Of a DNA stretch of 64,000 nucleotides, positions 1-64,000 are shown piece after piece; the stretch's first letter is position 1; every line of letters begins with the position of its first letter. The notes below the pieces were generated by a model. It was given only the letters and a program-made list of their open reading frames with translations. It was not told the DNA's origin and did no database searches. This stretch comes from Gammaproteobacteria bacterium (lineage in GTDB: Bacteria > Pseudomonadota > Gammaproteobacteria > Nevskiales > Nevskiaceae). The translations under genes were made by a program, and so were the position numbers. The stretch lies in the NCBI GenBank assembly GCA_026398815.1, contig JAPLSA010000025.1, positions 62,001 to 126,000 on the forward strand, read 5' to 3'.

Positions 1-1195
1 AGTGCGCGAGGCCGTCGATTTCCTGCGCTACTACGCGGCCAGCGCGCGCCGCCTGCTGGCCCACGCGGAAGCGCTGCCCGGGCCGACCGGCGAACACAAC
101 GAACTGCAGCTGCACGGCCGCGGCCTGTTCGTCTGCATCAGCCCCTGGAACTTCCCGCTGGCGATCTTCGTCGGCCAGGTCGCCGCGGCGCTGGTCGCCG
201 GCAATCCGGTGATCGCCAAGCCGGCCGAGCAGACGCCGATGATCGCCAGCCTGATGGCCCAGCTGCTGCGCGAGGCCGGCGTGCCGAGCTACGTGTTCCA
301 GTGCCTGCTCGGCGACGGCGCACTGGGCGCGGCCCTGGTCGCCAGCCCGCAAGTCGCCGGCGTCGCCTTCACCGGCTCGGGCGACGTGGCGCGGGCCATC
401 AACCGCACGCTGGCCGCCCGGCCCGGCCCGATCGCGACCCTGATCGCCGAGACCGGCGGCCAGAACGTGATGATCGCCGACTCCTCATCGCTGCCCGAGC
501 AGGTGGTCAAGGACGCGCTGCAATCGGCGTTCGGCTCGGCCGGCCAGCGCTGCTCGGCGCTGCGCCTGCTGTACCTGCAGGACGACATCGCCGACCGGAC
601 CCTGGCATTGCTGGCCGGCGCGATGGCCGAGCTGAAGCTCGGCGACCCGGCCCGGCTGGCGACCGACGTCGGCCCGGTGATCGACCGCGATGCGCGCACC
701 CGGCTGGAGGCCCACGTCGAGGCCATCACCGCCGACGGCCGTGGCCGGCTGATCGCCCGGACGGCGCTGCCGGACAGCTGCCGCAACGGCCATTTCGTGG
801 CGCCGACGGCGGTCGAGATCGCCGGCCTCGAAGCGCTGCACGAGGAACACTTCGGCCCGGTGCTGCACGTGGCGCGCTTCTCGTCGCGGCGGATCGACGC
901 CGTGGTCGACGCCGTCAACGCCTCCGGCTACGGCCTGACCCTGGGCGTGCACAGCCGCATCGAAGGCACCTGGCGGCGGGTGCAGGCGCGGGCGCGGGTC
1001 GGCAATGTCTACGTCAACCGCGGCATGACCGGCGCGGTGGTCGGCGTGCAGCCGTTCGGCGGCGAAGGCCTGTCCGGCACCGGCCCGAAGGCCGGCGGCC
1101 CGCACTACCTGCTGCGCTTCGTCAGCGAACGCACGCTGACCGTCAACACCTCGGCCGTCGGCGGCAACGCGCGGCTGCTGTCGCAGAGCGGCTGA
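1..1195 (+). CDS. putA: PutA, C-terminal P5C dehydrogenase part (5' truncated by window)
   Basis: This is the aldehyde dehydrogenase half of bifunctional proline utilisation protein PutA, which oxidises glutamate semialdehyde/P5C to glutamate with NAD+. The reading frame is open at the left edge, so the proline dehydrogenase half lies outside. Visible ALDH motifs are SPWNFPLAI (oxyanion-hole Asn), the GSGDVA nucleotide-binding turn, the general-base Glu in ETGGQN (codon near 449) and the catalytic Cys in GQRCSALR (codon at 550). The C-terminal motif QPFGGEGLSGTGPKAGG is typical of PutA-type P5C dehydrogenases rather than general ALDHs. There is no long extra C-terminal domain after it. It ends 6 bases before the next gene, suggesting co-transcription. 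The family call is secure; that the missing half is a proline dehydrogenase is inferred. Confidence 0.93.
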   Translation, partial: VREAVDFLRYYAASARRLLAHAEALPGPTGEHNELQLHGRGLFVCISPWNFPLAIFVGQVAAALVAGNPVIAKPAEQTPMIASLMAQLLREAGVPSYVFQCLLGDGALGAALVASPQVAGVAFTGSGDVARAINRTLAARPGPIATLIAETGGQNVMIADSSSLPEQVVKDALQSAFGSAGQRCSALRLLYLQDDIADRTLALLAGAMAELKLGDPARLATDVGPVIDRDARTRLEAHVEAITADGRGRLIARTALPDSCRNGHFVAPTAVEIAGLEALHEEHFGPVLHVARFSSRRIDAVVDAVNASGYGLTLGVHSRIEGTWRRVQARARVGNVYVNRGMTGAVVGVQPFGGEGLSGTGPKAGGPHYLLRFVSERTLTVNTSAVGGNARLLSQSG

Positions 1196-1201
1196 GCCGT
1201 C

Positions 1202-2017
1202 GTGAGGGTCTCCGATGCCGGCATCGATGTCGTCACCACCATGGCCTGGGCCGAGGACGGCGCGCCGCAAGTGATCGACGACGGCGACTACCGGCGCCTG
1301 TACTTCGGTCCGCTGCACATCCAGAGCGAGATGCATCGGGATGATCCGGTCGCGCTGCAGCTGAAGTACACGCAGCGGATGATGGCGCTGCTGCTGTTCG
1401 TGCCGAAGCCGAAGCACATCGTCATCGTCGGCCTCGGCGGCGGCTCGCTGACCAAGTTCTGCCACCGGCATCTGCCGAAGACGCGGATCACCACGATCGA
1501 GATCGATGCGCGGGTGATCGCGCTGGCGCCGGCGTTCCAGGTGCCGCCAGACGACGACCGGCATCGCATCGTCCACGCCGATGCCGGCGACTGGTTCGCC
1601 GGCAACACCGAGCGCTTCGATGCCGTGCTGCTCGATGGCTACACCGACAGCGGCATCGCCAGCGGCTTCGGCGAACCGCAGCTGTATGCGCGGATCCGCG
1701 AAGGTCTGCGGCCAGGCGGCCTGCTGGTCGCCAACCTGCTGGTCACCGCCGACGTGCTGCGGCGCTACAAGCAGGTGATCGGCGAGGCTTTCGACAGCCA
1801 GCTGATCGCCCAGAAGATCGTCCCCGACGGCAATCACGTGCTGTTCGCGTTCAAGGCGCTGGCCGCCGAGCCGGACTGGGTCGCGATGGCCGGTGAGGCG
1901 AAGCGGCTGGCGGCGCGTCACGGTCTCGATTTCCCGGCCTTCGTGCGCGCCCTGCGCCGCGCCTACGAACGCGGCACGGCCGACCATGCGGAAGACGCGG
2001 TGCTGCCGCTGTTCTGA
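1202..2017 (+). CDS. Spermidine-synthase-like SAM-fold protein
   Basis: This 271-residue protein has a Rossmann methyltransferase-like fold of the spermine/spermidine synthase family. The nucleotide-binding glycine-rich loop GLGGGSL is at residues 77-83, an acidic residue ends the next strand (TIEID, about 100), a DAGDW motif follows at about 127, and LLDGYTD lies where aminopropyltransferases carry their catalytic acidic motif. It is shorter at the N-terminus than classical SpeE, which usually has a beta-strand tetramerisation domain. Many such proteins in proteobacteria are annotated as polyamine aminopropyltransferase but are unproven. The start is a GTG six bases after the putA stop, so it is probably read from the putA transcript. 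Function is uncertain; the fold is clear. Confidence 0.75.
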   Translation: MRVSDAGIDVVTTMAWAEDGAPQVIDDGDYRRLYFGPLHIQSEMHRDDPVALQLKYTQRMMALLLFVPKPKHIVIVGLGGGSLTKFCHRHLPKTRITTIEIDARVIALAPAFQVPPDDDRHRIVHADAGDWFAGNTERFDAVLLDGYTDSGIASGFGEPQLYARIREGLRPGGLLVANLLVTADVLRRYKQVIGEAFDSQLIAQKIVPDGNHVLFAFKALAAEPDWVAMAGEAKRLAARHGLDFPAFVRALRRAYERGTADHAEDAVLPLF

Positions 2018-2130
2018 CCCCGCACATGGGCTGGCACGCGGCCGGGGCCGCTGACGTCGGCAGCTATCTGGGACCCGCCATCAGACGGTGCTCGATCGCC
2101 AGGCATCGGCCTGCTGGCGACAACGGAAAC

Positions 2131-2146
2131 TGGCACGCCACATGCT
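2131..2146 (+). promoter_or_regulatory. Candidate sigma-54 (-24/-12) promoter
   Basis: The sequence TGGCACGCCACATGCT matches the RpoN consensus TGGCAYR-N4-TTGCW with one mismatch (A for T) and has the required GG-N10-GC spacing. It stands about 310 bases upstream of bcsD on the coding strand, at the start of the AT-rich leader where an activator and IHF could act. This is a pattern match only. Confidence 0.5.
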
Positions 2147-2160
2147 ACGTTGGCGGCTGT

Positions 2161-2178
2161 TCATGTCTTTTGACATGA
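2161..2178. promoter_or_regulatory. Perfect palindrome in the bcs leader
   Basis: TCATGTC and GACATGA are separated by TTTT. The 7-bp inverted repeat begins about 15 bases after the -12 element of the candidate sigma-54 promoter, so it would be at the very 5' end of the transcript or overlap an operator. No regulator can be named. Confidence 0.35.
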
Positions 2179-2456
2179 CGATCGCAGCAAATCGACTTTC
2201 CTTATGCGTTTTGAACGCTTGCATCATCTTTGGTTAGTAGATTTCGACTAGCGCAGCTACGCAAATCGCTTGCGGCAGCGAAAATTAACTTACTGTTTAG
2301 TAATAAGTGTCAGATTTCCTGATGTGGCGAGCCGGGCAAAGCCTGATAATGACGTCAGGTTAGTGCGTCGCCCACTGCAATGCCGGTGATCTCGCCGGAT
2401 TTGCCGGTATCTGACGTTCTTTCCCGCTGCAGGCTTCGACTCCAGGTAAATCGCTG

Positions 2457-2939
2457 ATGCACGCTGTCAATGAAGCTGAGCAATTCTTCCAGTCAACGCG
2501 ACCGCGCATGTCATCCGTTCTGCCGGTCCTGAAGGCGATGGTCGAGGAACTGCTCGGCCAGGTTGGCGACGAGCAGCTGCGTGCCCTGTTCCATGCCACC
2601 GGCGTGCGTCTGGCGGAGACCTGGCCGCTCGAAAAGGTCGAACGGCTCGGCGAACTCGAGCACACCGCACGGGCGCTGCTCGCCGCCCACGACTGGGGCT
2701 GGCTGAGCATCGAACACCACGATGACTCGGTCGATTTCGTGCATGGCGATTCGCCGCTCGAGGCCTGGTTTGGCACCGCTTCGCGGGCCTGGTCGTCGTC
2801 GCTGTTCGAAGGTCTGTATGCCACCTGGATTCGCCAGCTGGGGGCCGACGAGCGTCTGCAGCTGCGGCAGATCCGGCTGGCTGATCGTCCCGGCAGCGAA
2901 CTGCGCTACCGGCTGACGCACGAAAGCCGCTTCCAGTGA
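2457..2939 (+). CDS. bcsD: Cellulose synthase subunit D
   Basis: This 160-residue protein resembles BcsD/AcsD, the periplasmic ring-forming subunit that arranges glucan chains leaving the synthase into ordered fibrils. The size fits the family (about 155 residues). It has no signal peptide, as for known AcsD. The C-terminal part (YATWIRQLG, then a strand ending RYRLTHES) is typical. It is the first gene of the cellulose operon here, whereas in Komagataeibacter it follows bcsC. BcsD marks type I bcs operons, associated with ordered cellulose. The ATG start gives a full-length family member; a weak CAGG Shine-Dalgarno lies upstream. Confidence 0.82.
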   Translation: MHAVNEAEQFFQSTRPRMSSVLPVLKAMVEELLGQVGDEQLRALFHATGVRLAETWPLEKVERLGELEHTARALLAAHDWGWLSIEHHDDSVDFVHGDSPLEAWFGTASRAWSSSLFEGLYATWIRQLGADERLQLRQIRLADRPGSELRYRLTHESRFQ

Positions 2940-2976
2940 CGCCGACGCCCCGCATCCAGATCGCCCTGCCGAGACC

Positions 2977-3483
2977 ATGAGCACCGCCCCCGTCAATCCA
3001 TCGGAAGACGATGTCCAGCGCCTGCTGAAGCAGATGAAGATGGGCGCGTTCCAGTTCCGCAGCTTCAGCCGCCCGGACGAGGCCGACGACCAGATCGAGT
3101 CCGAGCCGGAGGCCGCCGCCAGCCCGCCTGCTGCTGCTGCCCCCGTGCCGGCACCGGCCGAACCGGCCCGGCCGCCAGTTCCTTCGCGAGTTGCGCCACC
3201 CGCGCCACCGGTCATCGCTGCAGTTGCGGTTCCGGCAGCACTGGCGCCGGCCAAGCCGGTGACCACGGTGCCGGTCGATGAAGCCTTCGGTCGCCTGATC
3301 CGCGAGCCGGCCCCGCGTGCCCGCCGCAAGCCGTCGATCCAGCTGAAGCTGGCACCGCGTCCGGCGATCGTCGACGTCGCCCCGACCTCGGCTCGCGAAC
3401 TGCTGCTGGTCGACGTGCTGAACCGCCTGTACCGCCTTGGCAGCGCCCGGATCAGTCTGGTCCGGCAGCGGGGTGATGCTTGA
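2977..3483 (+). CDS. BcsR/BcsP-like cellulose biosynthesis accessory protein
   Basis: This 168-residue protein has three parts. An N-terminal helix-like motif (SEDDVQRLLKQMKMGAFQFR, about residues 9-28) resembles the short BcsR/BcsP motif found in small proteins encoded beside bcsA. A long Ala/Pro-rich, probably disordered linker follows (about 45-95). The C-terminus has two short conserved-looking segments (VDEAFGRLIREP, then LLLVDVLNRLYRLG). There is no signal peptide, so it is probably cytoplasmic, near the PilZ side of BcsA. Its stop overlaps the TTG start of bcsAB, implying translational coupling. The exact family (BcsP, BcsO or BcsR-like) cannot be settled by eye. Confidence 0.55.
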   Translation: MSTAPVNPSEDDVQRLLKQMKMGAFQFRSFSRPDEADDQIESEPEAAASPPAAAAPVPAPAEPARPPVPSRVAPPAPPVIAAVAVPAALAPAKPVTTVPVDEAFGRLIREPAPRARRKPSIQLKLAPRPAIVDVAPTSARELLLVDVLNRLYRLGSARISLVRQRGDA

Positions 3484-6400
3484 GCGCCGCGCGGGCTGAT
3501 CGCGCACCCAGAAAACTGATCGCGACCGCCGGCCTGATGGTCGGACTGGCGGTGATGGGATCGACGCTCTGGGGTTTCGCGACCACGCCGATGACCCTGG
3601 GCTGGCAGTTCGCCGCCGGCGGCCTGGCAATGCTGATCGCGCTGGTGCTGGCGCGCTTCTCGCGGGTCACGCTGCTGTTGCTGATGGCGTTCTCGATCGC
3701 CTTCTCGACGCGCTACCTGTACTGGCGGTTCACCGAAACGCTGCCGATCGGCCCGCACCACACGGTGCTCGACCTGCTGCTGGCGCTCGGCCTGATCGCC
3801 GCCGAAACCTATGCCTACCTGATCCTGCTGCTCGGCTACTTCCAGGTCATGCGGCCGCTGCGCCGCAAGCCGGTGCCGCTGCCGGAGAACGACGACCTCT
3901 GGCCGCTGGTCGACATCTACATCCCGACCTACAACGAGCCGCTGTCGGTGGTGAAGCCGACCGTGCTGGCGGCGCTGGAAATGGACTGGCCGCAGGACCG
4001 GATCAAGGTCTACCTGCTCGATGACGGCCGGCGGCCGGAGTTCGCCACGTTCGCCAAACAGGTCGGCGCGGCGCACATGACCCGGCCCGACAACAACCAC
4101 GCCAAGTCCGGCAACATCAACCACGCGATGACCAAGACGCGCGGCGAGTTCATCGCGATCTTCGATTGCGATCACATCCCGACCCGCTCGTTCCTGCAGC
4201 TGACGCTCGGCACCCTGCTGGCCGATCCGCGCATGGCGCTGGTGCAGACGCCTCACCATTTCTTCTCGCCGGATCCGTTCGAGCGCAACCTCAACACCTT
4301 CCGCAAGGTGCCCAACGAAGGCGAGCTGTTCTACGGCCTGCTGCAGGACGGCAACGACCTCTGGAACGCAACCTTCTTCTGCGGCTCCTGCGCGGTGATC
4401 CGCCGCACGGCGCTGGCCGAGATCGGCGGCATCGCCGTGGAAACCGTCACCGAAGACGCCCATACCGCGCTGCGCCTGCACCAGCGCGGCTGGAATTCGG
4501 CCTACATCAACATTCCGCAGGCCGCCGGGCTGGCCACCGAATCGCTGTCGGCGCATATCGGTCAGCGCATCCGCTGGGCGCGCGGCATGGCGCAGATCTT
4601 CCGGGTCGACAATCCGCTGCTGGCCAAGGGCCTGAGCTTCGGCCAGCGGCTTTGCTACACCAACGCGATGGCGCACTTCTTCTACGGCCTGCCGCGCCTA
4701 GTGTTCCTGACCAGCCCGATGGCCTTCCTGCTGCTGGGCGCGCAGATCATCAAGGCGGAAGCGCTGATGATCGTCGCCTACGCGCTGCCGCATCTGGCGC
4801 TGGCGGTGATCGCCAACTCGCAGGTGCAGGGCCGCCACCGGCATTCCTGGTGGGCCGAGGTCTACGAGACCGTGCTGGCCACCTTCATCATCCTGCCGAC
4901 CACACTGGCGCTGATCAATCCGAAGCTCGGCAAGTTCAACGTGACCGCCAAGGGCGGCATCGTCGACCGCGACTACTTCGACGGCGACATCGCCAAGCCC
5001 TATTTCTTCCTGTACCTGCTGAACATGCTCGGCATCGCCGTCGGCATCGGCCGGCTGATCTTCGGCGACATGGAACTGACCCAGACCGTCTACCTGAACA
5101 TGGCCTGGGCGACCTACAACCTGATCATCCTCGGCGCTGCACTCTGCGTGGCCGGCGAACGCAAGCAGCTGCGCCGCACGGTGCGCGTGGAAGACGAACT
5201 GAAGGCCGCGGTGCGCCGTCCCGGCACCCGCAAGACGGTACAGACCACCACCTTCGACATCTCCACCGGCGGTCTGGCGCTGCTGCCGTCGCCGGAACTG
5301 GCCGACATGGTGGTCGGCGACGCCATCGAGGTATCGCTGGAATCGCCCGGCCGACGGCTGTGGCTGCCGGGCACCGTGCGGCGCAGCGACCGCGAACTGC
5401 TGACCCTTGAATTCGACACACTGAGCATCGCCCAGGAATCGAGCCTGACCCAGTCGCTGTTCGGACGGGCCGATGCCTGGATGGACTGGCGTGACCGCGA
5501 TGTCCACGACAAACCCTTGAAAGCGATGGTGATGATTTTCCGCATTTCCCTGATGGGCTCGGGCAAGTTCTGGCGCTGGGTCGGCCGGCAATCGATGCAG
5601 GCGCTGCGCATCGGCCGCGCGGCGCCGGCCCGTTCCGGCCACGGCCCGAGCGCAGCACTGCTGGCCGCCGCGCTGCTGTTCGGCCTCGGCGGCGGCAGCG
5701 GCGACGCCCGGGCACAGACGCCGGTCGAAGCTGCTGCCAAGACCGAATCGCTCGGCGTGCTCACCGCCAAGCCGGCCGCCGATCCGTATGCCGTCGCCGG
5801 CCGCGGCAACGCGGCCAAGGCCACGTCCGACCAGGCGGTGCACGAAACCACCCGCACGCTGAGCTTCGCCGACCTCGGCGTCGGCTTCCCGCTGCGCCTG
5901 ACCACGGTGTTCGCGCAGGCCAGCGTGGCGATTCCGCTGCGCCGCGACCAGGTGGTCACCGCCGCGCGGCTGCGCCTGAAGTTCGCCCACTCGCCGTCGC
6001 TGGTCGGCCGCTTCTCGAGCATCGCCGCGCTGGTCAACGACGAAGTGGTCGACACCTTCCCACTCGATCCGGCCACTGCCGCGCGCGGCGAGCGGGTGAT
6101 CGACATCAACCCGGCGCTGTTCCTGGAGTTCAACCAGCTGCGCTTCGATGCGGCGATGCACTACGTCGACGTCGAGCGCGAGTGCGAGGACCCGACGCAC
6201 ACCAGCCTGTGGAGCCTGATCTCCAACCAGTCGACCATCGAGCTGACGCTGGCCTCGCTGCCGCAGCCGCCGAACCTGTCGCGGCTACCCCGGCCGTTCT
6301 TCGAGCCGAACGATCCGCGTCGCCTGCGGCTGCCGATGGTGTTCGCCTCGCGCCCCGGCGCCGACGGCATGACCGCCGCCGCGATCACCGCCAGCTGGTT

Positions 6401-7958
6401 CGGCGCGCTGGCCGACTACCGTGGCGCCGAGTTCCCGGTCAGCTACGGCAACGTGCTGCCGCGCGGCCACGCCGTGGTGCTGCGCAGCGGCAACGAGTTC
6501 GAGGCCCAGCTCGGCCCGGCGCCGGACGGCGTGCAGCTGCGCGTGGTCGCCCATCCGGACGATCCGGGCGCCAAGCTGCTGGTGCTCGAAGCCTCCGACG
6601 ACGCCGGCCTGATCCGCGCCGCGCAGGCGCTGACGCTGGGCATGGCCTCGCTCGATGGCCCGTCGGTGGCGATCCAGGAACTGAGCCCGCCGCCGTCGCC
6701 GCCGCGCGGCACCGCACCGCGCTGGCTCGATCCGGACCTGCCGGTGCGCCTCGGGTCGCTGGCCAGCGGCCCGACCAGCGTCCGCGGCCTGACCCCCGGC
6801 CCGATCAGCTACGACTTCCGGCTGCCGCCCGACGTCTGGTTCTACGGCCAGGCCGGCGCCGAGCTGGACCTGCTGTACCGCTACGCGCCGATCACCGCGC
6901 AAGGCGCCACGCTGAGCACGCTGCTCAACGACGCCTTCATCGCCTCGACCACGCTGGCCCACGCCGGCGGCAACGGCGCCAGCACCGTCGATGCCCGGAT
7001 CACGCCGGATCGCAGCAAGATCAGCATTCCGGCCGGCCGCCTCGTGTCCAGCAACCGGCTGAGCTTCCAGTACCAGTTCCGGCGCATCGCCGCGAAGCCC
7101 TGCGAATCGTTCCAGGCCGATGCCCTCGGCGGCTCGATCGACCCGGAATCGACGCTGCGCCTCGCCGCCCACGGCCGCCATGCCGAATGGCCGGACCTCG
7201 GCCGCTTCCAGAGCGGCGGCCTGCCGTTCTCGCTGCAGTCCGATTTCGGCGAGTCGGCGATCCTGCTGCCGGACAGCGCCGACGAGGACGCGCTGTCGGC
7301 AGCGCTGATGGTGGCCGGCCATTTCGGCCAGATCACCGGCGCCCCGGCGCTGCGCATCGCCGTCGACCACATCGGCAACGCCAGCCGGCACGCCGACCGC
7401 GAACTGCTGCTGATCGGCCGGCAGCCGGAACTGGCGCTGCCGGAACGCTGGCTGGCCGACCTGCCGGTCGGCCTCGGCATCGACAACGTCAGCCTCAAGC
7501 CGCTGGCGGCGATCGACACCGTGCACGCCTGGGCCTCCGGCCGCGATCTCGACGGCGCCCGCAGCTATGCCGGCCGCATGCTGGCCGGCGGCGGCAAGGA
7601 TCTCGGCATGATCATCGGCGCCCGGTCGCCGTTCGGCAGCGGCTCGGCCGTGTGGCTGACCGCCGGGCCCGGCGTGCCGCTGCTGGGCGTCGCCGAGGCG
7701 CTGATCGATCCGTCGCGCCGGCAGTTCATCGAAGGCGATGTCGCGCTGCTGCGCGGCGACCGGGTCAGCGGCTACCAGCTCGGCGATCGCTGGGGCATCG
7801 GCCGCCTGCCGCTGCATCAGCAGTTCCGTGAATGGCTGAGCCGCCGGCCGTGGCTGATGACGCCGCTGGCGCTGCTGTTCGCCACCGTGACGATGTTCCT
7901 GCTGCGCCAGTCCCTGCGCCGTCGCGCTGCCCGCCGCCTGAAAGGCGGCACGGCATGA
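3480..7958 (+). CDS. bcsAB: Cellulose synthase, BcsA-BcsB fusion
   Basis: A single 1492-residue protein joins the catalytic and periplasmic subunits of bacterial cellulose synthase. The BcsA part (about 1-705) has multiple membrane segments and a GT2 domain with DD at 181-182, DCD at 229-231, TED at 324-326 and QRIRW at 362-366. A c-di-GMP-binding PilZ domain follows (RPGTR at 580-584, DISTGG from 593). Residues about 722-746 form a hydrophobic, signal-like segment ending ARAQTP, after which BcsB carbohydrate-binding/flavodoxin-like domains run to a C-terminal membrane anchor near 1455-1478. BcsA polymerises UDP-glucose; BcsB guides the glucan through the periplasm. The TTG start overlaps the previous stop. 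Such fusions are known as AcsAB in Komagataeibacter; most bacteria keep two genes. Confidence 0.95.
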   Translation: MSAARADRAPRKLIATAGLMVGLAVMGSTLWGFATTPMTLGWQFAAGGLAMLIALVLARFSRVTLLLLMAFSIAFSTRYLYWRFTETLPIGPHHTVLDLLLALGLIAAETYAYLILLLGYFQVMRPLRRKPVPLPENDDLWPLVDIYIPTYNEPLSVVKPTVLAALEMDWPQDRIKVYLLDDGRRPEFATFAKQVGAAHMTRPDNNHAKSGNINHAMTKTRGEFIAIFDCDHIPTRSFLQLTLGTLLADPRMALVQTPHHFFSPDPFERNLNTFRKVPNEGELFYGLLQDGNDLWNATFFCGSCAVIRRTALAEIGGIAVETVTEDAHTALRLHQRGWNSAYINIPQAAGLATESLSAHIGQRIRWARGMAQIFRVDNPLLAKGLSFGQRLCYTNAMAHFFYGLPRLVFLTSPMAFLLLGAQIIKAEALMIVAYALPHLALAVIANSQVQGRHRHSWWAEVYETVLATFIILPTTLALINPKLGKFNVTAKGGIVDRDYFDGDIAKPYFFLYLLNMLGIAVGIGRLIFGDMELTQTVYLNMAWATYNLIILGAALCVAGERKQLRRTVRVEDELKAAVRRPGTRKTVQTTTFDISTGGLALLPSPELADMVVGDAIEVSLESPGRRLWLPGTVRRSDRELLTLEFDTLSIAQESSLTQSLFGRADAWMDWRDRDVHDKPLKAMVMIFRISLMGSGKFWRWVGRQSMQALRIGRAAPARSGHGPSAALLAAALLFGLGGGSGDARAQTPVEAAAKTESLGVLTAKPAADPYAVAGRGNAAKATSDQAVHETTRTLSFADLGVGFPLRLTTVFAQASVAIPLRRDQVVTAARLRLKFAHSPSLVGRFSSIAALVNDEVVDTFPLDPATAARGERVIDINPALFLEFNQLRFDAAMHYVDVERECEDPTHTSLWSLISNQSTIELTLASLPQPPNLSRLPRPFFEPNDPRRLRLPMVFASRPGADGMTAAAITASWFGALADYRGAEFPVSYGNVLPRGHAVVLRSGNEFEAQLGPAPDGVQLRVVAHPDDPGAKLLVLEASDDAGLIRAAQALTLGMASLDGPSVAIQELSPPPSPPRGTAPRWLDPDLPVRLGSLASGPTSVRGLTPGPISYDFRLPPDVWFYGQAGAELDLLYRYAPITAQGATLSTLLNDAFIASTTLAHAGGNGASTVDARITPDRSKISIPAGRLVSSNRLSFQYQFRRIAAKPCESFQADALGGSIDPESTLRLAAHGRHAEWPDLGRFQSGGLPFSLQSDFGESAILLPDSADEDALSAALMVAGHFGQITGAPALRIAVDHIGNASRHADRELLLIGRQPELALPERWLADLPVGLGIDNVSLKPLAAIDTVHAWASGRDLDGARSYAGRMLAGGGKDLGMIIGARSPFGSGSAVWLTAGPGVPLLGVAEALIDPSRRQFIEGDVALLRGDRVSGYQLGDRWGIGRLPLHQQFREWLSRRPWLMTPLALLFATVTMFLLRQSLRRRAARRLKGGTA

Positions 7959-9094
7959 GCCCCGGATTGTCCCGCCGACGCCTGCTCGCAGCCGGCGCCG
8001 GCCTGATGCTTGGTGCGCCGCTGCTGGCCGCCGGCGCCTCCGAACCGGCGCGTTCCTGGCCGGCCTGGGAGCAGTTCGCCGCCGGCTTCATCGGCGATGA
8101 CGGCCGCGTCGTCGACTGGACCGACAAGGCCCGCAGCACCTCCGAAGGCCAGTCCTACGCGCTGTTCTTCGCGCTGGTGGCCGGCGACCGGACACGCTTC
8201 GACCGCGTGCTCGGCTGGACCCGCGACAAGCTTGCCGCCGGCAGCCTGCATCAGCACCTGCCGGCCTGGCACTGGGGCAAGACCGACACCGATACGGCGC
8301 CGGTCTGGGACGTGATCGATCCCAATTCGGCATCGGACGCCGATCTGTGGATCGCCTACGTGCTGCTGCAGGCTGGCCGGCTGTGGCAGCGGCCGGCGCT
8401 GATCGCCGAAGCGCAGGCGCTGCTGGCGCTGGTGGAAGCACAGGAACTGCGCCGTGCCAGCGCGCTGAGCCTGCTGCTGCCCGGCCCGCAGGGTTTCGAA
8501 AGCGAGGCAGGCCTGCGCCTGAATCCCAGCTATCTGCCGCCGTTCCTGCTGAAGAATCTCGCCACCGAGCGGCCGCAGGGGCCGTGGCGGGCGGTGCTCG
8601 ACAGCCATCTGCGGCTGCTGCCGTCGCTGGCGCCCGGTGGCCGGATGCCGGACTGGTACCTGCTGACGCCGCGCGGGCCGCGCCTCGATGTCGGCAGCGA
8701 CGGCCGCGGCAGCTACGACGCGATCCGCAACTACCTGTGGGCCGGCATCGGCCCGGCGTCGATGCCGGAAGCGCGCGCCCAGCTGGCGGCGCTGAAGCCG
8801 TTCCTGGCGCTGCTGCGCGGCATCGGCCGGACGCCGGAAGTCTGGTATCCGGACGGCCGCGCGCCGACCGGCATCGGCCCGCCCGGCTTCGACGCCGCGC
8901 TGCTGCCGTTCCTGACCGCCTGCGGCGCCGACGATCTGGCCAGCGCCGCCCGCGCGCGGCTGGATCGCGCCCGGCTCGGCGATCTGCTGGGCTCGCCGGC
9001 CCGCTACTACGACCAGGTGCTCGCGCTGTTCGGCGAAGCCCACGACCAGAATCGCTATCGCTTCGGCCCGGACGGCCGACTGGAGCTGCCATGA
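7955..9094 (+). CDS. bcsZ: Periplasmic endo-beta-1,4-glucanase, GH8
   Basis: BcsZ is the cellulase of cellulose synthesis operons; it cuts beta-1,4-glucan in the periplasm and influences fibre quality. The 379-residue protein starts at an ATG in an ATGA overlap with bcsAB. An N-terminal export signal carries a twin-arginine-like stretch (SRRRLLAAGAG). GH8 motifs are the acid residue in TSEGQSYALFFAL (Glu64) and SASDADLWIAYVL (Asp 128/130), which forms part of the catalytic region. YLWAGIG lies further on, also family-typical. Upstream in-frame codons exist but would place the start inside bcsAB and bury the signal peptide, so I rejected them. Confidence 0.93.
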   Translation: MSPGLSRRRLLAAGAGLMLGAPLLAAGASEPARSWPAWEQFAAGFIGDDGRVVDWTDKARSTSEGQSYALFFALVAGDRTRFDRVLGWTRDKLAAGSLHQHLPAWHWGKTDTDTAPVWDVIDPNSASDADLWIAYVLLQAGRLWQRPALIAEAQALLALVEAQELRRASALSLLLPGPQGFESEAGLRLNPSYLPPFLLKNLATERPQGPWRAVLDSHLRLLPSLAPGGRMPDWYLLTPRGPRLDVGSDGRGSYDAIRNYLWAGIGPASMPEARAQLAALKPFLALLRGIGRTPEVWYPDGRAPTGIGPPGFDAALLPFLTACGADDLASAARARLDRARLGDLLGSPARYYDQVLALFGEAHDQNRYRFGPDGRLELP

Positions 9095-12000
9095 AGCCGT
9101 CACACCCGCCCCGCCGCGTCGCCCAGCGCGCCTGGCTCTACGCCGTGCCGATCCTGTTCGCGGCCGGCGGCAGCCTGCCGGTGCAGGCCCAGCCGGCTCC
9201 CGCCGCGCTCGGCGCGCTGATCGAGCAGGGCCGCTACTGGGATGGTCGCGAGCAGTACGGCCGTGCCCGTGAAGCCTGGCAGCGCGTGGTCGACGCCGAT
9301 CCCGGCAACACCGAGGCGCTGACCCGGCTGGTGGCGCTGGCCGTGCGCCAGAACGACGACGCCGGCGCCCGCCTCTATCTCGACCGGCTGCGCAGCGCCG
9401 CCCCGAACAGCGCCGCGCTGAAGCAGGCGGAAGCCATGGTCGCCGGCACGGGCAGCGGCCCGCGCGCCAAGAGCGACAGCAGTCCCGACGCCGCCGCGCT
9501 GACCCGGGCGCGCAGCGCCGCCGCCGCGCAGGATTACGACGGCGCCGTGAAGGCCTATCGGGAAGCCTTCGGCGGCGAGCCGAAAGGCGGCCCGAACGCG
9601 CTGGAGTACTACCAGACGCTGGGCGCCACCGAGAACGGCTGGGCGCCGGCGGAACGCTGGATGCGCGACAACGCCGCCCGCAATCCGGGCGATGCCAACG
9701 CCGCGCTGGCCTTCGCCCAGCACCTGACCTACCGGGAAAAGACCCGCCGCGAAGGCATCGACCGGCTGATCGCGCTGCGCGGCCAGCCGGCGGTCGGCGC
9801 CAGCGCCCGCAAGTCCTGGCGGCAGGCGCTGATCTGGCTGGAACCGCGCGCGGCCGATGCGCCGCGCTACCGCAACTGGCTGGACAGCGAGCCGGACGAC
9901 GCCGAGGTCAAGGCCAAGCTCGCCAGCCTGGCCAACGCCCAACGCGCGGAAGCCAGCGCGGCCTACGGCGCCAAGGTCAAGCAGCTGTTCGGCACCGCCG
10001 AGGGCGGCGATCTGGCCGGTGCCGAAGCCGGCTTCAACGACATCCTCAAACACAGCCCGAACAACGCCGATGCGCTCGGCGGCCTCGGCGTCGTGCGGCT
10101 GCGCCAGCAGCGCTACGACGATGCCCGCGACTACCTGGAACGCGCCCGCGCCGCCTCGCCGGCCACCGCCGGCCGCTGGCGCGAAGCGCTGCTGGCCGCC
10201 ACCTTCTGGTCGCGCGTCCAGGGCGCCGAGAAACTGCGGCTGGCCGGCAACTACCCGGCGGCCGACAGCGCCTACAGCGCCGCCTTCGCCGCCGCGCCGC
10301 CGGAAGTGCCGGACACCATCCGTCTCGCCCACGCCGACGTGCTGCTGAACCGCGGCAAGGACAAGGACGCCGAAGCGATCGCCCGTGACGCGCTGCGCCG
10401 CAACGACAACAACGCCGACGCCATCGCCGTGCTGCTGACCGTGCTCAGCCGCAGCGGTCGCGATGCCGAGGCGCTGGCGCTGTCGCGCAAGGCCCCGGCA
10501 ACGCTGCGGCCGCAGGTCGAGGCGCTGCGCGGCGAGCAGCTGCGCCGGCGCGCCAAGCAGGCCCGCGAGGCCGGCGACCTGGCGCAGAGCGAGCGCCTGC
10601 TGAACGACGCGCTGATCGAGCAGCCGACCAATCCCTGGGTGCGGCTGGACCTGTCCGAGGTCTACCGCAAGCAGGGCCGGCGCGCCGAGGCCGCAACCCT
10701 GCTCGACGGCCTGGCCGCCACCCACGGTCGCAACAAGGACGTGCGGCTGGCGCAGGCCTATTTCGCCGCCGAACAGCAGGACTGGGCCGGCGTGCTGAAC
10801 CGCCTGGAAACCTTCAGCGAGAACGAGCGCAGCCAGGAGGCCATCGCGCTGCAGCGCCGCGCCTGGGTGCAGTACCAGCTGGAGCGCTCGCGGATCGCGC
10901 TGCGCCGTGGCCGCCCCGGCGATGCCCACCGCATCCTCACCGAAACCGATGTCGCCGCCGAAGGCGATCCGGAACTGCTGGCAGCGCTGGCCAACGGCTG
11001 GGCAGAGCTTAAGGACCCGGCGCGCGCGGTCGCCTACATGCGCCGGGCGATGGGCGATGGCCGGACCGCCACGCCGGCACTGCGCGCGCAGTACGCGGCG
11101 CTGCTGCTGAGCGCAGGCCAGGACGCCGAATTCGAAGTGGTGGCCGAGGACCTGGCCCGCCGCAAGGACATCGACCCGGCCGGTCAGGCCGCGCTCGACG
11201 AGCTGGTGATCGGCTACCGGATCAAGCTCGCCGACCGCGCACGCAGCGACAAGCGCTATCCGGAAGCCTACGTGCAGCTGCGCGACGCGGTGGCCCGCTA
11301 TCCGTCGAACGTGCAGGTGCAGATGGCGCTGGCCCGGCTGCTGACCGATGCCCGCGACATCGACGCCGCCGCGTCGATCTACTCAAGCCTCGCCAAGCGT
11401 GCGCCGGACGATGCCGACATCCGTCTCGGCCTCGTCGATACCCTGTTGGCCGGCGGCCGGCTGCCCGATGCCCAGCGGGAAATCGACCGCGGCCTGAGCG
11501 TCGACGCCGGCAATCCGCGCTGGCTGCGCGCCTCCGCGCGGCTGGCCGAGCAGCAGGGCCGCAAGGGCGCGGCGCTGAAGGCTTATCAGCGCGCCGAAGC
11601 GCTGGAGCGCGACGCGCCGCAGGACCAGCCGGCGCCGCAGCTGGCCTGGATCGATCCGCGCCAGCCGGAGCTGGCGCTGCCAGCGCCGGTGGCGCAGATG
11701 CTGGCGGCGACCACGCCGGACGCACCCGGACCGCTGTCGCCGCGCGCCACCGGGCTGGCCAGCGCGCCGTCGGTGCAGGCGGCGGTGACGCCGCCGCAGC
11801 CGGGTCTCGGCCTGCGCGCCAGCACCACGCTCGGCAGCGGCGATCCGCTGGCCGCCTGGCAGGCCGCCCAGGTGCAGCAGCCGGTCTGGCTGAAGCTGGG
11901 CGAGTCGGCCGCGCCGAAGACCGATGCCAACGCCACGGCAGTCGCGGCCGGCCGCTATCCGGTCGAGCCGGGGCCGGTCAGCCGGCTGGAATCGGCGACC

Positions 12001-13134
12001 AGCGGCTGGGTCGGCGGCGAAACGGCGATCCGCTCGCGCAAGGGCGAAGGCGGCCTGTCCCAGCTGTTCGACATCGAGACGCCGGTGACCCTGAATCTCG
12101 ACGAGACCAGCTTCGGCCAGGTGTCGGTATCGGCCTCGCCGGTCTATCTCGACGCCGGCACCGCCAGCGGCCGCCGGCTGCTGCGGATCGGCACCGGCGC
12201 GCTGGTCGGCAATACCAGCACGGGCACCGGCACCCGCGATGCCGGCGGCGTCGCCTTCGGACTCGGCTACAAGCTCGGCGACTTCAAGGCCGACATCGGC
12301 GTGTCGCCGATCGGCTTCGAGGTCGAGCGGCTGGTCGGCGGCATTTCCTGGCGCTACAACCCGGATGAATGGCGGCTGGGCGCGGAAGTGTCGCGGCGCG
12401 CAGTCGCGGAAAGCCTGCTCGCCTACGCCGGCGCCAAGGACCCGCTGCTCGGCAAGACTTACGGCGGCGTGTCGCGCACCGGCGGCCGGGTCGACGTGGC
12501 CTGGGATTCCGGCGCGTTCGGCCTGTACGGCTACGGCGGCTTCTACAGCTACGACGGCCGCAACGTCGACACCAATGCCTCGGTGCTCGGCGGAGCCGGC
12601 GCCTTCGGGCGCACGGCGCTGGCCCCGAACCACGGCCTGACCTACGGCCTGAACCTGACCGTGTTCGGCTTCGACGACAACCGCCGCTTCTACACCTTCG
12701 GCCACGGCGGCTACTTCAGCCCGCAGATCTTCACGGCGGTGACGGTGCCGGTGCAGTGGGCCGGCATCAGCGGCGCGCTGAGCTGGAACCTCAGCGCGGC
12801 AGTCGGCGTGCAGAGCTTCCGCGAAGACGGCGCGGCCTACTACCCGGGCTTCGACGGCCTGCAAGCGGAGCTGGAGCGCGTCGCGGCGCTGAACCCGCAG
12901 CTGGAGCTGAGCACCGGCTATGCGTCCCAGCGCAGCACCGGCCTGGGCTACACCGCGAAGGCGCTGAGCGAATACCGGGTGGCGCCAAGGCTGACGGTCG
13001 GCGGCCTGTTCTCGATCGACAACGCCCGCAACTTCCGCGAACTGCAGGCGCACGGCTACCTGCGCTGGTATTTCTCGGCCCAGCCGCCGGAAGCGACCGA
13101 CCCGGCCCCGATCCTGCCGTTCTACCAGTACTGA
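9091..13134 (+). CDS. bcsC: Cellulose export protein BcsC (TPR plus outer-membrane barrel)
   Basis: This 1347-residue protein carries glucan across the periplasm and outer membrane. An N-terminal signal peptide (to about VQAQPAPAA, residue 30) is followed by roughly 800 residues of tetratricopeptide-like helices rich in AxxxxxxAL patterns. A Pro/Ala-rich linker at about 870-930 leads into the C-terminal beta-barrel domain, which has alternating Gly/Tyr-rich strands and ends ILPFYQY with an aromatic terminal residue suited to barrel assembly. The ATG start overlaps the bcsZ stop (ATGA). A much longer open frame upstream is a shadow in bcsZ. Length is within the usual range for BcsC (about 1150-1350). 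Confidence 0.93.
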   Translation: MKPSHPPRRVAQRAWLYAVPILFAAGGSLPVQAQPAPAALGALIEQGRYWDGREQYGRAREAWQRVVDADPGNTEALTRLVALAVRQNDDAGARLYLDRLRSAAPNSAALKQAEAMVAGTGSGPRAKSDSSPDAAALTRARSAAAAQDYDGAVKAYREAFGGEPKGGPNALEYYQTLGATENGWAPAERWMRDNAARNPGDANAALAFAQHLTYREKTRREGIDRLIALRGQPAVGASARKSWRQALIWLEPRAADAPRYRNWLDSEPDDAEVKAKLASLANAQRAEASAAYGAKVKQLFGTAEGGDLAGAEAGFNDILKHSPNNADALGGLGVVRLRQQRYDDARDYLERARAASPATAGRWREALLAATFWSRVQGAEKLRLAGNYPAADSAYSAAFAAAPPEVPDTIRLAHADVLLNRGKDKDAEAIARDALRRNDNNADAIAVLLTVLSRSGRDAEALALSRKAPATLRPQVEALRGEQLRRRAKQAREAGDLAQSERLLNDALIEQPTNPWVRLDLSEVYRKQGRRAEAATLLDGLAATHGRNKDVRLAQAYFAAEQQDWAGVLNRLETFSENERSQEAIALQRRAWVQYQLERSRIALRRGRPGDAHRILTETDVAAEGDPELLAALANGWAELKDPARAVAYMRRAMGDGRTATPALRAQYAALLLSAGQDAEFEVVAEDLARRKDIDPAGQAALDELVIGYRIKLADRARSDKRYPEAYVQLRDAVARYPSNVQVQMALARLLTDARDIDAAASIYSSLAKRAPDDADIRLGLVDTLLAGGRLPDAQREIDRGLSVDAGNPRWLRASARLAEQQGRKGAALKAYQRAEALERDAPQDQPAPQLAWIDPRQPELALPAPVAQMLAATTPDAPGPLSPRATGLASAPSVQAAVTPPQPGLGLRASTTLGSGDPLAAWQAAQVQQPVWLKLGESAAPKTDANATAVAAGRYPVEPGPVSRLESATSGWVGGETAIRSRKGEGGLSQLFDIETPVTLNLDETSFGQVSVSASPVYLDAGTASGRRLLRIGTGALVGNTSTGTGTRDAGGVAFGLGYKLGDFKADIGVSPIGFEVERLVGGISWRYNPDEWRLGAEVSRRAVAESLLAYAGAKDPLLGKTYGGVSRTGGRVDVAWDSGAFGLYGYGGFYSYDGRNVDTNASVLGGAGAFGRTALAPNHGLTYGLNLTVFGFDDNRRFYTFGHGGYFSPQIFTAVTVPVQWAGISGALSWNLSAAVGVQSFREDGAAYYPGFDGLQAELERVAALNPQLELSTGYASQRSTGLGYTAKALSEYRVAPRLTVGGLFSIDNARNFRELQAHGYLRWYFSAQPPEATDPAPILPFYQY

Positions 13135-13138
13135 CGCC

Positions 13139-13570
13139 ATGACCACGCGCTTTCCGAAGTCACCCGTCCGCCGCCATCGCTGGCTGCTGGCCGCCGCGCT
13201 GGCGGCGCTGCCGGCAGTCCTGCAGGCCGCTGCCGACGCACCGGCCCCGCTGCTCGGCGCCAGCCCCGGCAGCGCCGAGCTGATGCTGAAGACGCTGGAG
13301 GACCGGCTCGGCGGCAATCCGTTCGATCCGGTGTCGATGAACAATCTGGCGATCGTGCGGCTGGCCGAGAACAATCCGTACGCCGCCGCCGAATTGCTGG
13401 GCCGCGCCTATCAGCTGGCCGCCGACAACCCGGTGATCGCCGACAACCACGCCCGGCTGGACGCCTGGATCGAGGCGCGGGCCAAGGCTGCCCGCAAGAA
13501 AGGCGATCCGGTCGAAGACCCCAGCCTGCCGTTCCCACCCGAGCCGCCGGCGCTGTGGCGCTCGCGCTGA
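13139..13570 (+). CDS. Small exported TPR-like protein in the bcs operon
   Basis: This 143-residue protein starts four bases after bcsC. It has an Arg/Lys-rich start and a hydrophobic stretch (WLLAAALAALPAVLQAAADA), a typical signal peptide. The mature part contains about one and a half TPR-like repeats (FDPVSMNNLAIVRLAENNPY, then ALGRAYQLAADNP-like helices with N and A at repeat positions) and a short Pro-rich tail. It may bind a periplasmic partner such as the BcsC TPR region, but that is inference from position. I do not recognise a named family. Confidence 0.6.
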   Translation: MTTRFPKSPVRRHRWLLAAALAALPAVLQAAADAPAPLLGASPGSAELMLKTLEDRLGGNPFDPVSMNNLAIVRLAENNPYAAAELLGRAYQLAADNPVIADNHARLDAWIEARAKAARKKGDPVEDPSLPFPPEPPALWRSR

Positions 13571-14385
13571 TGCCGATTCCGAGACTGCCGATGAAGCCAA
13601 GCACCCTGCTGCTGCCGCTGTTCCCCCTGCTCGCCGCGACGGCCGGCGGCTGCACGTCCCAGGTCGACGATATCGAGACGCCCGATCTGAGCTCGCCGGC
13701 GGCGCTGCCGATCGGCATCTTCGTCGGCCGCACGACCTTCCAGTCGTCGCCGGTGACGGTGATCAGCACCGCGCTGGTCGAGCCGAACGGCCGCATGGTG
13801 GTGGTCGGCGACCGCGCCGAATACCTCGCCTCCGGCATCTACAGCACGGCGGGCCGCGGCTTCAACGCGCAGCTGCGCTTCCACCTGCCGAACCTGCGCA
13901 ACGAAAGCGGCGCGCCGCTGACGGCGCCGAGCAGCGCCGACTTCATCGGCACCTACAACCCGCAGGTGGATTTCACCGGGACCTTCGTGCGCAGCGACGG
14001 CGAAAACGGCTCGATGAACTTCATCTACGACCCGCAAACCGAAGTGGTGCCGGACCTGCGCACGCTGGTCGGCACCTGGTCGAACGCCGATGCCTTCGGC
14101 GATTCCAGCATCAGCTTCACCTTCGTCAACGGCGGCGGTTTCAGCGGCCTGGATTCGGCCGGCTGCCGCTACACCGACGCCGAGGCGCAGATCATCAACG
14201 GCCGCTACAACCTGTACCGGGTGCAGTTCTCGCGGGCCTGCATCGGCGAGCCGGCGCCGACCCTGTTCGCCGGCCTGATGACCGTGGTGTCGCGCACCGA
14301 GGCCGGCCGCACCGCCAACCAGATGATCCTGACCGGCTCCAACAGCACCGCCGCCGTCAGCTTCGAGCTCACCGAGGCACGCTGA
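13570..14385 (+). CDS. Putative lipoprotein/exported protein, last gene of the bcs operon
   Basis: About 271 residues; not a family I recognise. The start chosen is the ATG in a TGATG overlap with the previous gene; an in-frame ATG at 13591 is an alternative that leaves a tighter signal peptide (KPSTLLLPLFPLLAATAGGC). The Cys at the end of that segment suggests a lipoprotein signal with an imperfect lipobox. The mature protein is Gly/Ser/Thr/Asn-rich with two repeated-looking modules, each containing an FxGTFV/FIGTYN/LVGTW-type strand, suggesting a beta-sandwich or small barrel. The two Cys residues near the end (SAGCRY, SRACIG) could form a disulfide. It converges on the next gene with only 12 bases between. 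Confidence 0.55.
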   Translation: MPIPRLPMKPSTLLLPLFPLLAATAGGCTSQVDDIETPDLSSPAALPIGIFVGRTTFQSSPVTVISTALVEPNGRMVVVGDRAEYLASGIYSTAGRGFNAQLRFHLPNLRNESGAPLTAPSSADFIGTYNPQVDFTGTFVRSDGENGSMNFIYDPQTEVVPDLRTLVGTWSNADAFGDSSISFTFVNGGGFSGLDSAGCRYTDAEAQIINGRYNLYRVQFSRACIGEPAPTLFAGLMTVVSRTEAGRTANQMILTGSNSTAAVSFELTEAR

Positions 14386-14397
14386 CGGCGCGAATCG

Positions 14398-15213
14398 TCA
14401 GCCGGCGGCGGCCAGCATCCGCTTGAGCTCCTCGTCGCCGAAGCCGGCGGCGCGGCGGGCGGCTTCGTTGATCGGCAGCCGGATGTTCATGCCCTGCTCG
14501 GCGAGCAGGCGCTGCGAGGTGGCCAGCGGATCGACGCCGCGCTGCGCGCACAGCCAGGCATACCAGTGGCTGCCGATGCGGACGTGGCCGACTTCCTCGG
14601 CCAGGATCACGTCGAGGATCGCCACCGTGTCGGGGTCGCCGATCTCGGTCAGCCGGCGGATGATGCCGGGCGTCACGTCCAGCCCGCGCGCTTCCAGCAC
14701 TCTCGGCACGCAGCACATCCGGTCGAGCACGTCGTGGGCGGTCTTCTCGGCCGCTTCCCAGAGGCCGTTGTGGGCCGGCAGGTCGCCGTAGTCGTAGCCG
14801 AGCGACTGCAGCCGCGCGCGCAGCATCGCGAAATGGCGCGCCTCGTCGCGGGCCACCGACAGCCAGTCGGCGTAGTAGTCGTCCGGCAGGCCGCGAAAGC
14901 GCCAGGCGGCGTCGAGCGCGAGGTTGATGGCGTTGAACTCGATGTGCGCGACCGCGTGGATCAGCGCCGCGCGGCCGGCCACCGTGCCCAGGCCGCGGGT
15001 CGGCACGTCGCGCGGGCGGATCAGTTCCGGCCGCTCCGGGCGACCGGGCACCGCCGGGTCCGGCCAGGGCGGCGCCGGCAGTGCGCCGATGCCGGTGCAG
15101 CCGGTCGTGTCGAGGGCCACCACGGCGGCCACCTTCGCGGTCGGGTCACGGCGGCACAGCGCGCCGTGGATCGCCTCGACCAGCGCGGCCGCAGCGGTCA
15201 CGCGCAGGTCCAT
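14398..15213 (-). CDS. DUF455 family ferritin-like protein
   Basis: This 271-residue protein belongs to DUF455 (PF04305), ferritin-like four-helix proteins of unknown function. Metal-ligand style motifs are visible: HIEFNAIN, DEARHF with a following MLRARLQ, and EEVGHVRIGSHWY, giving the repeated E-x-x-H pattern of di-iron proteins. The ATG chosen lies within the 3' end of the upstream FAH gene (16-base overlap), so the two are likely translated together. A much longer upstream open frame on this strand is only a shadow of that gene. Some DUF455 proteins are annotated as rhamnosyltransferase or tRNA-hydroxylase-like, but I see no basis for either here. Confidence 0.82.
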   Translation of the reverse strand: MDLRVTAAAALVEAIHGALCRRDPTAKVAAVVALDTTGCTGIGALPAPPWPDPAVPGRPERPELIRPRDVPTRGLGTVAGRAALIHAVAHIEFNAINLALDAAWRFRGLPDDYYADWLSVARDEARHFAMLRARLQSLGYDYGDLPAHNGLWEAAEKTAHDVLDRMCCVPRVLEARGLDVTPGIIRRLTEIGDPDTVAILDVILAEEVGHVRIGSHWYAWLCAQRGVDPLATSQRLLAEQGMNIRLPINEAARRAAGFGDEELKRMLAAAG

Positions 15214-15824
15214 TCGAAGCGGCCGATCGCCGCCGATTCGAGCACGCAGCGATCGCCGGGCTTCAGTTCGGCAACCCCTTTCGGCGTGCCGGTGAAGATC
15301 ACGTCGCCCGGCTCCAGCGCCCAGGTCTGGCTGAGGATGGCGATCTGCTGCGCGACCGGGAACAGCATTTCCGCCGTGCGCCCGTGCTGGCGCAGTTCGC
15401 CGTTGACGTGCAGCGTGAATTCCAGCGCCTGCAGGTCCTGTTCGAGATAGGGCTTGAAATCGCCGATCGGGGCGGAGCCGTCGAAGGACTTCGACAGCTC
15501 CCAGGGCTTGCCCTTGTTCTTGAGCTGCGTCTGCAGGTCGCGCAGGGTCAGGTCGAGACCGAGCGTGAGGCCGGCGACCGAGCCGAGCGCTTCGTCGACC
15601 GGAATGTCGGCGCCGCCGCCGGTTAGCATCACCACCAGTTCGGCTTCGTGGTGCACGCCACCGCGACCGCGCGGCAGCGGAATCGGATCGCCGAGCGCCA
15701 CGGCAGCGGAGGCCGGCTTCATGAACACCACGCATTCGCCGTCCGGCTTGTAGCCGAGGTGGGCGAGTTCGTCGATGTGTTCGGCGTAGTTCTTGCCGAT
15801 GCAGAAGATGCGGTTGATTTTCAT
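15198..15824 (-). CDS. Fumarylacetoacetate hydrolase-fold protein
   Basis: This 208-residue single-domain FAH-family protein has the order of motifs seen in acylpyruvate hydrolases and oxaloacetate decarboxylase/tautomerases: CIGKNYAEH near the N-terminus, FMKP, HHEAELVVM carrying metal-ligand Glu residues, GLTLGLDLTLRDLQ, the KGKPWELSKSFDGSAP loop, and GDVIFTGTPKGV near the C-terminus. These divalent-metal enzymes cleave or decarboxylate beta-diketo acids; the substrate cannot be read from sequence. The start at MKINRIF is chosen because it begins at the first conserved strand. It overlaps the DUF455 gene by 16 bases. Confidence 0.88.
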   Translation of the reverse strand: MKINRIFCIGKNYAEHIDELAHLGYKPDGECVVFMKPASAAVALGDPIPLPRGRGGVHHEAELVVMLTGGGADIPVDEALGSVAGLTLGLDLTLRDLQTQLKNKGKPWELSKSFDGSAPIGDFKPYLEQDLQALEFTLHVNGELRQHGRTAEMLFPVAQQIAILSQTWALEPGDVIFTGTPKGVAELKPGDRCVLESAAIGRFEWTCA

Positions 15825-15989
15825 GGCGGCTGCCGTCGTGGGGGCGTGCAGGAAACCCGATGCCGGCACGTCATGCAAGTGGCCCGGGGCCCTGCCTTCC
15901 GGCCTGCCGGCGATTTCACGATACTGCAGCGGTCCGGGCGGCGGCAGCGCTGCCGCACCTTCCCCATCGAACCCAGGAGCTTCCCAGGC

Positions 15990-16709
15990 ATGACCTCGAC
16001 CCCGCGCCTCCCGTCCACCGCCCTGCGCCTCAGCACGGCCGGCCTGCTGGCCATGGCTGCCCTGCTGTCACCGGTGGCCGGTGCCGACCAGGGCTTCTAC
16101 CTCGGCGCCATCGGCGGCGTCACGCTGGACCCGGATCTCAAGCTCCGCTTCACCGATGCCGGCGGCACGACGCAGGCCGGACGGGCGCCGTTCGAAGTCG
16201 GCGCGGCCGGCGCGGTGGTGGCCGGCTACACCTTCGCCGGCGGACTGCGCCCGGAGCTGGAACTGGGCTACCGGCGCACCCGCTTCGATGGCGCTGACGG
16301 CCACCGGGCCGCGTCGCAGGCGATCGGCAGCCTGTACTACAACGTGTCGCGCAACGGCTATTTCTTCTATGTCGGCGGCGGTGGCGGCTACGCCAACGTG
16401 CGCCTGGACATCGGCGGCGATGTGCGGCGCGATGACGACGGCACGGCGGTCTACTCGCTGGGCAGCGGCTTCGGTCTGCCGGTCGGGCGGCAGCTGATGG
16501 TCGGCGTCGACTACCGCTATGTCGGCGCTTTCGACCGCAGCCGCTACCAGTACGCGGTCGACGGCGACGACATCGATGCCACGTTCCGTTATCGCAGCCA
16601 CACGGTGGGCTTAAGCCTGCGCTACAGCTTCGGCTCGGCGCTGGCCGACAGCCATCCGGCGGCAAGCGCACCGCGCGAGCCGGTGCAGGTGGTGCCGGTC
16701 GCACCCTGA
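15990..16709 (+). CDS. Small outer-membrane beta-barrel protein (opacity/OmpA-like)
   Basis: A 239-residue exported protein. The signal peptide (LSTAGLLAMAALLSPVAGADQ) is followed by alternating amphipathic strands such as GFYLGAIGGVTL, GAVVAGYTFAGGLRPELELGYR, NGYFFYVGGGGGYANVRL and LMVGVDYRYVGAF, and ends with a strand and aromatic (VGLSLRYSF) before a Pro/Ala tail. This is the 8-stranded barrel pattern of OmpA-like/opacity porins. No peptidoglycan-binding domain follows. An AGGAG ribosome-binding site lies 10 bases before the ATG, which decides this start over the long open frame upstream. Role unknown. Confidence 0.78.
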   Translation: MTSTPRLPSTALRLSTAGLLAMAALLSPVAGADQGFYLGAIGGVTLDPDLKLRFTDAGGTTQAGRAPFEVGAAGAVVAGYTFAGGLRPELELGYRRTRFDGADGHRAASQAIGSLYYNVSRNGYFFYVGGGGGYANVRLDIGGDVRRDDDGTAVYSLGSGFGLPVGRQLMVGVDYRYVGAFDRSRYQYAVDGDDIDATFRYRSHTVGLSLRYSFGSALADSHPAASAPREPVQVVPVAP

Positions 16710-16730
16710 AGCGGCGGCCATCCGTTGCGC

Positions 16731-16758
16731 CTGCGCGGCGGCGCGACGCCGCCCGCAG
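16731..16758. terminator. Hairpin between convergent genes
   Basis: CTGCG-GGCGGCG arms pair with CGCCGCCCGCAG with one bulged base. It sits in the 51-base gap between two convergent genes and could end transcription both ways, but there is no T-run on either side. Confidence 0.3.
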
Positions 16759-16760
16759 GT

Positions 16761-18221
16761 TCAGCGATCGGCGCAATAACCCCAGTCGCGCGACGCCTGG
16801 GCAGCCACCGAGCGGTTCCAGTCGACACCCTGCGCCTGCAGCCGCTGGCCGGACTGCGTGACCACGGCGTTCCAGACCTGGTTCAGCCGGCCTTCGATGC
16901 CCAGTTCGACCTGCCAGTCGACCGCCGTCGCACCGAAGTTCCGCACCACCACCGACGCGCAGTAGCCGGCGCCCCAGTCCGAGGTCTGCTGCACGGTGAC
17001 ACCCAGCGTCGGCGCCTCGCCACCGCCGGCATGGCCGCCGGAGCCGCCACCGGAACTGCCGCCACCGCCGCTGCCGGTAGTGCTGCCCGTGGTGCCGCCG
17101 GTGCTGCTGCGGCCGGCCCAGAAGCGGCGCAGCAGGTCCATCTTGTCGTTGCGCACGGTGCGCCAGTCGTCACGCAGCACGCCGCCGGTGTCGCCGCTGT
17201 TCGGGTTCCAGCTCCAGTAGAAGCCGCTGCTGACGCGCTTGCCGATCAGGTAGTCGACCAGCGCGTTCTGCCAGGCCCGGTCGCGCGGGTGGCCTTCGCC
17301 GTACTTGCCGCCGAACTCGCCGAGCACTACCGGCGCGTACGGAATCGCGAAGCCCCAGTGCCGCTCCCAGATCGCCGCCATGTTGGCCGGGAAGTTGGCG
17401 GCCTCGTGGTAGCGCTGCACGTGCACGTCCGGCCCGTAGGTGTGCGGCGACAGCACCAGGCGGTTGGCTGGCACCGGCGATGGCGTGCAGGCGATCGGCG
17501 CCAGGTTCTCGCCCCAGAACGCCGGCTCGCCGGAACTGCAGGACGCCTGGCTGCCGATGCCCTCGACGAAGATCAGCCAGTGCGGAGCCGCGCCCAGCAC
17601 CTGGGTGGCGGCGCGGCCGGTGGCCTGGTTCCAGTCGGTGGCGGCGTTGCGGCTGCCCCAGGTCGCCGCACCGTGCGGCTCGTTCTTCAGGTCGATGCCG
17701 ATCACCCGGGGCCGGTTCCGGTAGCGGTTGGCGATGAAGCGGAGATCGGCGAGCCACTGCGCCTCGGTGTACGACGGCGTGTACCACAGCTCGGAAACCG
17801 CCTGGCAGTCCGGCCGATGGTGATCGAGCAGCACGTACAGGCCCTGGCGATCGAGTTCGGCGATCACGGCATCGAGCACCGCCAGCGAGTTCTTGCCGGC
17901 CAGGTCCGGATTGAGGCTGTAGTCGATGCTGGTCGGGGTGATGCCGCGCACGGTGGTCGGGCACAGCGGCAGGCGCACGGCGTTGAAGCCGAGATCCTTC
18001 ATCTGCTGGATCATCTGCTTCCAGTTGCGCGCCCACAGGCCGTGCACCGTGTGATTGGTGGTTTCGAAGCCGAACCAGTTGACGCCCTTCAGCTGGATCA
18101 CCCGGCCGGCGTCGTCGTAGATCTGCCGGCCGTTGACCGAATAGGCCGCTGCCGGCAGGCTGCCCAGCGCTGCAGTCGCGGCAACCAGCAGCGCGGCCAC
18201 AGCCGCCGTGAGCTTGCTCAT
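16761..18221 (-). CDS. Secreted endoglucanase: GH5 catalytic domain plus CBM2
   Basis: This 486-residue cellulase hydrolyses beta-1,4-glucan outside the cell. A signal peptide (to about AAA at 26) is followed by a GH5 domain (about 27-370) with the acid/base Glu181 in LKNEPHG and the nucleophile Glu302 in VLGEFGG; LDHHRP and the WSWNPNSGDTGG loop are also family-typical. A Ser/Thr/Gly linker (about 371-402) leads to a C-terminal carbohydrate-binding module of family 2 (about 404-486) with Trp residues and terminal Cys residues as in bacterial CBM2. The ATG is preceded by GGGGACAAC, a fair ribosome-binding site; an upstream in-frame ATG would hide the signal peptide. Linker and CBM2 mark it as a free secreted enzyme, distinct from BcsZ. 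Confidence 0.92.
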   Translation of the reverse strand: MSKLTAAVAALLVAATAALGSLPAAAYSVNGRQIYDDAGRVIQLKGVNWFGFETTNHTVHGLWARNWKQMIQQMKDLGFNAVRLPLCPTTVRGITPTSIDYSLNPDLAGKNSLAVLDAVIAELDRQGLYVLLDHHRPDCQAVSELWYTPSYTEAQWLADLRFIANRYRNRPRVIGIDLKNEPHGAATWGSRNAATDWNQATGRAATQVLGAAPHWLIFVEGIGSQASCSSGEPAFWGENLAPIACTPSPVPANRLVLSPHTYGPDVHVQRYHEAANFPANMAAIWERHWGFAIPYAPVVLGEFGGKYGEGHPRDRAWQNALVDYLIGKRVSSGFYWSWNPNSGDTGGVLRDDWRTVRNDKMDLLRRFWAGRSSTGGTTGSTTGSGGGGSSGGGSGGHAGGGEAPTLGVTVQQTSDWGAGYCASVVVRNFGATAVDWQVELGIEGRLNQVWNAVVTQSGQRLQAQGVDWNRSVAAQASRDWGYCADR

Positions 18222-18344
18222 GTTGTCCCCGGATGAATGGGTATCGGGCGGCCAGGCGGCCGCCTCGGTGGTGTCAGGAAGATGTCGCGGCGACTCTGCC
18301 ACGGCGCGCGCCGGCTTCGGCGGCGTGCACGGCGCAGGCCGTGA

Positions 18345-20270
18345 TCAGCTGCTCAGTGCCTGCGCGACAAACCGCTTCGGAACCCGGGTTTTCGGCACCG
18401 TGTCGAGAAACCAGCGGCGCACGTCGGTATCCAGGCCGATGCCGTGCATGTAGTTGTAGAGCGCCTTGTTGAGGCTGACGCCGAGCGCGTCGTGATCGAC
18501 GCCGGTCGGGTCGTTGAAGTTGATGTCGTTGCGGGCGAAGCCTCCGTGCGGCAGCGGGTCCAGGGTCACGCCGTACGATGCAGGATCCAGGCCCACCGGC
18601 GAATGCACGGTGCAGGTGAAGCGGTGGAAGTAGCCGGACTGCAGGCAGCCTTCCTCGAACAGCTGGCGCACGTATTCCAGCGCATCGACGGTGTCCTGCA
18701 CGGTCTGCGTCGGGAAGCCGTACATCAGGTAGGCGTGGACCAGGATGCCGGCCTCGCTGAACGCCTGCGTGACCCGCGCCACCTGCGCCACCGACACGCC
18801 CTTCTTCATCAGCGCCAGCAGCCGATCGGACGCCACTTCCAGCCCGCCGGAAATGGCGATGCAGCCGCTGTCCGCCAGCAGCTGGCAGAGCGCTGGATTG
18901 AAGGATTTCTCGAAGCGGATGTTGCCCCACCAGGAAATCGACACGCCGCGCCGGATCAGCTCCTGGGCCAGCGCCTTCAGTACTTTCGGCGGCGCGGCCT
19001 CGTCGACGAAGTGGAAGCCGGTCTGGCCGGTCTCGGCGATGATCGCTTCGATGCGGTCGACCAGCACGGTGGCGCTGGCGGCGTCGTAGCGCGAGATGTA
19101 GTCGAGCGAGATGTCGCAGAAGCTGCACTGCTTCCAGTAGCAGCCGTGGGCGACGGTCAGCTTGTTCCAGCGGCCGTCGCTCCACAGCCGGTGCATCGGG
19201 TTCAGCATGTCGAGCAGCGACAGGTAGCGGCGGATCGGCAGCCCGTCCCAGGTCGGCGTGCCGACCTCGTTGAAGGCGATGTCCGGCTCGCCGCTGCTGT
19301 TATCAAAGCGCACCGAGCCGGTCTCGTCGCGACAGAAGGTCCGGCACAGCTGGCCAGCACCGCGACCGCCGGCCAGATGGTCGAGCAGCGCCAGCAGCGG
19401 CCGCTCGCCGGCATCCAGGGTCACGTAGTCGACGAAGTCGAACAGCCGCGGCTCGGCGAGCTGGCGCAGCTCGGTGTTGACGTAACCGCCGCCGAGCACG
19501 ACGACGATGCCGGCGTCCTGTGCCTTGATGCTCTGGGCGATCCGCAGCGCGGCATAGACCGCGCCGGGAAACGGCACCGACAGCAGCACCACCTGCGGCT
19601 GGTGCTGCGCGATCGTCGCCAGCGTGAGCCGATGCAGCGTGTCGTCGACCAGATTGCGCGGCGCGGCCAGTGCGGCGGCCAGGCCATCGAAGCTTGGCTG
19701 GCTGGCGGCCAGCTTTTCGGCGTAGCGGACGAACTCGAAGCGCGGATCGACGGCATCGCGCAGCACGTCGGCGAGATCGTTGAGGTAAAGCGTCGCCAGA
19801 TGGCGGGCCCGATCGTGCACGCCGAGTGCGCCGAAGGCCCAGGCCAGCGGATCGCCACCGTCGTCGTCGACATAGACATCTAGCGACGCGAAGCGCGGCC
19901 CTTCAGGCAAGAAGCGACGGGTGACGATGCGGCTGGCCAGCGTCGAATCCTGGCCCTGCAGGAAGGCGATCACCGGCGCCAGCGTGGCCGCGTAGCGGTC
20001 GTACTGCGCGACGAACGAGGCGACCGCTTCGCTGTGCTGCGACGGCGGCAGCGCATCGACCACCGCCTTGATCGCCGCCAGTCCATCGCGGCTGAACAGC
20101 GCCAGCACCAGCTTCAGCGCCAAGTCGTCCTGCACCGCGTCGACGCCGCGGCTGCGCAGGAAGCCGGTCAGATACGCCGTCGACGGATACGGCGTGTTCA
20201 GCTGCGTCATCGGCGGGATCAGCGACAGCACCCGCGGCGGCACCCTCGTGCCGATCACCTCACCCGCCAT
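18345..20270 (-). CDS. B12-binding-domain-type radical SAM protein
   Basis: A 641-residue radical SAM enzyme. The N-terminal part (to about 330) resembles a cobalamin-binding Rossmann region (PPMTQLNTPYPSTAYLTGFL, VLLSVPFPG, VVLGGGYVNTEL). The central radical SAM domain has its Fe-S cysteines in GCYWKQCSFCD. The spacing is CX4CX2C instead of the usual CX3CX2C, which I recall from some B12-binding radical SAM groups with a CYW motif. SAM-binding features follow (FHFVDEAAPP, ISGGLEVAS, YLMYGFPTQT). Substrate is unknown; related proteins act on varied small molecules or peptides. No clear precursor peptide lies beside it. The stop of the adjacent phosphatase gene is 16 bases upstream, so they may be co-transcribed. 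Confidence 0.8.
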   Translation of the reverse strand: MAGEVIGTRVPPRVLSLIPPMTQLNTPYPSTAYLTGFLRSRGVDAVQDDLALKLVLALFSRDGLAAIKAVVDALPPSQHSEAVASFVAQYDRYAATLAPVIAFLQGQDSTLASRIVTRRFLPEGPRFASLDVYVDDDGGDPLAWAFGALGVHDRARHLATLYLNDLADVLRDAVDPRFEFVRYAEKLAASQPSFDGLAAALAAPRNLVDDTLHRLTLATIAQHQPQVVLLSVPFPGAVYAALRIAQSIKAQDAGIVVVLGGGYVNTELRQLAEPRLFDFVDYVTLDAGERPLLALLDHLAGGRGAGQLCRTFCRDETGSVRFDNSSGEPDIAFNEVGTPTWDGLPIRRYLSLLDMLNPMHRLWSDGRWNKLTVAHGCYWKQCSFCDISLDYISRYDAASATVLVDRIEAIIAETGQTGFHFVDEAAPPKVLKALAQELIRRGVSISWWGNIRFEKSFNPALCQLLADSGCIAISGGLEVASDRLLALMKKGVSVAQVARVTQAFSEAGILVHAYLMYGFPTQTVQDTVDALEYVRQLFEEGCLQSGYFHRFTCTVHSPVGLDPASYGVTLDPLPHGGFARNDINFNDPTGVDHDALGVSLNKALYNYMHGIGLDTDVRRWFLDTVPKTRVPKRFVAQALSS

Positions 20271-20285
20271 CGACGCGGCCCGGAC

Positions 20286-20732
20286 TCAGGCCGGGCCTTG
20301 CGCCAGCAGTGCAGCAACCGCCGGCTCCATCGCCAACAGGCCGTGGGCGCGGCCGATGGCCAGCGCTTCGTCGGCCGGCACGCCCTTGAGCCACGCGGCC
20401 CGCAGCGCGAACAGCGCGCCGACCCGGTTGTTGCTGGCGCAGTGGACCACGGTGCTGTCGTCGCCGGCCTCGGCCATCAGCGCGTCGAAAGCCTTGACGT
20501 TGGCCAGGGTCAGATCCTGCGGGCCGGCGATCGGCAGGTTCGCGTACTGCATGCCGCAGGACGACACCGTGGCCGATTCGTCGAACTCGCCCTGCTCGGC
20601 GCGCGGCCGCAGGTTGATCACGCGCTTGACGCCGGCCGCCTTCAGCTCGCCGAACTGCTCGGGCGCCACGGCGCCGGCGGTCCAGATGGTGTCGGAGGGG
20701 CGGCGTTCGTTGAACAGCGTCGGTGCGGTCAT
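20286..20732 (-). CDS. Beta-lactamase-hydrolase-like protein phosphatase (DUF442 type)
   Basis: This 148-residue protein resembles the DUF442/Blh N-terminal phosphatase family, small tyrosine-phosphatase-fold proteins often tied to sulfide/sulfur metabolism or fused to persulfide dioxygenase domains. The signature is VVHCASNNRVGAL, a CX4R active-site loop rather than the CX5R of classical PTPs, as usual in this family. VINLRPRAEQGEFDE is the typical general region before it. Start at MTAPTLF. Upstream on this strand the open frame runs into a repeat element, which is not coding. Likely in one unit with the radical SAM gene downstream. Confidence 0.75.
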   Translation of the reverse strand: MTAPTLFNERRPSDTIWTAGAVAPEQFGELKAAGVKRVINLRPRAEQGEFDESATVSSCGMQYANLPIAGPQDLTLANVKAFDALMAEAGDDSTVVHCASNNRVGALFALRAAWLKGVPADEALAIGRAHGLLAMEPAVAALLAQGPA

Positions 20733-20858
20733 GGCAATCCTTGGGGTGGCGGGCGATTCGGGGCAGAAAGTGTAAGCGCGCCGTGGTGCATCAGCGAAAA
20801 AGTGGGTCGGCAAGCCTTTCCGACATTGCTGCCGAGCGACGGAGACAAACATCAAATG

Positions 20859-20993
20859 TTCAACGCAAAGGCGCAAAGGGAAAAGAAAGGACGCAAAGAT
20901 CAGCAAGTTCAAGGGCCGCGAGCATTGTCGATTCCCTTTCTCTATCTCTTTGCGTCCTCCTCTTTGCCTTTGACTTTGCGCCTTTGCGTTGAA
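20859..20993. repeat. Palindromic repeat element with AACGCAAAGGCGCAAAG ends
   Basis: A perfect 20-bp inverted repeat (TTCAACGCAAAGGCGCAAAG at 20859-20878 and its complement at 20974-20993) encloses a second inverted pair (GGACGCAAAGA at 20889-20899 and its complement at 20947-20957). The whole element can fold as one long hairpin with a central loop near 20900-20946. It fills the 344-base gap between two divergently oriented genes; no gene is seen in the remainder. Elements with AACGCAAAGGCGC-type ends are widespread non-coding repeats in proteobacteria as I recall. Confidence 0.75.
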
Positions 20994-21076
20994 CTTTTGA
21001 TTCACGCTTTTGCTGTACGCAGTTTGCGTAACATCGCCGCCGAGGACTGCTTCCAGAACCAAGAAATCGAAACGCC

Positions 21077-22411
21077 GTGATCGACGCCGCCGCCGAGAAA
21101 GCCGTCTACCGCAGGATCGACCTGCGCATCGTGCCGGTGATCATGACCGCCTACGTGCTGGCCTTCCTCGACCGCATCAACGTCGGCTACGCGCAGTTGC
21201 AGATGAAGCAGTCGCTGGGCTTTTCCGATGCCGTCTACGGCGTCGGCGCCGGCATCTTCTTCATCAGCTACCTGCTCTGCGAGCTGCCGAGCAATCTGTG
21301 GATGCAGAAGGTCGGCGCGCGGCTGACCTTCCTGCGGATCATGGTGCTCTGGGGCCTGACGTCGGCGGCGACGATGCTGGTCGCCGAGCCCTGGCAGTTC
21401 TACACGGTGCGGCTGCTGCTCGGCGTGTTCGAGGCCGGCTTCTTTCCCGGCGTGATCCTGTACCTGACCTGGTGGTATCCAAGCCACCGGCGCGGCCGGG
21501 TCACCGGCCTGTTCCTGTTCGGCATCCCGGTCACCGGCGTGCTCGGCGGGCCGCTGTCCGGGGCGATCCTGTCCGGCATGGACGGCGTGTACGGCTACGC
21601 CGGCTGGCAGTGGCTGTTCGTGCTCGAAGGCCTGCCGACGGCGCTGTTCGGGCTGGTCGTCTACCGGCTGCTGTCGGACCGGCCGGCCGATGCGCCATGG
21701 CTGTCCGCGTCCGAAAAGGCGCTGGTGCAGACCGTGCTCGACAGCGACCGCGCGCTGACTGGTTCGGAATCCGCCGCCGGCGCCCCGCCCCACGGCCAGG
21801 ACCACGGTCGCGCCAGCGCGATCGCCGCGCTGCGCGACCCGCGCACCTACGTGATGGGCGGCATCTACTTCTGCTGCGCCTGCTCGGTGTACACGTTCAC
21901 CTTCTGGCTGCCGAGCCTGATCAAGGCGCTGGATGTCGGCTCGCTGGGCGCGGTCGGCCTGTGGAGCGCGCTGCCATTCGCCGCCGGCGGCCTCGGCATC
22001 CTGCTGGTGTCCTGGTCGTCGGACCATTTCCTGGAACGCCGCTGGCACGTCGCCACCACCTTGTTCCTCGGCACCAGCGCGCTCTATGCGACGACCCTGG
22101 TTGGTGGGGCCTTCTGGCCGACCATGCTGCTGCTGTGCATGGCGGCGTTCTTCTCGTTCTCGTGCATCGTCTTCTGGGCGATCCCGCCGACCTACCTGAG
22201 CCGCGAGGCCGCCGCTGCCGGCATCGCCGTGATCAGTTCGATCGGCATCCTCGGCGGCTTCGTCAGCCCGTCGATCATCGGCTGGATGAAGACCACCACC
22301 GGCAGCCTCGACGCCGGCCTGCTGCTGATGGCCGGCATCTCGATCGCCGGCGGCCTGGCGACGCTGCTGCTGGTGCCGGCTCGGGCGGTGCAGGTCCATC
22401 GCGCGGTCTGA
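21077..22411 (+). CDS. MFS transporter, anion:cation symporter (ACS) family
   Basis: A 444-residue inner-membrane transporter with twelve hydrophobic segments. The motif DRINVGYAQLQM after the first helix, RLLLGVFEAGFFPGVILYLTWWYP in helix 4-5 and FGIPVTGVLGGPLSG in helix 5 are hallmarks of the ACS family, which moves organic anions such as tartrate, glucarate or aromatic acids with protons. A central cytoplasmic loop (about 225-255) separates the halves. The GTG start is chosen as it begins the canonical N-terminus (EKAVYRRIDLRIVPV). Substrate not deducible: no catabolic genes are adjacent. It is flanked by repeat elements on both sides, hinting that it stands alone. Confidence 0.88.
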   Translation: MIDAAAEKAVYRRIDLRIVPVIMTAYVLAFLDRINVGYAQLQMKQSLGFSDAVYGVGAGIFFISYLLCELPSNLWMQKVGARLTFLRIMVLWGLTSAATMLVAEPWQFYTVRLLLGVFEAGFFPGVILYLTWWYPSHRRGRVTGLFLFGIPVTGVLGGPLSGAILSGMDGVYGYAGWQWLFVLEGLPTALFGLVVYRLLSDRPADAPWLSASEKALVQTVLDSDRALTGSESAAGAPPHGQDHGRASAIAALRDPRTYVMGGIYFCCACSVYTFTFWLPSLIKALDVGSLGAVGLWSALPFAAGGLGILLVSWSSDHFLERRWHVATTLFLGTSALYATTLVGGAFWPTMLLLCMAAFFSFSCIVFWAIPPTYLSREAAAAGIAVISSIGILGGFVSPSIIGWMKTTTGSLDAGLLLMAGISIAGGLATLLLVPARAVQVHRAV

Positions 22412-22470
22412 TGCCGGGGTTCGTTGTGCCGGCGAATGGCGGTATTGGGAGGCGGTGCGCTTCCTGTGCT

Positions 22471-23013
22471 CTGGATTCCGGCTTTCGCCGGAATGACGGG
22501 TGGAGGTGCGTGCAGCCTTGGCTCCTCGACCATCAAGCCCGGTCATTCCGGCGCAGGCTGTGCGGGTGAAGCGCACGGCGTACCCCAACATCCGTCATAC
22601 CGGCGAAAGCCGGTATCCAGAGCCAGTGCGCCTCCCCTGCACTGGATTCCGGCTTTCGCCGGAATGACGGCGTGGCGGTGTAGGCCGACTCAGTCCCTCG
22701 ACCACCAAGTCCAGTCATTCCGCCCCAAACGGTACAGACGAACCGCACGGAGTACCCCCACATCCGTCATACCGGCAAAAGCCGGTATCCAGAGCCAGTG
22801 CGCCTCCCCTGCACTGGATTCCGGCTTTCGCCGGAATGACGGCGTGGCGGTGTAGGCCGACTCAGTCACTCGACCACCAAGTCCAGTCACTCCGCCCCAA
22901 ACGGTACGGACGAACCGCACGGAGTACCCCAACATCCGTCATACCGGCGAAAGCCGGTATCCAGAGCCCGTTCACGCGCTGCCGCCTCGGATTCCGGCTT
23001 TCGCCGGAATGAC
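22471..23013. repeat. Tandem array (172-bp period) of REP-like hairpins
   Basis: The 650-base gap after the MFS gene holds about three copies of a 172-bp unit (TCCGTCATACC recurs at 22591, 22763 and 22935). Each unit has two small hairpins that alternate: ATTCCGGC-TTTC-GCCGGAAT and ATACCGGC-GAAA-GCCGGTAT. They differ by compensating bases in the stem. The first and last units are partial or diverged (22471 to about 22590, and 22935-23013). The GTCATTCCGGCGAAAGCCGGAATCC type is a common dispersed repeat in proteobacteria. No coding gene is visible; short open frames on both strands follow the repeat period and are not genes. Confidence 0.85.
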
Positions 23014-23059
23014 AGCCGTGAGCGCGACGTGCCGGCAGCGGCTGAAAATGCAACGGCCT

Positions 23060-24409
23060 TCAAGTCCGCAACCACGGCCCCTCGACGGCATAGGTCACGC
23101 CGTCGACACCGGCCCGGCCGCTGCCGCCGCGCTGCGAGCTGAAGTAGAAGAACCGGCCGTCCGGCGAGAATGCCGGGCCGGTCACTTCGGAACCCGCGTG
23201 GTCCGGCCCGAGCCGCACCAGTTCCTGGTAGCGGCCATCCGGGGTGATCGCCACCGCCGACTGCTCGGCGGCCTGATCCTCGACGACGATCACGTCGCCG
23301 CCCGGCGTCATCACGATGTTGTCGACGCTGGTCAGCGGCGGCGTGGTGAACGCGAAATCGTCGTAGATCACTTCAACCGCCTGCGCGGCGAGGTCCAGCG
23401 CCCAGACGCGGCGATCGCCCTTGGTGCTGAAGTAGACGATGCCGCGCTGCTGCCAGATGCCCTCGCCGCCGTTGAACGCGAAGCTGTCCGGCACCTGCCG
23501 GCGGGTCGGCGTGGCCAGCACGAGGCCGCCGAGCAGCGGGTTAGGCGTCGGCACGTCCAGCCAGTCGACCGCGAAGCGGCCGCCCTGCCCCGGCGCGTTG
23601 ACGACCGCCGCGTCGCCCTGCACCCGCATCACCTGCAGGCGGCCGGCGCTGAGGTCGGCGCGGCCGCTGAGATTCGGTGCCGACGGCAGGAAGCGGTAGA
23701 AGCGGCCGTCCGGCTCGTCCTCGGTCAGGTAGACCGTGTGGCTGGCCGGATCCACCGTCACCGCCTCGTGCTTGAAGGTGCCGAGCGCAGCCAGCCGGCG
23801 CGGCTGCTCGACGCCGTACGGATCGCATTCCCAGACCACGCCGGTATCGAATTCCTCGGCGCTGAACCAGGTATTCCACGGCGACACGCCGCCGCCGCAG
23901 TTCAGCCGCGTCAGCAGCCCCGGCAGGATGTTGTAGGCGCGCACGATGCTGCCGTCGGCCGCGAACTCGATGGCATTGACACCGCCGGTCAGGAACTCGC
24001 GGTTCGACACGTAGACCCAGCCGCCGCCGCTGCGCGGGAACACCGCGCCGCCGTCGGGATCGGTATGCCAGCGGAAATCGGTGCCGGGCACGACGGCGCC
24101 GGCGCGGCCGATCACAGTGGCGGTGAAGCCAGCCGGCAGCAGCAGGCCGTTGGCGTCCGGGCGGGTCGACAGCGGACCGATATCGCCGATGCGGCCGGTG
24201 CCGGCCGGGCCGACGCCGGGCGCTGGCCCCGGCGACTCGTGACTGGCATTGCCGGTGCAGCTGGCCAGCGCGCCGCCGACCGCGACCAGCCCCAGGCCGA
24301 GCAGACCGCCACGCAGCAGGCTGCGGCGATCGAGGCCGTCTGGAATCACCTGGCGATGCTCAGGGCCGGGTCGGCGCTGCCAGCGTTGACGGTGCGGATC
24401 GAAATGCAT
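23060..24409 (-). CDS. PhoX/DUF839-family exported protein
   Basis: This 449-residue protein resembles the PhoX/DUF839 group, calcium-dependent alkaline phosphatase-like beta-propeller proteins. It has a twin-arginine-like export signal (DRRSLLRGGLLGLGLVAVGG) that ends ALASC, so it could also be a lipoprotein. The mature part shows propeller-type strands and the conserved GGGVSPWNTWFSAEEF and KHEAVTVDP motifs, then YLTEDEPDGRFYRF. It is shorter than classical PhoX (over 600 residues), so phosphatase activity is uncertain. It begins 70 bases from the divergent PNPOx-like gene. Confidence 0.75.
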   Translation of the reverse strand: MHFDPHRQRWQRRPGPEHRQVIPDGLDRRSLLRGGLLGLGLVAVGGALASCTGNASHESPGPAPGVGPAGTGRIGDIGPLSTRPDANGLLLPAGFTATVIGRAGAVVPGTDFRWHTDPDGGAVFPRSGGGWVYVSNREFLTGGVNAIEFAADGSIVRAYNILPGLLTRLNCGGGVSPWNTWFSAEEFDTGVVWECDPYGVEQPRRLAALGTFKHEAVTVDPASHTVYLTEDEPDGRFYRFLPSAPNLSGRADLSAGRLQVMRVQGDAAVVNAPGQGGRFAVDWLDVPTPNPLLGGLVLATPTRRQVPDSFAFNGGEGIWQQRGIVYFSTKGDRRVWALDLAAQAVEVIYDDFAFTTPPLTSVDNIVMTPGGDVIVVEDQAAEQSAVAITPDGRYQELVRLGPDHAGSEVTGPAFSPDGRFFYFSSQRGGSGRAGVDGVTYAVEGPWLRT

Positions 24410-24478
24410 GGGCGCGGATCGTGGAATTGTTCAATCGCGAATCGTAAGGTCGGCACTTGACCGCTGGATGACGCCGCC

Positions 24479-25105
24479 ATGCCCCACCGTTACGCCGAGC
24501 TGATGTTCACCGCTGCCGTGCAGGCCCGCCAGGAACATTACGGCGCGCGTCACGACATGGCCTGTTATGAGGCCGACAACGCCGGCTTCGATCGTCTGGG
24601 CAGCAGCGAAGCGGCCTTCATCGCCAGCCGCGACAGCTTCTACCAGGCCACCGTCAGCGAAACCGGCTGGCCGTATGTGCAGCATCGCGGCGGACCGCCC
24701 GGCTTCCTCAAGGTGCTCGATGCGAAGCGGCTGGCCTATGCCGACTTTCGCGGCAACCGGCAGTACATCTCCGCCGGCAACCTGTCGGTCAATGATCGGG
24801 TGGCGCTGCTCCTGGTCGACTACCAGCACCGCCGCCGGCTGAAGATCCTCGGCCGCCTGCAGTCCAGCGAGGTCGCCGACGCTGATCCGGCGCTGGTCGC
24901 CGCGCTGCGGCCGTATCCGTACCGGGCGGCGATGGAGCGGATCGCGGTGATCACCGTCGAAGCCTTCGACTGGAACTGCTCGCAGCACATCACGCCGCGC
25001 TACACCGAGGCGCAGGTGCATGCCACGGTGGCGCCGCTGCTGGCGCGGATCGAGGCCCTGCAGGCCGAGGTGACGGCGCTGCAGGCCGCAGCGCGCGAAC
25101 GCTGA
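24479..25105 (+). CDS. Pyridoxamine 5'-phosphate oxidase-like flavoprotein
   Basis: A 208-residue protein with the split-barrel FMN-binding fold. SRDSFYQATVSETGWPYVQHRGGPPGFLKVLD and YADFRGNRQYISAGNLSVNDRVALLLVDY carry the usual FMN-phosphate and strand motifs (only parts quoted by feature; both lie in residues 50-120). The C-terminus (AQVHATVAPLLARIEALQAEV) looks like a coiled coil. Such general-stress/pyridoxamine-oxidase-like proteins bind FMN or F420 and their substrates are mostly unknown; this is not PdxH. The gene is single, divergent from the PhoX-like gene and convergent with the M23 gene. Confidence 0.8.
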   Translation: MPHRYAELMFTAAVQARQEHYGARHDMACYEADNAGFDRLGSSEAAFIASRDSFYQATVSETGWPYVQHRGGPPGFLKVLDAKRLAYADFRGNRQYISAGNLSVNDRVALLLVDYQHRRRLKILGRLQSSEVADADPALVAALRPYPYRAAMERIAVITVEAFDWNCSQHITPRYTEAQVHATVAPLLARIEALQAEVTALQAAARER

Positions 25106-25111
25106 GGACAG

Positions 25112-25945
25112 CTACGGATTCGCCGGCATCGGCCCGGTGTGCTTCTGGGCGTCGACGCGATCGCCGAACCAGTACAGGCCCCAGTGCAGATGCGGGCCGG
25201 TGACCCGGCCGGTGGCACCGCTCAAGGCCACCGGCTGGCCCTGCTCGACACGGTCGCCGACCTTCACGTCGAGCCGCGACAGGTGGACCATCACCGACTG
25301 CAGGCCGTGGCCGTGGTCGATGAACACGGTGCCGCCGGTGAAGTAGAGATCCGGCTCGGCGAGGCTGATGACGCCGCCGGCCGGGGCGACGATCGGCGTG
25401 CCGACCGGCACCGCGACATCAACACCGTAGTGCGGCGATTTCGGCTTGCCGTTGAGCACCCGCTGGCTGCCGAAGATGCCGCTGATCCGGCCGGTGGCCG
25501 GCCAAACGAACGGCGTGGCGAAATCGCTGATCGCGGTGTCGCGGCTGCGCGCGGCGGCGATGATCTTCTGCTCGGCGGCGATCCGGTCCTGCACCTCCTG
25601 CGGCGGATCGACGTACTTCGGCGCGATGCCGGTCAGCGGCTGCACGTCCCACTTGCGCTTGGCGACCTTGTGGCTTTCGCCGATCGGCTTGCCGCCAGGC
25701 GTGGTGATCGACAGCGCTACCGGCGATTTCGCATCGCGGTCGAGGCCGATCACGAACAGACCCTCCGGCGACACGGTCAGCTTGCGGCCTTCGAAGCTCA
25801 CTGCCGCACCCGGCGTGGTTTCGCCGACCAGCAGGCTGCCCTGCTCCCAGCTGCCGGCACGCAGCAGATAGGGCGCCGATGGCGCGGCGGCCTGCGCCAG
25901 CAGCGGCGCGGCCAGCAGCGCCAGCAGTCGTGCGCGGCGGCGCAT
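25112..25945 (-). CDS. M23-family metallopeptidase (LytM/NlpD-type)
   Basis: This 277-residue exported protein has a signal peptide (RARLLALLAAPLLAQAAAPS) and a C-terminal M23 zinc endopeptidase domain. Zn ligands appear in SPHYGVDVAVP (H-x-x-x-D) and GPHLHWGLY (H-x-H), with GTVFIDHGHGLQSVMVHLSRL between. It likely cuts peptidoglycan cross-links in the periplasm. The region before the peptidase domain is a beta-rich module typical of this subgroup. Its ATG overlaps the thrS stop by one base (TGATG), so it is likely coupled to thrS. Confidence 0.88.
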   Translation of the reverse strand: MRRRARLLALLAAPLLAQAAAPSAPYLLRAGSWEQGSLLVGETTPGAAVSFEGRKLTVSPEGLFVIGLDRDAKSPVALSITTPGGKPIGESHKVAKRKWDVQPLTGIAPKYVDPPQEVQDRIAAEQKIIAAARSRDTAISDFATPFVWPATGRISGIFGSQRVLNGKPKSPHYGVDVAVPVGTPIVAPAGGVISLAEPDLYFTGGTVFIDHGHGLQSVMVHLSRLDVKVGDRVEQGQPVALSGATGRVTGPHLHWGLYWFGDRVDAQKHTGPMPANP

Positions 25946-27849
25946 CAGGACGACTTCAGCTGCACGAGTGCCTCGGCCAGCGGCAGCGTTTCCTGCCGCT
26001 CCGAGCCCAGCCGGCGCAGGGTCACGGTGCGCTCTTCGGCTTCCTTGCGGCCGACGACGACGATCACCGGCACCTTCTGCAGGGAATGCTCGCGAATCTT
26101 GTAGTTGATCTTCTCGTTGCGCAGATCGGTCTGCACGCGGACATCAAGCGCCGACAGCGCCGCCGCCACTTCGCTGGCATAGCCATCGGCGTCGGAGACA
26201 ATCGGCGCAACCACGACCTGCACCGGGCTGAGCCAGTACGGCAGCACGCCGGCATGGTGTTCGATCAGGATGCCGATGAAGCGCTCCATCGAACCGACGA
26301 TGGCCCGGTGCAGCATGATCGGCCGCTGACGCTGCGAGTGCTCATCGACATAGGAGGCATCGAGGCGCTCCGGCATCATCGGGTCGTACTGGATGGTGCC
26401 GACCTGCCAGCTCCGGCCGATCGAATCCTTCAGGTGGTACTCGATCTTCGGGCCGTAGAACGCGCCTTCGCCGGGCAGTTCTTCCCAGGCCACACCGGCC
26501 GCCGTCAACGCAGCGCGCAGTGCGCTTTCGGCGCGATCCCAGGCCTCGTCGCTGCCGAGCCGCTTGTCCGGCCGCAGCGCGAGCTTCACGGCGAGATCGG
26601 TGAAGCCGAAATCGCTGTAAACCTTCATCGCCTGGCGATGGAACTGGGTGACTTCACCTTCGACCTGCGCCTCGGTGCAGAAGATGTGGCCATCGTCCTG
26701 GGTGAAGGCGCGCACCCGCATGATGCCGTGCAGCGCGCCGCTGGGTTCATTGCGATGGCAGCCGCCGAACTCGGCGTAGCGGATCGGCAGGTCGCGATAG
26801 CTGTGCAGGCCGGCGTTGTAGATCTGCACGTGGCCCGGGCAGTTCATCGGCTTGACCGCGTAGGTGCGCTTCTCGGACTCGGTGAAGAACATGTTGTCCT
26901 GGTAGTTGTCCCAGTGACCGCTCTTCTTCCACAGGCTCACGTCCATGATCTGCGGGCCGCGCACTTCCTGGTAGCCGCCGGCCTTGTAGACGCCGCGCAC
27001 GTAACGCTCCACGGCCTGCCAGATCGCCCAGCCCTTCGGGTGCCAGAACACCATGCCCGGCGCTTCTTCCTGCTGGTGATAGAGGTCGAGCTGCTTGCCC
27101 AGCTTGCGGTGATCGCGCTTCTCGGCTTCCTCGACCATCTTCAGATGGGCTTCGAGATCGGCGTCGTTGGCGAAGGCCAGGCCGTAGATGCGCTGCAGCT
27201 GGGCGTTGTTGGCGTCGCCGCGCCAGTAGGCGCCACTGACGCGCGTCAGCTTGAAGGCCGTGCCGAGCTTGCCGGTCGACGGCAGATGCGGGCCGAGGCA
27301 CATGTCGAGCCAGGCATCGCCCTGCTTGTAGATGGTCAGCTCCTCGTCAGCTGCAATGCCATCGCGGATCCATTCGGCCTTGAAGCGCTCGCCGGTCCGC
27401 TCGAAGTGGGCGACGGCCGCTTCGTGCGACCAGACCTCGCGGACGATCGGCAGGTCGCGCTTGACGATGTTGCGCATGCGCTGCTCGATGGTCGCCAGAT
27501 CGGCGTCGGTGAACGGCACCTCGCGCGCGAAGTCGTAATAGAAGCCGTATTCGGTCGACGGCCCGAAGGTGATCTGGGTACCCGGGAACAGCTCCTGCAC
27601 CGCCTGCGCCAGCACATGGGCGGCGTCATGGCGAATCACTTCCAGCGCTTCCGGCTTGTCGCGGGTGACGATCTCGAAGGCGGCGTCGCGGTCGATCGGC
27701 CGCGTCAGATCCCACAGCTCGCCGTTGACCTTGACCACCACGGCCTTCTTGGCCAGGCCGGGCGAGATGCCGGTGGCGATCGCCAGACCGGTCGGCGGGG
27801 TTTCGAACTGCTTGACGTTGCCGTCGGGGAAGGTGATGGAGATGGACAT
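25945..27849 (-). CDS. thrS: Threonyl-tRNA synthetase
   Basis: A full-length 634-residue class II synthetase that charges tRNA-Thr. The order is TGS domain (1-60), editing domain with HDAAH (about residue 74) and the later DMCLGPH, then the catalytic core with KPMNCPGHV (Zn-ligand Cys), [18 protein letters not shown] (motif 2), and [12 protein letters not shown] (Zn-ligand His and motif 3). The C-terminal anticodon-binding domain ends the protein. thrS is usually followed by infC-rpmI-rplT in bacteria; here an M23 peptidase gene follows instead, overlapping by one base. Nothing unusual in the active-site motifs. Confidence 0.97.
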
Positions 27850-27920
27850 GTCGGCTTCGGGTGCGCCGCAGGTGGCGGCGTTCGGGCGCGGATTTTAGCC
27901 CGCCCCCGCCCCCTGCGCCT

Positions 27921-28961
<1,041 letters not shown>

Positions 28962-29152
28962 CGTGTGCGGTCCTGGCGACGCGCGGCACGGCGGCTGGCG
29001 CGGACGGAATGGGTCATCGAGCGGCACTCCAGCGGTCGGGACGCCAGCATCGCGGCATCACGACGCAAAATCATCTGCGGGCGGACGCTGTCGCCGCGCG
29101 CCTTCGGCCCGCCATCCCGCGAACGCCGCGCACGCGGCACACTCTGTCCACC

Positions 29153-29473
29153 ATGGACCCCGATGCCGCCCTGCTGGTGTTGATCAGCTGTCCGCCCGAC
29201 GCCGCCGAAACCTTGGCCGCGGCGCTGGTCGAGGCGCGGCTGGCGGCCTGCGTCAACGTGCTGCCCGGCTTGCGCTCGGTCTACCGCTGGCAGGATGCCG
29301 TCGAACGCGCCGATGAATCGCTGCTGATCGCCAAGACCACCGCCGCCCGCTATGCCGCGCTGGAAGCCGGCGTGCGCCAGCGCCATCCGTACGAACTTCC
29401 GGAGGTGGTGGCGGTCGATATCGCCGCTGGCCTGCCGGCCTACCTGCAATGGCTGGCGGCCGCCGTCCGCTGA
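29153..29473 (+). CDS. cutA: CutA1 divalent-ion tolerance protein
   Basis: This 106-residue protein matches CutA1, a small trimeric protein with a ferredoxin-like fold. Key features are VLISCPP at the start, ARLAACVNVLPGLRSVYRWQ and KTTAARYAALEAGV with HPYELPEVVAV at the end. It is about the usual length. Biological role is debated (copper tolerance; thiol-redox). The first ATG that begins MDPDAALL is chosen; the open frame to the left is a shadow. It starts the run cutA - DsbD-like - TlpA-like - aroQ - accB - accC, the usual gammaproteobacterial order. Confidence 0.92.
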   Translation: MDPDAALLVLISCPPDAAETLAAALVEARLAACVNVLPGLRSVYRWQDAVERADESLLIAKTTAARYAALEAGVRQRHPYELPEVVAVDIAAGLPAYLQWLAAAVR

Positions 29474-29504
29474 GCTGCCACACACCCGTCCCCCGAACGC
29501 CCCG

Positions 29505-29954
29505 ATGCCGCTGATCCGCCTGATCCTCCTGCTGTCGCTGCTCGGCACCAGCCTGGGCAGCCGCGCGCTCGATCTGAGCCGCAAGCCGCAGGGCGAGTCG
29601 ACGCTGCTGACCGCCGACCAGGCGTTCCAGCTGGTCGAGGCGCGGCGCGATCCGGGCGGCATCCACCTGAGCTGGCTGATCGCGCCCGGCTACTACCTGT
29701 ACCGCCATCGCCTGGCCGTCGAGCCGGCAGACGGTGGCGCCGCGCTGCCGGCACTGCGCCTGCCGCCGGGGCAGCCCCGGCACGACGAACACTTCGGCGA
29801 TGTCGAGATCTACACGACCATGCTCGACGCCGACCTGCCGTTCGCGGCCGGCCAGCGCGTGCCGACCCGGCTGCGACTGCGCTGGCAGGGCTGCGCCGAG
29901 GCCGGCGTCTGCTATCCGCCGGTGACCCGCACCGTCGACATCGCGACTCCCTAG
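29505..29954 (+). CDS. DsbD N-terminal (alpha) domain only protein
   Basis: A 149-residue exported protein with a signal peptide (LIRLILLLSLLGTSLGSRA) and the immunoglobulin-like alpha domain of DsbD. The redox pair is Cys130 and Cys136 in QGCAEAGVCYPP, the CX5C spacing of DsbD-alpha, which passes electrons to periplasmic DsbC/TlpA-type partners. Conserved SWLIAPGYYLYRHRL and FGDVEIY features also fit. Full DsbD continues into eight membrane helices and a C-terminal thioredoxin domain; those are absent and a stop closes the frame 30 bases before the thioredoxin-like gene. It occupies the place where dsbD normally sits before aroQ. Confidence 0.82.
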   Translation: MPLIRLILLLSLLGTSLGSRALDLSRKPQGESTLLTADQAFQLVEARRDPGGIHLSWLIAPGYYLYRHRLAVEPADGGAALPALRLPPGQPRHDEHFGDVEIYTTMLDADLPFAAGQRVPTRLRLRWQGCAEAGVCYPPVTRTVDIATP

Positions 29955-29984
29955 ATTTCCTGCCGGCCCGTCCTTCCCCGCCCC

Positions 29985-30557
29985 ATGTCCTCCGCACGCC
30001 CGAACCTGGCGATCATCGCCGCCTGCCTCGTTGCCCTTGCCGCCGGCGTTGCCGTGTTCCTGCTGAGGCCCGGCGCCCAGCCGGACGCCGATGACACCGC
30101 GCAGGTCGGCAGCACGCCGGCCGGCGACAACGAACGCCTGCCGGCCGGGCTCAAACTCACGGAACTCGATGGCCGCGCGTTTTCGCTGGACGACTACAAG
30201 GGCAAGCTGCTGATCGTCAATTTCTGGGCCACCTGGTGCGCGCCCTGCCTGCACGAGATTCCGGTGCTGGTGCAGATGCAGGCGCGCTATGGCGCGAAGG
30301 GCCTGCAGATCGTCGGCCCGGCGGTCGACGACATCGAGGACGCCCGCCGCGCCGCGCCCGGACTGCAGTTCAACTACCCGGTGGCGGTCGGCACGCCCGA
30401 AGACATCCTCGACCTGATGACCAAGCTCGGCAACGAACAGGGCGGTCTGCCGTTCTCGGTGGTGATCACCGCCGACGGCCGGGTGCTGGAACGCCAGCTC
30501 GGCGAGTACAGCGAAGCCGAACTGGTGGCGCTGATCGAGAAAAACCTGCCGCGCTGA
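29985..30557 (+). CDS. TlpA-family membrane-anchored thioredoxin-like protein
   Basis: 190 residues. An N-terminal membrane anchor (LAIIAACLVALAAGVAVFLL) is followed by a periplasmic thioredoxin fold with the redox motif NFWATWCAPCLHE and a cis-Pro in GGLPFSVV. Such TlpA/ResA proteins reduce disulfides, for example in cytochrome c maturation. It follows the DsbD-alpha gene, so the two could be partners in reducing periplasmic thiols, but neither has the membrane-spanning electron conduit. Start at MSSARPN is supported by the anchor directly after it. Confidence 0.87.
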   Translation: MSSARPNLAIIAACLVALAAGVAVFLLRPGAQPDADDTAQVGSTPAGDNERLPAGLKLTELDGRAFSLDDYKGKLLIVNFWATWCAPCLHEIPVLVQMQARYGAKGLQIVGPAVDDIEDARRAAPGLQFNYPVAVGTPEDILDLMTKLGNEQGGLPFSVVITADGRVLERQLGEYSEAELVALIEKNLPR

Positions 30558-30668
30558 ACGGCGCCTGCCGCCACCCTTCGGAACGGCCGCTTCTGAGGCC
30601 CGCTTTGCGCCGATCTGTCTCCAAACCCGGCGGATCGGCGGCCATCTTCTGGCAATTTGATTTTCCGT

Positions 30669-30697
30669 TTGTACGCTGCCAAGGCTTCGGGCAGAAT
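30669..30697 (+). promoter_or_regulatory. Candidate sigma-70 promoter for aroQ-accBC
   Basis: TTGTAC (30669-30674) and CAGAAT (30692-30697) are 17 bases apart, each matching four of six consensus positions. It lies in the 169-base gap before aroQ, 30 bases before its GTG. Pattern match only. Confidence 0.35.
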
Positions 30698-30726
30698 CCG
30701 GGTTCTTCTGTTGACGAGCGCGTCGT

Positions 30727-31173
30727 GTGAGTCGACTGCTGCTGCTGAACGGCCCCAACCTGAACCTGCTCGGCTCCCGCGAGCCGGCGATCTATGGCGC
30801 TGCGACGCTGGCCGACATCGAACAGTCGCTGACCGCGCAGGCGGCTGCCCTGGGTCACCAGCTGGCCTGCTTCCAGAGCAATCACGAAGGCGCGCTGGTC
30901 GATCGCGTGCACGCCGCCCGGGCCGACGGCACCGCCTTCATCATCGCCAACCTCGGCGCTTACACGCATACCTCGATCGCCCTGCGCGACGCCCTGCTGG
31001 GCGTGGCGATTCCGTTCGTCGAAGTGCATCTGTCGAACGTGCACGCGCGCGACGCTTTCCGGCATCACTCGTACTTTTCCGACATCGCGCAGGGTGTGAT
31101 CGTGGGGCTGGGTCCCATCGGTTACCAACTCGCGCTCACTGCCGTGCACGCACGGCTGGCACCACACACGTAA
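30727..31173 (+). CDS. aroQ: Type II 3-dehydroquinate dehydratase
   Basis: A 148-residue enzyme of the shikimate pathway, dehydrating 3-dehydroquinate. Family motifs are [16 protein letters not shown] with the catalytic Tyr in [38 protein letters not shown] and [22 protein letters not shown]. In most AroQ proteins the residue before GAYTHTS is a Pro or Ala; here it is Leu, a conservative-looking change. The start is GTG. It leads the aroQ-accB-accC unit. Confidence 0.95.
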
Positions 31174-31191
31174 ATGGGGAGCAGGAACACC

Positions 31192-31686
31192 ATGGATTTG
31201 CGCAAGATCAAGACGCTGATCGATCTCGTCGAGGAATCGGGCATCGCCGAGCTGGAGGTCAAGGAAGGCGAGGAATCGGTGCGCATCTCGCGTTACCCGA
31301 CCGGCGCGATGCAGGCGCCGCCGCAGTACTACGCTGCCGCCCCGCAGCCGCTGGCCGCGCCGGCCAGCGCACCGGCGCCGGCCCCGGCCGCAGCCCCGGC
31401 GGCTGAAGCGCCAGCGGCGGCCCCGGCTGCTGCGCCGAAGGCTGCCGAGAACCGCCATGTGGTCAAGGCGCCGATGGTCGGCACCTTCTACCGCACGCCG
31501 TCGCCGGGTGCGAAGGCGTTCGTCGAGGTGGGCCAGACGGTCAAGGCCGGCCAGACGCTGTGCATCATCGAAGCGATGAAGATGCTCAACCAGATCGAGT
31601 CGGACAAGTCCGGCGTGGTCGTCGAGATCCTGGTCGACAACGAGAAGCCGGTCGAATTCGACCAGCCGATGTTCATCATCGAGTAA
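31192..31686 (+). CDS. accB: Biotin carboxyl carrier protein of acetyl-CoA carboxylase
   Basis: 164 residues. AccB carries the biotin that shuttles CO2 between biotin carboxylase and carboxyltransferase in fatty acid synthesis. The N-terminal helix region ([20 protein letters not shown]) is followed by an Ala/Pro linker (about 46-85) and the biotinyl domain with the modified Lys130 in [15 protein letters not shown] with an upstream AGGA (spacing 5) is chosen over an ATG 18 bases further upstream. The accC gene follows after 92 bases. Confidence 0.96.
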
Positions 31687-31736
31687 AGGCCTGAACCTCC
31701 TGTTCAAGACCCGGAGCGGGGACATCCTGTCCAAGA

Positions 31737-31756
31737 CCGGGCCATCCATGGCCCGG
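31737..31756 (+). other. Intercistronic hairpin between accB and accC
   Basis: CCGGGCCAT and ATGGCCCGG, separated by CC, form a perfect inverted repeat in the 92-base accB-accC gap. The gap also has near-repeats (GAACCTCC-TGTTCAA at 31693 and again at the accC start). It lacks a T-run, so it is more likely an mRNA processing or stability element than a terminator. Confidence 0.45.
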
Positions 31757-31778
31757 GCTGTTCAATAGAAGAACCTCC

Positions 31779-33146
31779 ATGTTCAACAAAATCCTGATCG
31801 CCAACCGAGGCGAAATCGCGCTGCGCATCCTGCGCGCCTGCCGAGAACTCGGCATCAAGACGGTGGCCGTGCACTCCACCGCCGACCGTGACCTGAAGCA
31901 TGTCCGCCTGGCCGACGAAACCGTCTGCATCGGCGGCGCTGCGGCCACCGGCAGCTACCTGAACATGGCGGCGATCATTTCCGCCGCCGAAGTGACCCAG
32001 GCCGATGCCATCCACCCGGGCTACGGCTTCCTGAGCGAGAACGCCGACTTCGCGGAATCGGTCGAGAAGAGCGGCTTCGTGTTCATCGGCCCGCGCTCGG
32101 AAACCATTCGCCTGATGGGCGGCAAGACCACCGCCAAGGCCGAGATGATCGCCGCCGGCGTGCCCTGCGTGCCCGGCTCCGACGGCATCCTGCCGGACGA
32201 CGAAGCCGAGTGCCTGGCGATCGCCGAGAAGGTCGGCTATCCGGTGCTGATCAAGGCCGCCTTCGGTGGCGGCGGACGCGGCATGCACGTCGTGCGCAAG
32301 CCCGCCGACCTGATCGGCTCGATCAAGATCGCCCGCCAGGAAGCGCTGCAGGCGTTCAAGGACGGCTCGGTGTTCCTCGAGAAGTATCTCGAAGTGCCGC
32401 GCCACATCGAGATCCAGGTGCTGGCCGACGAACACGGCAACGCCGTGTTCCTCGGCGAACGCGACTGCTCGATGCAGCGCCGCAACCAGAAAGTCATCGA
32501 GGAAGCGACCGCGCCCGGCATCACGCCGGCGCAGCGCGCGGAGATCGGCAAGCTGTGCACCGATGCCTGCAAGCGCATCGGCTACCGCGGCGCCGGCACG
32601 ATGGAATTCCTCTACGAGAACGGCCGCTTCTACTTCATCTAGATGTCCACCCGCATCCAGGTGGAGCATCCGGTGACCGAGATGATCACCGGCGTCGACC
32701 TGATCGCGCAGCAGATCCGCGTGGCGGCCGGCGAACCGCTGCCGTTCAAGCAGGAAGACATCCGCATCACCGGCCATGCGATCGAGTGCCGCATCAACGC
32801 CGAAGACCCGTTCAAGTTCACGCCGAGCCCGGGCGAGGTCAAGAAGTGGCACACGCCGGGCGGCCCCGGCGTGCGCATGGACAGCCACGTCTACGCCGGC
32901 TACCGCGTGCCGCCGAACTACGACTCGATGATCGGCAAGCTGATCGTCCACGGCCCGACGCGGGAAAGCGCGATTGCCCGCATGCGCACCGCGCTCGACG
33001 AGATGATCGTCGAAGGCATCGTCACCAACATCCCGCTGCAGCAGATGATCCTCAACGATCCGGTGTTCTGTGCCGGCACGCATCACATCCACTACCTGGC
33101 GTCGATGCTCGACAAGGCAGCGGGCGGCACCGGCGACGCCCATTAG
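31779..33146 (+). pseudogene. accC: Biotin carboxylase, interrupted by an in-frame amber codon at position 288
   Basis: The reading frame would give 455 residues, the normal AccC length, and matches throughout: [20 protein letters not shown] at the N-terminus, the ATP-grasp region with GGGGRGMH, and [14 protein letters not shown]. But codon 288 (32640-32642) is TAG where the family has the Glu of [13 protein letters not shown], the residue that in E. coli AccC is metal-binding Glu288. Codon 290 is also changed, Ser for the conserved Asn. As read, translation stops after 287 residues (FYFI), and an ATG directly follows, so an independent 167-residue C-terminal fragment could be reinitiated. 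Because acetyl-CoA carboxylase is essential, a base-call or assembly error, a second accC elsewhere, or amber suppression must be considered. It is flanked downstream by a palindromic element. I call it pseudogene to record the break. Confidence 0.85.
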
Positions 33147-33415
33147 GGCTTGATGGCATCGCTTTGATCGCTGCGTTGCAAGTCAAAACCGCCGCCGGGC
33201 GAGGCGCGGACCGCAGGGCATCGCTACCTATGGTCAAGTTTCGCGACGAAGTCCCGGCGGCGTTTTTGGCTGCAACCCTTCGGGGCGGGATCATTGATGC
33301 CCATTGCTGCTTCTCTCGTCGCGCCAATGGGTCAACCATTGGCCGCTCCTCGCTCATTACACTGGGCATCAATGACCTCCGCCGCAGCGATCTAAGCGAT
33401 GCCATCAAGCCCTAA
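33143..33415. mobile_element. Palindromic MITE-like element between accC and prmA
   Basis: The outer arms are 33-bp inverted repeats with one mismatch (33143-33175 and 33383-33415), ending TTAGGGCTTGATGGCATCG at the left. Inside are two further hairpins: 33176-33199 with 33253-33275 (TTGCAAGTCAAAACCGCCGC arms), and 33291-33306 with 33360-33375 (TCATTGATGCCCATTG arms). The whole can fold as a closed stem with two inner hairpins. It has no gene inside. The TAG stop of accC lies in the left arm and the prmA ATG lies in the right arm, so both genes use element bases. Classification as a MITE or large REP-like element is inference from structure. Confidence 0.7.
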
Positions 33416-34289
33416 CACTTGGGTCGAGCTGGCCGTTGCCAGCCACCACCCGGAGTTCGCCGAGGAAATCCTGCTGGCCTGCGGTGCGCTGTCGGTGACC
33501 ATGACCGACGCCGCCGACGTGCCGGTGCTCGAGCCGCTGCCGGGTGAAACGCCGCTGTGGCCGGCCACCATCACACGCGGCCTGTTCAACGCCGGCACCG
33601 ATCTGGACACCGTGCGCGCAGCCCTTGCCGAGCAGCTGCCGGACGGCGACGCGGCCGGCACCGAGCTGCTGACGGTCGAGGATCGCGACTGGGTGCGTGC
33701 CTGGCTCGATCACGCCGAAGCGATGCAGTTCGGCGAGCGCCTTTGGATCTGCCCGACCGGCTGCGAAGTGACCGCGCAGGACGCGGTGATCGTCCATCTC
33801 GATCCGGGTCTGGCCTTCGGCACCGGCACCCATCCGAGCACCTCGATGTGTCTCGACTGGCTGTCGCTGAACGCGATCGACGGCGCGGCCGTGCTCGACT
33901 ACGGCTGTGGCTCCGGCGTGCTGGCGATCGCCGCCCTGAAGCTGGGTGCGGCCTCGGCGCTGGCGATCGACATCGATCCGCAGGCGATCACCGCGACGCT
34001 CGACAACGCCACCACCAACCAGGTGGCCGAAAGGATTCGCTGCGCCGGCATCGACCATCCGCCACTGCCGCAGTTCGACCTCGTGCTGGCCAACATCCTG
34101 GCCCGGCCGCTGATCGAGCTGGCGCCGAAGCTGGCGGCCGCGACCCGCACCGGCGGCCATGTCGTGCTGGCCGGGCTGCTCGAACGGCAGGCCGAGGAAG
34201 TGCGCGCCGCGTACGCGCCGTGGTTCGATTTCGAAGCCGATGGCGAACGCGACGGCTGGAACCGCATCAGCGGCGTCAAACGCGGCTGA
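33399..34289 (+). CDS. prmA: Ribosomal protein L11 methyltransferase
   Basis: A 296-residue SAM-dependent methyltransferase that trimethylates ribosomal protein L11. It has the N-terminal L11-recognition domain (WVELAVASHHPEFAEEILL), the SAM motif VLDYGCGSGVLAIAALKLG, AIDIDPQA, and NILARPLIELAPKLA with the family's NILA. The ATG start is inside the right arm of the palindromic element, so the first residues (MPSSP) come from it. The usual N-terminal strand starts at TWVEL just after. In many gammaproteobacteria it is followed by DUF3426, dusB and fis; here only fis follows. Confidence 0.94.
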   Translation: MPSSPNTWVELAVASHHPEFAEEILLACGALSVTMTDAADVPVLEPLPGETPLWPATITRGLFNAGTDLDTVRAALAEQLPDGDAAGTELLTVEDRDWVRAWLDHAEAMQFGERLWICPTGCEVTAQDAVIVHLDPGLAFGTGTHPSTSMCLDWLSLNAIDGAAVLDYGCGSGVLAIAALKLGAASALAIDIDPQAITATLDNATTNQVAERIRCAGIDHPPLPQFDLVLANILARPLIELAPKLAAATRTGGHVVLAGLLERQAEEVRAAYAPWFDFEADGERDGWNRISGVKRG

Positions 34290-34439
34290 TACCAGGGTTG
34301 ACAGGTGGGGGGACGCAACCGCCGGCCGTCATGTGACGAACGGAGCTACCGGCACCGGAGGTCCGTCGGTATCATCCCCGTCCCCTTTGTGAACAAGTGA
34401 TGACGTCGGCAGTGCTGTCGGTCATCGCGGTCGAGCGCC

Positions 34440-34769
34440 ATGTCCTCCCTGAACCCTCACGCCGCCGACGCGAAGCCGGCCGATGCCGGGTCCCCGGAAT
34501 CCCGTGTTCCGGCGGTCCGCAGCGACGACAGCAAGCCGCTGTGCACCTCGGTTGCCGAGTGCATGGAAGCGTACTTCCGGACACTGAACGGCCACGCGCC
34601 GAAGACCCTGAACCTGTACGACACCGTGCTCGAACAGGTCGAACCGCCGCTGCTGCGCGCCACGCTCGACTACTGCGACGGCAACCAGTCGCGTGCCGCC
34701 GAACTGCTCGGCCTGAACCGCGCCACGCTGCGCAAGAAACTCATCCAGTACGGCATCAGCACGCGCTGA
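34440..34769 (+). CDS. fis: Fis-family nucleoid/regulatory protein
   Basis: 109 residues, slightly longer than E. coli Fis (98). A variable N-terminus precedes the C-terminal helix-turn-helix (LLRATLDYCDGNQSRAAELLGLNRATLRKKLIQYGI). CTSVAECMEAYFRTLNG matches the Fis dimerisation region. Fis bends DNA and controls rRNA and growth-phase genes. It lies between prmA and purH, the conserved neighbourhood, but without dusB, which commonly precedes it. Confidence 0.92.
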   Translation: MSSLNPHAADAKPADAGSPESRVPAVRSDDSKPLCTSVAECMEAYFRTLNGHAPKTLNLYDTVLEQVEPPLLRATLDYCDGNQSRAAELLGLNRATLRKKLIQYGISTR

Positions 34770-34923
34770 GCCGATGCCCGAAGCGCGGGTCCGCCGGCAA
34801 GGCCGCGACCGCGCGAAGCAGCCTCACCGAACAAGCAGGCCTTGCCGATGTGCTGCAACGCGCCCGCTGCATGGCCTCCCCTGACTCCCCGCTGTTGATG
34901 CCGTTCCAACCCACGAAACCACC

Positions 34924-36489
34924 ATGACCCTGCTGAAACCGCGCCGCGCCCTGCTGTCCGTCTCCGACAAGTCCGGCATCGTCGAACTGGCGCAGGCCCT
35001 GTCCGCTCGCGGCATCGAGCTGCTGTCGACCGGCGGCACCTTCAAGCTGCTGCGCGACCGCGGCGTGGCAGTCACCGAGGTGTCGGCGCATACCGGCTTC
35101 CCGGAAATGATGGACGGCCGCGTGAAGACGCTGCACCCGAAGATCCACGGCGGCCTGCTCGGCCGGCGCGGCATTGACGACGCGGTGATGGCCGAACACG
35201 GCATCGCGCCGATCGACATCCTGGTGCTGAATCTCTATCCGTTCGAGGCGACGGTCGCCAAGCCCGACCACACGTTCGAGGACGCGATCGAGAACATCGA
35301 CATCGGCGGCCCGGCGATGCTGCGCTCGGCGGCGAAGAACCACGCCGATGTCGCGGTGGTGACCAAGGCCGCGCAGTACGCCGAACTGCTCGCCGAGCTC
35401 GACGCGGAAGGCGGCATCACCCAGGCCACCCGCTTCAGGCTCGCGGTCGCCGCGTTCAATGGTGTCGCCGCCTACGACGCCGCGATCAGCGACTATCTGT
35501 CGGCGATCGAGGCCGATGGCAGCAAGGCAGCGTTCCCGGGCCAGGCCAACCTGCGTTTCGAAAAGGTCATGGACCTGCGCTACGGCGAGAACCCGCACCA
35601 GAGTGCCGCGTTCTACCGCGACCTCAATCCGCTGCCCGGCACGCTCGGCACCTTCCGGCAGCTGCAGGGCAAGGAGCTGAGCTACAACAACATCGCCGAT
35701 GCCGATGCCGCCTGGGAATGCGTGCGCAGCTTCGTCAAGCCGGCCTGCGTGATCGTCAAGCACGCCAATCCCTGCGGTGTCGCGGTCAGCCTCGATGGCA
35801 TCGGCCAAGCCTACGAACTGGCCTACCAGACCGATCCGACCTCGGCCTTCGGCGGCATCATCGCCTTCAACCGCGAAGTCGATGCGGCGACCGCGAGCAC
35901 GATGGTCGGCCGCCAGTTCATCGAGGTGCTGCTGGCACCGAGTTACTCGAATGAGGCGCTGGAAGTGCTCAAGACCAAGGCCAATGTCCGCGTGCTGCTC
36001 ATTCCGAAGGGCGACGAGCACAACAGCCACGACATCAAGCGCGTCGGCTCCGGCCTGCTGATCCAGACCGCCGATACCCGGATGATCACGGAAGCCGAGC
36101 TGAAGGTGGTGACCAAGCGCGCGCCCACCGAGGCCGAGCTGCACGACCTGATCTTCGCCTGGAAGGTCGCCAAGTTCGTCAAGTCGAACGCCATCGTCTA
36201 CGCCAAGAACCGGCAGACGATCGGCGTCGGCGCCGGCCAGATGAGCCGCGTCTATTCAGCCCGCATCGCCGGCATCAAGGCCGCTGATGAAAAGCTGGTG
36301 GTGGCCGGTTCGGTGATGGCCTCGGACGCCTTCTTCCCGTTCCGGGACGGCATCGATGCCGCCGCCAAGGCCGGCATCGTCGCGGTGATCCAGCCGGGCG
36401 GCTCGATGCGCGACAACGAAGTGATCGCGGCCGCCGATGAAGCCGACATGGCGATGGTGTTCACCGGCGTGCGCCACTTCCGGCACTGA
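34924..36489 (+). CDS. purH: Bifunctional AICAR transformylase/IMP cyclohydrolase
   Basis: 521 residues; the last two steps of purine synthesis. The N-terminal IMP cyclohydrolase (MGS-like) domain has [30 protein letters not shown] and [16 protein letters not shown]. The AICAR transformylase domain follows with [46 protein letters not shown] and ending [25 protein letters not shown]. Catalytic Lys and His of the KHANPCG motif are present. The usual partner purD is not next; a nucleotidase on the other strand follows. Full length and intact. Confidence 0.97.
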
Positions 36490-36502
36490 TCGCGCGGACG
36501 CC

Positions 36503-36531
36503 GAACCGGCCGCATTCAGCGTGGCCGGTTC
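36503..36531. terminator. Hairpin between convergent purH and nucleotidase
   Basis: GAACCGGCC (36503-36511) pairs with GGCCGGTTC (36523-36531), a 9-bp perfect stem with an 11-base loop that includes the nucleotidase stop. It could end both transcripts, though T-runs are lacking. Confidence 0.4.
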
Positions 36532-37445
36532 AGCGCCCCGAACGGGATGTGCACGCAGGGCAGGTCGGCCGCCGCCGGCCGCAAGTGGCTCTGCTGGTCG
36601 TCGAAGAAGATGTGCGGCTTCAGCACCGCCAGCACCTGGCGCTTCTCGATGCCGCCGAGAAAGAAGGCCTCGTTGGCGTTGACGCCCCAGTCGCGCAGCG
36701 TGGTCACCACCCGCTCGTGCGCCGGTGCATTGCGCGCCGTGACGATCGACACTCGCAGCCGGCGCGAGTAGCCGCGATCAGCCAGCGCCCGCTCGTCCTC
36801 GATCGCCTGGATGCGCCGCAGCTTGCGCAGGAACGGCGCCAGTGGGCCGGGGCTGACCGGGATCGCCGCATGGCGGCGTTCGTGCTGGTGGAACTCGTCG
36901 AGGCCGGCGCTCTGGAACACCGCTTCCGACTGGTCGTCGGCCAGCACGCCATCGAAATCGAAGGCGATGCGCAGTTCCTCGTCGCCGTCCTGATCGACGA
37001 ACGCCGAGTCCATCACCTGCCCCGCCGCATGGCCGGCGGCGTTGGCGGCGCGCACGTCGGCTTCATCGGCGGACAGGAACAGGCTGATCTCCAGCGCATC
37101 GATGTACGGGTGCGGCGAGCGTCCCTGCAGGAACACCGCGCGGCTGATGCCCAGACCGTGCGCGGCGATCGAATCCATGACCCGCAGGCCGGTGTCGGGG
37201 TCGTTCTTCGACAGCAGGATCACCTCGACCAGCGGATCGCCCGGCCGCAGGCTGTTCAGTGACAGCAGCCGCTTGATGAACGGAAACGCCACGCCGGGCG
37301 CCAGCACGCGATGGCGATGCTCGCGCTGGTACCGGCGGTAGACCTCCTCGCCGGATTCGCGGAACACCTGGTGGGATTCGCGCAGGTCGAACAGCGCGCT
37401 GGACGCGAGCCCGACCACCAGTCGGGACGCGAGGTCGTAGGGCAT
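36516..37445 (-). CDS. 5'-nucleotidase (HAD-like)
   Basis: A 309-residue protein of the bacterial cytosolic 5'-nucleotidase family (PF06189). It has an N-terminal region typical of the family (LASRLVVGLASSALFDL, then FPFIKRLLSLN), VILLSKNDPDTGLRVMDSIAAHGL, and the HAD signature AFDFDGVLADDQSE at about residue 173, followed by FLGGIEKRQVL and FFDDQQSH. These enzymes hydrolyse nucleoside monophosphates. Start at MPYDLASRL is the first conserved position. Single gene, convergent with purH. Confidence 0.88.
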   Translation of the reverse strand: MPYDLASRLVVGLASSALFDLRESHQVFRESGEEVYRRYQREHRHRVLAPGVAFPFIKRLLSLNSLRPGDPLVEVILLSKNDPDTGLRVMDSIAAHGLGISRAVFLQGRSPHPYIDALEISLFLSADEADVRAANAAGHAAGQVMDSAFVDQDGDEELRIAFDFDGVLADDQSEAVFQSAGLDEFHQHERRHAAIPVSPGPLAPFLRKLRRIQAIEDERALADRGYSRRLRVSIVTARNAPAHERVVTTLRDWGVNANEAFFLGGIEKRQVLAVLKPHIFFDDQQSHLRPAAADLPCVHIPFGALNRPR

Positions 37446-37521
37446 CGGCTTTCGGGCAGGGCGGCAGCGATAACGCGCGGATCGTAGCGGATCGCGTCCG
37501 GCCGCCGGCCTGCGGCCCGCG

Positions 37522-38595
37522 CTACTTGCGCTCGATGCGGATATCGCCGCTGAAGCTCGACAGGTCCACGCGTGCGCCGCGGCCATCGCCCCAGACGTAT
37601 TCGCGCTTGCGGCTGGCGTGGTTCTCCACCGTGCGTGCGCCTTCGCATTCGACATCGCCGCTGAAGCTCTTCAGCACCGCCGTACCGGCCAACGACTGCG
37701 GCACGATCATGGTGATCTCGCCCGACAGCGACTGGCCGCTGATCTGGGCTGCGGCATCGAGCGCGACATCCAGGCGCATGTCGCCGCTGATCGACTTGAG
37801 CTTCATCTCGGAAAAGCGGCCGCCGCGCGCCAGTTCGACATTGCCGGACACCGTTTCCAGCGCCAGCGTGCCGCCCAGGCCGTCCAGCTCGAGGTCGCCG
37901 CTGACGCTGTTGATGCGGGTCACGCGCGCAGCCGGCGCCTTCAGCTTCAGGTCACCGCTGACGGTCTGCACGACGACTTCCGGCGAGGCCAGCACCAGAC
38001 GCACGTCGCCGCTGACGGTGTTGACCTTCACCGGACCGCGCGCGCCATTGATGACGACATCGGCGCTGACCGATTCCAGGTCGACGCGGGCATTGCCCGG
38101 CACCTTCAGCTCCAGCACCGTGTCATGGCTGCTGCGCGATTTCTTCGGCAGTTTGACCACGACATTCAGCTCGTTGCTGTCGCCGCTGATGTCCAGCGTG
38201 TCCTGGCTGCTGCCGAGCCGACCGCCGATCTGCACCTCGTTCCGGTCCCAGACCGACACGTCGATGATGCCGGCGACATTGTTGACGTAGACGCGGCCGT
38301 TCGACTTCAGCGACCGGAGCTGGTCGATCACCGCGCCGCTGGCGTCGCTGCTGCCGTAGCGCGTGGCGCTGCCGGCTTCTGCCTCGGCGGCGGCGACCAT
38401 CGCCTCGATGCGCAGCGCCTCGGCCTGCGCCACCTGCTCGAAGCGACGCTCGGCCGAACCTTCGAGGTCGACGCTCAGCGCCTGCGGGCGTGGGGCGGCA
38501 GGGGCAGCCGGAGCTTCGACGGCCGCTGCCGGCAGGCTGGCGGCCAGCCAGGCGGCAGCGATGACGGCGGTGCGGTGAAAACGCGGGCGGAACAT
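37522..38595 (-). CDS. DUF4097-type repeat exported protein
   Basis: A 357-residue exported protein with a signal peptide (FHRTAVIAAAWLAASLPAAAVE). From about residue 110 it is a run of short parallel-beta-type repeats with SVSADVVI, TVSGDVRL, TVSGDLKL, SVSGDLEL, TVSGNVEL, SISGDMRL, SLSGEITM and SFSGDVEC at regular spacing of about 20, the pattern of DUF4097/putative adhesin domains. These form a beta-helix-like solenoid. Its role is unknown; it follows an ECF sigma factor and a probable anti-sigma gene, suggesting it is part of, or regulated with, that unit. Confidence 0.8.
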   Translation of the reverse strand: MFRPRFHRTAVIAAAWLAASLPAAAVEAPAAPAAPRPQALSVDLEGSAERRFEQVAQAEALRIEAMVAAAEAEAGSATRYGSSDASGAVIDQLRSLKSNGRVYVNNVAGIIDVSVWDRNEVQIGGRLGSSQDTLDISGDSNELNVVVKLPKKSRSSHDTVLELKVPGNARVDLESVSADVVINGARGPVKVNTVSGDVRLVLASPEVVVQTVSGDLKLKAPAARVTRINSVSGDLELDGLGGTLALETVSGNVELARGGRFSEMKLKSISGDMRLDVALDAAAQISGQSLSGEITMIVPQSLAGTAVLKSFSGDVECEGARTVENHASRKREYVWGDGRGARVDLSSFSGDIRIERK

Positions 38596-38623
38596 GGCGT
38601 GAGGTCTCGGGACAGGCAGCAAT

Positions 38624-39280
38624 TCAGGGCGGCGCAGCCAGCGCGGCCTGCAGGTCGCGCTGCTGCTGGCGGGCGCTGTCGAGCAGCGTCTGCAGATAAG
38701 TGGCGTCGTCGGGATCGGCGGCCATCGCCTTTTCGATCTGCGCCTCGGCGCTGTTGACGATCTTCAGGTTGGCGCGCACCAGCGCACGCGCTTCGCGGGA
38801 CATCGGCCGGTAGCTGGCGCGCTGCAGCGCCGCCGCTTCCTCGCCCCTGCGGGTGTAGCCGATGGTGGCCGCGAAGGCTTCGGCAGACGGCCGCAGCGGC
38901 GCCTTCGCGACCTCGGCCGTCGGCTGCCCGCGCTCGACGACGAGGCCGATCACGACCAGCAGCGAGGCCGCCAGCGAAGCGGCTGCCGCCCAGCCGGGCA
39001 GCCGCAGCCGGCGGCGCGGCGCGCGGCCGTCGATCCGGGTGGCGATGCCGGTCCACAGGTCCTGCGCCGGGGCCAGATCGCGGCTCAATGTCCGCAGCTC
39101 GGTGGCCAGCGCCTCGGGAAGCGTCAGCTGTTCGCGCTCGGCCGGATCGGCCAGGCGGGCGGCGATGCCGGGCCACAGATCGCGGCCCGGCGCCTGGTCG
39201 CGGCGCAGCGCCGCCAGCGCGGCAGGCGGTGCTGCCGGTTCCGGCAGCGCCGGACGCTGCGGGTCGGTATCACGGCTCAT
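38624..39280 (-). CDS. Probable anti-sigma factor (single-pass membrane protein)
   Basis: 218 residues with one central membrane segment (WAAAASLAASLLVVIGLVV, about 97-116). The N-terminal cytoplasmic part has two repeated-looking segments (APGRDLWPGIAARL and APAQDLWTGIATRI), a motif I associate with zinc-free anti-sigma-like proteins that sit next to ECF genes. The C-terminal periplasmic part is charged and helical. The start overlaps the sigma gene stop by four bases, so it is in one unit. Anti-sigma activity is inferred from context only. Confidence 0.65.
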   Translation of the reverse strand: MSRDTDPQRPALPEPAAPPAALAALRRDQAPGRDLWPGIAARLADPAEREQLTLPEALATELRTLSRDLAPAQDLWTGIATRIDGRAPRRRLRLPGWAAAASLAASLLVVIGLVVERGQPTAEVAKAPLRPSAEAFAATIGYTRRGEEAAALQRASYRPMSREARALVRANLKIVNSAEAQIEKAMAADPDDATYLQTLLDSARQQQRDLQAALAAPP

Positions 39281-39897
39281 GACAGCATCGCCTGCAGCAG
39301 GCGGCGCGCGCGGTGCAGCTGCGCCTTGGAGGTGCCGACGGCAATGCCGGTCAGCTCGCTGATCTCGTCGTGCTGGTAGCCCTCGACGTCGTACAGCATC
39401 AGCACGGTGCGGGCGCCTTTCGGCAGCTTGGCCAGCGCCCGCTCCAGATCGATGCGGCTGCCGAGATCTTCCTGGCGGATCGGCTCGATCGGGTCCAGGC
39501 CGGCGCTGCCGGATTCGCCGTCGGCGCCGGGCTGGAACTCATCCTCGAAGGTCACCCAGCGGCGCAGCAGGCGATGCTCGCCGAGCACGACGTTGACGGT
39601 CAGCCGGTGCATCCAGGTGCTGAAGCGGCTTTCGCCCCGGAAGCTGCCGAGCTTTTCCCAGGCGCGGACGAAGGCGTCCTGGGTAGCCTGCTCGGCACGG
39701 GCGACATCGCCGTGGCAGAGGCGCAGGCACAGGCCGTGGATGCGATCGACGTTGGCGCGGTACAGCCGCTCGAACGCCCGGGCGTCACCGGCCGCTGCCA
39801 GACGCGCCAGCTGATGATCCTCGGGCTCGGCGTCCGGGCCTGCGGCTGCGGCAGGCAGGGCAGCGTCCATCGTCATGGTCAGGGTCGCGGTCGTCAT
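39277..39897 (-). CDS. ECF-type RNA polymerase sigma factor
   Basis: 206 residues with sigma-70 region 2 (AFVRAWEKLGSFRGESRFSTWMHRLTVN, spanning about 92-119) and region 4 (HDEISELTGIAVGTSKAQLHRARRLLQ at the C-terminus), lacking regions 1 and 3, the ECF layout. The N-terminal extension (about 25 residues) is longer than usual. It is encoded before, and overlaps, the probable anti-sigma gene. Signal and targets are unknown. Confidence 0.9.
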   Translation of the reverse strand: MTTATLTMTMDAALPAAAAGPDAEPEDHQLARLAAAGDARAFERLYRANVDRIHGLCLRLCHGDVARAEQATQDAFVRAWEKLGSFRGESRFSTWMHRLTVNVVLGEHRLLRRWVTFEDEFQPGADGESGSAGLDPIEPIRQEDLGSRIDLERALAKLPKGARTVLMLYDVEGYQHDEISELTGIAVGTSKAQLHRARRLLQAMLS

Positions 39898-40031
39898 TGC
39901 TGCTCGGATGCGCCAGCGGCAGCGAGGGTTTGAAGCCAGGCCCGCCGTCGCGCCGGAAGCGGCCTGATAATACGACCGTTCACGGCGCTATCCGGCCCGT
40001 CCATCGCATCCACTTTCCAGGCCTCCTGCCC

Positions 40032-40799
40032 ATGTCCGTTGTCCACCAGCTGAAGGTTGTCGGTTCCGTACTCGCGTCCACTGCCCGCGGCTGGTGCGGC
40101 AGCCTGTCGTTCCGGCCGACCACCCGGCAGCCTGAGCAACTGCTGCGGCTGTACGAGTTCGAGGCCAGCCCGTTCTGCCGGCTGGTCCGCGAGGCGCTCA
40201 GCGAAATGGATCTGGACGTGCTGATCCTGCCCTGCCCGGCCGGCGGCACCCGGTTCCGGCCGGAAGCGGTGCAGCTCGGCGGCAAGTCCCTGTTCCCGTT
40301 CCTGGTCGACCCCAACACCGGCCGCTCGCTGCACGAATCGGCCGACATCATCGACTACCTGGCCGAAACCTATGGCGGCCAGCTGCGCGCGCCGCGCGGC
40401 CTGCGGCGCACGGCGTCGATCGCGGCATCGGTCACCACCACGCTGGCGCGTGCGGCACGCGGCCTGAAGGCAGCGCCTTCGAAAGCGCCGGCGCAGCCGC
40501 TGGCGCTGTACAGCTTCGAAGCGAGCCCGTACTCGCGGCTGGTGCGCGAGCGCCTCTGCGAACTGGAATTGCCCTACGTACTGCACAACACCGCCAAGGC
40601 GCGCTGGGAGGATGTCGGCCCGCCGCAGATTCGCTCGACGTTCTTCCCCGCGCTGCCGGTGGAAGGCCGCAACCGCGTGGCGCTGCTGGCCCGCGCCGGC
40701 CGCGTGCAGGTGCCTTACCTGGTCGATCCGAACACCGGCACCGAGATGTTCGAATCCGAAGCGATCCTGGCCTACCTCGATCGCAGCTACGCGGCGTGA
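40032..40799 (+). CDS. Tandem GST N-terminal (thioredoxin-fold) domain protein
   Basis: 255 residues with two copies of the glutathione S-transferase N-terminal fold and no GST C-terminal helical domain. Copy one (about 37-120) has YEFEASPFCRLVREALSEM and FLVDPNTGRSLHESADIIDYL; copy two (about 155-255) has YSFEASPYSRLVRERLCEL and YLVDPNTGTEMFESEAILAYL. The first keeps a Cys at the position of the active-site (SPFC); in the second it is Ser (SPYS). Function unknown; it may bind glutathione or act as a redox protein. It shares a 4-base overlap (GTGA) with the downstream transporter gene. Confidence 0.75.
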   Translation: MSVVHQLKVVGSVLASTARGWCGSLSFRPTTRQPEQLLRLYEFEASPFCRLVREALSEMDLDVLILPCPAGGTRFRPEAVQLGGKSLFPFLVDPNTGRSLHESADIIDYLAETYGGQLRAPRGLRRTASIAASVTTTLARAARGLKAAPSKAPAQPLALYSFEASPYSRLVRERLCELELPYVLHNTAKARWEDVGPPQIRSTFFPALPVEGRNRVALLARAGRVQVPYLVDPNTGTEMFESEAILAYLDRSYAA

Positions 40800-41443
40800 G
40801 CAGCGCGCTTGCCAGCCCTGCGTCGCTGTTCGCGACGGTCGCCCTCGCCCACGCGCTGGCGGTGATGAGCCCGGGACCGGATCTGGCGGTGATCACCCGG
40901 CAGACGCTGGCGCACGGCCGCCGGGCCGGGCTGCTGACCGCGCTCGGCATCGCCAGCGGCATCACCTTCCACGTTGCCTACGGCATGTTCGGGCTGGCTT
41001 TCGCGATCGAACGCTACCCGGCGCTGCTGCAGCTGCTGCAACTGGTCGGGGCGGCGCTGCTGCTGTGGATCGGCTGGGGCGCGATCCGCGCCCGGCCGCT
41101 GGCCGATCCGGCCAGCGCAGCGATGGCCGACAGCCAGCGCGCCGCCGGCGGCGACTTCACCATCGGGCTGGCCACCAACCTGCTGAACGTCAAGGCGATG
41201 CTGTTCTTCGTCGCCCTGTGTTCAGCGGTCATCACCGGCGCGACCTCGACCGCGCTGAAACTGGCGCTGAGCGCCTGGATGATCGTCGCCACCGGCCTGT
41301 GGTTCAGCTTCGTGGCCTGGACGCTTGGCCATCCGGCGGTGCGTCGGCGCCTGCTCGGCGTCGCCCACTGGATCGACCGCGTGATGGGCGTGCTGCTGAT
41401 CGCGCTGGCGCTGGCCATGCTGGCGGCGCTGCTGCAGCGCTGA
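40796..41443 (+). CDS. LysE/RhtB family amino-acid exporter
   Basis: A 215-residue inner-membrane protein with about six hydrophobic helices. The family signature MSPGPDLAVITRQTLAHGRRAGLLTALGIASG is split over helix 1 and the following loop; FTIGLATNLLNVKAMLFFVALC is the conserved helix 4-5 region. RhtB-type transporters export amino acids such as homoserine, threonine or leucine. The GTG start overlaps the previous stop by four bases. Substrate unclear. Confidence 0.87.
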   Translation: MSSALASPASLFATVALAHALAVMSPGPDLAVITRQTLAHGRRAGLLTALGIASGITFHVAYGMFGLAFAIERYPALLQLLQLVGAALLLWIGWGAIRARPLADPASAAMADSQRAAGGDFTIGLATNLLNVKAMLFFVALCSAVITGATSTALKLALSAWMIVATGLWFSFVAWTLGHPAVRRRLLGVAHWIDRVMGVLLIALALAMLAALLQR

Positions 41444-41471
41444 ATCCGGCGCTGCCGCCGGGCGCTGCAGT

Positions 41472-42443
41472 TCAGTGCGCCCGTTTCCGGAACTGCCGTG
41501 GCGTGGCCGCGAAGGTCTTCCTCATCAGGCGACGCAGCGCCGTGGCATCCCGGTAACCCACCTGCTCGGCGATCCGCTCCACCGGCAGCTGGCTGGTTTC
41601 CAGCAACAGGCGCGCGCGCTTCAGGCGAACGAACTGGACCAGTGCGGAAGTGCTGCGGCCGGTTGCCGCCTGGACCCGGCGACTCAGCGTGCGCTCCGAC
41701 ATGCACAGCGTTGCCGCCAGCTCGGCGATGCTCGGCACCTCGGGAAGCGCCGCCTCGATCCTGGCGCTCAGCTCGGCGACCAGCGCATCGCCATTGGCCA
41801 TCATGGCCGGCACGATGAATGGCGCCTGCGCTTCGCGCCCATCGATCAGCAGCGCCCGGGCCACTGCTTCCGCCAGTTCGCCGCCGCAGCGCGAACGCAG
41901 CAACTGCAGCATCAGGTCGGTGTGCGCGAACGCGGCACCGGCCGTCCAGATCGGCCCGTCGCGGCTCACCATCCGGTTGGCATCGACCGCGCAGGCGGGC
42001 TCGCGCGCTTTCAGGTGCGGTGCCAGCCACCAGGTGGTTGTCGCCTTCCGTTGGTTCAGCAGCGCTGCAGCCTGCAGCAGGAACACGGCCGAACAGGACG
42101 CAGCGACGATGCCGCCGTGGTCGACATGGGCCTGCAGCGCCCGCGCGGCTTGCGCGGCGTCGGGCTCGAGCAGGCGTGCGTCGACCGCAGCCGGGGTGGT
42201 GGTCGCCAGTCCGGGAACGACCCACAGCGAGTCATCCGACCTGGCCGATGCTTTCAAGGCCTGCGCTTCGATCGAGAAGCCATTGCTGAGACGCACCTGG
42301 CCGCCGCCAGGGGTCACTACCCGCCAGCGGGGGGCTGCCTGCTTCAGCCTCGGCGCGATCGTCGCCGCTGCCGACAACAGGTCGAGCGAGGCCGCGACGG
42401 CCGTGGCGAAAGCGCCCTGCATGACCAGGATCGTGAAATCCAT
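41472..42443 (-). CDS. GlxA-type AraC family regulator with DJ-1/PfpI domain
   Basis: 323 residues. The N-terminal half (about 1-190) is a DJ-1/PfpI-like fold (FTILVMQGAFATAVAASLDLL; the nucleophile-type Cys is in AASCSAVFLL), and the C-terminal half (about 220-323) is an AraC helix-turn-helix (IAELAATLCMSERTLSRRVQ and VERIAEQVGYRDATALRRLM). The group includes regulators of choline/carnitine catabolism and glyoxalase-like genes. It is divergent from the cupin-led cluster (92 bases apart), so it may regulate that cluster. Confidence 0.87.
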   Translation of the reverse strand: MDFTILVMQGAFATAVAASLDLLSAAATIAPRLKQAAPRWRVVTPGGGQVRLSNGFSIEAQALKASARSDDSLWVVPGLATTTPAAVDARLLEPDAAQAARALQAHVDHGGIVAASCSAVFLLQAAALLNQRKATTTWWLAPHLKAREPACAVDANRMVSRDGPIWTAGAAFAHTDLMLQLLRSRCGGELAEAVARALLIDGREAQAPFIVPAMMANGDALVAELSARIEAALPEVPSIAELAATLCMSERTLSRRVQAATGRSTSALVQFVRLKRARLLLETSQLPVERIAEQVGYRDATALRRLMRKTFAATPRQFRKRAH

Positions 42444-42535
42444 CGTCTGTCTGAAAAAGCCTGAATAAAGTCAAATCTGACAATGCCATTCTTGGTATCG
42501 GAAGCGCGTAATGCAAGCCGTCACCGCACTTCGGA

Positions 42536-43039
42536 ATGCCCATGCCCCGCCTCGCCGTCGCGATCCCTGCCGCTGCAGCGCCGCTGCGCCTGCAGCCTTC
42601 CCGCTATCCCGAGCCCTTTGCTTCGCGGATGACCGGCCGGGACAAAAGGCCGCTGGGGACGCTGTTCGGCCTGAGCCATTTCGGCGTCAATCTCTGCCAC
42701 CTGCATCCGGGCGCGGTGTCGGCGTTGCGGCACTGCCACAGCCGCCAGGACGAATTCGTCTACGTGCTCGAAGGCACGCCGACCCTGATCACCGATGCCG
42801 GCGCAACCATCCTTGCGCCCGGCATGTGCGCCGGATTCAAGGCCGGCAGCGGCGATGCGCATTGCCTGCAGAACCGGACGTCGACCGGCGTGCTGTATCT
42901 CGAGATCGGCGACCGCACGCCTGGCGATGAAGCCCAATACCCGGACGACGACCTGCGGGCGCTGCTGGTCGACGGGCGCTGGGCGTTCTTTCACAAGGAC
43001 GGACAACCCTATCCGGACGTTGGCGGGGCCGGCGCATGA
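42536..43039 (+). CDS. Cupin-domain protein
   Basis: A 167-residue single-domain cupin. Metal-ligand type motifs: HPGAVSALRHCHSRQDEFVYVLEG (His residues and Glu of motif 1) and PGMCAGFKAGSGDAHCLQN (motif 2). The family binds a metal and may be an isomerase, dioxygenase or sugar-modifying protein. It overlaps the dienelactone hydrolase gene by four bases, so it begins a five-gene unit. Confidence 0.82.
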   Translation: MPMPRLAVAIPAAAAPLRLQPSRYPEPFASRMTGRDKRPLGTLFGLSHFGVNLCHLHPGAVSALRHCHSRQDEFVYVLEGTPTLITDAGATILAPGMCAGFKAGSGDAHCLQNRTSTGVLYLEIGDRTPGDEAQYPDDDLRALLVDGRWAFFHKDGQPYPDVGGAGA

Positions 43040-43854
43040 GCGCGCAATGCCGGCACGCGGATGATCCTCTCGACGATTTCACGGCACGCCGGATCACCCT
43101 GAACGGGGCGACCAAGGTGGTCCACATTGCCGGCAGCGGGCCGGCGGTGATCGTGCTGGCCGAGATGCCCGGGATCAGCCCGCAGCTTGCGCGCTTCAGC
43201 CGCTGGGTGAGAGATGCCGGGTTCTCCGTCTACATGCCGTCCCTGTTCGGTCGCGACGGTGCCGTCGCCGACGCCGAGGAAGGCAGGCGCGCCTTCCAGC
43301 GCGCCTGCATCAGCGCCGAGTTCCGCGCCTTCGCTCGCGATCAATCGAGTCCGGTCACGCAGTGGCTGCGCGCGCTGGCGCGGCTGGCCCACGGCGAAGC
43401 AGGCGGCCCGGGCGTCGGCGCGATCGGCATGTGCTTCACGGAGAATTTCGCGCTGACGATGATGCTGGAGCCGTCGATGCTGGCGGCGGTGCTTTCGCAG
43501 CCGACCTTGCCGCTGAACGATCCCGCCGGCCTGGAAATCGCGCCCGACGAACTGGCGGCCGTCGCCAGCCGCCTGGAGCGCGAGCATCTGAGCGTGCTCG
43601 CCTATCGCTTCGCAGGCGATCGCTACTGCCGCGCAGAACGTTTCGCCGCCTACGCCGAATCGCTGGGCGAGCGATTCATTGCCCGCGTCCTGCCGGACAG
43701 CACCGCGAATCCCGATGCGCCCCCGTTCTTCACCGAGGTAGTGGCCTGTCCGCACAGCGTGGTGACCGCGCACCTGATCGACGAAGCCGGCCAACCCACC
43801 CTCGCGGCACGCGACGAAATCCTGGCCTTCTTTCGCCAGCGGCTCGGCGCATGA
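43036..43854 (+). CDS. Dienelactone hydrolase family protein
   Basis: 272 residues, alpha/beta hydrolase. VIVLAEMPGISPQLARFSRW and YMPSLFGRDG are typical of the family. The nucleophile-type Cys lies in IGMCFTENFALTMML, with the His in ACPHSVVTAHL near the C-terminus. Dienelactone hydrolases open lactones in aromatic degradation, but this family is broad. It overlaps the next gene by four bases (ATGA). Confidence 0.85.
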   Translation: MSAQCRHADDPLDDFTARRITLNGATKVVHIAGSGPAVIVLAEMPGISPQLARFSRWVRDAGFSVYMPSLFGRDGAVADAEEGRRAFQRACISAEFRAFARDQSSPVTQWLRALARLAHGEAGGPGVGAIGMCFTENFALTMMLEPSMLAAVLSQPTLPLNDPAGLEIAPDELAAVASRLEREHLSVLAYRFAGDRYCRAERFAAYAESLGERFIARVLPDSTANPDAPPFFTEVVACPHSVVTAHLIDEAGQPTLAARDEILAFFRQRLGA

Positions 43855-44423
43855 ACTGCGCATCTGCAGTTCCGGCAGTCTCGCCGGGCATCGAGCTGTG
43901 GTTCGATTTCGCCAGCAGCGACAGCCACCCGAGCATCATGAGGATCGAAGCCGAAGCGACGAAACATCAGTTGCCGGTGATCTGGAGGCCCTTCCTGCTC
44001 GGGCCGATCTTGCAGTGCCGCGAGCTGGCACTGCCGCGGCGACCACCCAGCCGCTTCCCGCGATCGGCGCTGCTGGCCTTGCGGGTCGCGATGCTGGGGG
44101 CGGAGCAACGCTGGATCGGCGCCTACTGTCGCCGGATAGCCAGCCTGAACTTCGCGCTGGCCTGCGATCTGGAGGATCCGGACTTGATCGAACAGCTGCT
44201 GTCGGAACTCTGGCTGCCTGCGCAGCAGATCATCGCCGAGGCTCAGAGCGAGACCAACCGGCAGGCGCTGCGCGCGCAGACGGAAACGGCCCGCGCGCTG
44301 GGCCTGTGCGGCGCGCCGAGCTTCATCGTCGACGGCGAGCTGTTCCGGGGCAACGACCGTCTGGACGACGCGCTGGCCTACGGCGTGGAACGTCGCTTCG
44401 CGAGCCCTCGCCATGTCTGCTGA
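43851..44423 (+). CDS. 2-hydroxychromene-2-carboxylate isomerase-like (DsbA-fold) protein, internally shortened
   Basis: 190 residues. The N-terminal FDFASSDSHPS and the C-terminal GLCGAPSFIVDGELFRGNDRLDDAL match the HCCA isomerase/kappa-GST group, which uses glutathione in aromatic breakdown. The usual motif after WRPFLLGPI runs another 25-30 residues (typically SPFNLYPAKGRYMWRDLER) before a xFPRNGLLAARI-type stretch; here the protein goes from GPILQC directly to RRPPSRFPRSALLALRVA, so that segment appears deleted in frame. The start overlaps the previous stop (ATGA) and its end overlaps the next gene by 11 bases. It may still fold, but activity is doubtful. Confidence 0.72.
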   Translation: MNCASAVPAVSPGIELWFDFASSDSHPSIMRIEAEATKHQLPVIWRPFLLGPILQCRELALPRRPPSRFPRSALLALRVAMLGAEQRWIGAYCRRIASLNFALACDLEDPDLIEQLLSELWLPAQQIIAEAQSETNRQALRAQTETARALGLCGAPSFIVDGELFRGNDRLDDALAYGVERRFASPRHVC

Positions 44424-44967
44424 CGACATCGCAATCGCAACGGCCGCAGATGCAGACACCATTGCCCAGTTGGTCAATGCGGCGTACAGGCCAGCGCCGG
44501 GCGGCGCTGGGTGGACGCATGAAAGTGCGCTGGTCAGCGGCCCCCGCATCACGGCTGCGCAGGTCCTGAGCGCGCTGTCGCAGGTCGGTCATCTCATCCT
44601 GGTTGCCAGAACGACGACCGGCATCGCGGCCTGCGTGGAGATCCGGAACCACGGCGCATGCTGCCTGCTCGGCATGCTGGCAGTCACGCCCGCCGGCCAG
44701 TGCACGGGCCTCGGCAAACGGATGCTGGAGCAGGCGGAACGCCATGCCGCAGATGTCTGGCACTGCTCGACGGTCCGCATCTCGGTGCTGTCCCAGCGCC
44801 GGGAACTGCTGTCGTTCTATCGTCGGCGCGGCTATCTGCCGACCGGCCTGGTGAGCCCGTACCCGGTTGCGGACGGCGTTGGCGAGCCGTTGCTCGACGG
44901 ACTGACGATCGACACGCTGGAAAAAACACTTGCGCGCAATCGCGCGGCACCCGAGGAGCAGCCATGA
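44413..44967 (+). CDS. GNAT-family acetyltransferase
   Basis: 184 residues. The GNAT fold is shown by IAACVEIR, GMLAVTPAGQCTGLGKRMLEQAERHA (the acetyl-CoA loop, Q/RxxGxG-type) and VLSQRRELLSFYRRRGYLPTG. The acetyl-CoA-binding loop reads QCTGLGK, a common variant. Substrate unknown. It lies in the cluster and overlaps both neighbours. Confidence 0.83.
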   Translation: MSADDIAIATAADADTIAQLVNAAYRPAPGGAGWTHESALVSGPRITAAQVLSALSQVGHLILVARTTTGIAACVEIRNHGACCLLGMLAVTPAGQCTGLGKRMLEQAERHAADVWHCSTVRISVLSQRRELLSFYRRRGYLPTGLVSPYPVADGVGEPLLDGLTIDTLEKTLARNRAAPEEQP

Positions 44968-45245
44968 GCTTCGTGTTGATCATTCATCGCGTTCACGACT
45001 ACGCAGCCTGGAAAGCGATCTTCGACGCTGCGGCCGGCGCCCGGAAAGCGGCGGGCGAGCGTCGCTACTCGTTGCTTTGCGACGTCAGAGAGCCCCGGCG
45101 CGTCGTGCATTTCTCGCAGTGGATTTCCATCGATGACGCGCGCGCGTTCTTCGAGTCGGCGGAACTGGTGGCGCTCCGCCACAGGGCCGGAGTCGAGTCG
45201 CCCGAGTTCCATTACCTGCATGAGCTTGAAGTCGGCACTCTCTGA
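44964..45245 (+). CDS. Antibiotic-biosynthesis-monooxygenase-like (dimeric alpha/beta barrel) protein
   Basis: 93 residues with a ferredoxin-like alpha/beta repeat: FVLIIHRVHDYAAWKAIFDAA, RYSLLCDVREPRRVVHFSQW and ARAFFESAELVALRHRAG. The size and pattern fit small ABM-type or EthD-like dimeric barrel proteins. The ATG overlaps the GNAT stop by four bases (ATGA). Role unknown; last gene of the cluster. Confidence 0.65.
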   Translation: MSFVLIIHRVHDYAAWKAIFDAAAGARKAAGERRYSLLCDVREPRRVVHFSQWISIDDARAFFESAELVALRHRAGVESPEFHYLHELEVGTL

Positions 45246-45339
45246 GCGCTGGACTGGCTTGGGTCGACACATCACGCCGGCAGGCCTTCGCAGGGGATGG
45301 CCACTTCCACCTGTTCCGGAAGCCCGACAGCAGCGCCGT

Positions 45340-45987
45340 TCAGCCCGGCTTGGCGATCGCCCGCCAGAGCATCTCGAACAGCACGTTGGCCTGCCGGGTC
45401 AGCGGTTCCTTCTGGCCCCGGTGGATGTACATCTGCACCAGGCGGGCGATGACCCCGAAGATGTAGTCGAGCAGGATCTTCTCGTCGACCTCGTCGTTCA
45501 GCACGCCTTTGGCCCGCCCCTCGCCGAGCACGCGGATGAAGGTGCTGAACAGCAGCGGGTTCTGGTAGTTGTCCTGCTTGCGCCAGGTGTTGACGTACAC
45601 CGACGACATGATCAGCTGGGCGACCTTGGGGTTCTTCTCGAAGAAATCGAGCGTCACCCAGAACACCTTGCGGAACTTCTCCTTGAAGTCCTCGATGCCC
45701 TGCAGGTGGTCGATCATCCGCGTCGCAAGCCGGCCCATCCAGGCGTCGAGGCAGGAAAAAAGTAGGGCCTCCTTGCTGCCGTAGTACTTGTAGATTGTCT
45801 GCAAGCTGACATTGGCGCCGCGCGCCACCTCGATCAGCCCGACACGATGGAATTCCCGCTCCGAGAAGATGTCGAGCACCGCCTGCTCGATCCGCGCCCG
45901 GGTATCCGGATCAAGCGCGGCGCGATCGGCGGTAAGCACGCCATCCCTTCCACCATCTGCGGCGCTGCCGCCGGCTTTCAAACGCAT
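45340..45987 (-). CDS. TetR-family regulator divergent from beta-oxidation genes
   Basis: 215 residues; N-terminal helix-turn-helix (about 30-80: ARIEQAVLDIFSEREFHRVGLIEVA, then LQTIYKYYGSKEALLFSC) and a C-terminal ligand-binding helical domain. It is divergent from the thiolase and FadB-like genes. The 290-base gap carries two copies of the same palindrome (GTAA-N6-TTAC), one 18 bases before this start. This suggests autorepression and control of fatty-acid genes, probably released by an acyl-CoA. Confidence 0.88.
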   Translation of the reverse strand: MRLKAGGSAADGGRDGVLTADRAALDPDTRARIEQAVLDIFSEREFHRVGLIEVARGANVSLQTIYKYYGSKEALLFSCLDAWMGRLATRMIDHLQGIEDFKEKFRKVFWVTLDFFEKNPKVAQLIMSSVYVNTWRKQDNYQNPLLFSTFIRVLGEGRAKGVLNDEVDEKILLDYIFGVIARLVQMYIHRGQKEPLTRQANVLFEMLWRAIAKPG

Positions 45988-46004
45988 AGTCTGGCACTCG
46001 TCGG

Positions 46005-46018
46005 GTAATGATTGTTAC
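46005..46018. promoter_or_regulatory. Candidate operator 1, GTAATGATTGTTAC
   Basis: A GTAA-N6-TTAC palindrome 18 bases upstream of the TetR gene start. It shares the same arms with the copy at 46157; the reverse complement of this site (GTAACAATCATTAC) aligns well with the second site. Assignment to the TetR protein is inference from position. Confidence 0.5.
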
Positions 46019-46156
46019 GTTCGGCTGCACGGCGCAAAGCAAAGGTTTGACGCGCTGCGGCACGGTCCTTATGCTCGTTGCCACGTTTTCAGGCTGACAA
46101 CGGAACTGACCACATCGCTGGCAGCCCTTGTGGCGAAGTACTGAAGGCGATTGATC

Positions 46157-46170
46157 GTAATCAACATTAC
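46157..46170. promoter_or_regulatory. Candidate operator 2, GTAATCAACATTAC
   Basis: The second GTAA-N6-TTAC palindrome, 108 bases before the thiolase ATG and 139 bases from the end of the first site. A further overlapping palindrome TTGAT-CGTA-ATCAA (46151-46164) lies across it. Likely a regulator site for the fatty-acid genes. Confidence 0.5.
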
Positions 46171-46277
46171 CTAAAGCTGCAAGGCGATCGACCGCCACCG
46201 TCGATCCAGCGCTGGAAGCCTGTTCTCACCCCTCCTCAACCGCCGGCCGTGTAACGGCCAACACCAGGGATTACCCG

Positions 46278-47483
46278 ATGACCGAAGCCTACATTTTCGA
46301 CGCCGTGCGGACGCCGCGCGGCAAGGGCAAGAAGGACGGCAGCCTGCATGAAGTGACGCCGGTCCACCTGCTCGGCAACCTGTTCAACGCGCTCGAAACC
46401 CGCAACCGGCTCGACACCTCGCAGGTCGACGACGTGGTGATCGGCTGCGTGACGCCGGTCGGCGAACAGGGCGCGGACATCGCCCGCACAGCGGTGCTGT
46501 ATTCCAACTGGGCCGAGAACGTGCCGGGCGTGACCCAGAGCCGCTTCTGCGCCTCGGGCCTGGAATCGGTGAACCTGGCGGCGATGAAGGTGATGTCCGG
46601 CCAGGAAGACCTGGTCGTGGCCGGCGGTGTGGAAAGCATGTCGCGCTGGCCGATGGGCAGCGACGGCGGCGCCTGGGCCATGGACCCGCGCATCAACGAG
46701 CAGCTCGGCTTTGCCCCGCAGGGCATCGGCGCCGACCTGATCGCGTCGCTGGAAGGCTTCAGCCGCCAGGACGTCGATGCCTTCGCCGTCCGTTCGCAGC
46801 AGCTGGCCGCCAAGGCCTGGGCCGAGCAGCGTTTCGCCAAGACCGTGGTGCCGGTGCGTGACCTCAACGGCATGATCGTGCTCGACCATGACGAAACCGT
46901 GCGCGGCTCGACCACCGTCGAAGCGCTGGCCGGGCTGAAAGCGAGCTTCGAGCAGATGGGCCAGATGGGCTTCGACTCGACCGCGCTGCGCAAGTACACG
47001 ACGCTGGAGAAGATCAACCACGTCCACCACGCCGGCAACTCGTCGGGCATCGTCGACGGCGCGGCGCTGATGCTGATCGGCTCGCAAGCCAAGGGCAAGC
47101 AGCTCGGCCTCAAGCCGCGGGCGCGCATCCGCTCGGTGGCGGTGATCGGCTCGGAGCCGACCATCATGCTGACCGGCATCGCGCCGGCAGCCCAGAAGGC
47201 GCTGAAGAAGGCCGGCATGTCGGTGAAGGACATCGACCTGTTCGAGATCAACGAAGCCTTCGCCGCCGTGGTCATGAAGGCCGCGCGGGCGCTGGACATT
47301 GACATGGACAAGGTCAACGTCAACGGCGGCTCGATCGCGATGGGCCATCCGCTGGGCGCCACCGGCTGCATCATCCTCGCCACCCTCCTCGACGAGCTGG
47401 AGCGCACCAACAAGCAGGTCGGCCTCGCCAGCCTGTGCGTCGGCGCCGGCATGGGCATCGCCACGATCATCGAGCGGATCTGA
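46278..47483 (+). CDS. Acetyl-CoA acetyltransferase (FadA-like thiolase)
   Basis: 401 residues. Thiolase catalytic residues are visible: Cys91 in [11 protein letters not shown], the His in [10 protein letters not shown] and the second Cys in LCVGAGMG near the C-terminus. This type completes beta-oxidation, cleaving 3-ketoacyl-CoA. It precedes the FadB-like gene by 44 bases, so they form a pair. Which chain length it prefers cannot be read. Start ATG at [15 protein letters not shown] is the family's usual beginning. Confidence 0.93.
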
Positions 47484-47527
47484 GTCTCGCGCGTCCGCTT
47501 TCCAACGAATTCGAAAAGAGACAGAAC

Positions 47528-49672
47528 ATGACTGCAATGCAGATGACGGTCGACGCCGAGGGCATCGCCACCCTGACGATGGACCTGGCCGACCGGCCGA
47601 TGAACGTGCTCAACGAAGCCCTGATGACGCCGCTCGCCGGCTATATCGCGACGATCGAGTCCGATCCGGCCATCAAGGGCGTGATCATCACTTCCGCCAA
47701 GAAGGAATTCCTCGCCGGTGCCGACATCGACATGGTGTTCGGCATCACCGACCCGAAGCTGGCCTTCGACGTCGCTGAACAGCTGAAGAAGATGCTGCGC
47801 CGCCTGGAACTGTGCGGCCGCCCGGTCGTGGCGGCGCTGAACGGCACCGCGCTCGGCGGTGGCCTCGAAGTGGCGCTGGCCTGCCACTGGCGCGTGGCGA
47901 TCAATGACCCGAAGGCCAAGTTCGGCCTGCCGGAAGTGAAGCTCGGCCTGCTGCCGGGCGGCGGCGGCACCCAGCGCCTGCCACGCATGATCGGCATCCA
48001 GGCCTCGCTGCCGCTGATGCTCGAAGGCAAGGAACTAAGCGCCGAAGCGGCGAAGCAGCAGGGCATCATCAACGAGCTGGCGACCGACAAGGCCGACCTG
48101 CTGGCCAAGGCCAAGTCCTGGTGTCTGGCGAATCCGAAGCCTGTGCAGCCCTGGGACGACAAGAAGTTCAAGTGGCCGGGCGGTGACTCGCGTCATCCGG
48201 CCGTGGTGCAGATGCTGGCGATCGCGCCGTCGATGGCCACCGCGAAGTCGCAGGGCAACTACCCAGCGGTCACCAACATCATGAGCTGCATCTACGAAGG
48301 CGGCATCGTCGACTTCGAATCCGGCTGCCGCATCGAATCGCGCTACTTCGCCAACCTGGTGGTCAGCCAGGTGTCGAAGAACATGATCGGCACCCTGTGG
48401 TTCCAGCTGAACTCGATCAACAAGGGCAAGAGCCGTCCGGAAGGCATTCCGAAGGCCAAGACGACCAAGGTCGGCATCCTCGGCGCCGGCATGATGGGCG
48501 CCGGCATCGCCTATGTGTCGGCCAAGGTCGGCATCGAATGCGTGCTGCTCGACTCGACGATCGAAGCGGCCGAGCGCGGCAAGGCCTATTCGGCCGGCCT
48601 GCTCGACAAGGCCATCAAGAAGGGCCGCGAAACGCCGGCCGGCAAGGGCGTGTTCCTGGACCGCATCAAGGCGACGACCGACTACGCCGACCTCGCCGGC
48701 TGCGATCTGGTCATCGAAGCGGTGTTCGAGGACCGCGCGATCAAGGCTGATGTGACGAAGAAGACCGAGGCCGTGCTCGGCGCCGACGTGGTGTTCGCGT
48801 CGAACACGTCGACCCTGCCGATCACCGGCCTGGCCAAGGCGCACTCGAAGGCGGAGAACTTCATCGGCCTGCACTTCTTCTCGCCAGTCGACAAGATGCC
48901 GCTGGTCGAGATCATCATGGGCGAGAAGACCAGCAAGGAGACGCTGGCCAAGGGCTTCGACTACGTCCAGCAGATCAAGAAGACGCCGATCGTGGTCAAC
49001 GACTCGCGCGGCTTCTACACCAGCCGCTCGTTCGCGACCTATGTCAACGAAGGTCTGGCGCTGCTCAACGAAGGCCAGCACCCGCGCGCCATCGAGATGG
49101 CGGGTCTCAAGGCCGGCATGCCGGTCGGCCCGCTGGCGCTGCAGGACGAGGTGTCGATGAGCCTGTCGCTGCACGTGATGGAGCAGACCCGCAAGGACTA
49201 CGCCGAGGAAGGCAAGACCTACGCGGCCTCGGCCAGCGAGCCGGTGGTGCTGAAGATGGTCAAGGAACTGGACCGTCCGGGCAAGAAGGCAGGCCGCGGC
49301 TTCTACGACTATCCGGAAGCCGGCACCAAGGGCGAGAAAAAGCTGTGGCCGGGTCTGGCCCAGGCTTTCCCGCTGGCGACGGAGCAGATGAGCCAGCAGG
49401 AAATGATCGACCGCATGATGTTCGCCCAGGCCAACGAAGCGGCGCGCTGCTTCGAGGAGAAGGTGGTGCTGACGGTGGCCGACACCAACATCGGCTCGAT
49501 CTTCGGCTGGGGCTTCGCGCCGCACCAGGGCGGCGCGCTGCAGTTCATCAATGCCTACGGCGTGGCGAAGTTCGTCAAGCGGGCCGAGGAACTGGCCGCC
49601 AAGTACGGCCCGCGCTTCAAGCCGGCAGCCCTGCTGGTGAAGATGGCGGCGGAAGGCAAGCGCTTCGAGTAG
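47528..49672 (+). CDS. Bifunctional enoyl-CoA hydratase/3-hydroxyacyl-CoA dehydrogenase
   Basis: 714 residues, the multifunctional beta-oxidation protein. The N-terminal crotonase domain (about 1-290) has [26 protein letters not shown] and the catalytic Glu in [17 protein letters not shown]. The C-terminal dehydrogenase has the NAD motif [18 protein letters not shown] and the catalytic His in [17 protein letters not shown]. It is close in layout to FadJ/FadB alpha subunits. With the upstream thiolase it makes a complete beta-oxidation pair. ATG is chosen where the protein aligns with the family and has AAGAG upstream; a longer frame is a shadow. Confidence 0.93.
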
Positions 49673-50032
49673 CGCAACGCAAGCCTGGACGGCGGCGCGG
49701 AAGACTCCGGTCTTCCGCGCCGTCGTCGTTTTCGAGCAGGCCTCGTACCGCAAGGCGATCACCACCGCAGCGGTGACGGCAGCGAGGACGCTCGCCGGTA
49801 TTGCCCGACGGTGCCTTCACCTGACACTCTTGGCAGGTCGCCCGTTTCCGGGCACGATCGAATTCGCCCGTGTACCGGTGCCGCGAATCGATCCGCCGTC
49901 TTCAAGCCGAAGCGCCCCGGATCGACGCCGCCACCGGATGACGGCCGGCGCGCCAACCCGGCTGGCAAGTGAAACCCGGACGGCACGCCACCGCGATTTT
50001 CCTGCTGCACCACTCTTCGAGATCGCTTCGCC
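49673..50032. other. 360-base gap after the fad genes
   Basis: Apart from the terminator hairpin at 49693-49730, I see no gene or conserved site in this stretch. A small GCCCG-TTTC-CGGGC hairpin lies near 49841. The region is GC-rich throughout. Confidence 0.6.
49693..49730 (+). terminator. Rho-independent terminator after the fad pair
   Basis: CGGCGCGGAAGAC (49693-49705) and its complement (49710-49722) make a 13-bp perfect stem with a TCCG loop, followed by TCGTCGTTTT. It ends the thiolase/FadB-like unit 20 bases after the stop. Confidence 0.75.
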
Positions 50033-51373
50033 ATGACGCAAGAAACCCGTTGTCGCCACTCCTCGCGCCTTGCGCGCGCCGTGCTGCCGTCGCTGCTGAC
50101 GGCGGTCGTCGGGCTCGCCGCCAGCGCGGTCAGCGTTCCCGCTTCAGCCCAGTTGCTGGGCGGCGGCCTGCTGTCGCCAGGCCGGCTCACGGTCGGCTGC
50201 CCGTTCGTCACCAACACTGCGAAGGAACGCAACACCGGCTTCCTCGATGACAACGCGGCTTACGGCATCGCCCAGATTCCGTTGTCGATCCCGGACGGCG
50301 CGAGCATCCGCATTGAAGGCCTGTATTCGCGGGTGCGCTATTTCTCGCTGCAGTCCTATGACGGCGCGCGTGCCGGCAATTACATCGATGCGATCGCCGA
50401 TGCCCGCATCGTGCCGACCGCCGGTGGCGCGCTGAACTCGAACGTGGCGCTGGTGCCGGCTGCACCGTACGGCGCCGATTACACGGTCAAGCTCCGCTAC
50501 GCCGATCCGCCGGCCAACCCGGCCTTCCGCGAAGCCAACACGCTGTATGTCGGCGCGCCGGACAACCGGGTCAGTCCGACCCGTGTCGCCAAGCAGATCA
50601 TCTACCGCATCTACCTGCCGAACCCGGGTGCCGACGCCTTCGGCAGCACGCCGATTCCGCGCCTGTTCTACAGCGGCCCGACCGGCCAGATCGCCTTCAC
50701 CAACACGCCGGACCGCCGCCAGTGCGATCGCATCGAAACGGCGTCGCAGACCACGCGGACGGTCAATCCGGCGATCCTGCCGAAGCGCGACATCATCTTC
50801 GAACCGATCACCCGCGCGCAGGATCGCGTGCTGTATCCGAACGGTGATTCGAACTACCTGCGGGCCGCCTCGTCGCAGAACTTCGGCGACCTCGTGGTGA
50901 TCCGCACCCTGCCGTTCCGCGCCCCGCCGGTGCCGCCGCTGCTGCGCAGCGATGGCGAGCCGGACGTCCGCTACGCCTCGATCTGCCACTACGGCCTCGG
51001 CAACTCGGAAGTGGCGTCCTGCGTGGCCGATCGCGATGCCGTGGCGCAGGCCGATGGCTACGAAGTGCACGCGATCTCGACCACCAGCGGTCGCCCGCGC
51101 ACCGCGACCCGCGCCGCCGGCGTCAACTGGCAGGCCTGGGGCGATACCCGCAGCGAACTGATCGTGATCCGCCAGATCCTGGCGCGGCCGGGCTTCTCTG
51201 GTGACTACCTCCGGGCGATCAACAACCCGAACCTGCCGCTGGCACTGACGCTCGGCAGCTACGCGCCGGAGATCACCTATTGCCGCCGCGCGGTCTTCGA
51301 TGCCTACTCCGCCAGCGGCAGTCGCGCGCTGATGAACGCCTGCCGGACCGAGTTCGCCAGCAATCGTCGCTGA
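50033..51373 (+). CDS. Exported protein of unknown family
   Basis: 446 residues. An N-terminal signal peptide (LPSLLTAVVGLAASAVSVPASAQ) is followed by a beta-rich mature part with Tyr/Ala/Asp-rich strands (IRIEGLYSRVRYFSLQSYDG, RVAKQIIYRIYLPNPG) and Cys residues near the end (ICHYGLG, ASCVADRD, ITYCRR, MNACRTE). The phrase YFSLQSYDG hints at DUF1214-like domains but the rest does not fit clearly. I do not recognise a function. It is read alone, ending before a hairpin at 51384. Confidence 0.6.
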   Translation: MTQETRCRHSSRLARAVLPSLLTAVVGLAASAVSVPASAQLLGGGLLSPGRLTVGCPFVTNTAKERNTGFLDDNAAYGIAQIPLSIPDGASIRIEGLYSRVRYFSLQSYDGARAGNYIDAIADARIVPTAGGALNSNVALVPAAPYGADYTVKLRYADPPANPAFREANTLYVGAPDNRVSPTRVAKQIIYRIYLPNPGADAFGSTPIPRLFYSGPTGQIAFTNTPDRRQCDRIETASQTTRTVNPAILPKRDIIFEPITRAQDRVLYPNGDSNYLRAASSQNFGDLVVIRTLPFRAPPVPPLLRSDGEPDVRYASICHYGLGNSEVASCVADRDAVAQADGYEVHAISTTSGRPRTATRAAGVNWQAWGDTRSELIVIRQILARPGFSGDYLRAINNPNLPLALTLGSYAPEITYCRRAVFDAYSASGSRALMNACRTEFASNRR

Positions 51374-51383
51374 GGTCTGCCAG

Positions 51384-51413
51384 CCTCCGGTCGCCACCCG
51401 TGGCGACCGGAGG
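51384..51413 (+). terminator. Hairpin after the secreted protein gene
   Basis: CCTCCGGTCGCCAC and its complement form a 14-bp stem with a very short loop, 10 bases after the stop. There is no T-run, so termination is likely but not certain. Confidence 0.5.
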
Positions 51414-51448
51414 CCGCGCTGCCATCGGCTTGGCCGACGGCAGCGGCG

Positions 51449-52687
51449 ATGATCGCGATCGTCGAGGCGGCCCGCGCCGGCCTGCTCGGCCGTTCGCACT
51501 GGCCGGCGAACCTGCTGGCCGGACTGGTAGTCGGGGTGGTGTCGCTGCCGCTGTCGATGGCCTTCGCGATCGCCTCCGGCGTCACGCCGCAGCAGGGCCT
51601 GATCACGGCCGTGGTCGCTGGCCTGATCGTCTCCGTGCTGGGCGGCACCCGGGTGCAGATCGCCGGCCCCACGGGCGCCTTCGTGGCCATCCTGTCCGGC
51701 ATCACCGCCAGCCACGGGCGTGATGGCCTGCTGCTGGCCGGGTCGATGGCCGGGGCGCTGCTGATCCTGCTGTCCCTGGCCCGGATGGGCCGCGCGATCC
51801 GCCATGTGCCGGCAGCGGTGATCCTCGGCTTCACGTCCGGCATCGGCCTGGTGATTCTCGCCAACCAGCTGCCCGCCTTTCTCGGGCTGCCGGCGCCGCC
51901 GACGGCGGCGTTCCATGTCCGCATCGGCGACCTGCTGCAATCCCTGCCGGCCGCGCATGCCGCCACCACCCTGCTGGCCGGCTTCAGCCTGCTGCTGATG
52001 CAGTACGGCCCTCGCCTGCCCGGCTGCGGCCGGCTACCCGGGCCGTTGCTGGCGATGGTCGCGGCGACGCTCGTCCAAGCGCAGTTCGGCTTCGCGGGTG
52101 TGCGCACCATCGGCGATACCTATGGCGCGATCGCCGCCAGCTGGCCCGTGCTGGCCGTGCCGGAAGCCAGCCCCGCGCGGCTGCTGGGCCTGCTGCCGGC
52201 GGCGCTGTCGATAGCCCTGCTCGGCGCGCTGGAATCCCTGCTCGCGGCGCGGGTCACCGATCCGCGACACGACGGCAATCAGGAACTGCTGGCGCAGGGT
52301 CTTGCCAACATCGCGGCACCGCTGTTAGGCGGCCTGGCCGCCAGCGGCGCGCTCGGCCGCACGGCGACCAGCGTGCGGATGGGCGCCACCAGCCCGCTGG
52401 CCGGGATCACCCATGCCGTGGTACTGCTGCTGATCCTGCTGGTGTTGGGGCCACTCGCGGCCCGGGTGCCGATGTGCGCGCTGGCGGCGATCCTGGTTGG
52501 CGTGTCCTGGCACCTGATGGAACTGCCGAAGCTGCAGACGACGCTGCGGACCGCGCCGGCAATCGACGTCGTCGCCTTGCTCGTCACCTATGGGCTGACG
52601 CTGTACGCGAACCTGGTGATCGCTGTCGGCGCCGGCGTGGCGGTGGCGCTGATCGGCCGGCGCAGCCATCGGCTGGCCGGAAACTGA
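51449..52687 (+). CDS. SulP-family anion transporter without STAS domain
   Basis: 412 residues with about eleven to thirteen hydrophobic segments. SulP motifs include LVVGVVSLPLSMAFAIASGVTPQQGL and QIAGPTGAFVAILSGI, then the GALESLLAARVTD-type region. SulP carriers move sulfate, bicarbonate or other anions. Most have a C-terminal cytoplasmic STAS domain; here the protein ends at the membrane part (VALIGRRSHRLAGN), so STAS is absent. Start at MIAIVEAARAGLLGRSHWPANLLAGL is fair; a nearer start is not evident. Confidence 0.85.
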   Translation: MIAIVEAARAGLLGRSHWPANLLAGLVVGVVSLPLSMAFAIASGVTPQQGLITAVVAGLIVSVLGGTRVQIAGPTGAFVAILSGITASHGRDGLLLAGSMAGALLILLSLARMGRAIRHVPAAVILGFTSGIGLVILANQLPAFLGLPAPPTAAFHVRIGDLLQSLPAAHAATTLLAGFSLLLMQYGPRLPGCGRLPGPLLAMVAATLVQAQFGFAGVRTIGDTYGAIAASWPVLAVPEASPARLLGLLPAALSIALLGALESLLAARVTDPRHDGNQELLAQGLANIAAPLLGGLAASGALGRTATSVRMGATSPLAGITHAVVLLLILLVLGPLAARVPMCALAAILVGVSWHLMELPKLQTTLRTAPAIDVVALLVTYGLTLYANLVIAVGAGVAVALIGRRSHRLAGN

Positions 52688-52690
52688 AGT

Positions 52691-52708
52691 CGCGCCGAAA
52701 CCGGCGCG
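52691..52708. terminator. Hairpin between convergent SulP and sspB genes
   Basis: CGCGCCG and CGGCGCG flank AAAC, a 7-bp stem in the 27-base gap between two stop codons. It could end both transcripts; there is no T-run. Confidence 0.4.
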
Positions 52709-52714
52709 CAGCAC

Positions 52715-53140
52715 TCAGGCGTCCGGCTCGCCCGACTTGACGATCCGCAGCTTCGGCCGGCCGCTCGGCTTCGGCGCTTCCGGCGGCGGCGGTGGCGTGT
52801 CCTCGGTCGTCGACGGCGTCTCCGGCTCGCCGAACACCACGCCCTCGCCGTTCTCGCGCGCGTAGATCGCCAGCACGGCGCTGCAGGGCACGATGATGTC
52901 CTGGGCGCGGCCGCCGAAGCGGGCCGAGAAGAAGATCGGATCGTGGTCGATGTTCAGGTCACGAACCGCCATGCCGCCGATGTCGAGCGCGATGCGGCCG
53001 TCCTTGACGAACTGCAGCGGCACGGTCACGCCGGGCTGGTCTGCCGCTACCAGCAGGTACGGCGTGAAGCCGTTGTCGAGCGTCCACTGGTAGATCGCGC
53101 GAATCAGGTACGGACGACGTGACTTGGAGGGCTGGGCCAT
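52715..53140 (-). CDS. sspB: ClpXP adaptor SspB
   Basis: 141 residues. SspB delivers ssrA-tagged proteins to the ClpXP protease. The N-terminal domain has RPYLIRAIYQWTLDNGFTPYLLV, then DIGGMAVRDLNIDHDPIFFSARFGG and IIVPCSAVLAIYARENG. A Pro/Glu-rich tail leads to the C-terminal ClpX-binding motif GRPKLRIVK, followed by six extra residues. sspB is directly downstream of sspA, as is normal. Start at MAQPSKSRRPYLIRA is chosen since the longer upstream frame is a shadow of the sspA region. Confidence 0.95.
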   Translation of the reverse strand: MAQPSKSRRPYLIRAIYQWTLDNGFTPYLLVAADQPGVTVPLQFVKDGRIALDIGGMAVRDLNIDHDPIFFSARFGGRAQDIIVPCSAVLAIYARENGEGVVFGEPETPSTTEDTPPPPPEAPKPSGRPKLRIVKSGEPDA

Positions 53141-53153
53141 CGAACGGAAACCT

Positions 53154-53831
53154 TCAGACGCGGCGGCGCGAAGCGCTGGCCGGCGCCGCTGCGGCAGGGT
53201 GGAAACAACGTTGGAAGCCCGCCCGCGCGAACATCCGTGCGGCATAGGCGGTGACGCTGGCCGCTTCCGGCGGCAACGCCAGGCCAGCCGCCTGGACCCG
53301 GCGCAGCAACACCGTCCAGGCGGTATCGGCCAGCGAATATTCCGGCCCCAGCATGTGACCGCGCGCCGGGAAGAAGCGGGCGCCGGCCTTCAGCCCGTCG
53401 ATCAGCTGCTTGCGGGCCGCCGTCGCCTCGCCGCCGGTGCCGGCGAGCGCTGCCGCCAGCGGAAACAGTTCCTGCTCGATCCGCTGGGCACTCATCCGCA
53501 CCCGCGCACGGCCGGCGGGATCCTGCGGCATCAGCGGCGGATGCGGGTAGCGCTCGTCGAGATACTCGACGATCACCCGGGCGCCGGAAATCACTCCTTC
53601 GCGGTCGGCCAGCGTCGGCAGCGACTGGGCGGGATTCAGCACCAGGAAATCCTCGTCGACCCGGCCCGGCGTGATCGCCTTGACCACCGCCGTGTCGACA
53701 TCCTTCTCGGCCAGCACCAGCCGCGCCCAGTCGCTGTCCGGCGAATCCGGGGCGACATAGAGCGTCAGTCCCGCATTGGCGGCGGGCTTGACGGGCGGCA
53801 TCGGAACGCGGGCACGCATGCGCAGGGCCAT
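53154..53831 (-). CDS. sspA: Stringent starvation protein A (GST-fold)
   Basis: 225 residues, glutathione-S-transferase fold without classical catalytic residues. LYVAPDSPDSDWARLVLAEKDV, LNPAQSLPTL, ARVIVEYLDERYPHPPLMPQDPAGRARVR and MLGPEYSLADTAWTVLLRR match SspA. SspA binds RNA polymerase during starvation. The C-terminal end (AAAAPASASRRRV) is an unusual Arg/Ala-rich tail. It lies between petC and sspB; the order petABC-sspA-sspB is conserved in gammaproteobacteria. Confidence 0.9.
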   Translation of the reverse strand: MALRMRARVPMPPVKPAANAGLTLYVAPDSPDSDWARLVLAEKDVDTAVVKAITPGRVDEDFLVLNPAQSLPTLADREGVISGARVIVEYLDERYPHPPLMPQDPAGRARVRMSAQRIEQELFPLAAALAGTGGEATAARKQLIDGLKAGARFFPARGHMLGPEYSLADTAWTVLLRRVQAAGLALPPEAASVTAYAARMFARAGFQRCFHPAAAAPASASRRRV

Positions 53832-53879
53832 TTCAGCGCCTGCGCGATGGCGGCAGGAAGCTTCGGGACGTCAACGTGC

Positions 53880-54644
53880 TCAATGCACGTCGCGCCAGAA
53901 TTCCTTCTTCAGCAGGTAGGTCAGAACCAGCAGGCCGAACAGGTACAACATGACCTTCAGGCCCAGCGCGATGCGCGCCTGCTTGCCCGGCTCCGAGGCG
54001 TAGTCGAGGAAGTTGACGAGATCGGCCACGAAGGCCTCGTACTCCGCCGGCTTCAGGCTGCCATCGGTGACTTTCTCGAACGCGCTGCCACCGTGGTGGT
54101 CGCCGTGTTCGCCTTCCGCCTTGTGCTCGGCCTTCTTCTGCCAGCCCTGCAGTTCCCACAGCACATGCGGCATCGAGGCGCCGGCCAGCACGGTGTTGTT
54201 GACACCAAGCGGACGCGATTCGTCGAGATAGAAGCTCAGCAGGTAGGTGTAGACCCAGTTGGCGCCGCGCGCGCGGGTTTCCAGCGACAGGTCCGGCGGC
54301 ACGCGCCCGAACCACTGCTCGGACGCCGCCGGCATCGCCACCTTGATCTGGTCGCCCAGCTTGTCGCTGGTGAACATCAGGTTCTTCTTCAGCACGTCGT
54401 CGGGGATGCCGAGATCCTCGCCGAGCCGGTTGTAGCGCAGGTACTTCAGCGAATGGCAGCCCGAGCAGTAGGCCATGAAGTTGCGCGCACCGCGCTGCAC
54501 CGATGCCGTGTTGCCGGAATCAGCCGAGAAGTGCAGCAGCTCCGCGCCAGCATTGGCACCGGCAAGGTTCGCGACGAGGGCACCGGCAGCCACCACGGCT
54601 GCGCGGGCAAGACGGGTCAGGGTCTGGTTCATGAGCAGGTTCAT
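53880..54644 (-). CDS. petC: Ubiquinol-cytochrome c reductase, cytochrome c1
   Basis: 254 residues. A signal peptide (LTRLARAAVVAAGALVANLAGANA) precedes the haem-binding motif CSGCH with SLKYLRYNRLGEDLG after it; a Met ligand is likely in GASMPHVLWELQGWQ. A His/Glu-rich stretch (AEGEHGDHHGG) follows, then a C-terminal anchor helix (LGLKVMLYLFGLLVLTYLL). It is the electron-exit subunit of the bc1 complex. The ATG overlaps the petB stop (ATGA). The next ATG (four codons on) could also be used. Confidence 0.95.
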   Translation of the reverse strand: MNLLMNQTLTRLARAAVVAAGALVANLAGANAGAELLHFSADSGNTASVQRGARNFMAYCSGCHSLKYLRYNRLGEDLGIPDDVLKKNLMFTSDKLGDQIKVAMPAASEQWFGRVPPDLSLETRARGANWVYTYLLSFYLDESRPLGVNNTVLAGASMPHVLWELQGWQKKAEHKAEGEHGDHHGGSAFEKVTDGSLKPAEYEAFVADLVNFLDYASEPGKQARIALGLKVMLYLFGLLVLTYLLKKEFWRDVH

Positions 54645-55894
54645 TCGGTCACGCGATCCGGCACGGGCTTGGTCTTTTCGTTCGCCGAGTACCACGGCAT
54701 CAACAGGAAGAACGCGAAGTAGATGATCGTGCCGACCTGCGAGATCAGCTGGACCGTCGCGCTCGGCGGCTGCAGGCCGTAGTAGTTCAGGATCACGAAG
54801 TTCACCGCGAAGACCGCCAGCGCGACCTTCGACAGCATGCCCTTGTAGCGGATCGACTTGACTTTCGACTTGTCGAGCCAAGGCACGAAGAACAGGATCA
54901 CGACCGCTGCGCCCATCACGATCACGCCCCAGATCTGGGTGCCGGCAAACGACGGCGTGGCGCGCAACATCGCGTAGTAGGTGCCGAAGTACCAGGCCGG
55001 GGTGATGTGTTCCGGCGTGTTGGTCTGGCTGGCCGGGGTGAAGTTCGGCGCTTCCAGGAAGTAGCCGCCGCCATCCGGCATGAAGAAGATCACGGCGCAG
55101 AACAGGATCAGGAAGCCGGCGACGCCGACCATGTCCTTCACCGTGTAGTACGGGTGGAACGGGATGCCGTCCTTCGGGATGCCGGTGGCCGGGTCCTTGT
55201 TCTTCTTGATCTCCACACCGTCCGGGTTGTTCGAGCCGACTTCATGCAGCGCCAGGATGTGGGCGACGACGAGGCCGACCAGCACGAACGGCAGCGCGAT
55301 GACGTGGATCGAGAACAGGCGGTTCAGCGTGGCGTCCGACGGCACGAAATCGCCCTGGATCCAGACCACGAGGTCCGGGCCGATGAACGGGATGGTGCCG
55401 AACAGGTTGATGATCACCGCCGCGCCCCAGTAGCTCATGTTGCCCCAGGGCAGCACGTAGCCGCAGAAGGCTTCGGCCATCAGCACCAGGAAGATCAGCG
55501 CGCCGAACACCCAGATCAGTTCGCGCGGCTTCTGATACGAGCCGTACATCAGGCCGCGGAACATGTGCAGGAACACGACGACGAAGAACGCCGACGCGCC
55601 GGTGGAATGCATGTAGCGGATGACGTTGCCCCAGGGCACGTCGCGCATGATGTATTCGACCGAGTCGAACGCCGTTTCGGCGCCCGGCTTGTAGTGCATC
55701 GTCAGGAAGATGCCGGTCAGCAGCTGGTTGACCAGCACCAGCAGGGCCAGCGAGCCGAAGAAGTACCAGAAGTTGAAGTTCTTCGGCGCGTAGTACTCCG
55801 ACAGATGCTCCTTCCACATCTTGGTCAGCGGGAAGCGATCGTCGATCCAACCGAGCGCGCCGGTTGTCTTGTACGGGTTAGGCGTGATGGCCAT
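54641..55894 (-). CDS. petB: Ubiquinol-cytochrome c reductase, cytochrome b
   Basis: 417 residues with eight or nine membrane helices. Hallmarks are FLTMHYKPG, MHSTGASAFFVVVFLHMFRGL (haem-ligand His residues), FCGYVLPWGNMSYWGAAVI (with PWGN at the quinol site), and HVIALPFVLVGLVVAHILAL with further haem His. Later PEHITPAWYFG (PEWY-type Qo-site motif; here PAWY). Cytochrome b carries two b-haems and both quinone sites. Between petA and petC. The Glu of the PEWY motif is replaced by Ala as far as I read it (TPAWYFGTYY), common in some proteobacteria as I recall. Confidence 0.95.
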   Translation of the reverse strand: MAITPNPYKTTGALGWIDDRFPLTKMWKEHLSEYYAPKNFNFWYFFGSLALLVLVNQLLTGIFLTMHYKPGAETAFDSVEYIMRDVPWGNVIRYMHSTGASAFFVVVFLHMFRGLMYGSYQKPRELIWVFGALIFLVLMAEAFCGYVLPWGNMSYWGAAVIINLFGTIPFIGPDLVVWIQGDFVPSDATLNRLFSIHVIALPFVLVGLVVAHILALHEVGSNNPDGVEIKKNKDPATGIPKDGIPFHPYYTVKDMVGVAGFLILFCAVIFFMPDGGGYFLEAPNFTPASQTNTPEHITPAWYFGTYYAMLRATPSFAGTQIWGVIVMGAAVVILFFVPWLDKSKVKSIRYKGMLSKVALAVFAVNFVILNYYGLQPPSATVQLISQVGTIIYFAFFLLMPWYSANEKTKPVPDRVTE

Positions 55895-55977
55895 GGCGAA
55901 CTATCCGTGAGAAAGGGAAAACTTGGGCTCGGCTCCAGGCTGGGGTCCGGTGACCGGCCCAGCCGATGGCGCCGGCA

Positions 55978-56571
55978 TCAGGCGGTCTTGGGGTCTTCGC
56001 CGATCACCACGACGGTGTCACCGTCGTAGCGATGTGGCGGCACGACGATGTTGGTCGGTGCCGGCACGCCCTTGTAGACGCGTCCTGCAAGGTCAAACTT
56101 CGAACCGTGGCAGGGGCAGAAGAAGCCGCCCTGCCAGTTGGTGTCGATTTCCGGCGCCGGATGATCGGCACGCAGGATCGGCGAGCAGCCCAGGTGGGTG
56201 CAGACGCCCTTCATCACCATGAATTCCGGCTTCAGCGCACGCGACTTGTCGGTGATGTAGGCCGGCTGCTGCGGCGTCGTCGAATCCGGGTCGACCAGCT
56301 GACCTGCCACCTTCTCGAGGCTGGCCAGCATCTCCGGCGTGCGACGCACGATCCAGATCGGCTGACCGCGCCACAGGTAAGTGGCGCGCATGCCCGGCTC
56401 GAGCGTCGAGATATCGGCGATCACCGGTGCGCCGAGCGCCCGGGCGCGGGCGGAGGGCTTCAGCGAAGCGAGGAACGGCCAGGCAACGGCCGCAGCGCCA
56501 GCAGCGCCGAAGACCGAGGTGGCAGCGGTGAGGAAGCGACGGCGGTTGCCATCGACACCTTCATTGCTCAT
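55978..56571 (-). CDS. petA: Ubiquinol-cytochrome c reductase, Rieske iron-sulfur protein
   Basis: 197 residues. The TAT-type anchor (NRRRFLTAATSVFGAAGAAAVAW) ends in a single membrane helix; the soluble domain has the [2Fe-2S] ligands in GVCTHLGCSP and FFCPCHGSKFD, the usual C-T-H-L-G-C and C-P-C-H-G-S. It transfers electrons from quinol to cytochrome c1. Start at MSNEGVDGNRRRF. First gene of the petABC-sspAB unit, 74 bases downstream of a good -10 element. Confidence 0.96.
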   Translation of the reverse strand: MSNEGVDGNRRRFLTAATSVFGAAGAAAVAWPFLASLKPSARARALGAPVIADISTLEPGMRATYLWRGQPIWIVRRTPEMLASLEKVAGQLVDPDSTTPQQPAYITDKSRALKPEFMVMKGVCTHLGCSPILRADHPAPEIDTNWQGGFFCPCHGSKFDLAGRVYKGVPAPTNIVVPPHRYDGDTVVVIGEDPKTA

Positions 56572-56644
56572 GTATGTGCGACCTTTCGAGTGCTTGAAAC
56601 AAGCGGATTCAGGGAGTTGGCCTGGGCGGCCGCAAAACTCCCGC

Positions 56645-56674
56645 ATTATAGGGGCCGACGTATCGGCACGTCAT
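56645..56674 (-). promoter_or_regulatory. Candidate sigma-70 promoter for petABC-sspAB
   Basis: On the minus strand a perfect TATAAT (56645-56650) lies 18 bases after ATGACG (56669-56674), which matches four of the six -35 bases. It would start the petA mRNA about 65-70 bases before its ATG. It overlaps the end of the ABC transporter ATPase gene. Confidence 0.6.
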
Positions 56675-57660
56675 GCCCCGTTGCGATCCTCGACGCCAGT
56701 TTCGCCCTGGTTTCCGGCGGCGACGACCGGACAAGCCCAGGCTCGCAGGCCATCGGTCTGGAGAATCGGCACCTGCACCCGGCAGGATGGCTGGACCGCC
56801 GCGCATCGGGGCGCGAAGGCGCAGCCCGGCGGCCGGCGCGACGGATCGGGTGGCTGGCCGGCGATGGCCGGCAGGCGATGCGGTTTCGGGCCGTGCAACG
56901 ACGGCCGGCTGGCGAGCAGCGCAGCGCTGTAGGGATGCCGGGGTGCGGCGAGCACGGCGCGCGTCGGCCCGGCTTCGACGAGCCTGCCGGCGTACATCAC
57001 CAGCATCCGTTCGCAGTGCCCGGACACCACGCCGAGATCGTGGGTGATCAGCAGCAGCGAAAGCCCCAGCGCCTGGCGCAATTCATCCAGCAGCGCCAGC
57101 ACCTCGGCCTGCACGGTGGCATCGAGCGCGGTGGTCGGCTCATCGGCGATCAGCAGTTCCGGCCGCGCCAGCAGTGCAGTCGCGATCAGTACCCGCTGGC
57201 GCATGCCGCCGGACAGCTCGTGCGGATACTGGCCCAGCCGTCGGCGCGGCTCGTTGATGCGCACGGCATCGAGCATGGCCTGCGCTTCGCGCAGCGCATC
57301 GGCGCGGCGCATTCCGCGGTGCTGCTCCAGCACCTCGGCCATCTGCAGGCCGATGGTCAGGCAGGGATTCAGGCTGCTCATCGGGTCCTGGAAGACCATC
57401 GCGATGCGGCGGCCGCGAACGCCATCGAGCGTCGCTCGCGGTGCGCCCAGCAGTTCTTCGCCGCGCAGGCGCACCGAGCCCTCGATCGTCGCGGTGGCCG
57501 GCAGCAGGCCGAGCATCGCCAGCGCCGTCTGGCTCTTGCCGGAACCGGATTCGCCGACCAGCGCCAGCGACTCCCCGGCCTCGATCGAAAAGCTGACGCC
57601 GTCGACGACGGTGACCCCGCGATGGCGGACGCGCAGCTGGTCGATGCTCAGCAGGCTCAT
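56671..57660 (-). CDS. Peptide-type ABC transporter ATPase (OppD/DppD-like)
   Basis: 329 residues. Walker A GESGSGKSQTA, signature LSGGMRQRVLIA, Walker B LLIADEPTTALD and the H-loop THDLGVV are present. The C-terminal oligopeptide-binding extension (about 265-310) has PPGCAFAPRCAAVQPSC, with the Cys cluster of OppD-type proteins. It powers the two permeases upstream. The usual second ATPase (OppF) is not found next to it; this single ATPase may serve as a homodimer or pair with one from elsewhere. Confidence 0.92.
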   Translation of the reverse strand: MSLLSIDQLRVRHRGVTVVDGVSFSIEAGESLALVGESGSGKSQTALAMLGLLPATATIEGSVRLRGEELLGAPRATLDGVRGRRIAMVFQDPMSSLNPCLTIGLQMAEVLEQHRGMRRADALREAQAMLDAVRINEPRRRLGQYPHELSGGMRQRVLIATALLARPELLIADEPTTALDATVQAEVLALLDELRQALGLSLLLITHDLGVVSGHCERMLVMYAGRLVEAGPTRAVLAAPRHPYSAALLASRPSLHGPKPHRLPAIAGQPPDPSRRPPGCAFAPRCAAVQPSCRVQVPILQTDGLRAWACPVVAAGNQGETGVEDRNGA

Positions 57661-58478
57661 CGGCCGGGCACGTCCAGCGCGGCGCGCAGGGCATCGCCGA
57701 GCCGATTGAAAGCCAGCAAGGTCGTGGCCAGGAAACCGGCCGGGAAGATCAGGCCCCACGGCGTGGCGTCGATCGCACGCGCACCGTCGTTGACCAGCGC
57801 GCCCCAGCTGGTCGCCGGTTCCTGGATGCCGAGGCCGAGAAAGCTCAGGAACGATTCGACCAGGATGGCCTGCGGGATGGTCAGCGTGGCGCAGACGATC
57901 ACCACGCCGCCGAGGTTCGGCAGCACATGGCGAACCAGGATCGCCGTGCTGCCCAGCCCGGAAACGATGGCGGCATCGATGAACGGCTGCCGGCGCAGGG
58001 CCAATGTCTGGCCGCGGACGATGCGCGCCATGTCCAGCCAGCTGACCGCGCCGATCGCGACGAAGATCAGCAGCCAGTGACGGCCGAACAGCACCATCAG
58101 CAGGATCACGAAGAACATGAACGGCAGTGCGTAGAGCACGTCGACGAGGCGCATCAGCAGCGCATCGATCCGCCCGCCGAACCAGCCGGCGACCGCCCCC
58201 CAGAGAACGCCGATGGCCAGCGACACCAGGGTCGACACCAGCCCCACGGCCAGCGACAGCCGGCCGCCGACACAGACCCGGGCGAACAGATCGCGGCCCA
58301 GGTCATCGGTGCCGAAGGGATGCGCCAGGCTGGGCGCGGCCGCCCAGTCGGCATCGAAGTCGATGGCATCGAACGGCTGCGGCGCGAGCCAGGGGCCGAT
58401 CGCCGCCAGCAGCACGATCAGCAGCAGCACCATCGCCGGCACCGCCACTGCCGGCTGCCCGAACGCGCCAGCCTTCAT
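57657..58478 (-). CDS. Peptide-type ABC transporter permease (OppC-like)
   Basis: 273 residues with six membrane helices and the DppC/OppC family signs: AHPFGTDDLGRDLFARV near the N-terminus and the cytoplasmic EAA-type loop DAAIVSGLGSTAILVRHVLPN. The C-terminal FLSFLGLGIQEPATSWGALVND motif is family-typical. It overlaps both neighbours by four bases, so the transporter genes are coupled. Confidence 0.9.
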   Translation of the reverse strand: MKAGAFGQPAVAVPAMVLLLIVLLAAIGPWLAPQPFDAIDFDADWAAAPSLAHPFGTDDLGRDLFARVCVGGRLSLAVGLVSTLVSLAIGVLWGAVAGWFGGRIDALLMRLVDVLYALPFMFFVILLMVLFGRHWLLIFVAIGAVSWLDMARIVRGQTLALRRQPFIDAAIVSGLGSTAILVRHVLPNLGGVVIVCATLTIPQAILVESFLSFLGLGIQEPATSWGALVNDGARAIDATPWGLIFPAGFLATTLLAFNRLGDALRAALDVPGR

Positions 58479-59392
58479 GTCGGCCGCGTCCGAGGATCGA
58501 GCAGGCCATAGGCGAGATCGACCAGGAAATTGAAGGTCACCACCAGCGCGCCGTAGAACAGCACCACGCCGAGCACCAGCGTGTAATCGCGATTCAGCGC
58601 GCCCTGCACGAAATAGCGGCCGATGCCGGGAATGCCGAACACCTGTTCGACCACCACCGAGCCGGTCATCAGGCCCGCCGCTGCCGGCCCGAGCCAGGAC
58701 AGCACCGGCAGCAGCGCCGGCCGCAGTGCGTGGCGGAACACGATCAGCCGTTCCGGCAGGCCCTTGGCGCGGGCAGCGCGAATCCACGGCGCGGCCAGCA
58801 CTTCGCCGAGTGCGCCGCGCGTCAGCCGGGCGATGGCCGCCAGCTGCGGCAGCGCCAGCGCAACCGCCGGCAGCAGCACCGAAGCCGGACCGTCCCAGCC
58901 GCCGGCCGGCAGCCAGTCGAGCGCCAGTGCGAACACCAGAATCAGCAGCGGCGCCACCACATACGACGGCAGCGACAGGCCGAGCAGCGCCAGCAGCATC
59001 AGGCCGCGATCCAGCGCGCTGTCGCGGCGCAGCGCCGCGATCGCGCCGAGCGCGACACCACCGGTCAGCGCCAGCAGCAGCGCGACTGCGCCAAGTGCGG
59101 CCGACACCGGCGCGCCATCACCGATCAGGCCAGCCACGCTGCGCCCCTCGTACTGCAGCGATGGCCCGAGATCCCCGTGCAGCAGGCCGCCGAGATAGCG
59201 GCCGAACTGCCGCCAGGCCGGCTCGTCGAGATGGAACTGCGCGTTCAGCCGCGCCTCCACTTCCGGCGCCAGGCTGCGTTCGCTGTCGAACGGCCCGCCG
59301 GGCGCGGCGTGCATCAGGAAGAAGCTCAGGCCGACGAGCACGAACAGCGTCGGCACCGCCGTCAACAGGCGTGTCGCCGCCCGGCTCAGCAT
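58475..59392 (-). CDS. Peptide-type ABC transporter permease (OppB-like)
   Basis: 305 residues. The N-terminal LLTAVPTLFVLVGLSFFLMHAAPGGPF is the OppB/DppB start; an EAA-type loop (RAARAKGLPERLIVFRHALRPALLPVL) and terminal VLGVVLFYGALVVTFNFLVDLAYGLLDPR close the family pattern. Six membrane helices. It overlaps the OppC-like gene (ATGA) and follows the binding-protein gene by nine bases. Confidence 0.9.
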   Translation of the reverse strand: MLSRAATRLLTAVPTLFVLVGLSFFLMHAAPGGPFDSERSLAPEVEARLNAQFHLDEPAWRQFGRYLGGLLHGDLGPSLQYEGRSVAGLIGDGAPVSAALGAVALLLALTGGVALGAIAALRRDSALDRGLMLLALLGLSLPSYVVAPLLILVFALALDWLPAGGWDGPASVLLPAVALALPQLAAIARLTRGALGEVLAAPWIRAARAKGLPERLIVFRHALRPALLPVLSWLGPAAAGLMTGSVVVEQVFGIPGIGRYFVQGALNRDYTLVLGVVLFYGALVVTFNFLVDLAYGLLDPRTRPT

Positions 59393-59401
59393 CGGCGGCC
59401 G

Positions 59402-60997
59402 CTACGGCGCACGCAGCTGCAGGTCCTTGCTGGCGTGCCAGTCCAGGCTGTTGTCATGCCAGCCTTCGACCCTCGGCTTGACCAGATGCTTGGAGGCGTA
59501 GAAGTAGATCGGCAGGATCGGCGCGTCATCGAGCATCTGTCGTTCGGCCACTTCCAGCCGGCTGCGACGCACCGCCGGATCGTCGGCCTGCGCGGCCGCC
59601 TGCAGCAGCGCATCGTAGGCGGCATCGGCGTAGCCGGAATCGTTGCGCGGATGGTGGCTTTCCAGGATTTCCGCGAAGCCGAAGGCATCGTCGCTATCGG
59701 CGATCCAGGTGTTGCGGAAGGCTTCGGTCTCGTGGCGCGCGCGGCGATGCTGCAGGAACACCTTCCATTCCTCGTTGACCAGCGTCACCTCGGCGCCGAG
59801 CACCTGCTTCCACATCGCCGCGATCACCACGGCGATGCGCTTGTGATCGTCGGAAGTGTTGTAGCGAATCTGCACCTGCAATGGCTTCGCGGCCGAGTAG
59901 CCGGCTTCGGCATACAGCCGCCGCGCCTCCGCTTCCCGCTGCGCGCGCGGCCACTGCGCCCAGCCCGGCACCTGCGGCGTGTAGTCGTGGATACCGGGCG
60001 GCACCAGGCTCCAGGCCGGCATGGCGAGATCGTGCAACACCTTGCGGGCGATCAGCGGCCGGTCGATAGCCAGCGACAGCGCCTGCCGCAACGGCCGGTT
60101 GCCGGCGAACGGCGGGCGCGTGAGATTCAGCCCGTAGAAGTAGCTGCCCAGGTACGGCGCCACGCGCAGCTCCGCGCCGAGCGTGCGGCGTATCCACGGC
60201 ACCTGCGTGGCCGGCACCGAGGTGGTCACGTCGAGTTCGTCAGCGCGGTAGCGCTTCAGTTCGGAATGCAGGTCCTCGGTTGGCAGGTAACGCACCTCGC
60301 CGATCGAGGTCTGTCGGTCGTTCCAGTAATGGCGGTTGCGCTGCAAGCGGATGTGCGACTGCAGCCGCCATTCGACCAGCCGGTACGCGCCGTTGCCGAT
60401 CCGCGCGCCCGGCGCCGGATCGCCTGCCCGATCCGCCGGATGAATCGGCGCCGCCGCCGGATGCGCGAGCAGCGCCGGCAGGTTCGGCAGCGGCCGGTCG
60501 AGACGGATGCGCAGCGTGCGGGCGTCGTCGGCCTGGACACCTAGCGCCGATACCGGCCGCCGGCCGGCGATCACCGCCTCGCCGTTGGCGATCGCCGCGA
60601 ACAGGCTGGCGTAGCCGGAAGCCGTCGCCGGGTCGAGCAGCCGGCGCAGGCCGGCAGCGAAATCCTCGGCGCTCAGCACATCGCCGTTGGACCAGCGCAG
60701 GCCGTCGCGGAGCTGCAGCCGCAGTTCGCGGCCGTCGGCTCGCCAATGCCAGGATTCGGCAGCCGCCGGCAGCAGTTCGCCGGACGGCCCGATTCCGGTC
60801 AGCCCCTCGTACAGATCCCGCAGAATGTTGCCGGCACTGACCCCGGTTGCTTTCTGCGGATCGAGCGATTCCGGCTCGTTGCCGTTGCCGATCCGCAGCA
60901 CGCCCGGCTCCGCGCGCAGTGGCGCAGATACAAGCAGGCTAGCCACGAGGCACGCCGCAACGAATGGCCGCCGATGCCGAAGCAGCCGCGCCGTCAT
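59402..60997 (-). CDS. Peptide-type ABC transporter substrate-binding protein
   Basis: 531 residues with a signal peptide (FVAACLVASLLVSAPLRAEPG). Family-5 binding-protein motifs: GNEPESLDPQKATGVSAGNI, LYEGLTG, LRDGLRWSNGDVLSAEDF, and RQALSLAIDRPLIARKVL. Similar in layout to OppA/peptide-binding proteins. It overlaps the previous (upstream) gene by four bases (ATGA). Ligand may be peptide, microcin-like or opine; not deducible. Confidence 0.9.
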   Translation of the reverse strand: MTARLLRHRRPFVAACLVASLLVSAPLRAEPGVLRIGNGNEPESLDPQKATGVSAGNILRDLYEGLTGIGPSGELLPAAAESWHWRADGRELRLQLRDGLRWSNGDVLSAEDFAAGLRRLLDPATASGYASLFAAIANGEAVIAGRRPVSALGVQADDARTLRIRLDRPLPNLPALLAHPAAAPIHPADRAGDPAPGARIGNGAYRLVEWRLQSHIRLQRNRHYWNDRQTSIGEVRYLPTEDLHSELKRYRADELDVTTSVPATQVPWIRRTLGAELRVAPYLGSYFYGLNLTRPPFAGNRPLRQALSLAIDRPLIARKVLHDLAMPAWSLVPPGIHDYTPQVPGWAQWPRAQREAEARRLYAEAGYSAAKPLQVQIRYNTSDDHKRIAVVIAAMWKQVLGAEVTLVNEEWKVFLQHRRARHETEAFRNTWIADSDDAFGFAEILESHHPRNDSGYADAAYDALLQAAAQADDPAVRRSRLEVAERQMLDDAPILPIYFYASKHLVKPRVEGWHDNSLDWHASKDLQLRAP

Positions 60998-61611
60998 TTC
61001 ACCCGGCGCACACGCAGCTGTGGACCGCTGGGCTCGAAGCGGAGCCAGTAGCTGCCGATCAGGTTGCGCCATAGCGCCACCGGCGGATCGTTCGCGATCA
61101 CGCTGAATTCGCGGTCGTCGATGACCTGCCACCGCTGACCGTTGTCGAGCAGCAGCAGCTGGCCACGCTCCGGTCCATCAACCACACCGACCACGCGAGC
61201 CTCGATCCGTTCGGGCTCCTTCGGCTGGTCCGCGCGGACCGGCGCCGGTACTGATTCCTTGCCGAAGGCATCGGCAACCGCCGGCGTCGCCGGCTTGGCC
61301 TCGCCCGCGGCCCGGCTTGCAGGCGCTGCCGCTGTAGCGCTGTCGGCTTGCTGCGGTGGCGCCGATGACAACGACTGCTGAGCTTCCGCCGTGCCGCCGG
61401 CCGACGGCGGCACGGCTGCGGACGCGGCGCGCCCGAGCGCGCGGTCGTAGCAAGCCAGCCGCGCGGCATCATCGGCGATCGGCACGCAGCGGGCGGCGCC
61501 GGCATCCGCCGCTGCCGTTCCGGCCAGCATCAGCATGGACGTTAAGAGCGCCAGCCTGCCCTGTCGTCCCACCTTCCAACGCGGTCGGCGATCGCCGTGC
61601 CTGGATGCCAT
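60994..61611 (-). CDS. Exported protein of unknown function upstream of the ABC transporter
   Basis: 205 residues. A basic N-terminus and hydrophobic stretch (LALLTSMLMLAGTAAADAG) form a signal peptide. The mature part starts with ARCVPIADDAARLACYDRALG, a motif (C-x-x-I-x-D-x-x-R-L-x-C-Y-D) that I know from several periplasmic proteins including type VI-associated ones; a Pro/Ala-rich linker follows (about 65-115), then a small beta domain (IEARVVGVVDGPERGQLLLLDNGQRWQVIDD). The stop overlaps the binding-protein start (ATGA), so it is in the same unit. Role unknown. Confidence 0.65.
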   Translation of the reverse strand: MASRHGDRRPRWKVGRQGRLALLTSMLMLAGTAAADAGAARCVPIADDAARLACYDRALGRAASAAVPPSAGGTAEAQQSLSSAPPQQADSATAAAPASRAAGEAKPATPAVADAFGKESVPAPVRADQPKEPERIEARVVGVVDGPERGQLLLLDNGQRWQVIDDREFSVIANDPPVALWRNLIGSYWLRFEPSGPQLRVRRVK

Positions 61612-61627
61612 GTCGAGTTCGATCTCC

Positions 61628-61658
61628 CAAATAAGAAGAGGGGGCCGAAGCCCCCTCT
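61628..61658 (-). terminator. Rho-independent terminator of the TonB receptor gene
   Basis: On the minus strand AGAGGGGGC and GCCCCCTCT (9-bp stem, TTCG loop) are followed by TCTTATTTGGG. It ends the receptor gene 25 bases after its stop. Confidence 0.8.
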
Positions 61659-61682
61659 CCTGTCACATCGCTGCGGTGAAGC

Positions 61683-64000
61683 TTACAGGCGAATCTGCGC
61701 GCCGAGGTACCAGGCGCGGCCGAACGGCTCGTAGCCTTCCGCCGGGAAGGTACGCGAGCCAACCGGCTGGCCGAGGTCGCCATTGGTGCCGCCAACGCCG
61801 ACGTACTTGTCGAACACGTTGGTCACACCGCCGTACAACGTCATGTCCAGCCAGTCCTGCTGCAGGTTGTAGCGCAGCTGCACGTCGTGGAAGGTCACGG
61901 TCGGCAGGCGACCCGCACGATCGTCCACCTCGAAGACGTCGACATCGGACGCGCCGATGATCGTCGTCTGCCAGTAGGCCGTCAGCGGGCCGTTGACATA
62001 GGCCATGTTCACGAACGCACGGTCCTTCGCGTAGCCGACCTTGCCGCGGTTGTCGGTGGTCTTGCCGAACACCGTGAACTCCTGACGCAGCAGGTGGGTA
62101 TAGCGGGTGGTCATGTTGATGCGGCCCAGATCGAAACCGGCACCGGACACGATGTCGGACAGCCGCAGACGGTACAGCGTCTGCATGTCGACACCCGACT
62201 GCCGCTCGGTACCGATGTTCAGCACGCCACCGCTGACTTCATCCAGCGCACCGATCTGCGGGCCATTCTTGAACCGGTTGACGTTGTCGCAGAACAGGTT
62301 GTCCGGCGAATACGACAGAACGTCGGAGCGGTAGCACTGCGTCAGCGAGACATCGCGCCGCACTTCGCTGACACCGTTCTTGATGTCGATGCTGTAGAAG
62401 TCGGCGCTGAACTCCAGGCCGTCCACCACACGGTTGCCGCTGCGCGGCGTGAGGACGATGCCGTACGTCCGCGAGTTGCTGGTCTCTTCGGTCAGCACGC
62501 CGAACGCCGGGGACGCGCCGGTGAAGCCACCGGTGCCATCCCGTTCCGCCTGCGTCAGCGCCAGGCCACCCGTTTCCTCGACGCGCTGGGCGACGTTCGG
62601 ATCAGCCAGGCAGTTCTGGGCCAGCACGCTGTTGACGGTTGACAGCTTGATGCCGCTGTTCAGCGTTTCGGTCGGGTCGTTGGCACCCACCGTATTGAAG
62701 AACGCCGGATTGCCCGAAGCATCACGCGTCACGCCACGGCAGGGGTCGACCACCGTTTCGAAGGTTTCGCTGCCGGACGAGAACAGCTCGCCGACGTTCG
62801 GCGCACGCACCGCACGGGCGTACTGCGCACGCGGACGCACCCAGTTGTTGATCTGCCAGCTCGCGCTGATCGAGTACGCAGTGGTCTTGCCAATCGACGA
62901 GTAGTCCGAGCCACGGATGGCGCCGGCCACCGTGAAGTCCTTCGCAAACGGCTTGTCGACCAGCAGCGGCAGCCTCAGTTCGCCGAAGATTTCGTTGACA
63001 TCGAACGAACCCGACTGCTCCTTGATCACATTGCCGCCGTTCTGGCCACTCTGGGTCAGTGCGTCCGGAACGTCGCTCGACTTCTCGGTACGGCGTTCGA
63101 CACCCGCCGAGAAGGCGATCGGACCGCCGGTCGGAATCTGCCAGAAGCTGCCGGCCACGAAGGCGTTGGTGACGATCTGTTGGATCTCGGCGATCCGGGT
63201 CGACGGTGCGCGGATGTACTGGAACGCGCGCTCATCGATGGTGTTCTGGCCGAAGATGTAGACCGGTGCACAACCTTCTACGACCGCCACCTGATTGGCG
63301 CAGGTCACAGTGTTGGTGGTCGGATCGGTGGTGACGTTGAACGCTTCGCGAAGGTTCGCGACGTTCAACTGGCCACCCGAGTTCACGGCGGTGTTGGTGA
63401 CGCCGTAGTTGAACGAGGCTTCATAGTTCAGCGACTTGAAGAAGCCCTCGCCGACCAGCGGAATCAGGTCGCCTTCGACGCCAGACACCGAGCGGAAGGT
63501 CTGGCGAACGGCGGTCAGACCGCGGTTGCCGACTTCGCTCAGACGACGGGCGAAACCGATGACTGCAGTGTCGGGCGTCAGTTCCGGGTTGGCGGCCAGC
63601 ACGGCATCGCGCAGCGCGACTGGAACAACGCCGCTCGACAGCGGCACGCCACTCGCCATGTTGCAGGTATCGAGGAAGCCGTTGCGATCGGTGTCCTGGC
63701 AGCTGGGCAGACCGTCATAGACGTCTTCCGAGCTCAGCGGGAACGGCTCCAGCTCCGAACGCGCCTTCGAACGGGCATAGGTGCCTTCGAAGAACACGCG
63801 GGCCGACGGGTTGAACTCATAGTTCATCACCGTCGACAACAGGGTGCGATCCAGCGGCGTGGACAGCGCACGGATGGCATTGCGGTTGAAGCCATCCATC
63901 GAGCCGACATACGAACGCGGCATGCCGGTGAGTGGATCGATCACCAGATTCTGCGTCGTGCCGTTGACCGGAATGCCGTTCTCGCCCGGGACATTGGGAA
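61683..64000 (-). CDS. TonB-dependent receptor, C-terminal part (5' truncated by window)
   Basis: The frame is open to the right edge; about 772 residues are in the window. This is the beta-barrel of a TonB-dependent outer-membrane receptor: long runs of alternating Tyr/Phe/Gly strands, ARAVRAPNVGELFSSGSETFE (the conserved RAPN/S-x-x-E-LF motif), VDGLEFSADFYSIDIKNGV (the FSADYYxIxI-type repeat), VTNVFDKYVGVGG and a final strand ending AWYLGAQIRL. An Asp/Asn loop with flanking Cys residues (SCQDTDRNGFLDTC) looks like a calcium-binding EF-hand-type loop. It likely imports a siderophore, plant polymer or peptide; the plug and TonB box lie outside. Large extracellular Cys loops are typical of the Oar-like/xanthomonad group. 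Confidence 0.93.
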   Translation of the reverse strand, partial: PNVPGENGIPVNGTTQNLVIDPLTGMPRSYVGSMDGFNRNAIRALSTPLDRTLLSTVMNYEFNPSARVFFEGTYARSKARSELEPFPLSSEDVYDGLPSCQDTDRNGFLDTCNMASGVPLSSGVVPVALRDAVLAANPELTPDTAVIGFARRLSEVGNRGLTAVRQTFRSVSGVEGDLIPLVGEGFFKSLNYEASFNYGVTNTAVNSGGQLNVANLREAFNVTTDPTTNTVTCANQVAVVEGCAPVYIFGQNTIDERAFQYIRAPSTRIAEIQQIVTNAFVAGSFWQIPTGGPIAFSAGVERRTEKSSDVPDALTQSGQNGGNVIKEQSGSFDVNEIFGELRLPLLVDKPFAKDFTVAGAIRGSDYSSIGKTTAYSISASWQINNWVRPRAQYARAVRAPNVGELFSSGSETFETVVDPCRGVTRDASGNPAFFNTVGANDPTETLNSGIKLSTVNSVLAQNCLADPNVAQRVEETGGLALTQAERDGTGGFTGASPAFGVLTEETSNSRTYGIVLTPRSGNRVVDGLEFSADFYSIDIKNGVSEVRRDVSLTQCYRSDVLSYSPDNLFCDNVNRFKNGPQIGALDEVSGGVLNIGTERQSGVDMQTLYRLRLSDIVSGAGFDLGRINMTTRYTHLLRQEFTVFGKTTDNRGKVGYAKDRAFVNMAYVNGPLTAYWQTTIIGASDVDVFEVDDRAGRLPTVTFHDVQLRYNLQQDWLDMTLYGGVTNVFDKYVGVGGTNGDLGQPVGSRTFPAEGYEPFGRAWYLGAQIRL

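Follow-up and report, generated by a model that had tools for sequence, protein, structure and literature searches.

Biotin carboxylase and its metal-binding motif

The accC gene, which encodes the biotin carboxylase subunit of acetyl-CoA carboxylase, is essential in the bacteria studied. Within the ATP-grasp motif of this enzyme, Glu288 is a residue that we take to be a metal ligand, in agreement with what is described for its exchange by lysine. In the part of a report on the E. coli enzyme that deals with the neighbouring residue, the exchange N290A is stated to lower biotin carboxylase activity 250-fold (PMC8667948), and a second report, in its lines on structure 1dv2, states that E288K stabilises an ATP complex lacking both of the Mg ions found in the active enzyme (PMC4922591).

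Here, we analysed an accC gene in which an in-frame amber codon takes the place of Glu288 and serine that of Asn290. If this were true of the living organism, a metal-binding residue of an essential enzyme would have been lost to a stop, which would imply recoding, a split enzyme or the replacement of a textbook subunit. In the literature, as judged from titles and the beginnings of abstracts, no case of such an accC lesion was found.

The interrupted accC locus

The window, that is, the whole stretch of 64,000 nucleotides that was analysed, belongs to a draft genome (G000) of 4,303,171 bases in 32 contigs, estimated to be 95.59% complete, and the contig bearing accC measures 141,671 bp. The features of the locus are the following:

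31174..31686, + strand: accB (biotin carboxyl carrier protein), intact, directly upstream of accC (TIGR00531, 191.2 bits, cut-off 115.2)
31779..33146, + strand: accC (acetyl-CoA carboxylase, biotin carboxylase subunit), a single frame broken by one TAG
31779..32642, + strand: upstream open frame of 287 aa, if the TAG is real
32640..32642, + strand: TAG at codon 288, Glu in relatives
32643..32645, + strand: ATG directly after the TAG
32643..33146, + strand: downstream open frame of 167 aa, beginning at the TAG-adjacent ATG
32646..32648, + strand: TCC (Ser) at codon 290, Asn in relatives, with two of the three bases different
33399..34289, + strand: prmA (ribosomal protein L11 methyltransferase), intact, directly downstream of accC (PF06325, 268.5 bits, cut-off 22)

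The changed bases of accC were 32640, 32646 and 32647, all within 8 bp. Read through the stop, the gene reached 726.9 bits against the accC family model TIGR00514 (cut-off 626.5), with the one TAG inside the match, and the two fragments scored singly gave 462.7 and 244.9 bits, both below the cut-off. The gene adjoins accB, as a member of the AccC family does; its frame is interrupted, and the Glu288 and Asn290 of the ATP-grasp motif are replaced by the stop and by Ser. The initial annotation, which had reported the TAG at codon 288 together with Ser290, was confirmed in this respect, given that the frame 31779-33146 is otherwise open and that the genome-wide copy carries the same letters, the 18-base pattern of the patch having a single exact match in G000 (C19:94634-94651). 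The length of 455 residues that it assigned to the protein holds only if the TAG is counted as one position.

Rarity of the lesion among relatives

The accC family model gave a match over the cut-off in 81 of the 85 genomes of the order, amounting to 83 rows, and an internal stop was found in one of these rows, that of G000. A motif search with the pattern F-[ILVM]-xxx-T-[RK]-[IVL]-QVEHP in 117 fetched loci recovered 106 sites in 106 loci, with the 11 loci lacking a match left uncounted, and 104 of the sites, which take in two G000 paralogues and some genomes present twice, read Glu-Met-Asn; the two exceptions were both copies of the window locus. Similarly, a degenerate pattern with TRR (TAA, TAG, TGA or TGG) at codon 288, which fixes some flanking codons and from which stops in other contexts would escape, was matched by G000 alone among the 85 genomes.

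The window gene was also aligned with those of 28 relatives (29 genes in total; 60 relatives were examined, 29 of them yielded loci, and the partial L030 was dropped). At the 612 columns identical in all 28 relatives, the window differs at three, namely 32640, 32646 and 32647, and all three differences are non-synonymous. When the other 28 sequences were left out one at a time, each had between 0 and 7 private changes of this kind, of which at most two fell within any 8 bp, and we estimate the chance of three independent changes falling so close together at about 1 in 10,000 (3*(7/1344)^2). Judged from these alignments, the lesion exceeds ordinary divergence. Clustering was rejected as stand-alone evidence, since the window abounds elsewhere in groups of three private changes per 8 bp, with 172 overlapping triplets of this kind. 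What is anomalous in the comparison is the clustering at positions invariant in 28 of 28 relatives, not clustering as such.

The initial annotation had argued that a double change in one motif makes a simple random error less likely. This reasoning stands against independent point changes and fails against a single consensus fault or multi-base event, which fits the observation equally well.

Selection on accC and other stops in the window and genome

Relative to its eight closest relatives, the window gene carries 16 private changes, 13 of them outside the patch. Twelve of these 13 are silent, and the exception, Val310Ala, affects a residue that is Ala in the rows of 9 of the 28 relatives. 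The predominance of silent changes outside the patch shows that accC was functional and under normal, strong selection on this branch until very recently, and pseudogene decay was rejected on this basis.

A survey of stops in the window was carried out by aligning the frames of five relatives, the best of which covers about 52 kb of the 64 kb. Other stops were listed at 20990, 21029, 25869, 29060, 30658, 31171, 34882, 39965, 39968, 40133, 59120 and 60542, and by eye this dozen corresponds to frame ends, pre-start stretches or shadow frames. The most suggestive of them, 40133, was considered as a real internal stop and rejected, given that it belongs to a shadow frame over an intact glutathione-S-transferase-like gene (frame 39897-40799, which is open and carries glutathione S-transferase domains); three relatives are open at 40133, but the differences are concentrated at third codon positions of frame 39897-40799. 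In the whole of G000, none of the 51 other domain matches had an internal stop of any kind: 6 of 7 matches to PF02786 (the exception being accC), 41 of 41 to PF00005 (37 over the family cut-off and 4 below it) and 4 of 4 to PF01039 were stop-free. The lack of further stops in real genes indicates that neither decay nor recoding is general.

As to stop usage, TAG ends 3 of the 33 orthologue-supported frames of the window, accC's own end included, and TGA ends 28 of the 33, some of these frames possibly being shadow frames. The same window contains, at 41450-45330, about 3.9 kb without an alignment longer than 400 bp among the matches listed, and in G010, G014 and G002 the matches flanking this segment lie about 0.5-0.6 kb apart. 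It encodes an AraC-type regulator with a DJ-1/PfpI domain, a dienelactone-hydrolase-like protein and an ABM-domain match just below the cut-off, and probably represents an ordinary gene gain.

Amber read-through and a split enzyme

The frame following the TAG stays intact under purifying selection, as would suit a programmed or natural amber read-through that inserts an amino acid at codon 288, one of the options offered by the initial annotation. Several observations speak against it. ARAGORN detected no CUA anticodon among the 42 tRNAs of G000, although this set is incomplete, with tRNA-Trp, tRNA-His, tRNA-Ile(gat) and tRNA-Ala(tgc) also unseen; the 101 nt from the stop onwards presented no unusual RNA structure (z -0.68); and TAG already serves as terminator in the window, including at the end of accC itself. 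Moreover, the in-frame TAG is not conserved, being present in none of the relatives compared (1 of 85 genomes and 1 of 83 accC rows, both G000, and 0 of the 51 other domain matches), and read-through would still leave Ser at residue 290, where the N290A exchange is so costly (PMC8667948). Read-through is, on these data, extremely improbable, and this option of the annotation was not upheld.

The TAG directly adjoins an ATG, an arrangement that can permit re-initiation, and both fragments match the accC family, so that a biotin carboxylase split into residues 1-287 and 289-455, with termination followed by a restart at 32643, was also weighed. By eye, no Shine-Dalgarno-like stretch precedes this ATG, and no relative compared is split. 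Residue 288 would be present in neither fragment and residue 290 would be changed, leaving the catalytic set incomplete, and the E288K description (PMC4922591), in the lines dealing with that structure, is likewise of an ATP complex lacking the active enzyme's metal ions. The restart proposed in the annotation is for these reasons scarcely credible. Overall, both recoding and a functional split enzyme are very unlikely.

Paralogues and a possible recent mutation

The initial annotation had also suggested a second accC elsewhere, and the search of G000 spoke against this: one match only exceeded the TIGR00514 cut-off, and it was the interrupted gene itself. The nearest stand-alone biotin carboxylase, at C11:110653-112152, is uninterrupted; its score with the accC model is 507.4, below the cut-off of 626.5. 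Of the 17 other genomes in the genus, 14 contain a match to it at 74% identity or higher; an uninterrupted accC above the cut-off accompanies it in 13 of them, and in the remaining one (G001) only part of an accC was seen. In the comparison of this paralogue, stops fell inside six rows of other genomes; the rows of G001 and G003 are partial matches, and G004, G006, G008 and G009 are stop-free within the accC model, which indicates that their alignments overran the gene end.

The acyl-CoA carboxylase cluster on C11 (L190 8542-12512), common in the genus, consists of the stand-alone biotin carboxylase, a 165-aa frame and a carboxyltransferase. Two further proteins were named by eye from sequence features, a biotin-domain acyl-CoA carboxylase on C13 and a pyruvate-carboxylase-like protein on C27. 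From their sequences, none of the C11, C13 and C27 genes looks like a new AccC replacement. We rejected both a second accC and a newly acquired replacement, since no paralogue examined exceeds the cut-off and the best stand-alone one is common in the genus.

These carboxylases bear on another explanation, namely that accC was knocked out in the sequenced cells by a genuine multi-base mutation of very recent origin. The cells would have survived because the C11, C13 or C27 carboxylase charges AccB or because the copy with this allele is a duplicate or a minority one. Three clustered changes suit one event, the silent private changes on both sides of the patch imply a very recent date, and an uninterrupted stand-alone paralogue is at hand on C11. 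This paralogue, however, is not newly gained, its carriers in the genus almost all keep an uninterrupted accC, it lies below the accC cut-off beside its own carboxyltransferase with the 165-aa frame between them, and accC is essential in those bacteria in which it has been studied. We regard a mutation of this kind as unlikely, though it ranks second among the explanations. That the TAG is both real and fixed and AccC disabled or recoded, with AccB charged via the C11 subunit present in most of the genus or with UAG read as Glu by a tRNA encoded outside the assembled sequence, is highly doubtful.

Origin of the patch

No donor of the 18-base patch was found in G000, where the pattern occurs once and the four other matches have 3 mismatches, and gene conversion from elsewhere in the genome was rejected on this account. 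A strain chimera joined at the patch was not supported either, identity to five relatives being similar on either side. An inverted repeat at the site is made longer by the changed bases; template switching or hairpin copying was considered as their origin and rejected, given that, of the 27 possible triple changes, 17 produce a repeat of equal or greater length and 6 fold with equal or greater stability, the actual change being counted in both. A 16S rRNA search, meant to assess the type of assembly, gave no match in G000 but also missed 5 of 14 control genomes and is therefore uninformative.

The tetranucleotide CTAG is strongly depleted in the window, with 7 occurrences against about 60 expected from its parts. 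The patch holds one of these 7 and the window's only TCTAGA, which would agree with letters whose origin lies outside the evolution of this genome; this is a single observation, and six other CTAG are present in the window. A change made to the letters once sequencing was done, whether on purpose or through data handling, would go along with the striking of two catalytic residues, the two base changes spent on one Ser codon and the normal state of the rest of the gene. No positive sign of alteration was seen, and the genome copy agrees with the window, though both may share one file. Such an alteration is quite improbable.

A consensus or assembly error as the best explanation

Since the break occurs in no relative compared and no bypass was found in the genome, an assembly error is the likeliest origin of the lesion. 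These sequence data are probably to be read as an ordinary accC with an error of consensus or assembly: the lesion was seen in this assembly only, in the sole accC match over the cut-off and beside an intact accB. Among the options of the initial annotation, base error is accordingly the one with the best support, and there is a good probability that it is correct for a lesion confined to one assembly, at invariant positions of a gene otherwise normally selected. Against an error, such faults do not most commonly take the form of three substitutions within 8 bp and no indel, the contig is long, and identity to the five relatives shows no switch at the patch.

Under the error reading, the organism's accC would be an ordinary biotin carboxylase gene, and 32640, 32646 and 32647 would together make up a local consensus fault. 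The fault might have arisen, for example, at a spot of low coverage or a faulty join, or from a minority read that entered the contig, and the living population would carry the normal motif. The evidence points to a lesion that is local to one assembly, rather than to a mechanism. As things stand, a single-copy essential gene lesioned at invariant catalytic residues in one draft is of practical use as a marker of local consensus faults.

Comparison with known systems

The window gene resembles AccC (TIGR00514; E. coli-type structures such as 1bnc and 1dv2) in its full-length collinear match and in having accB upstream, and differs from it in the TAG for Glu288 and the Ser for Asn290, a state shared by 0 of the 104 other sites. 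With amber-recoded genes, such as those of pyrrolysine and suppressor systems, it has in common a frame that stays intact past an in-frame TAG; unlike them, it comes with no CUA tRNA, no other recoded gene and no conservation of the TAG, as far as these were seen. Finally, although its three substitutions without an indel set it somewhat apart from the consensus and assembly errors of draft genomes, it resembles these errors in being an isolated lesion of a single-copy essential gene in one assembly.
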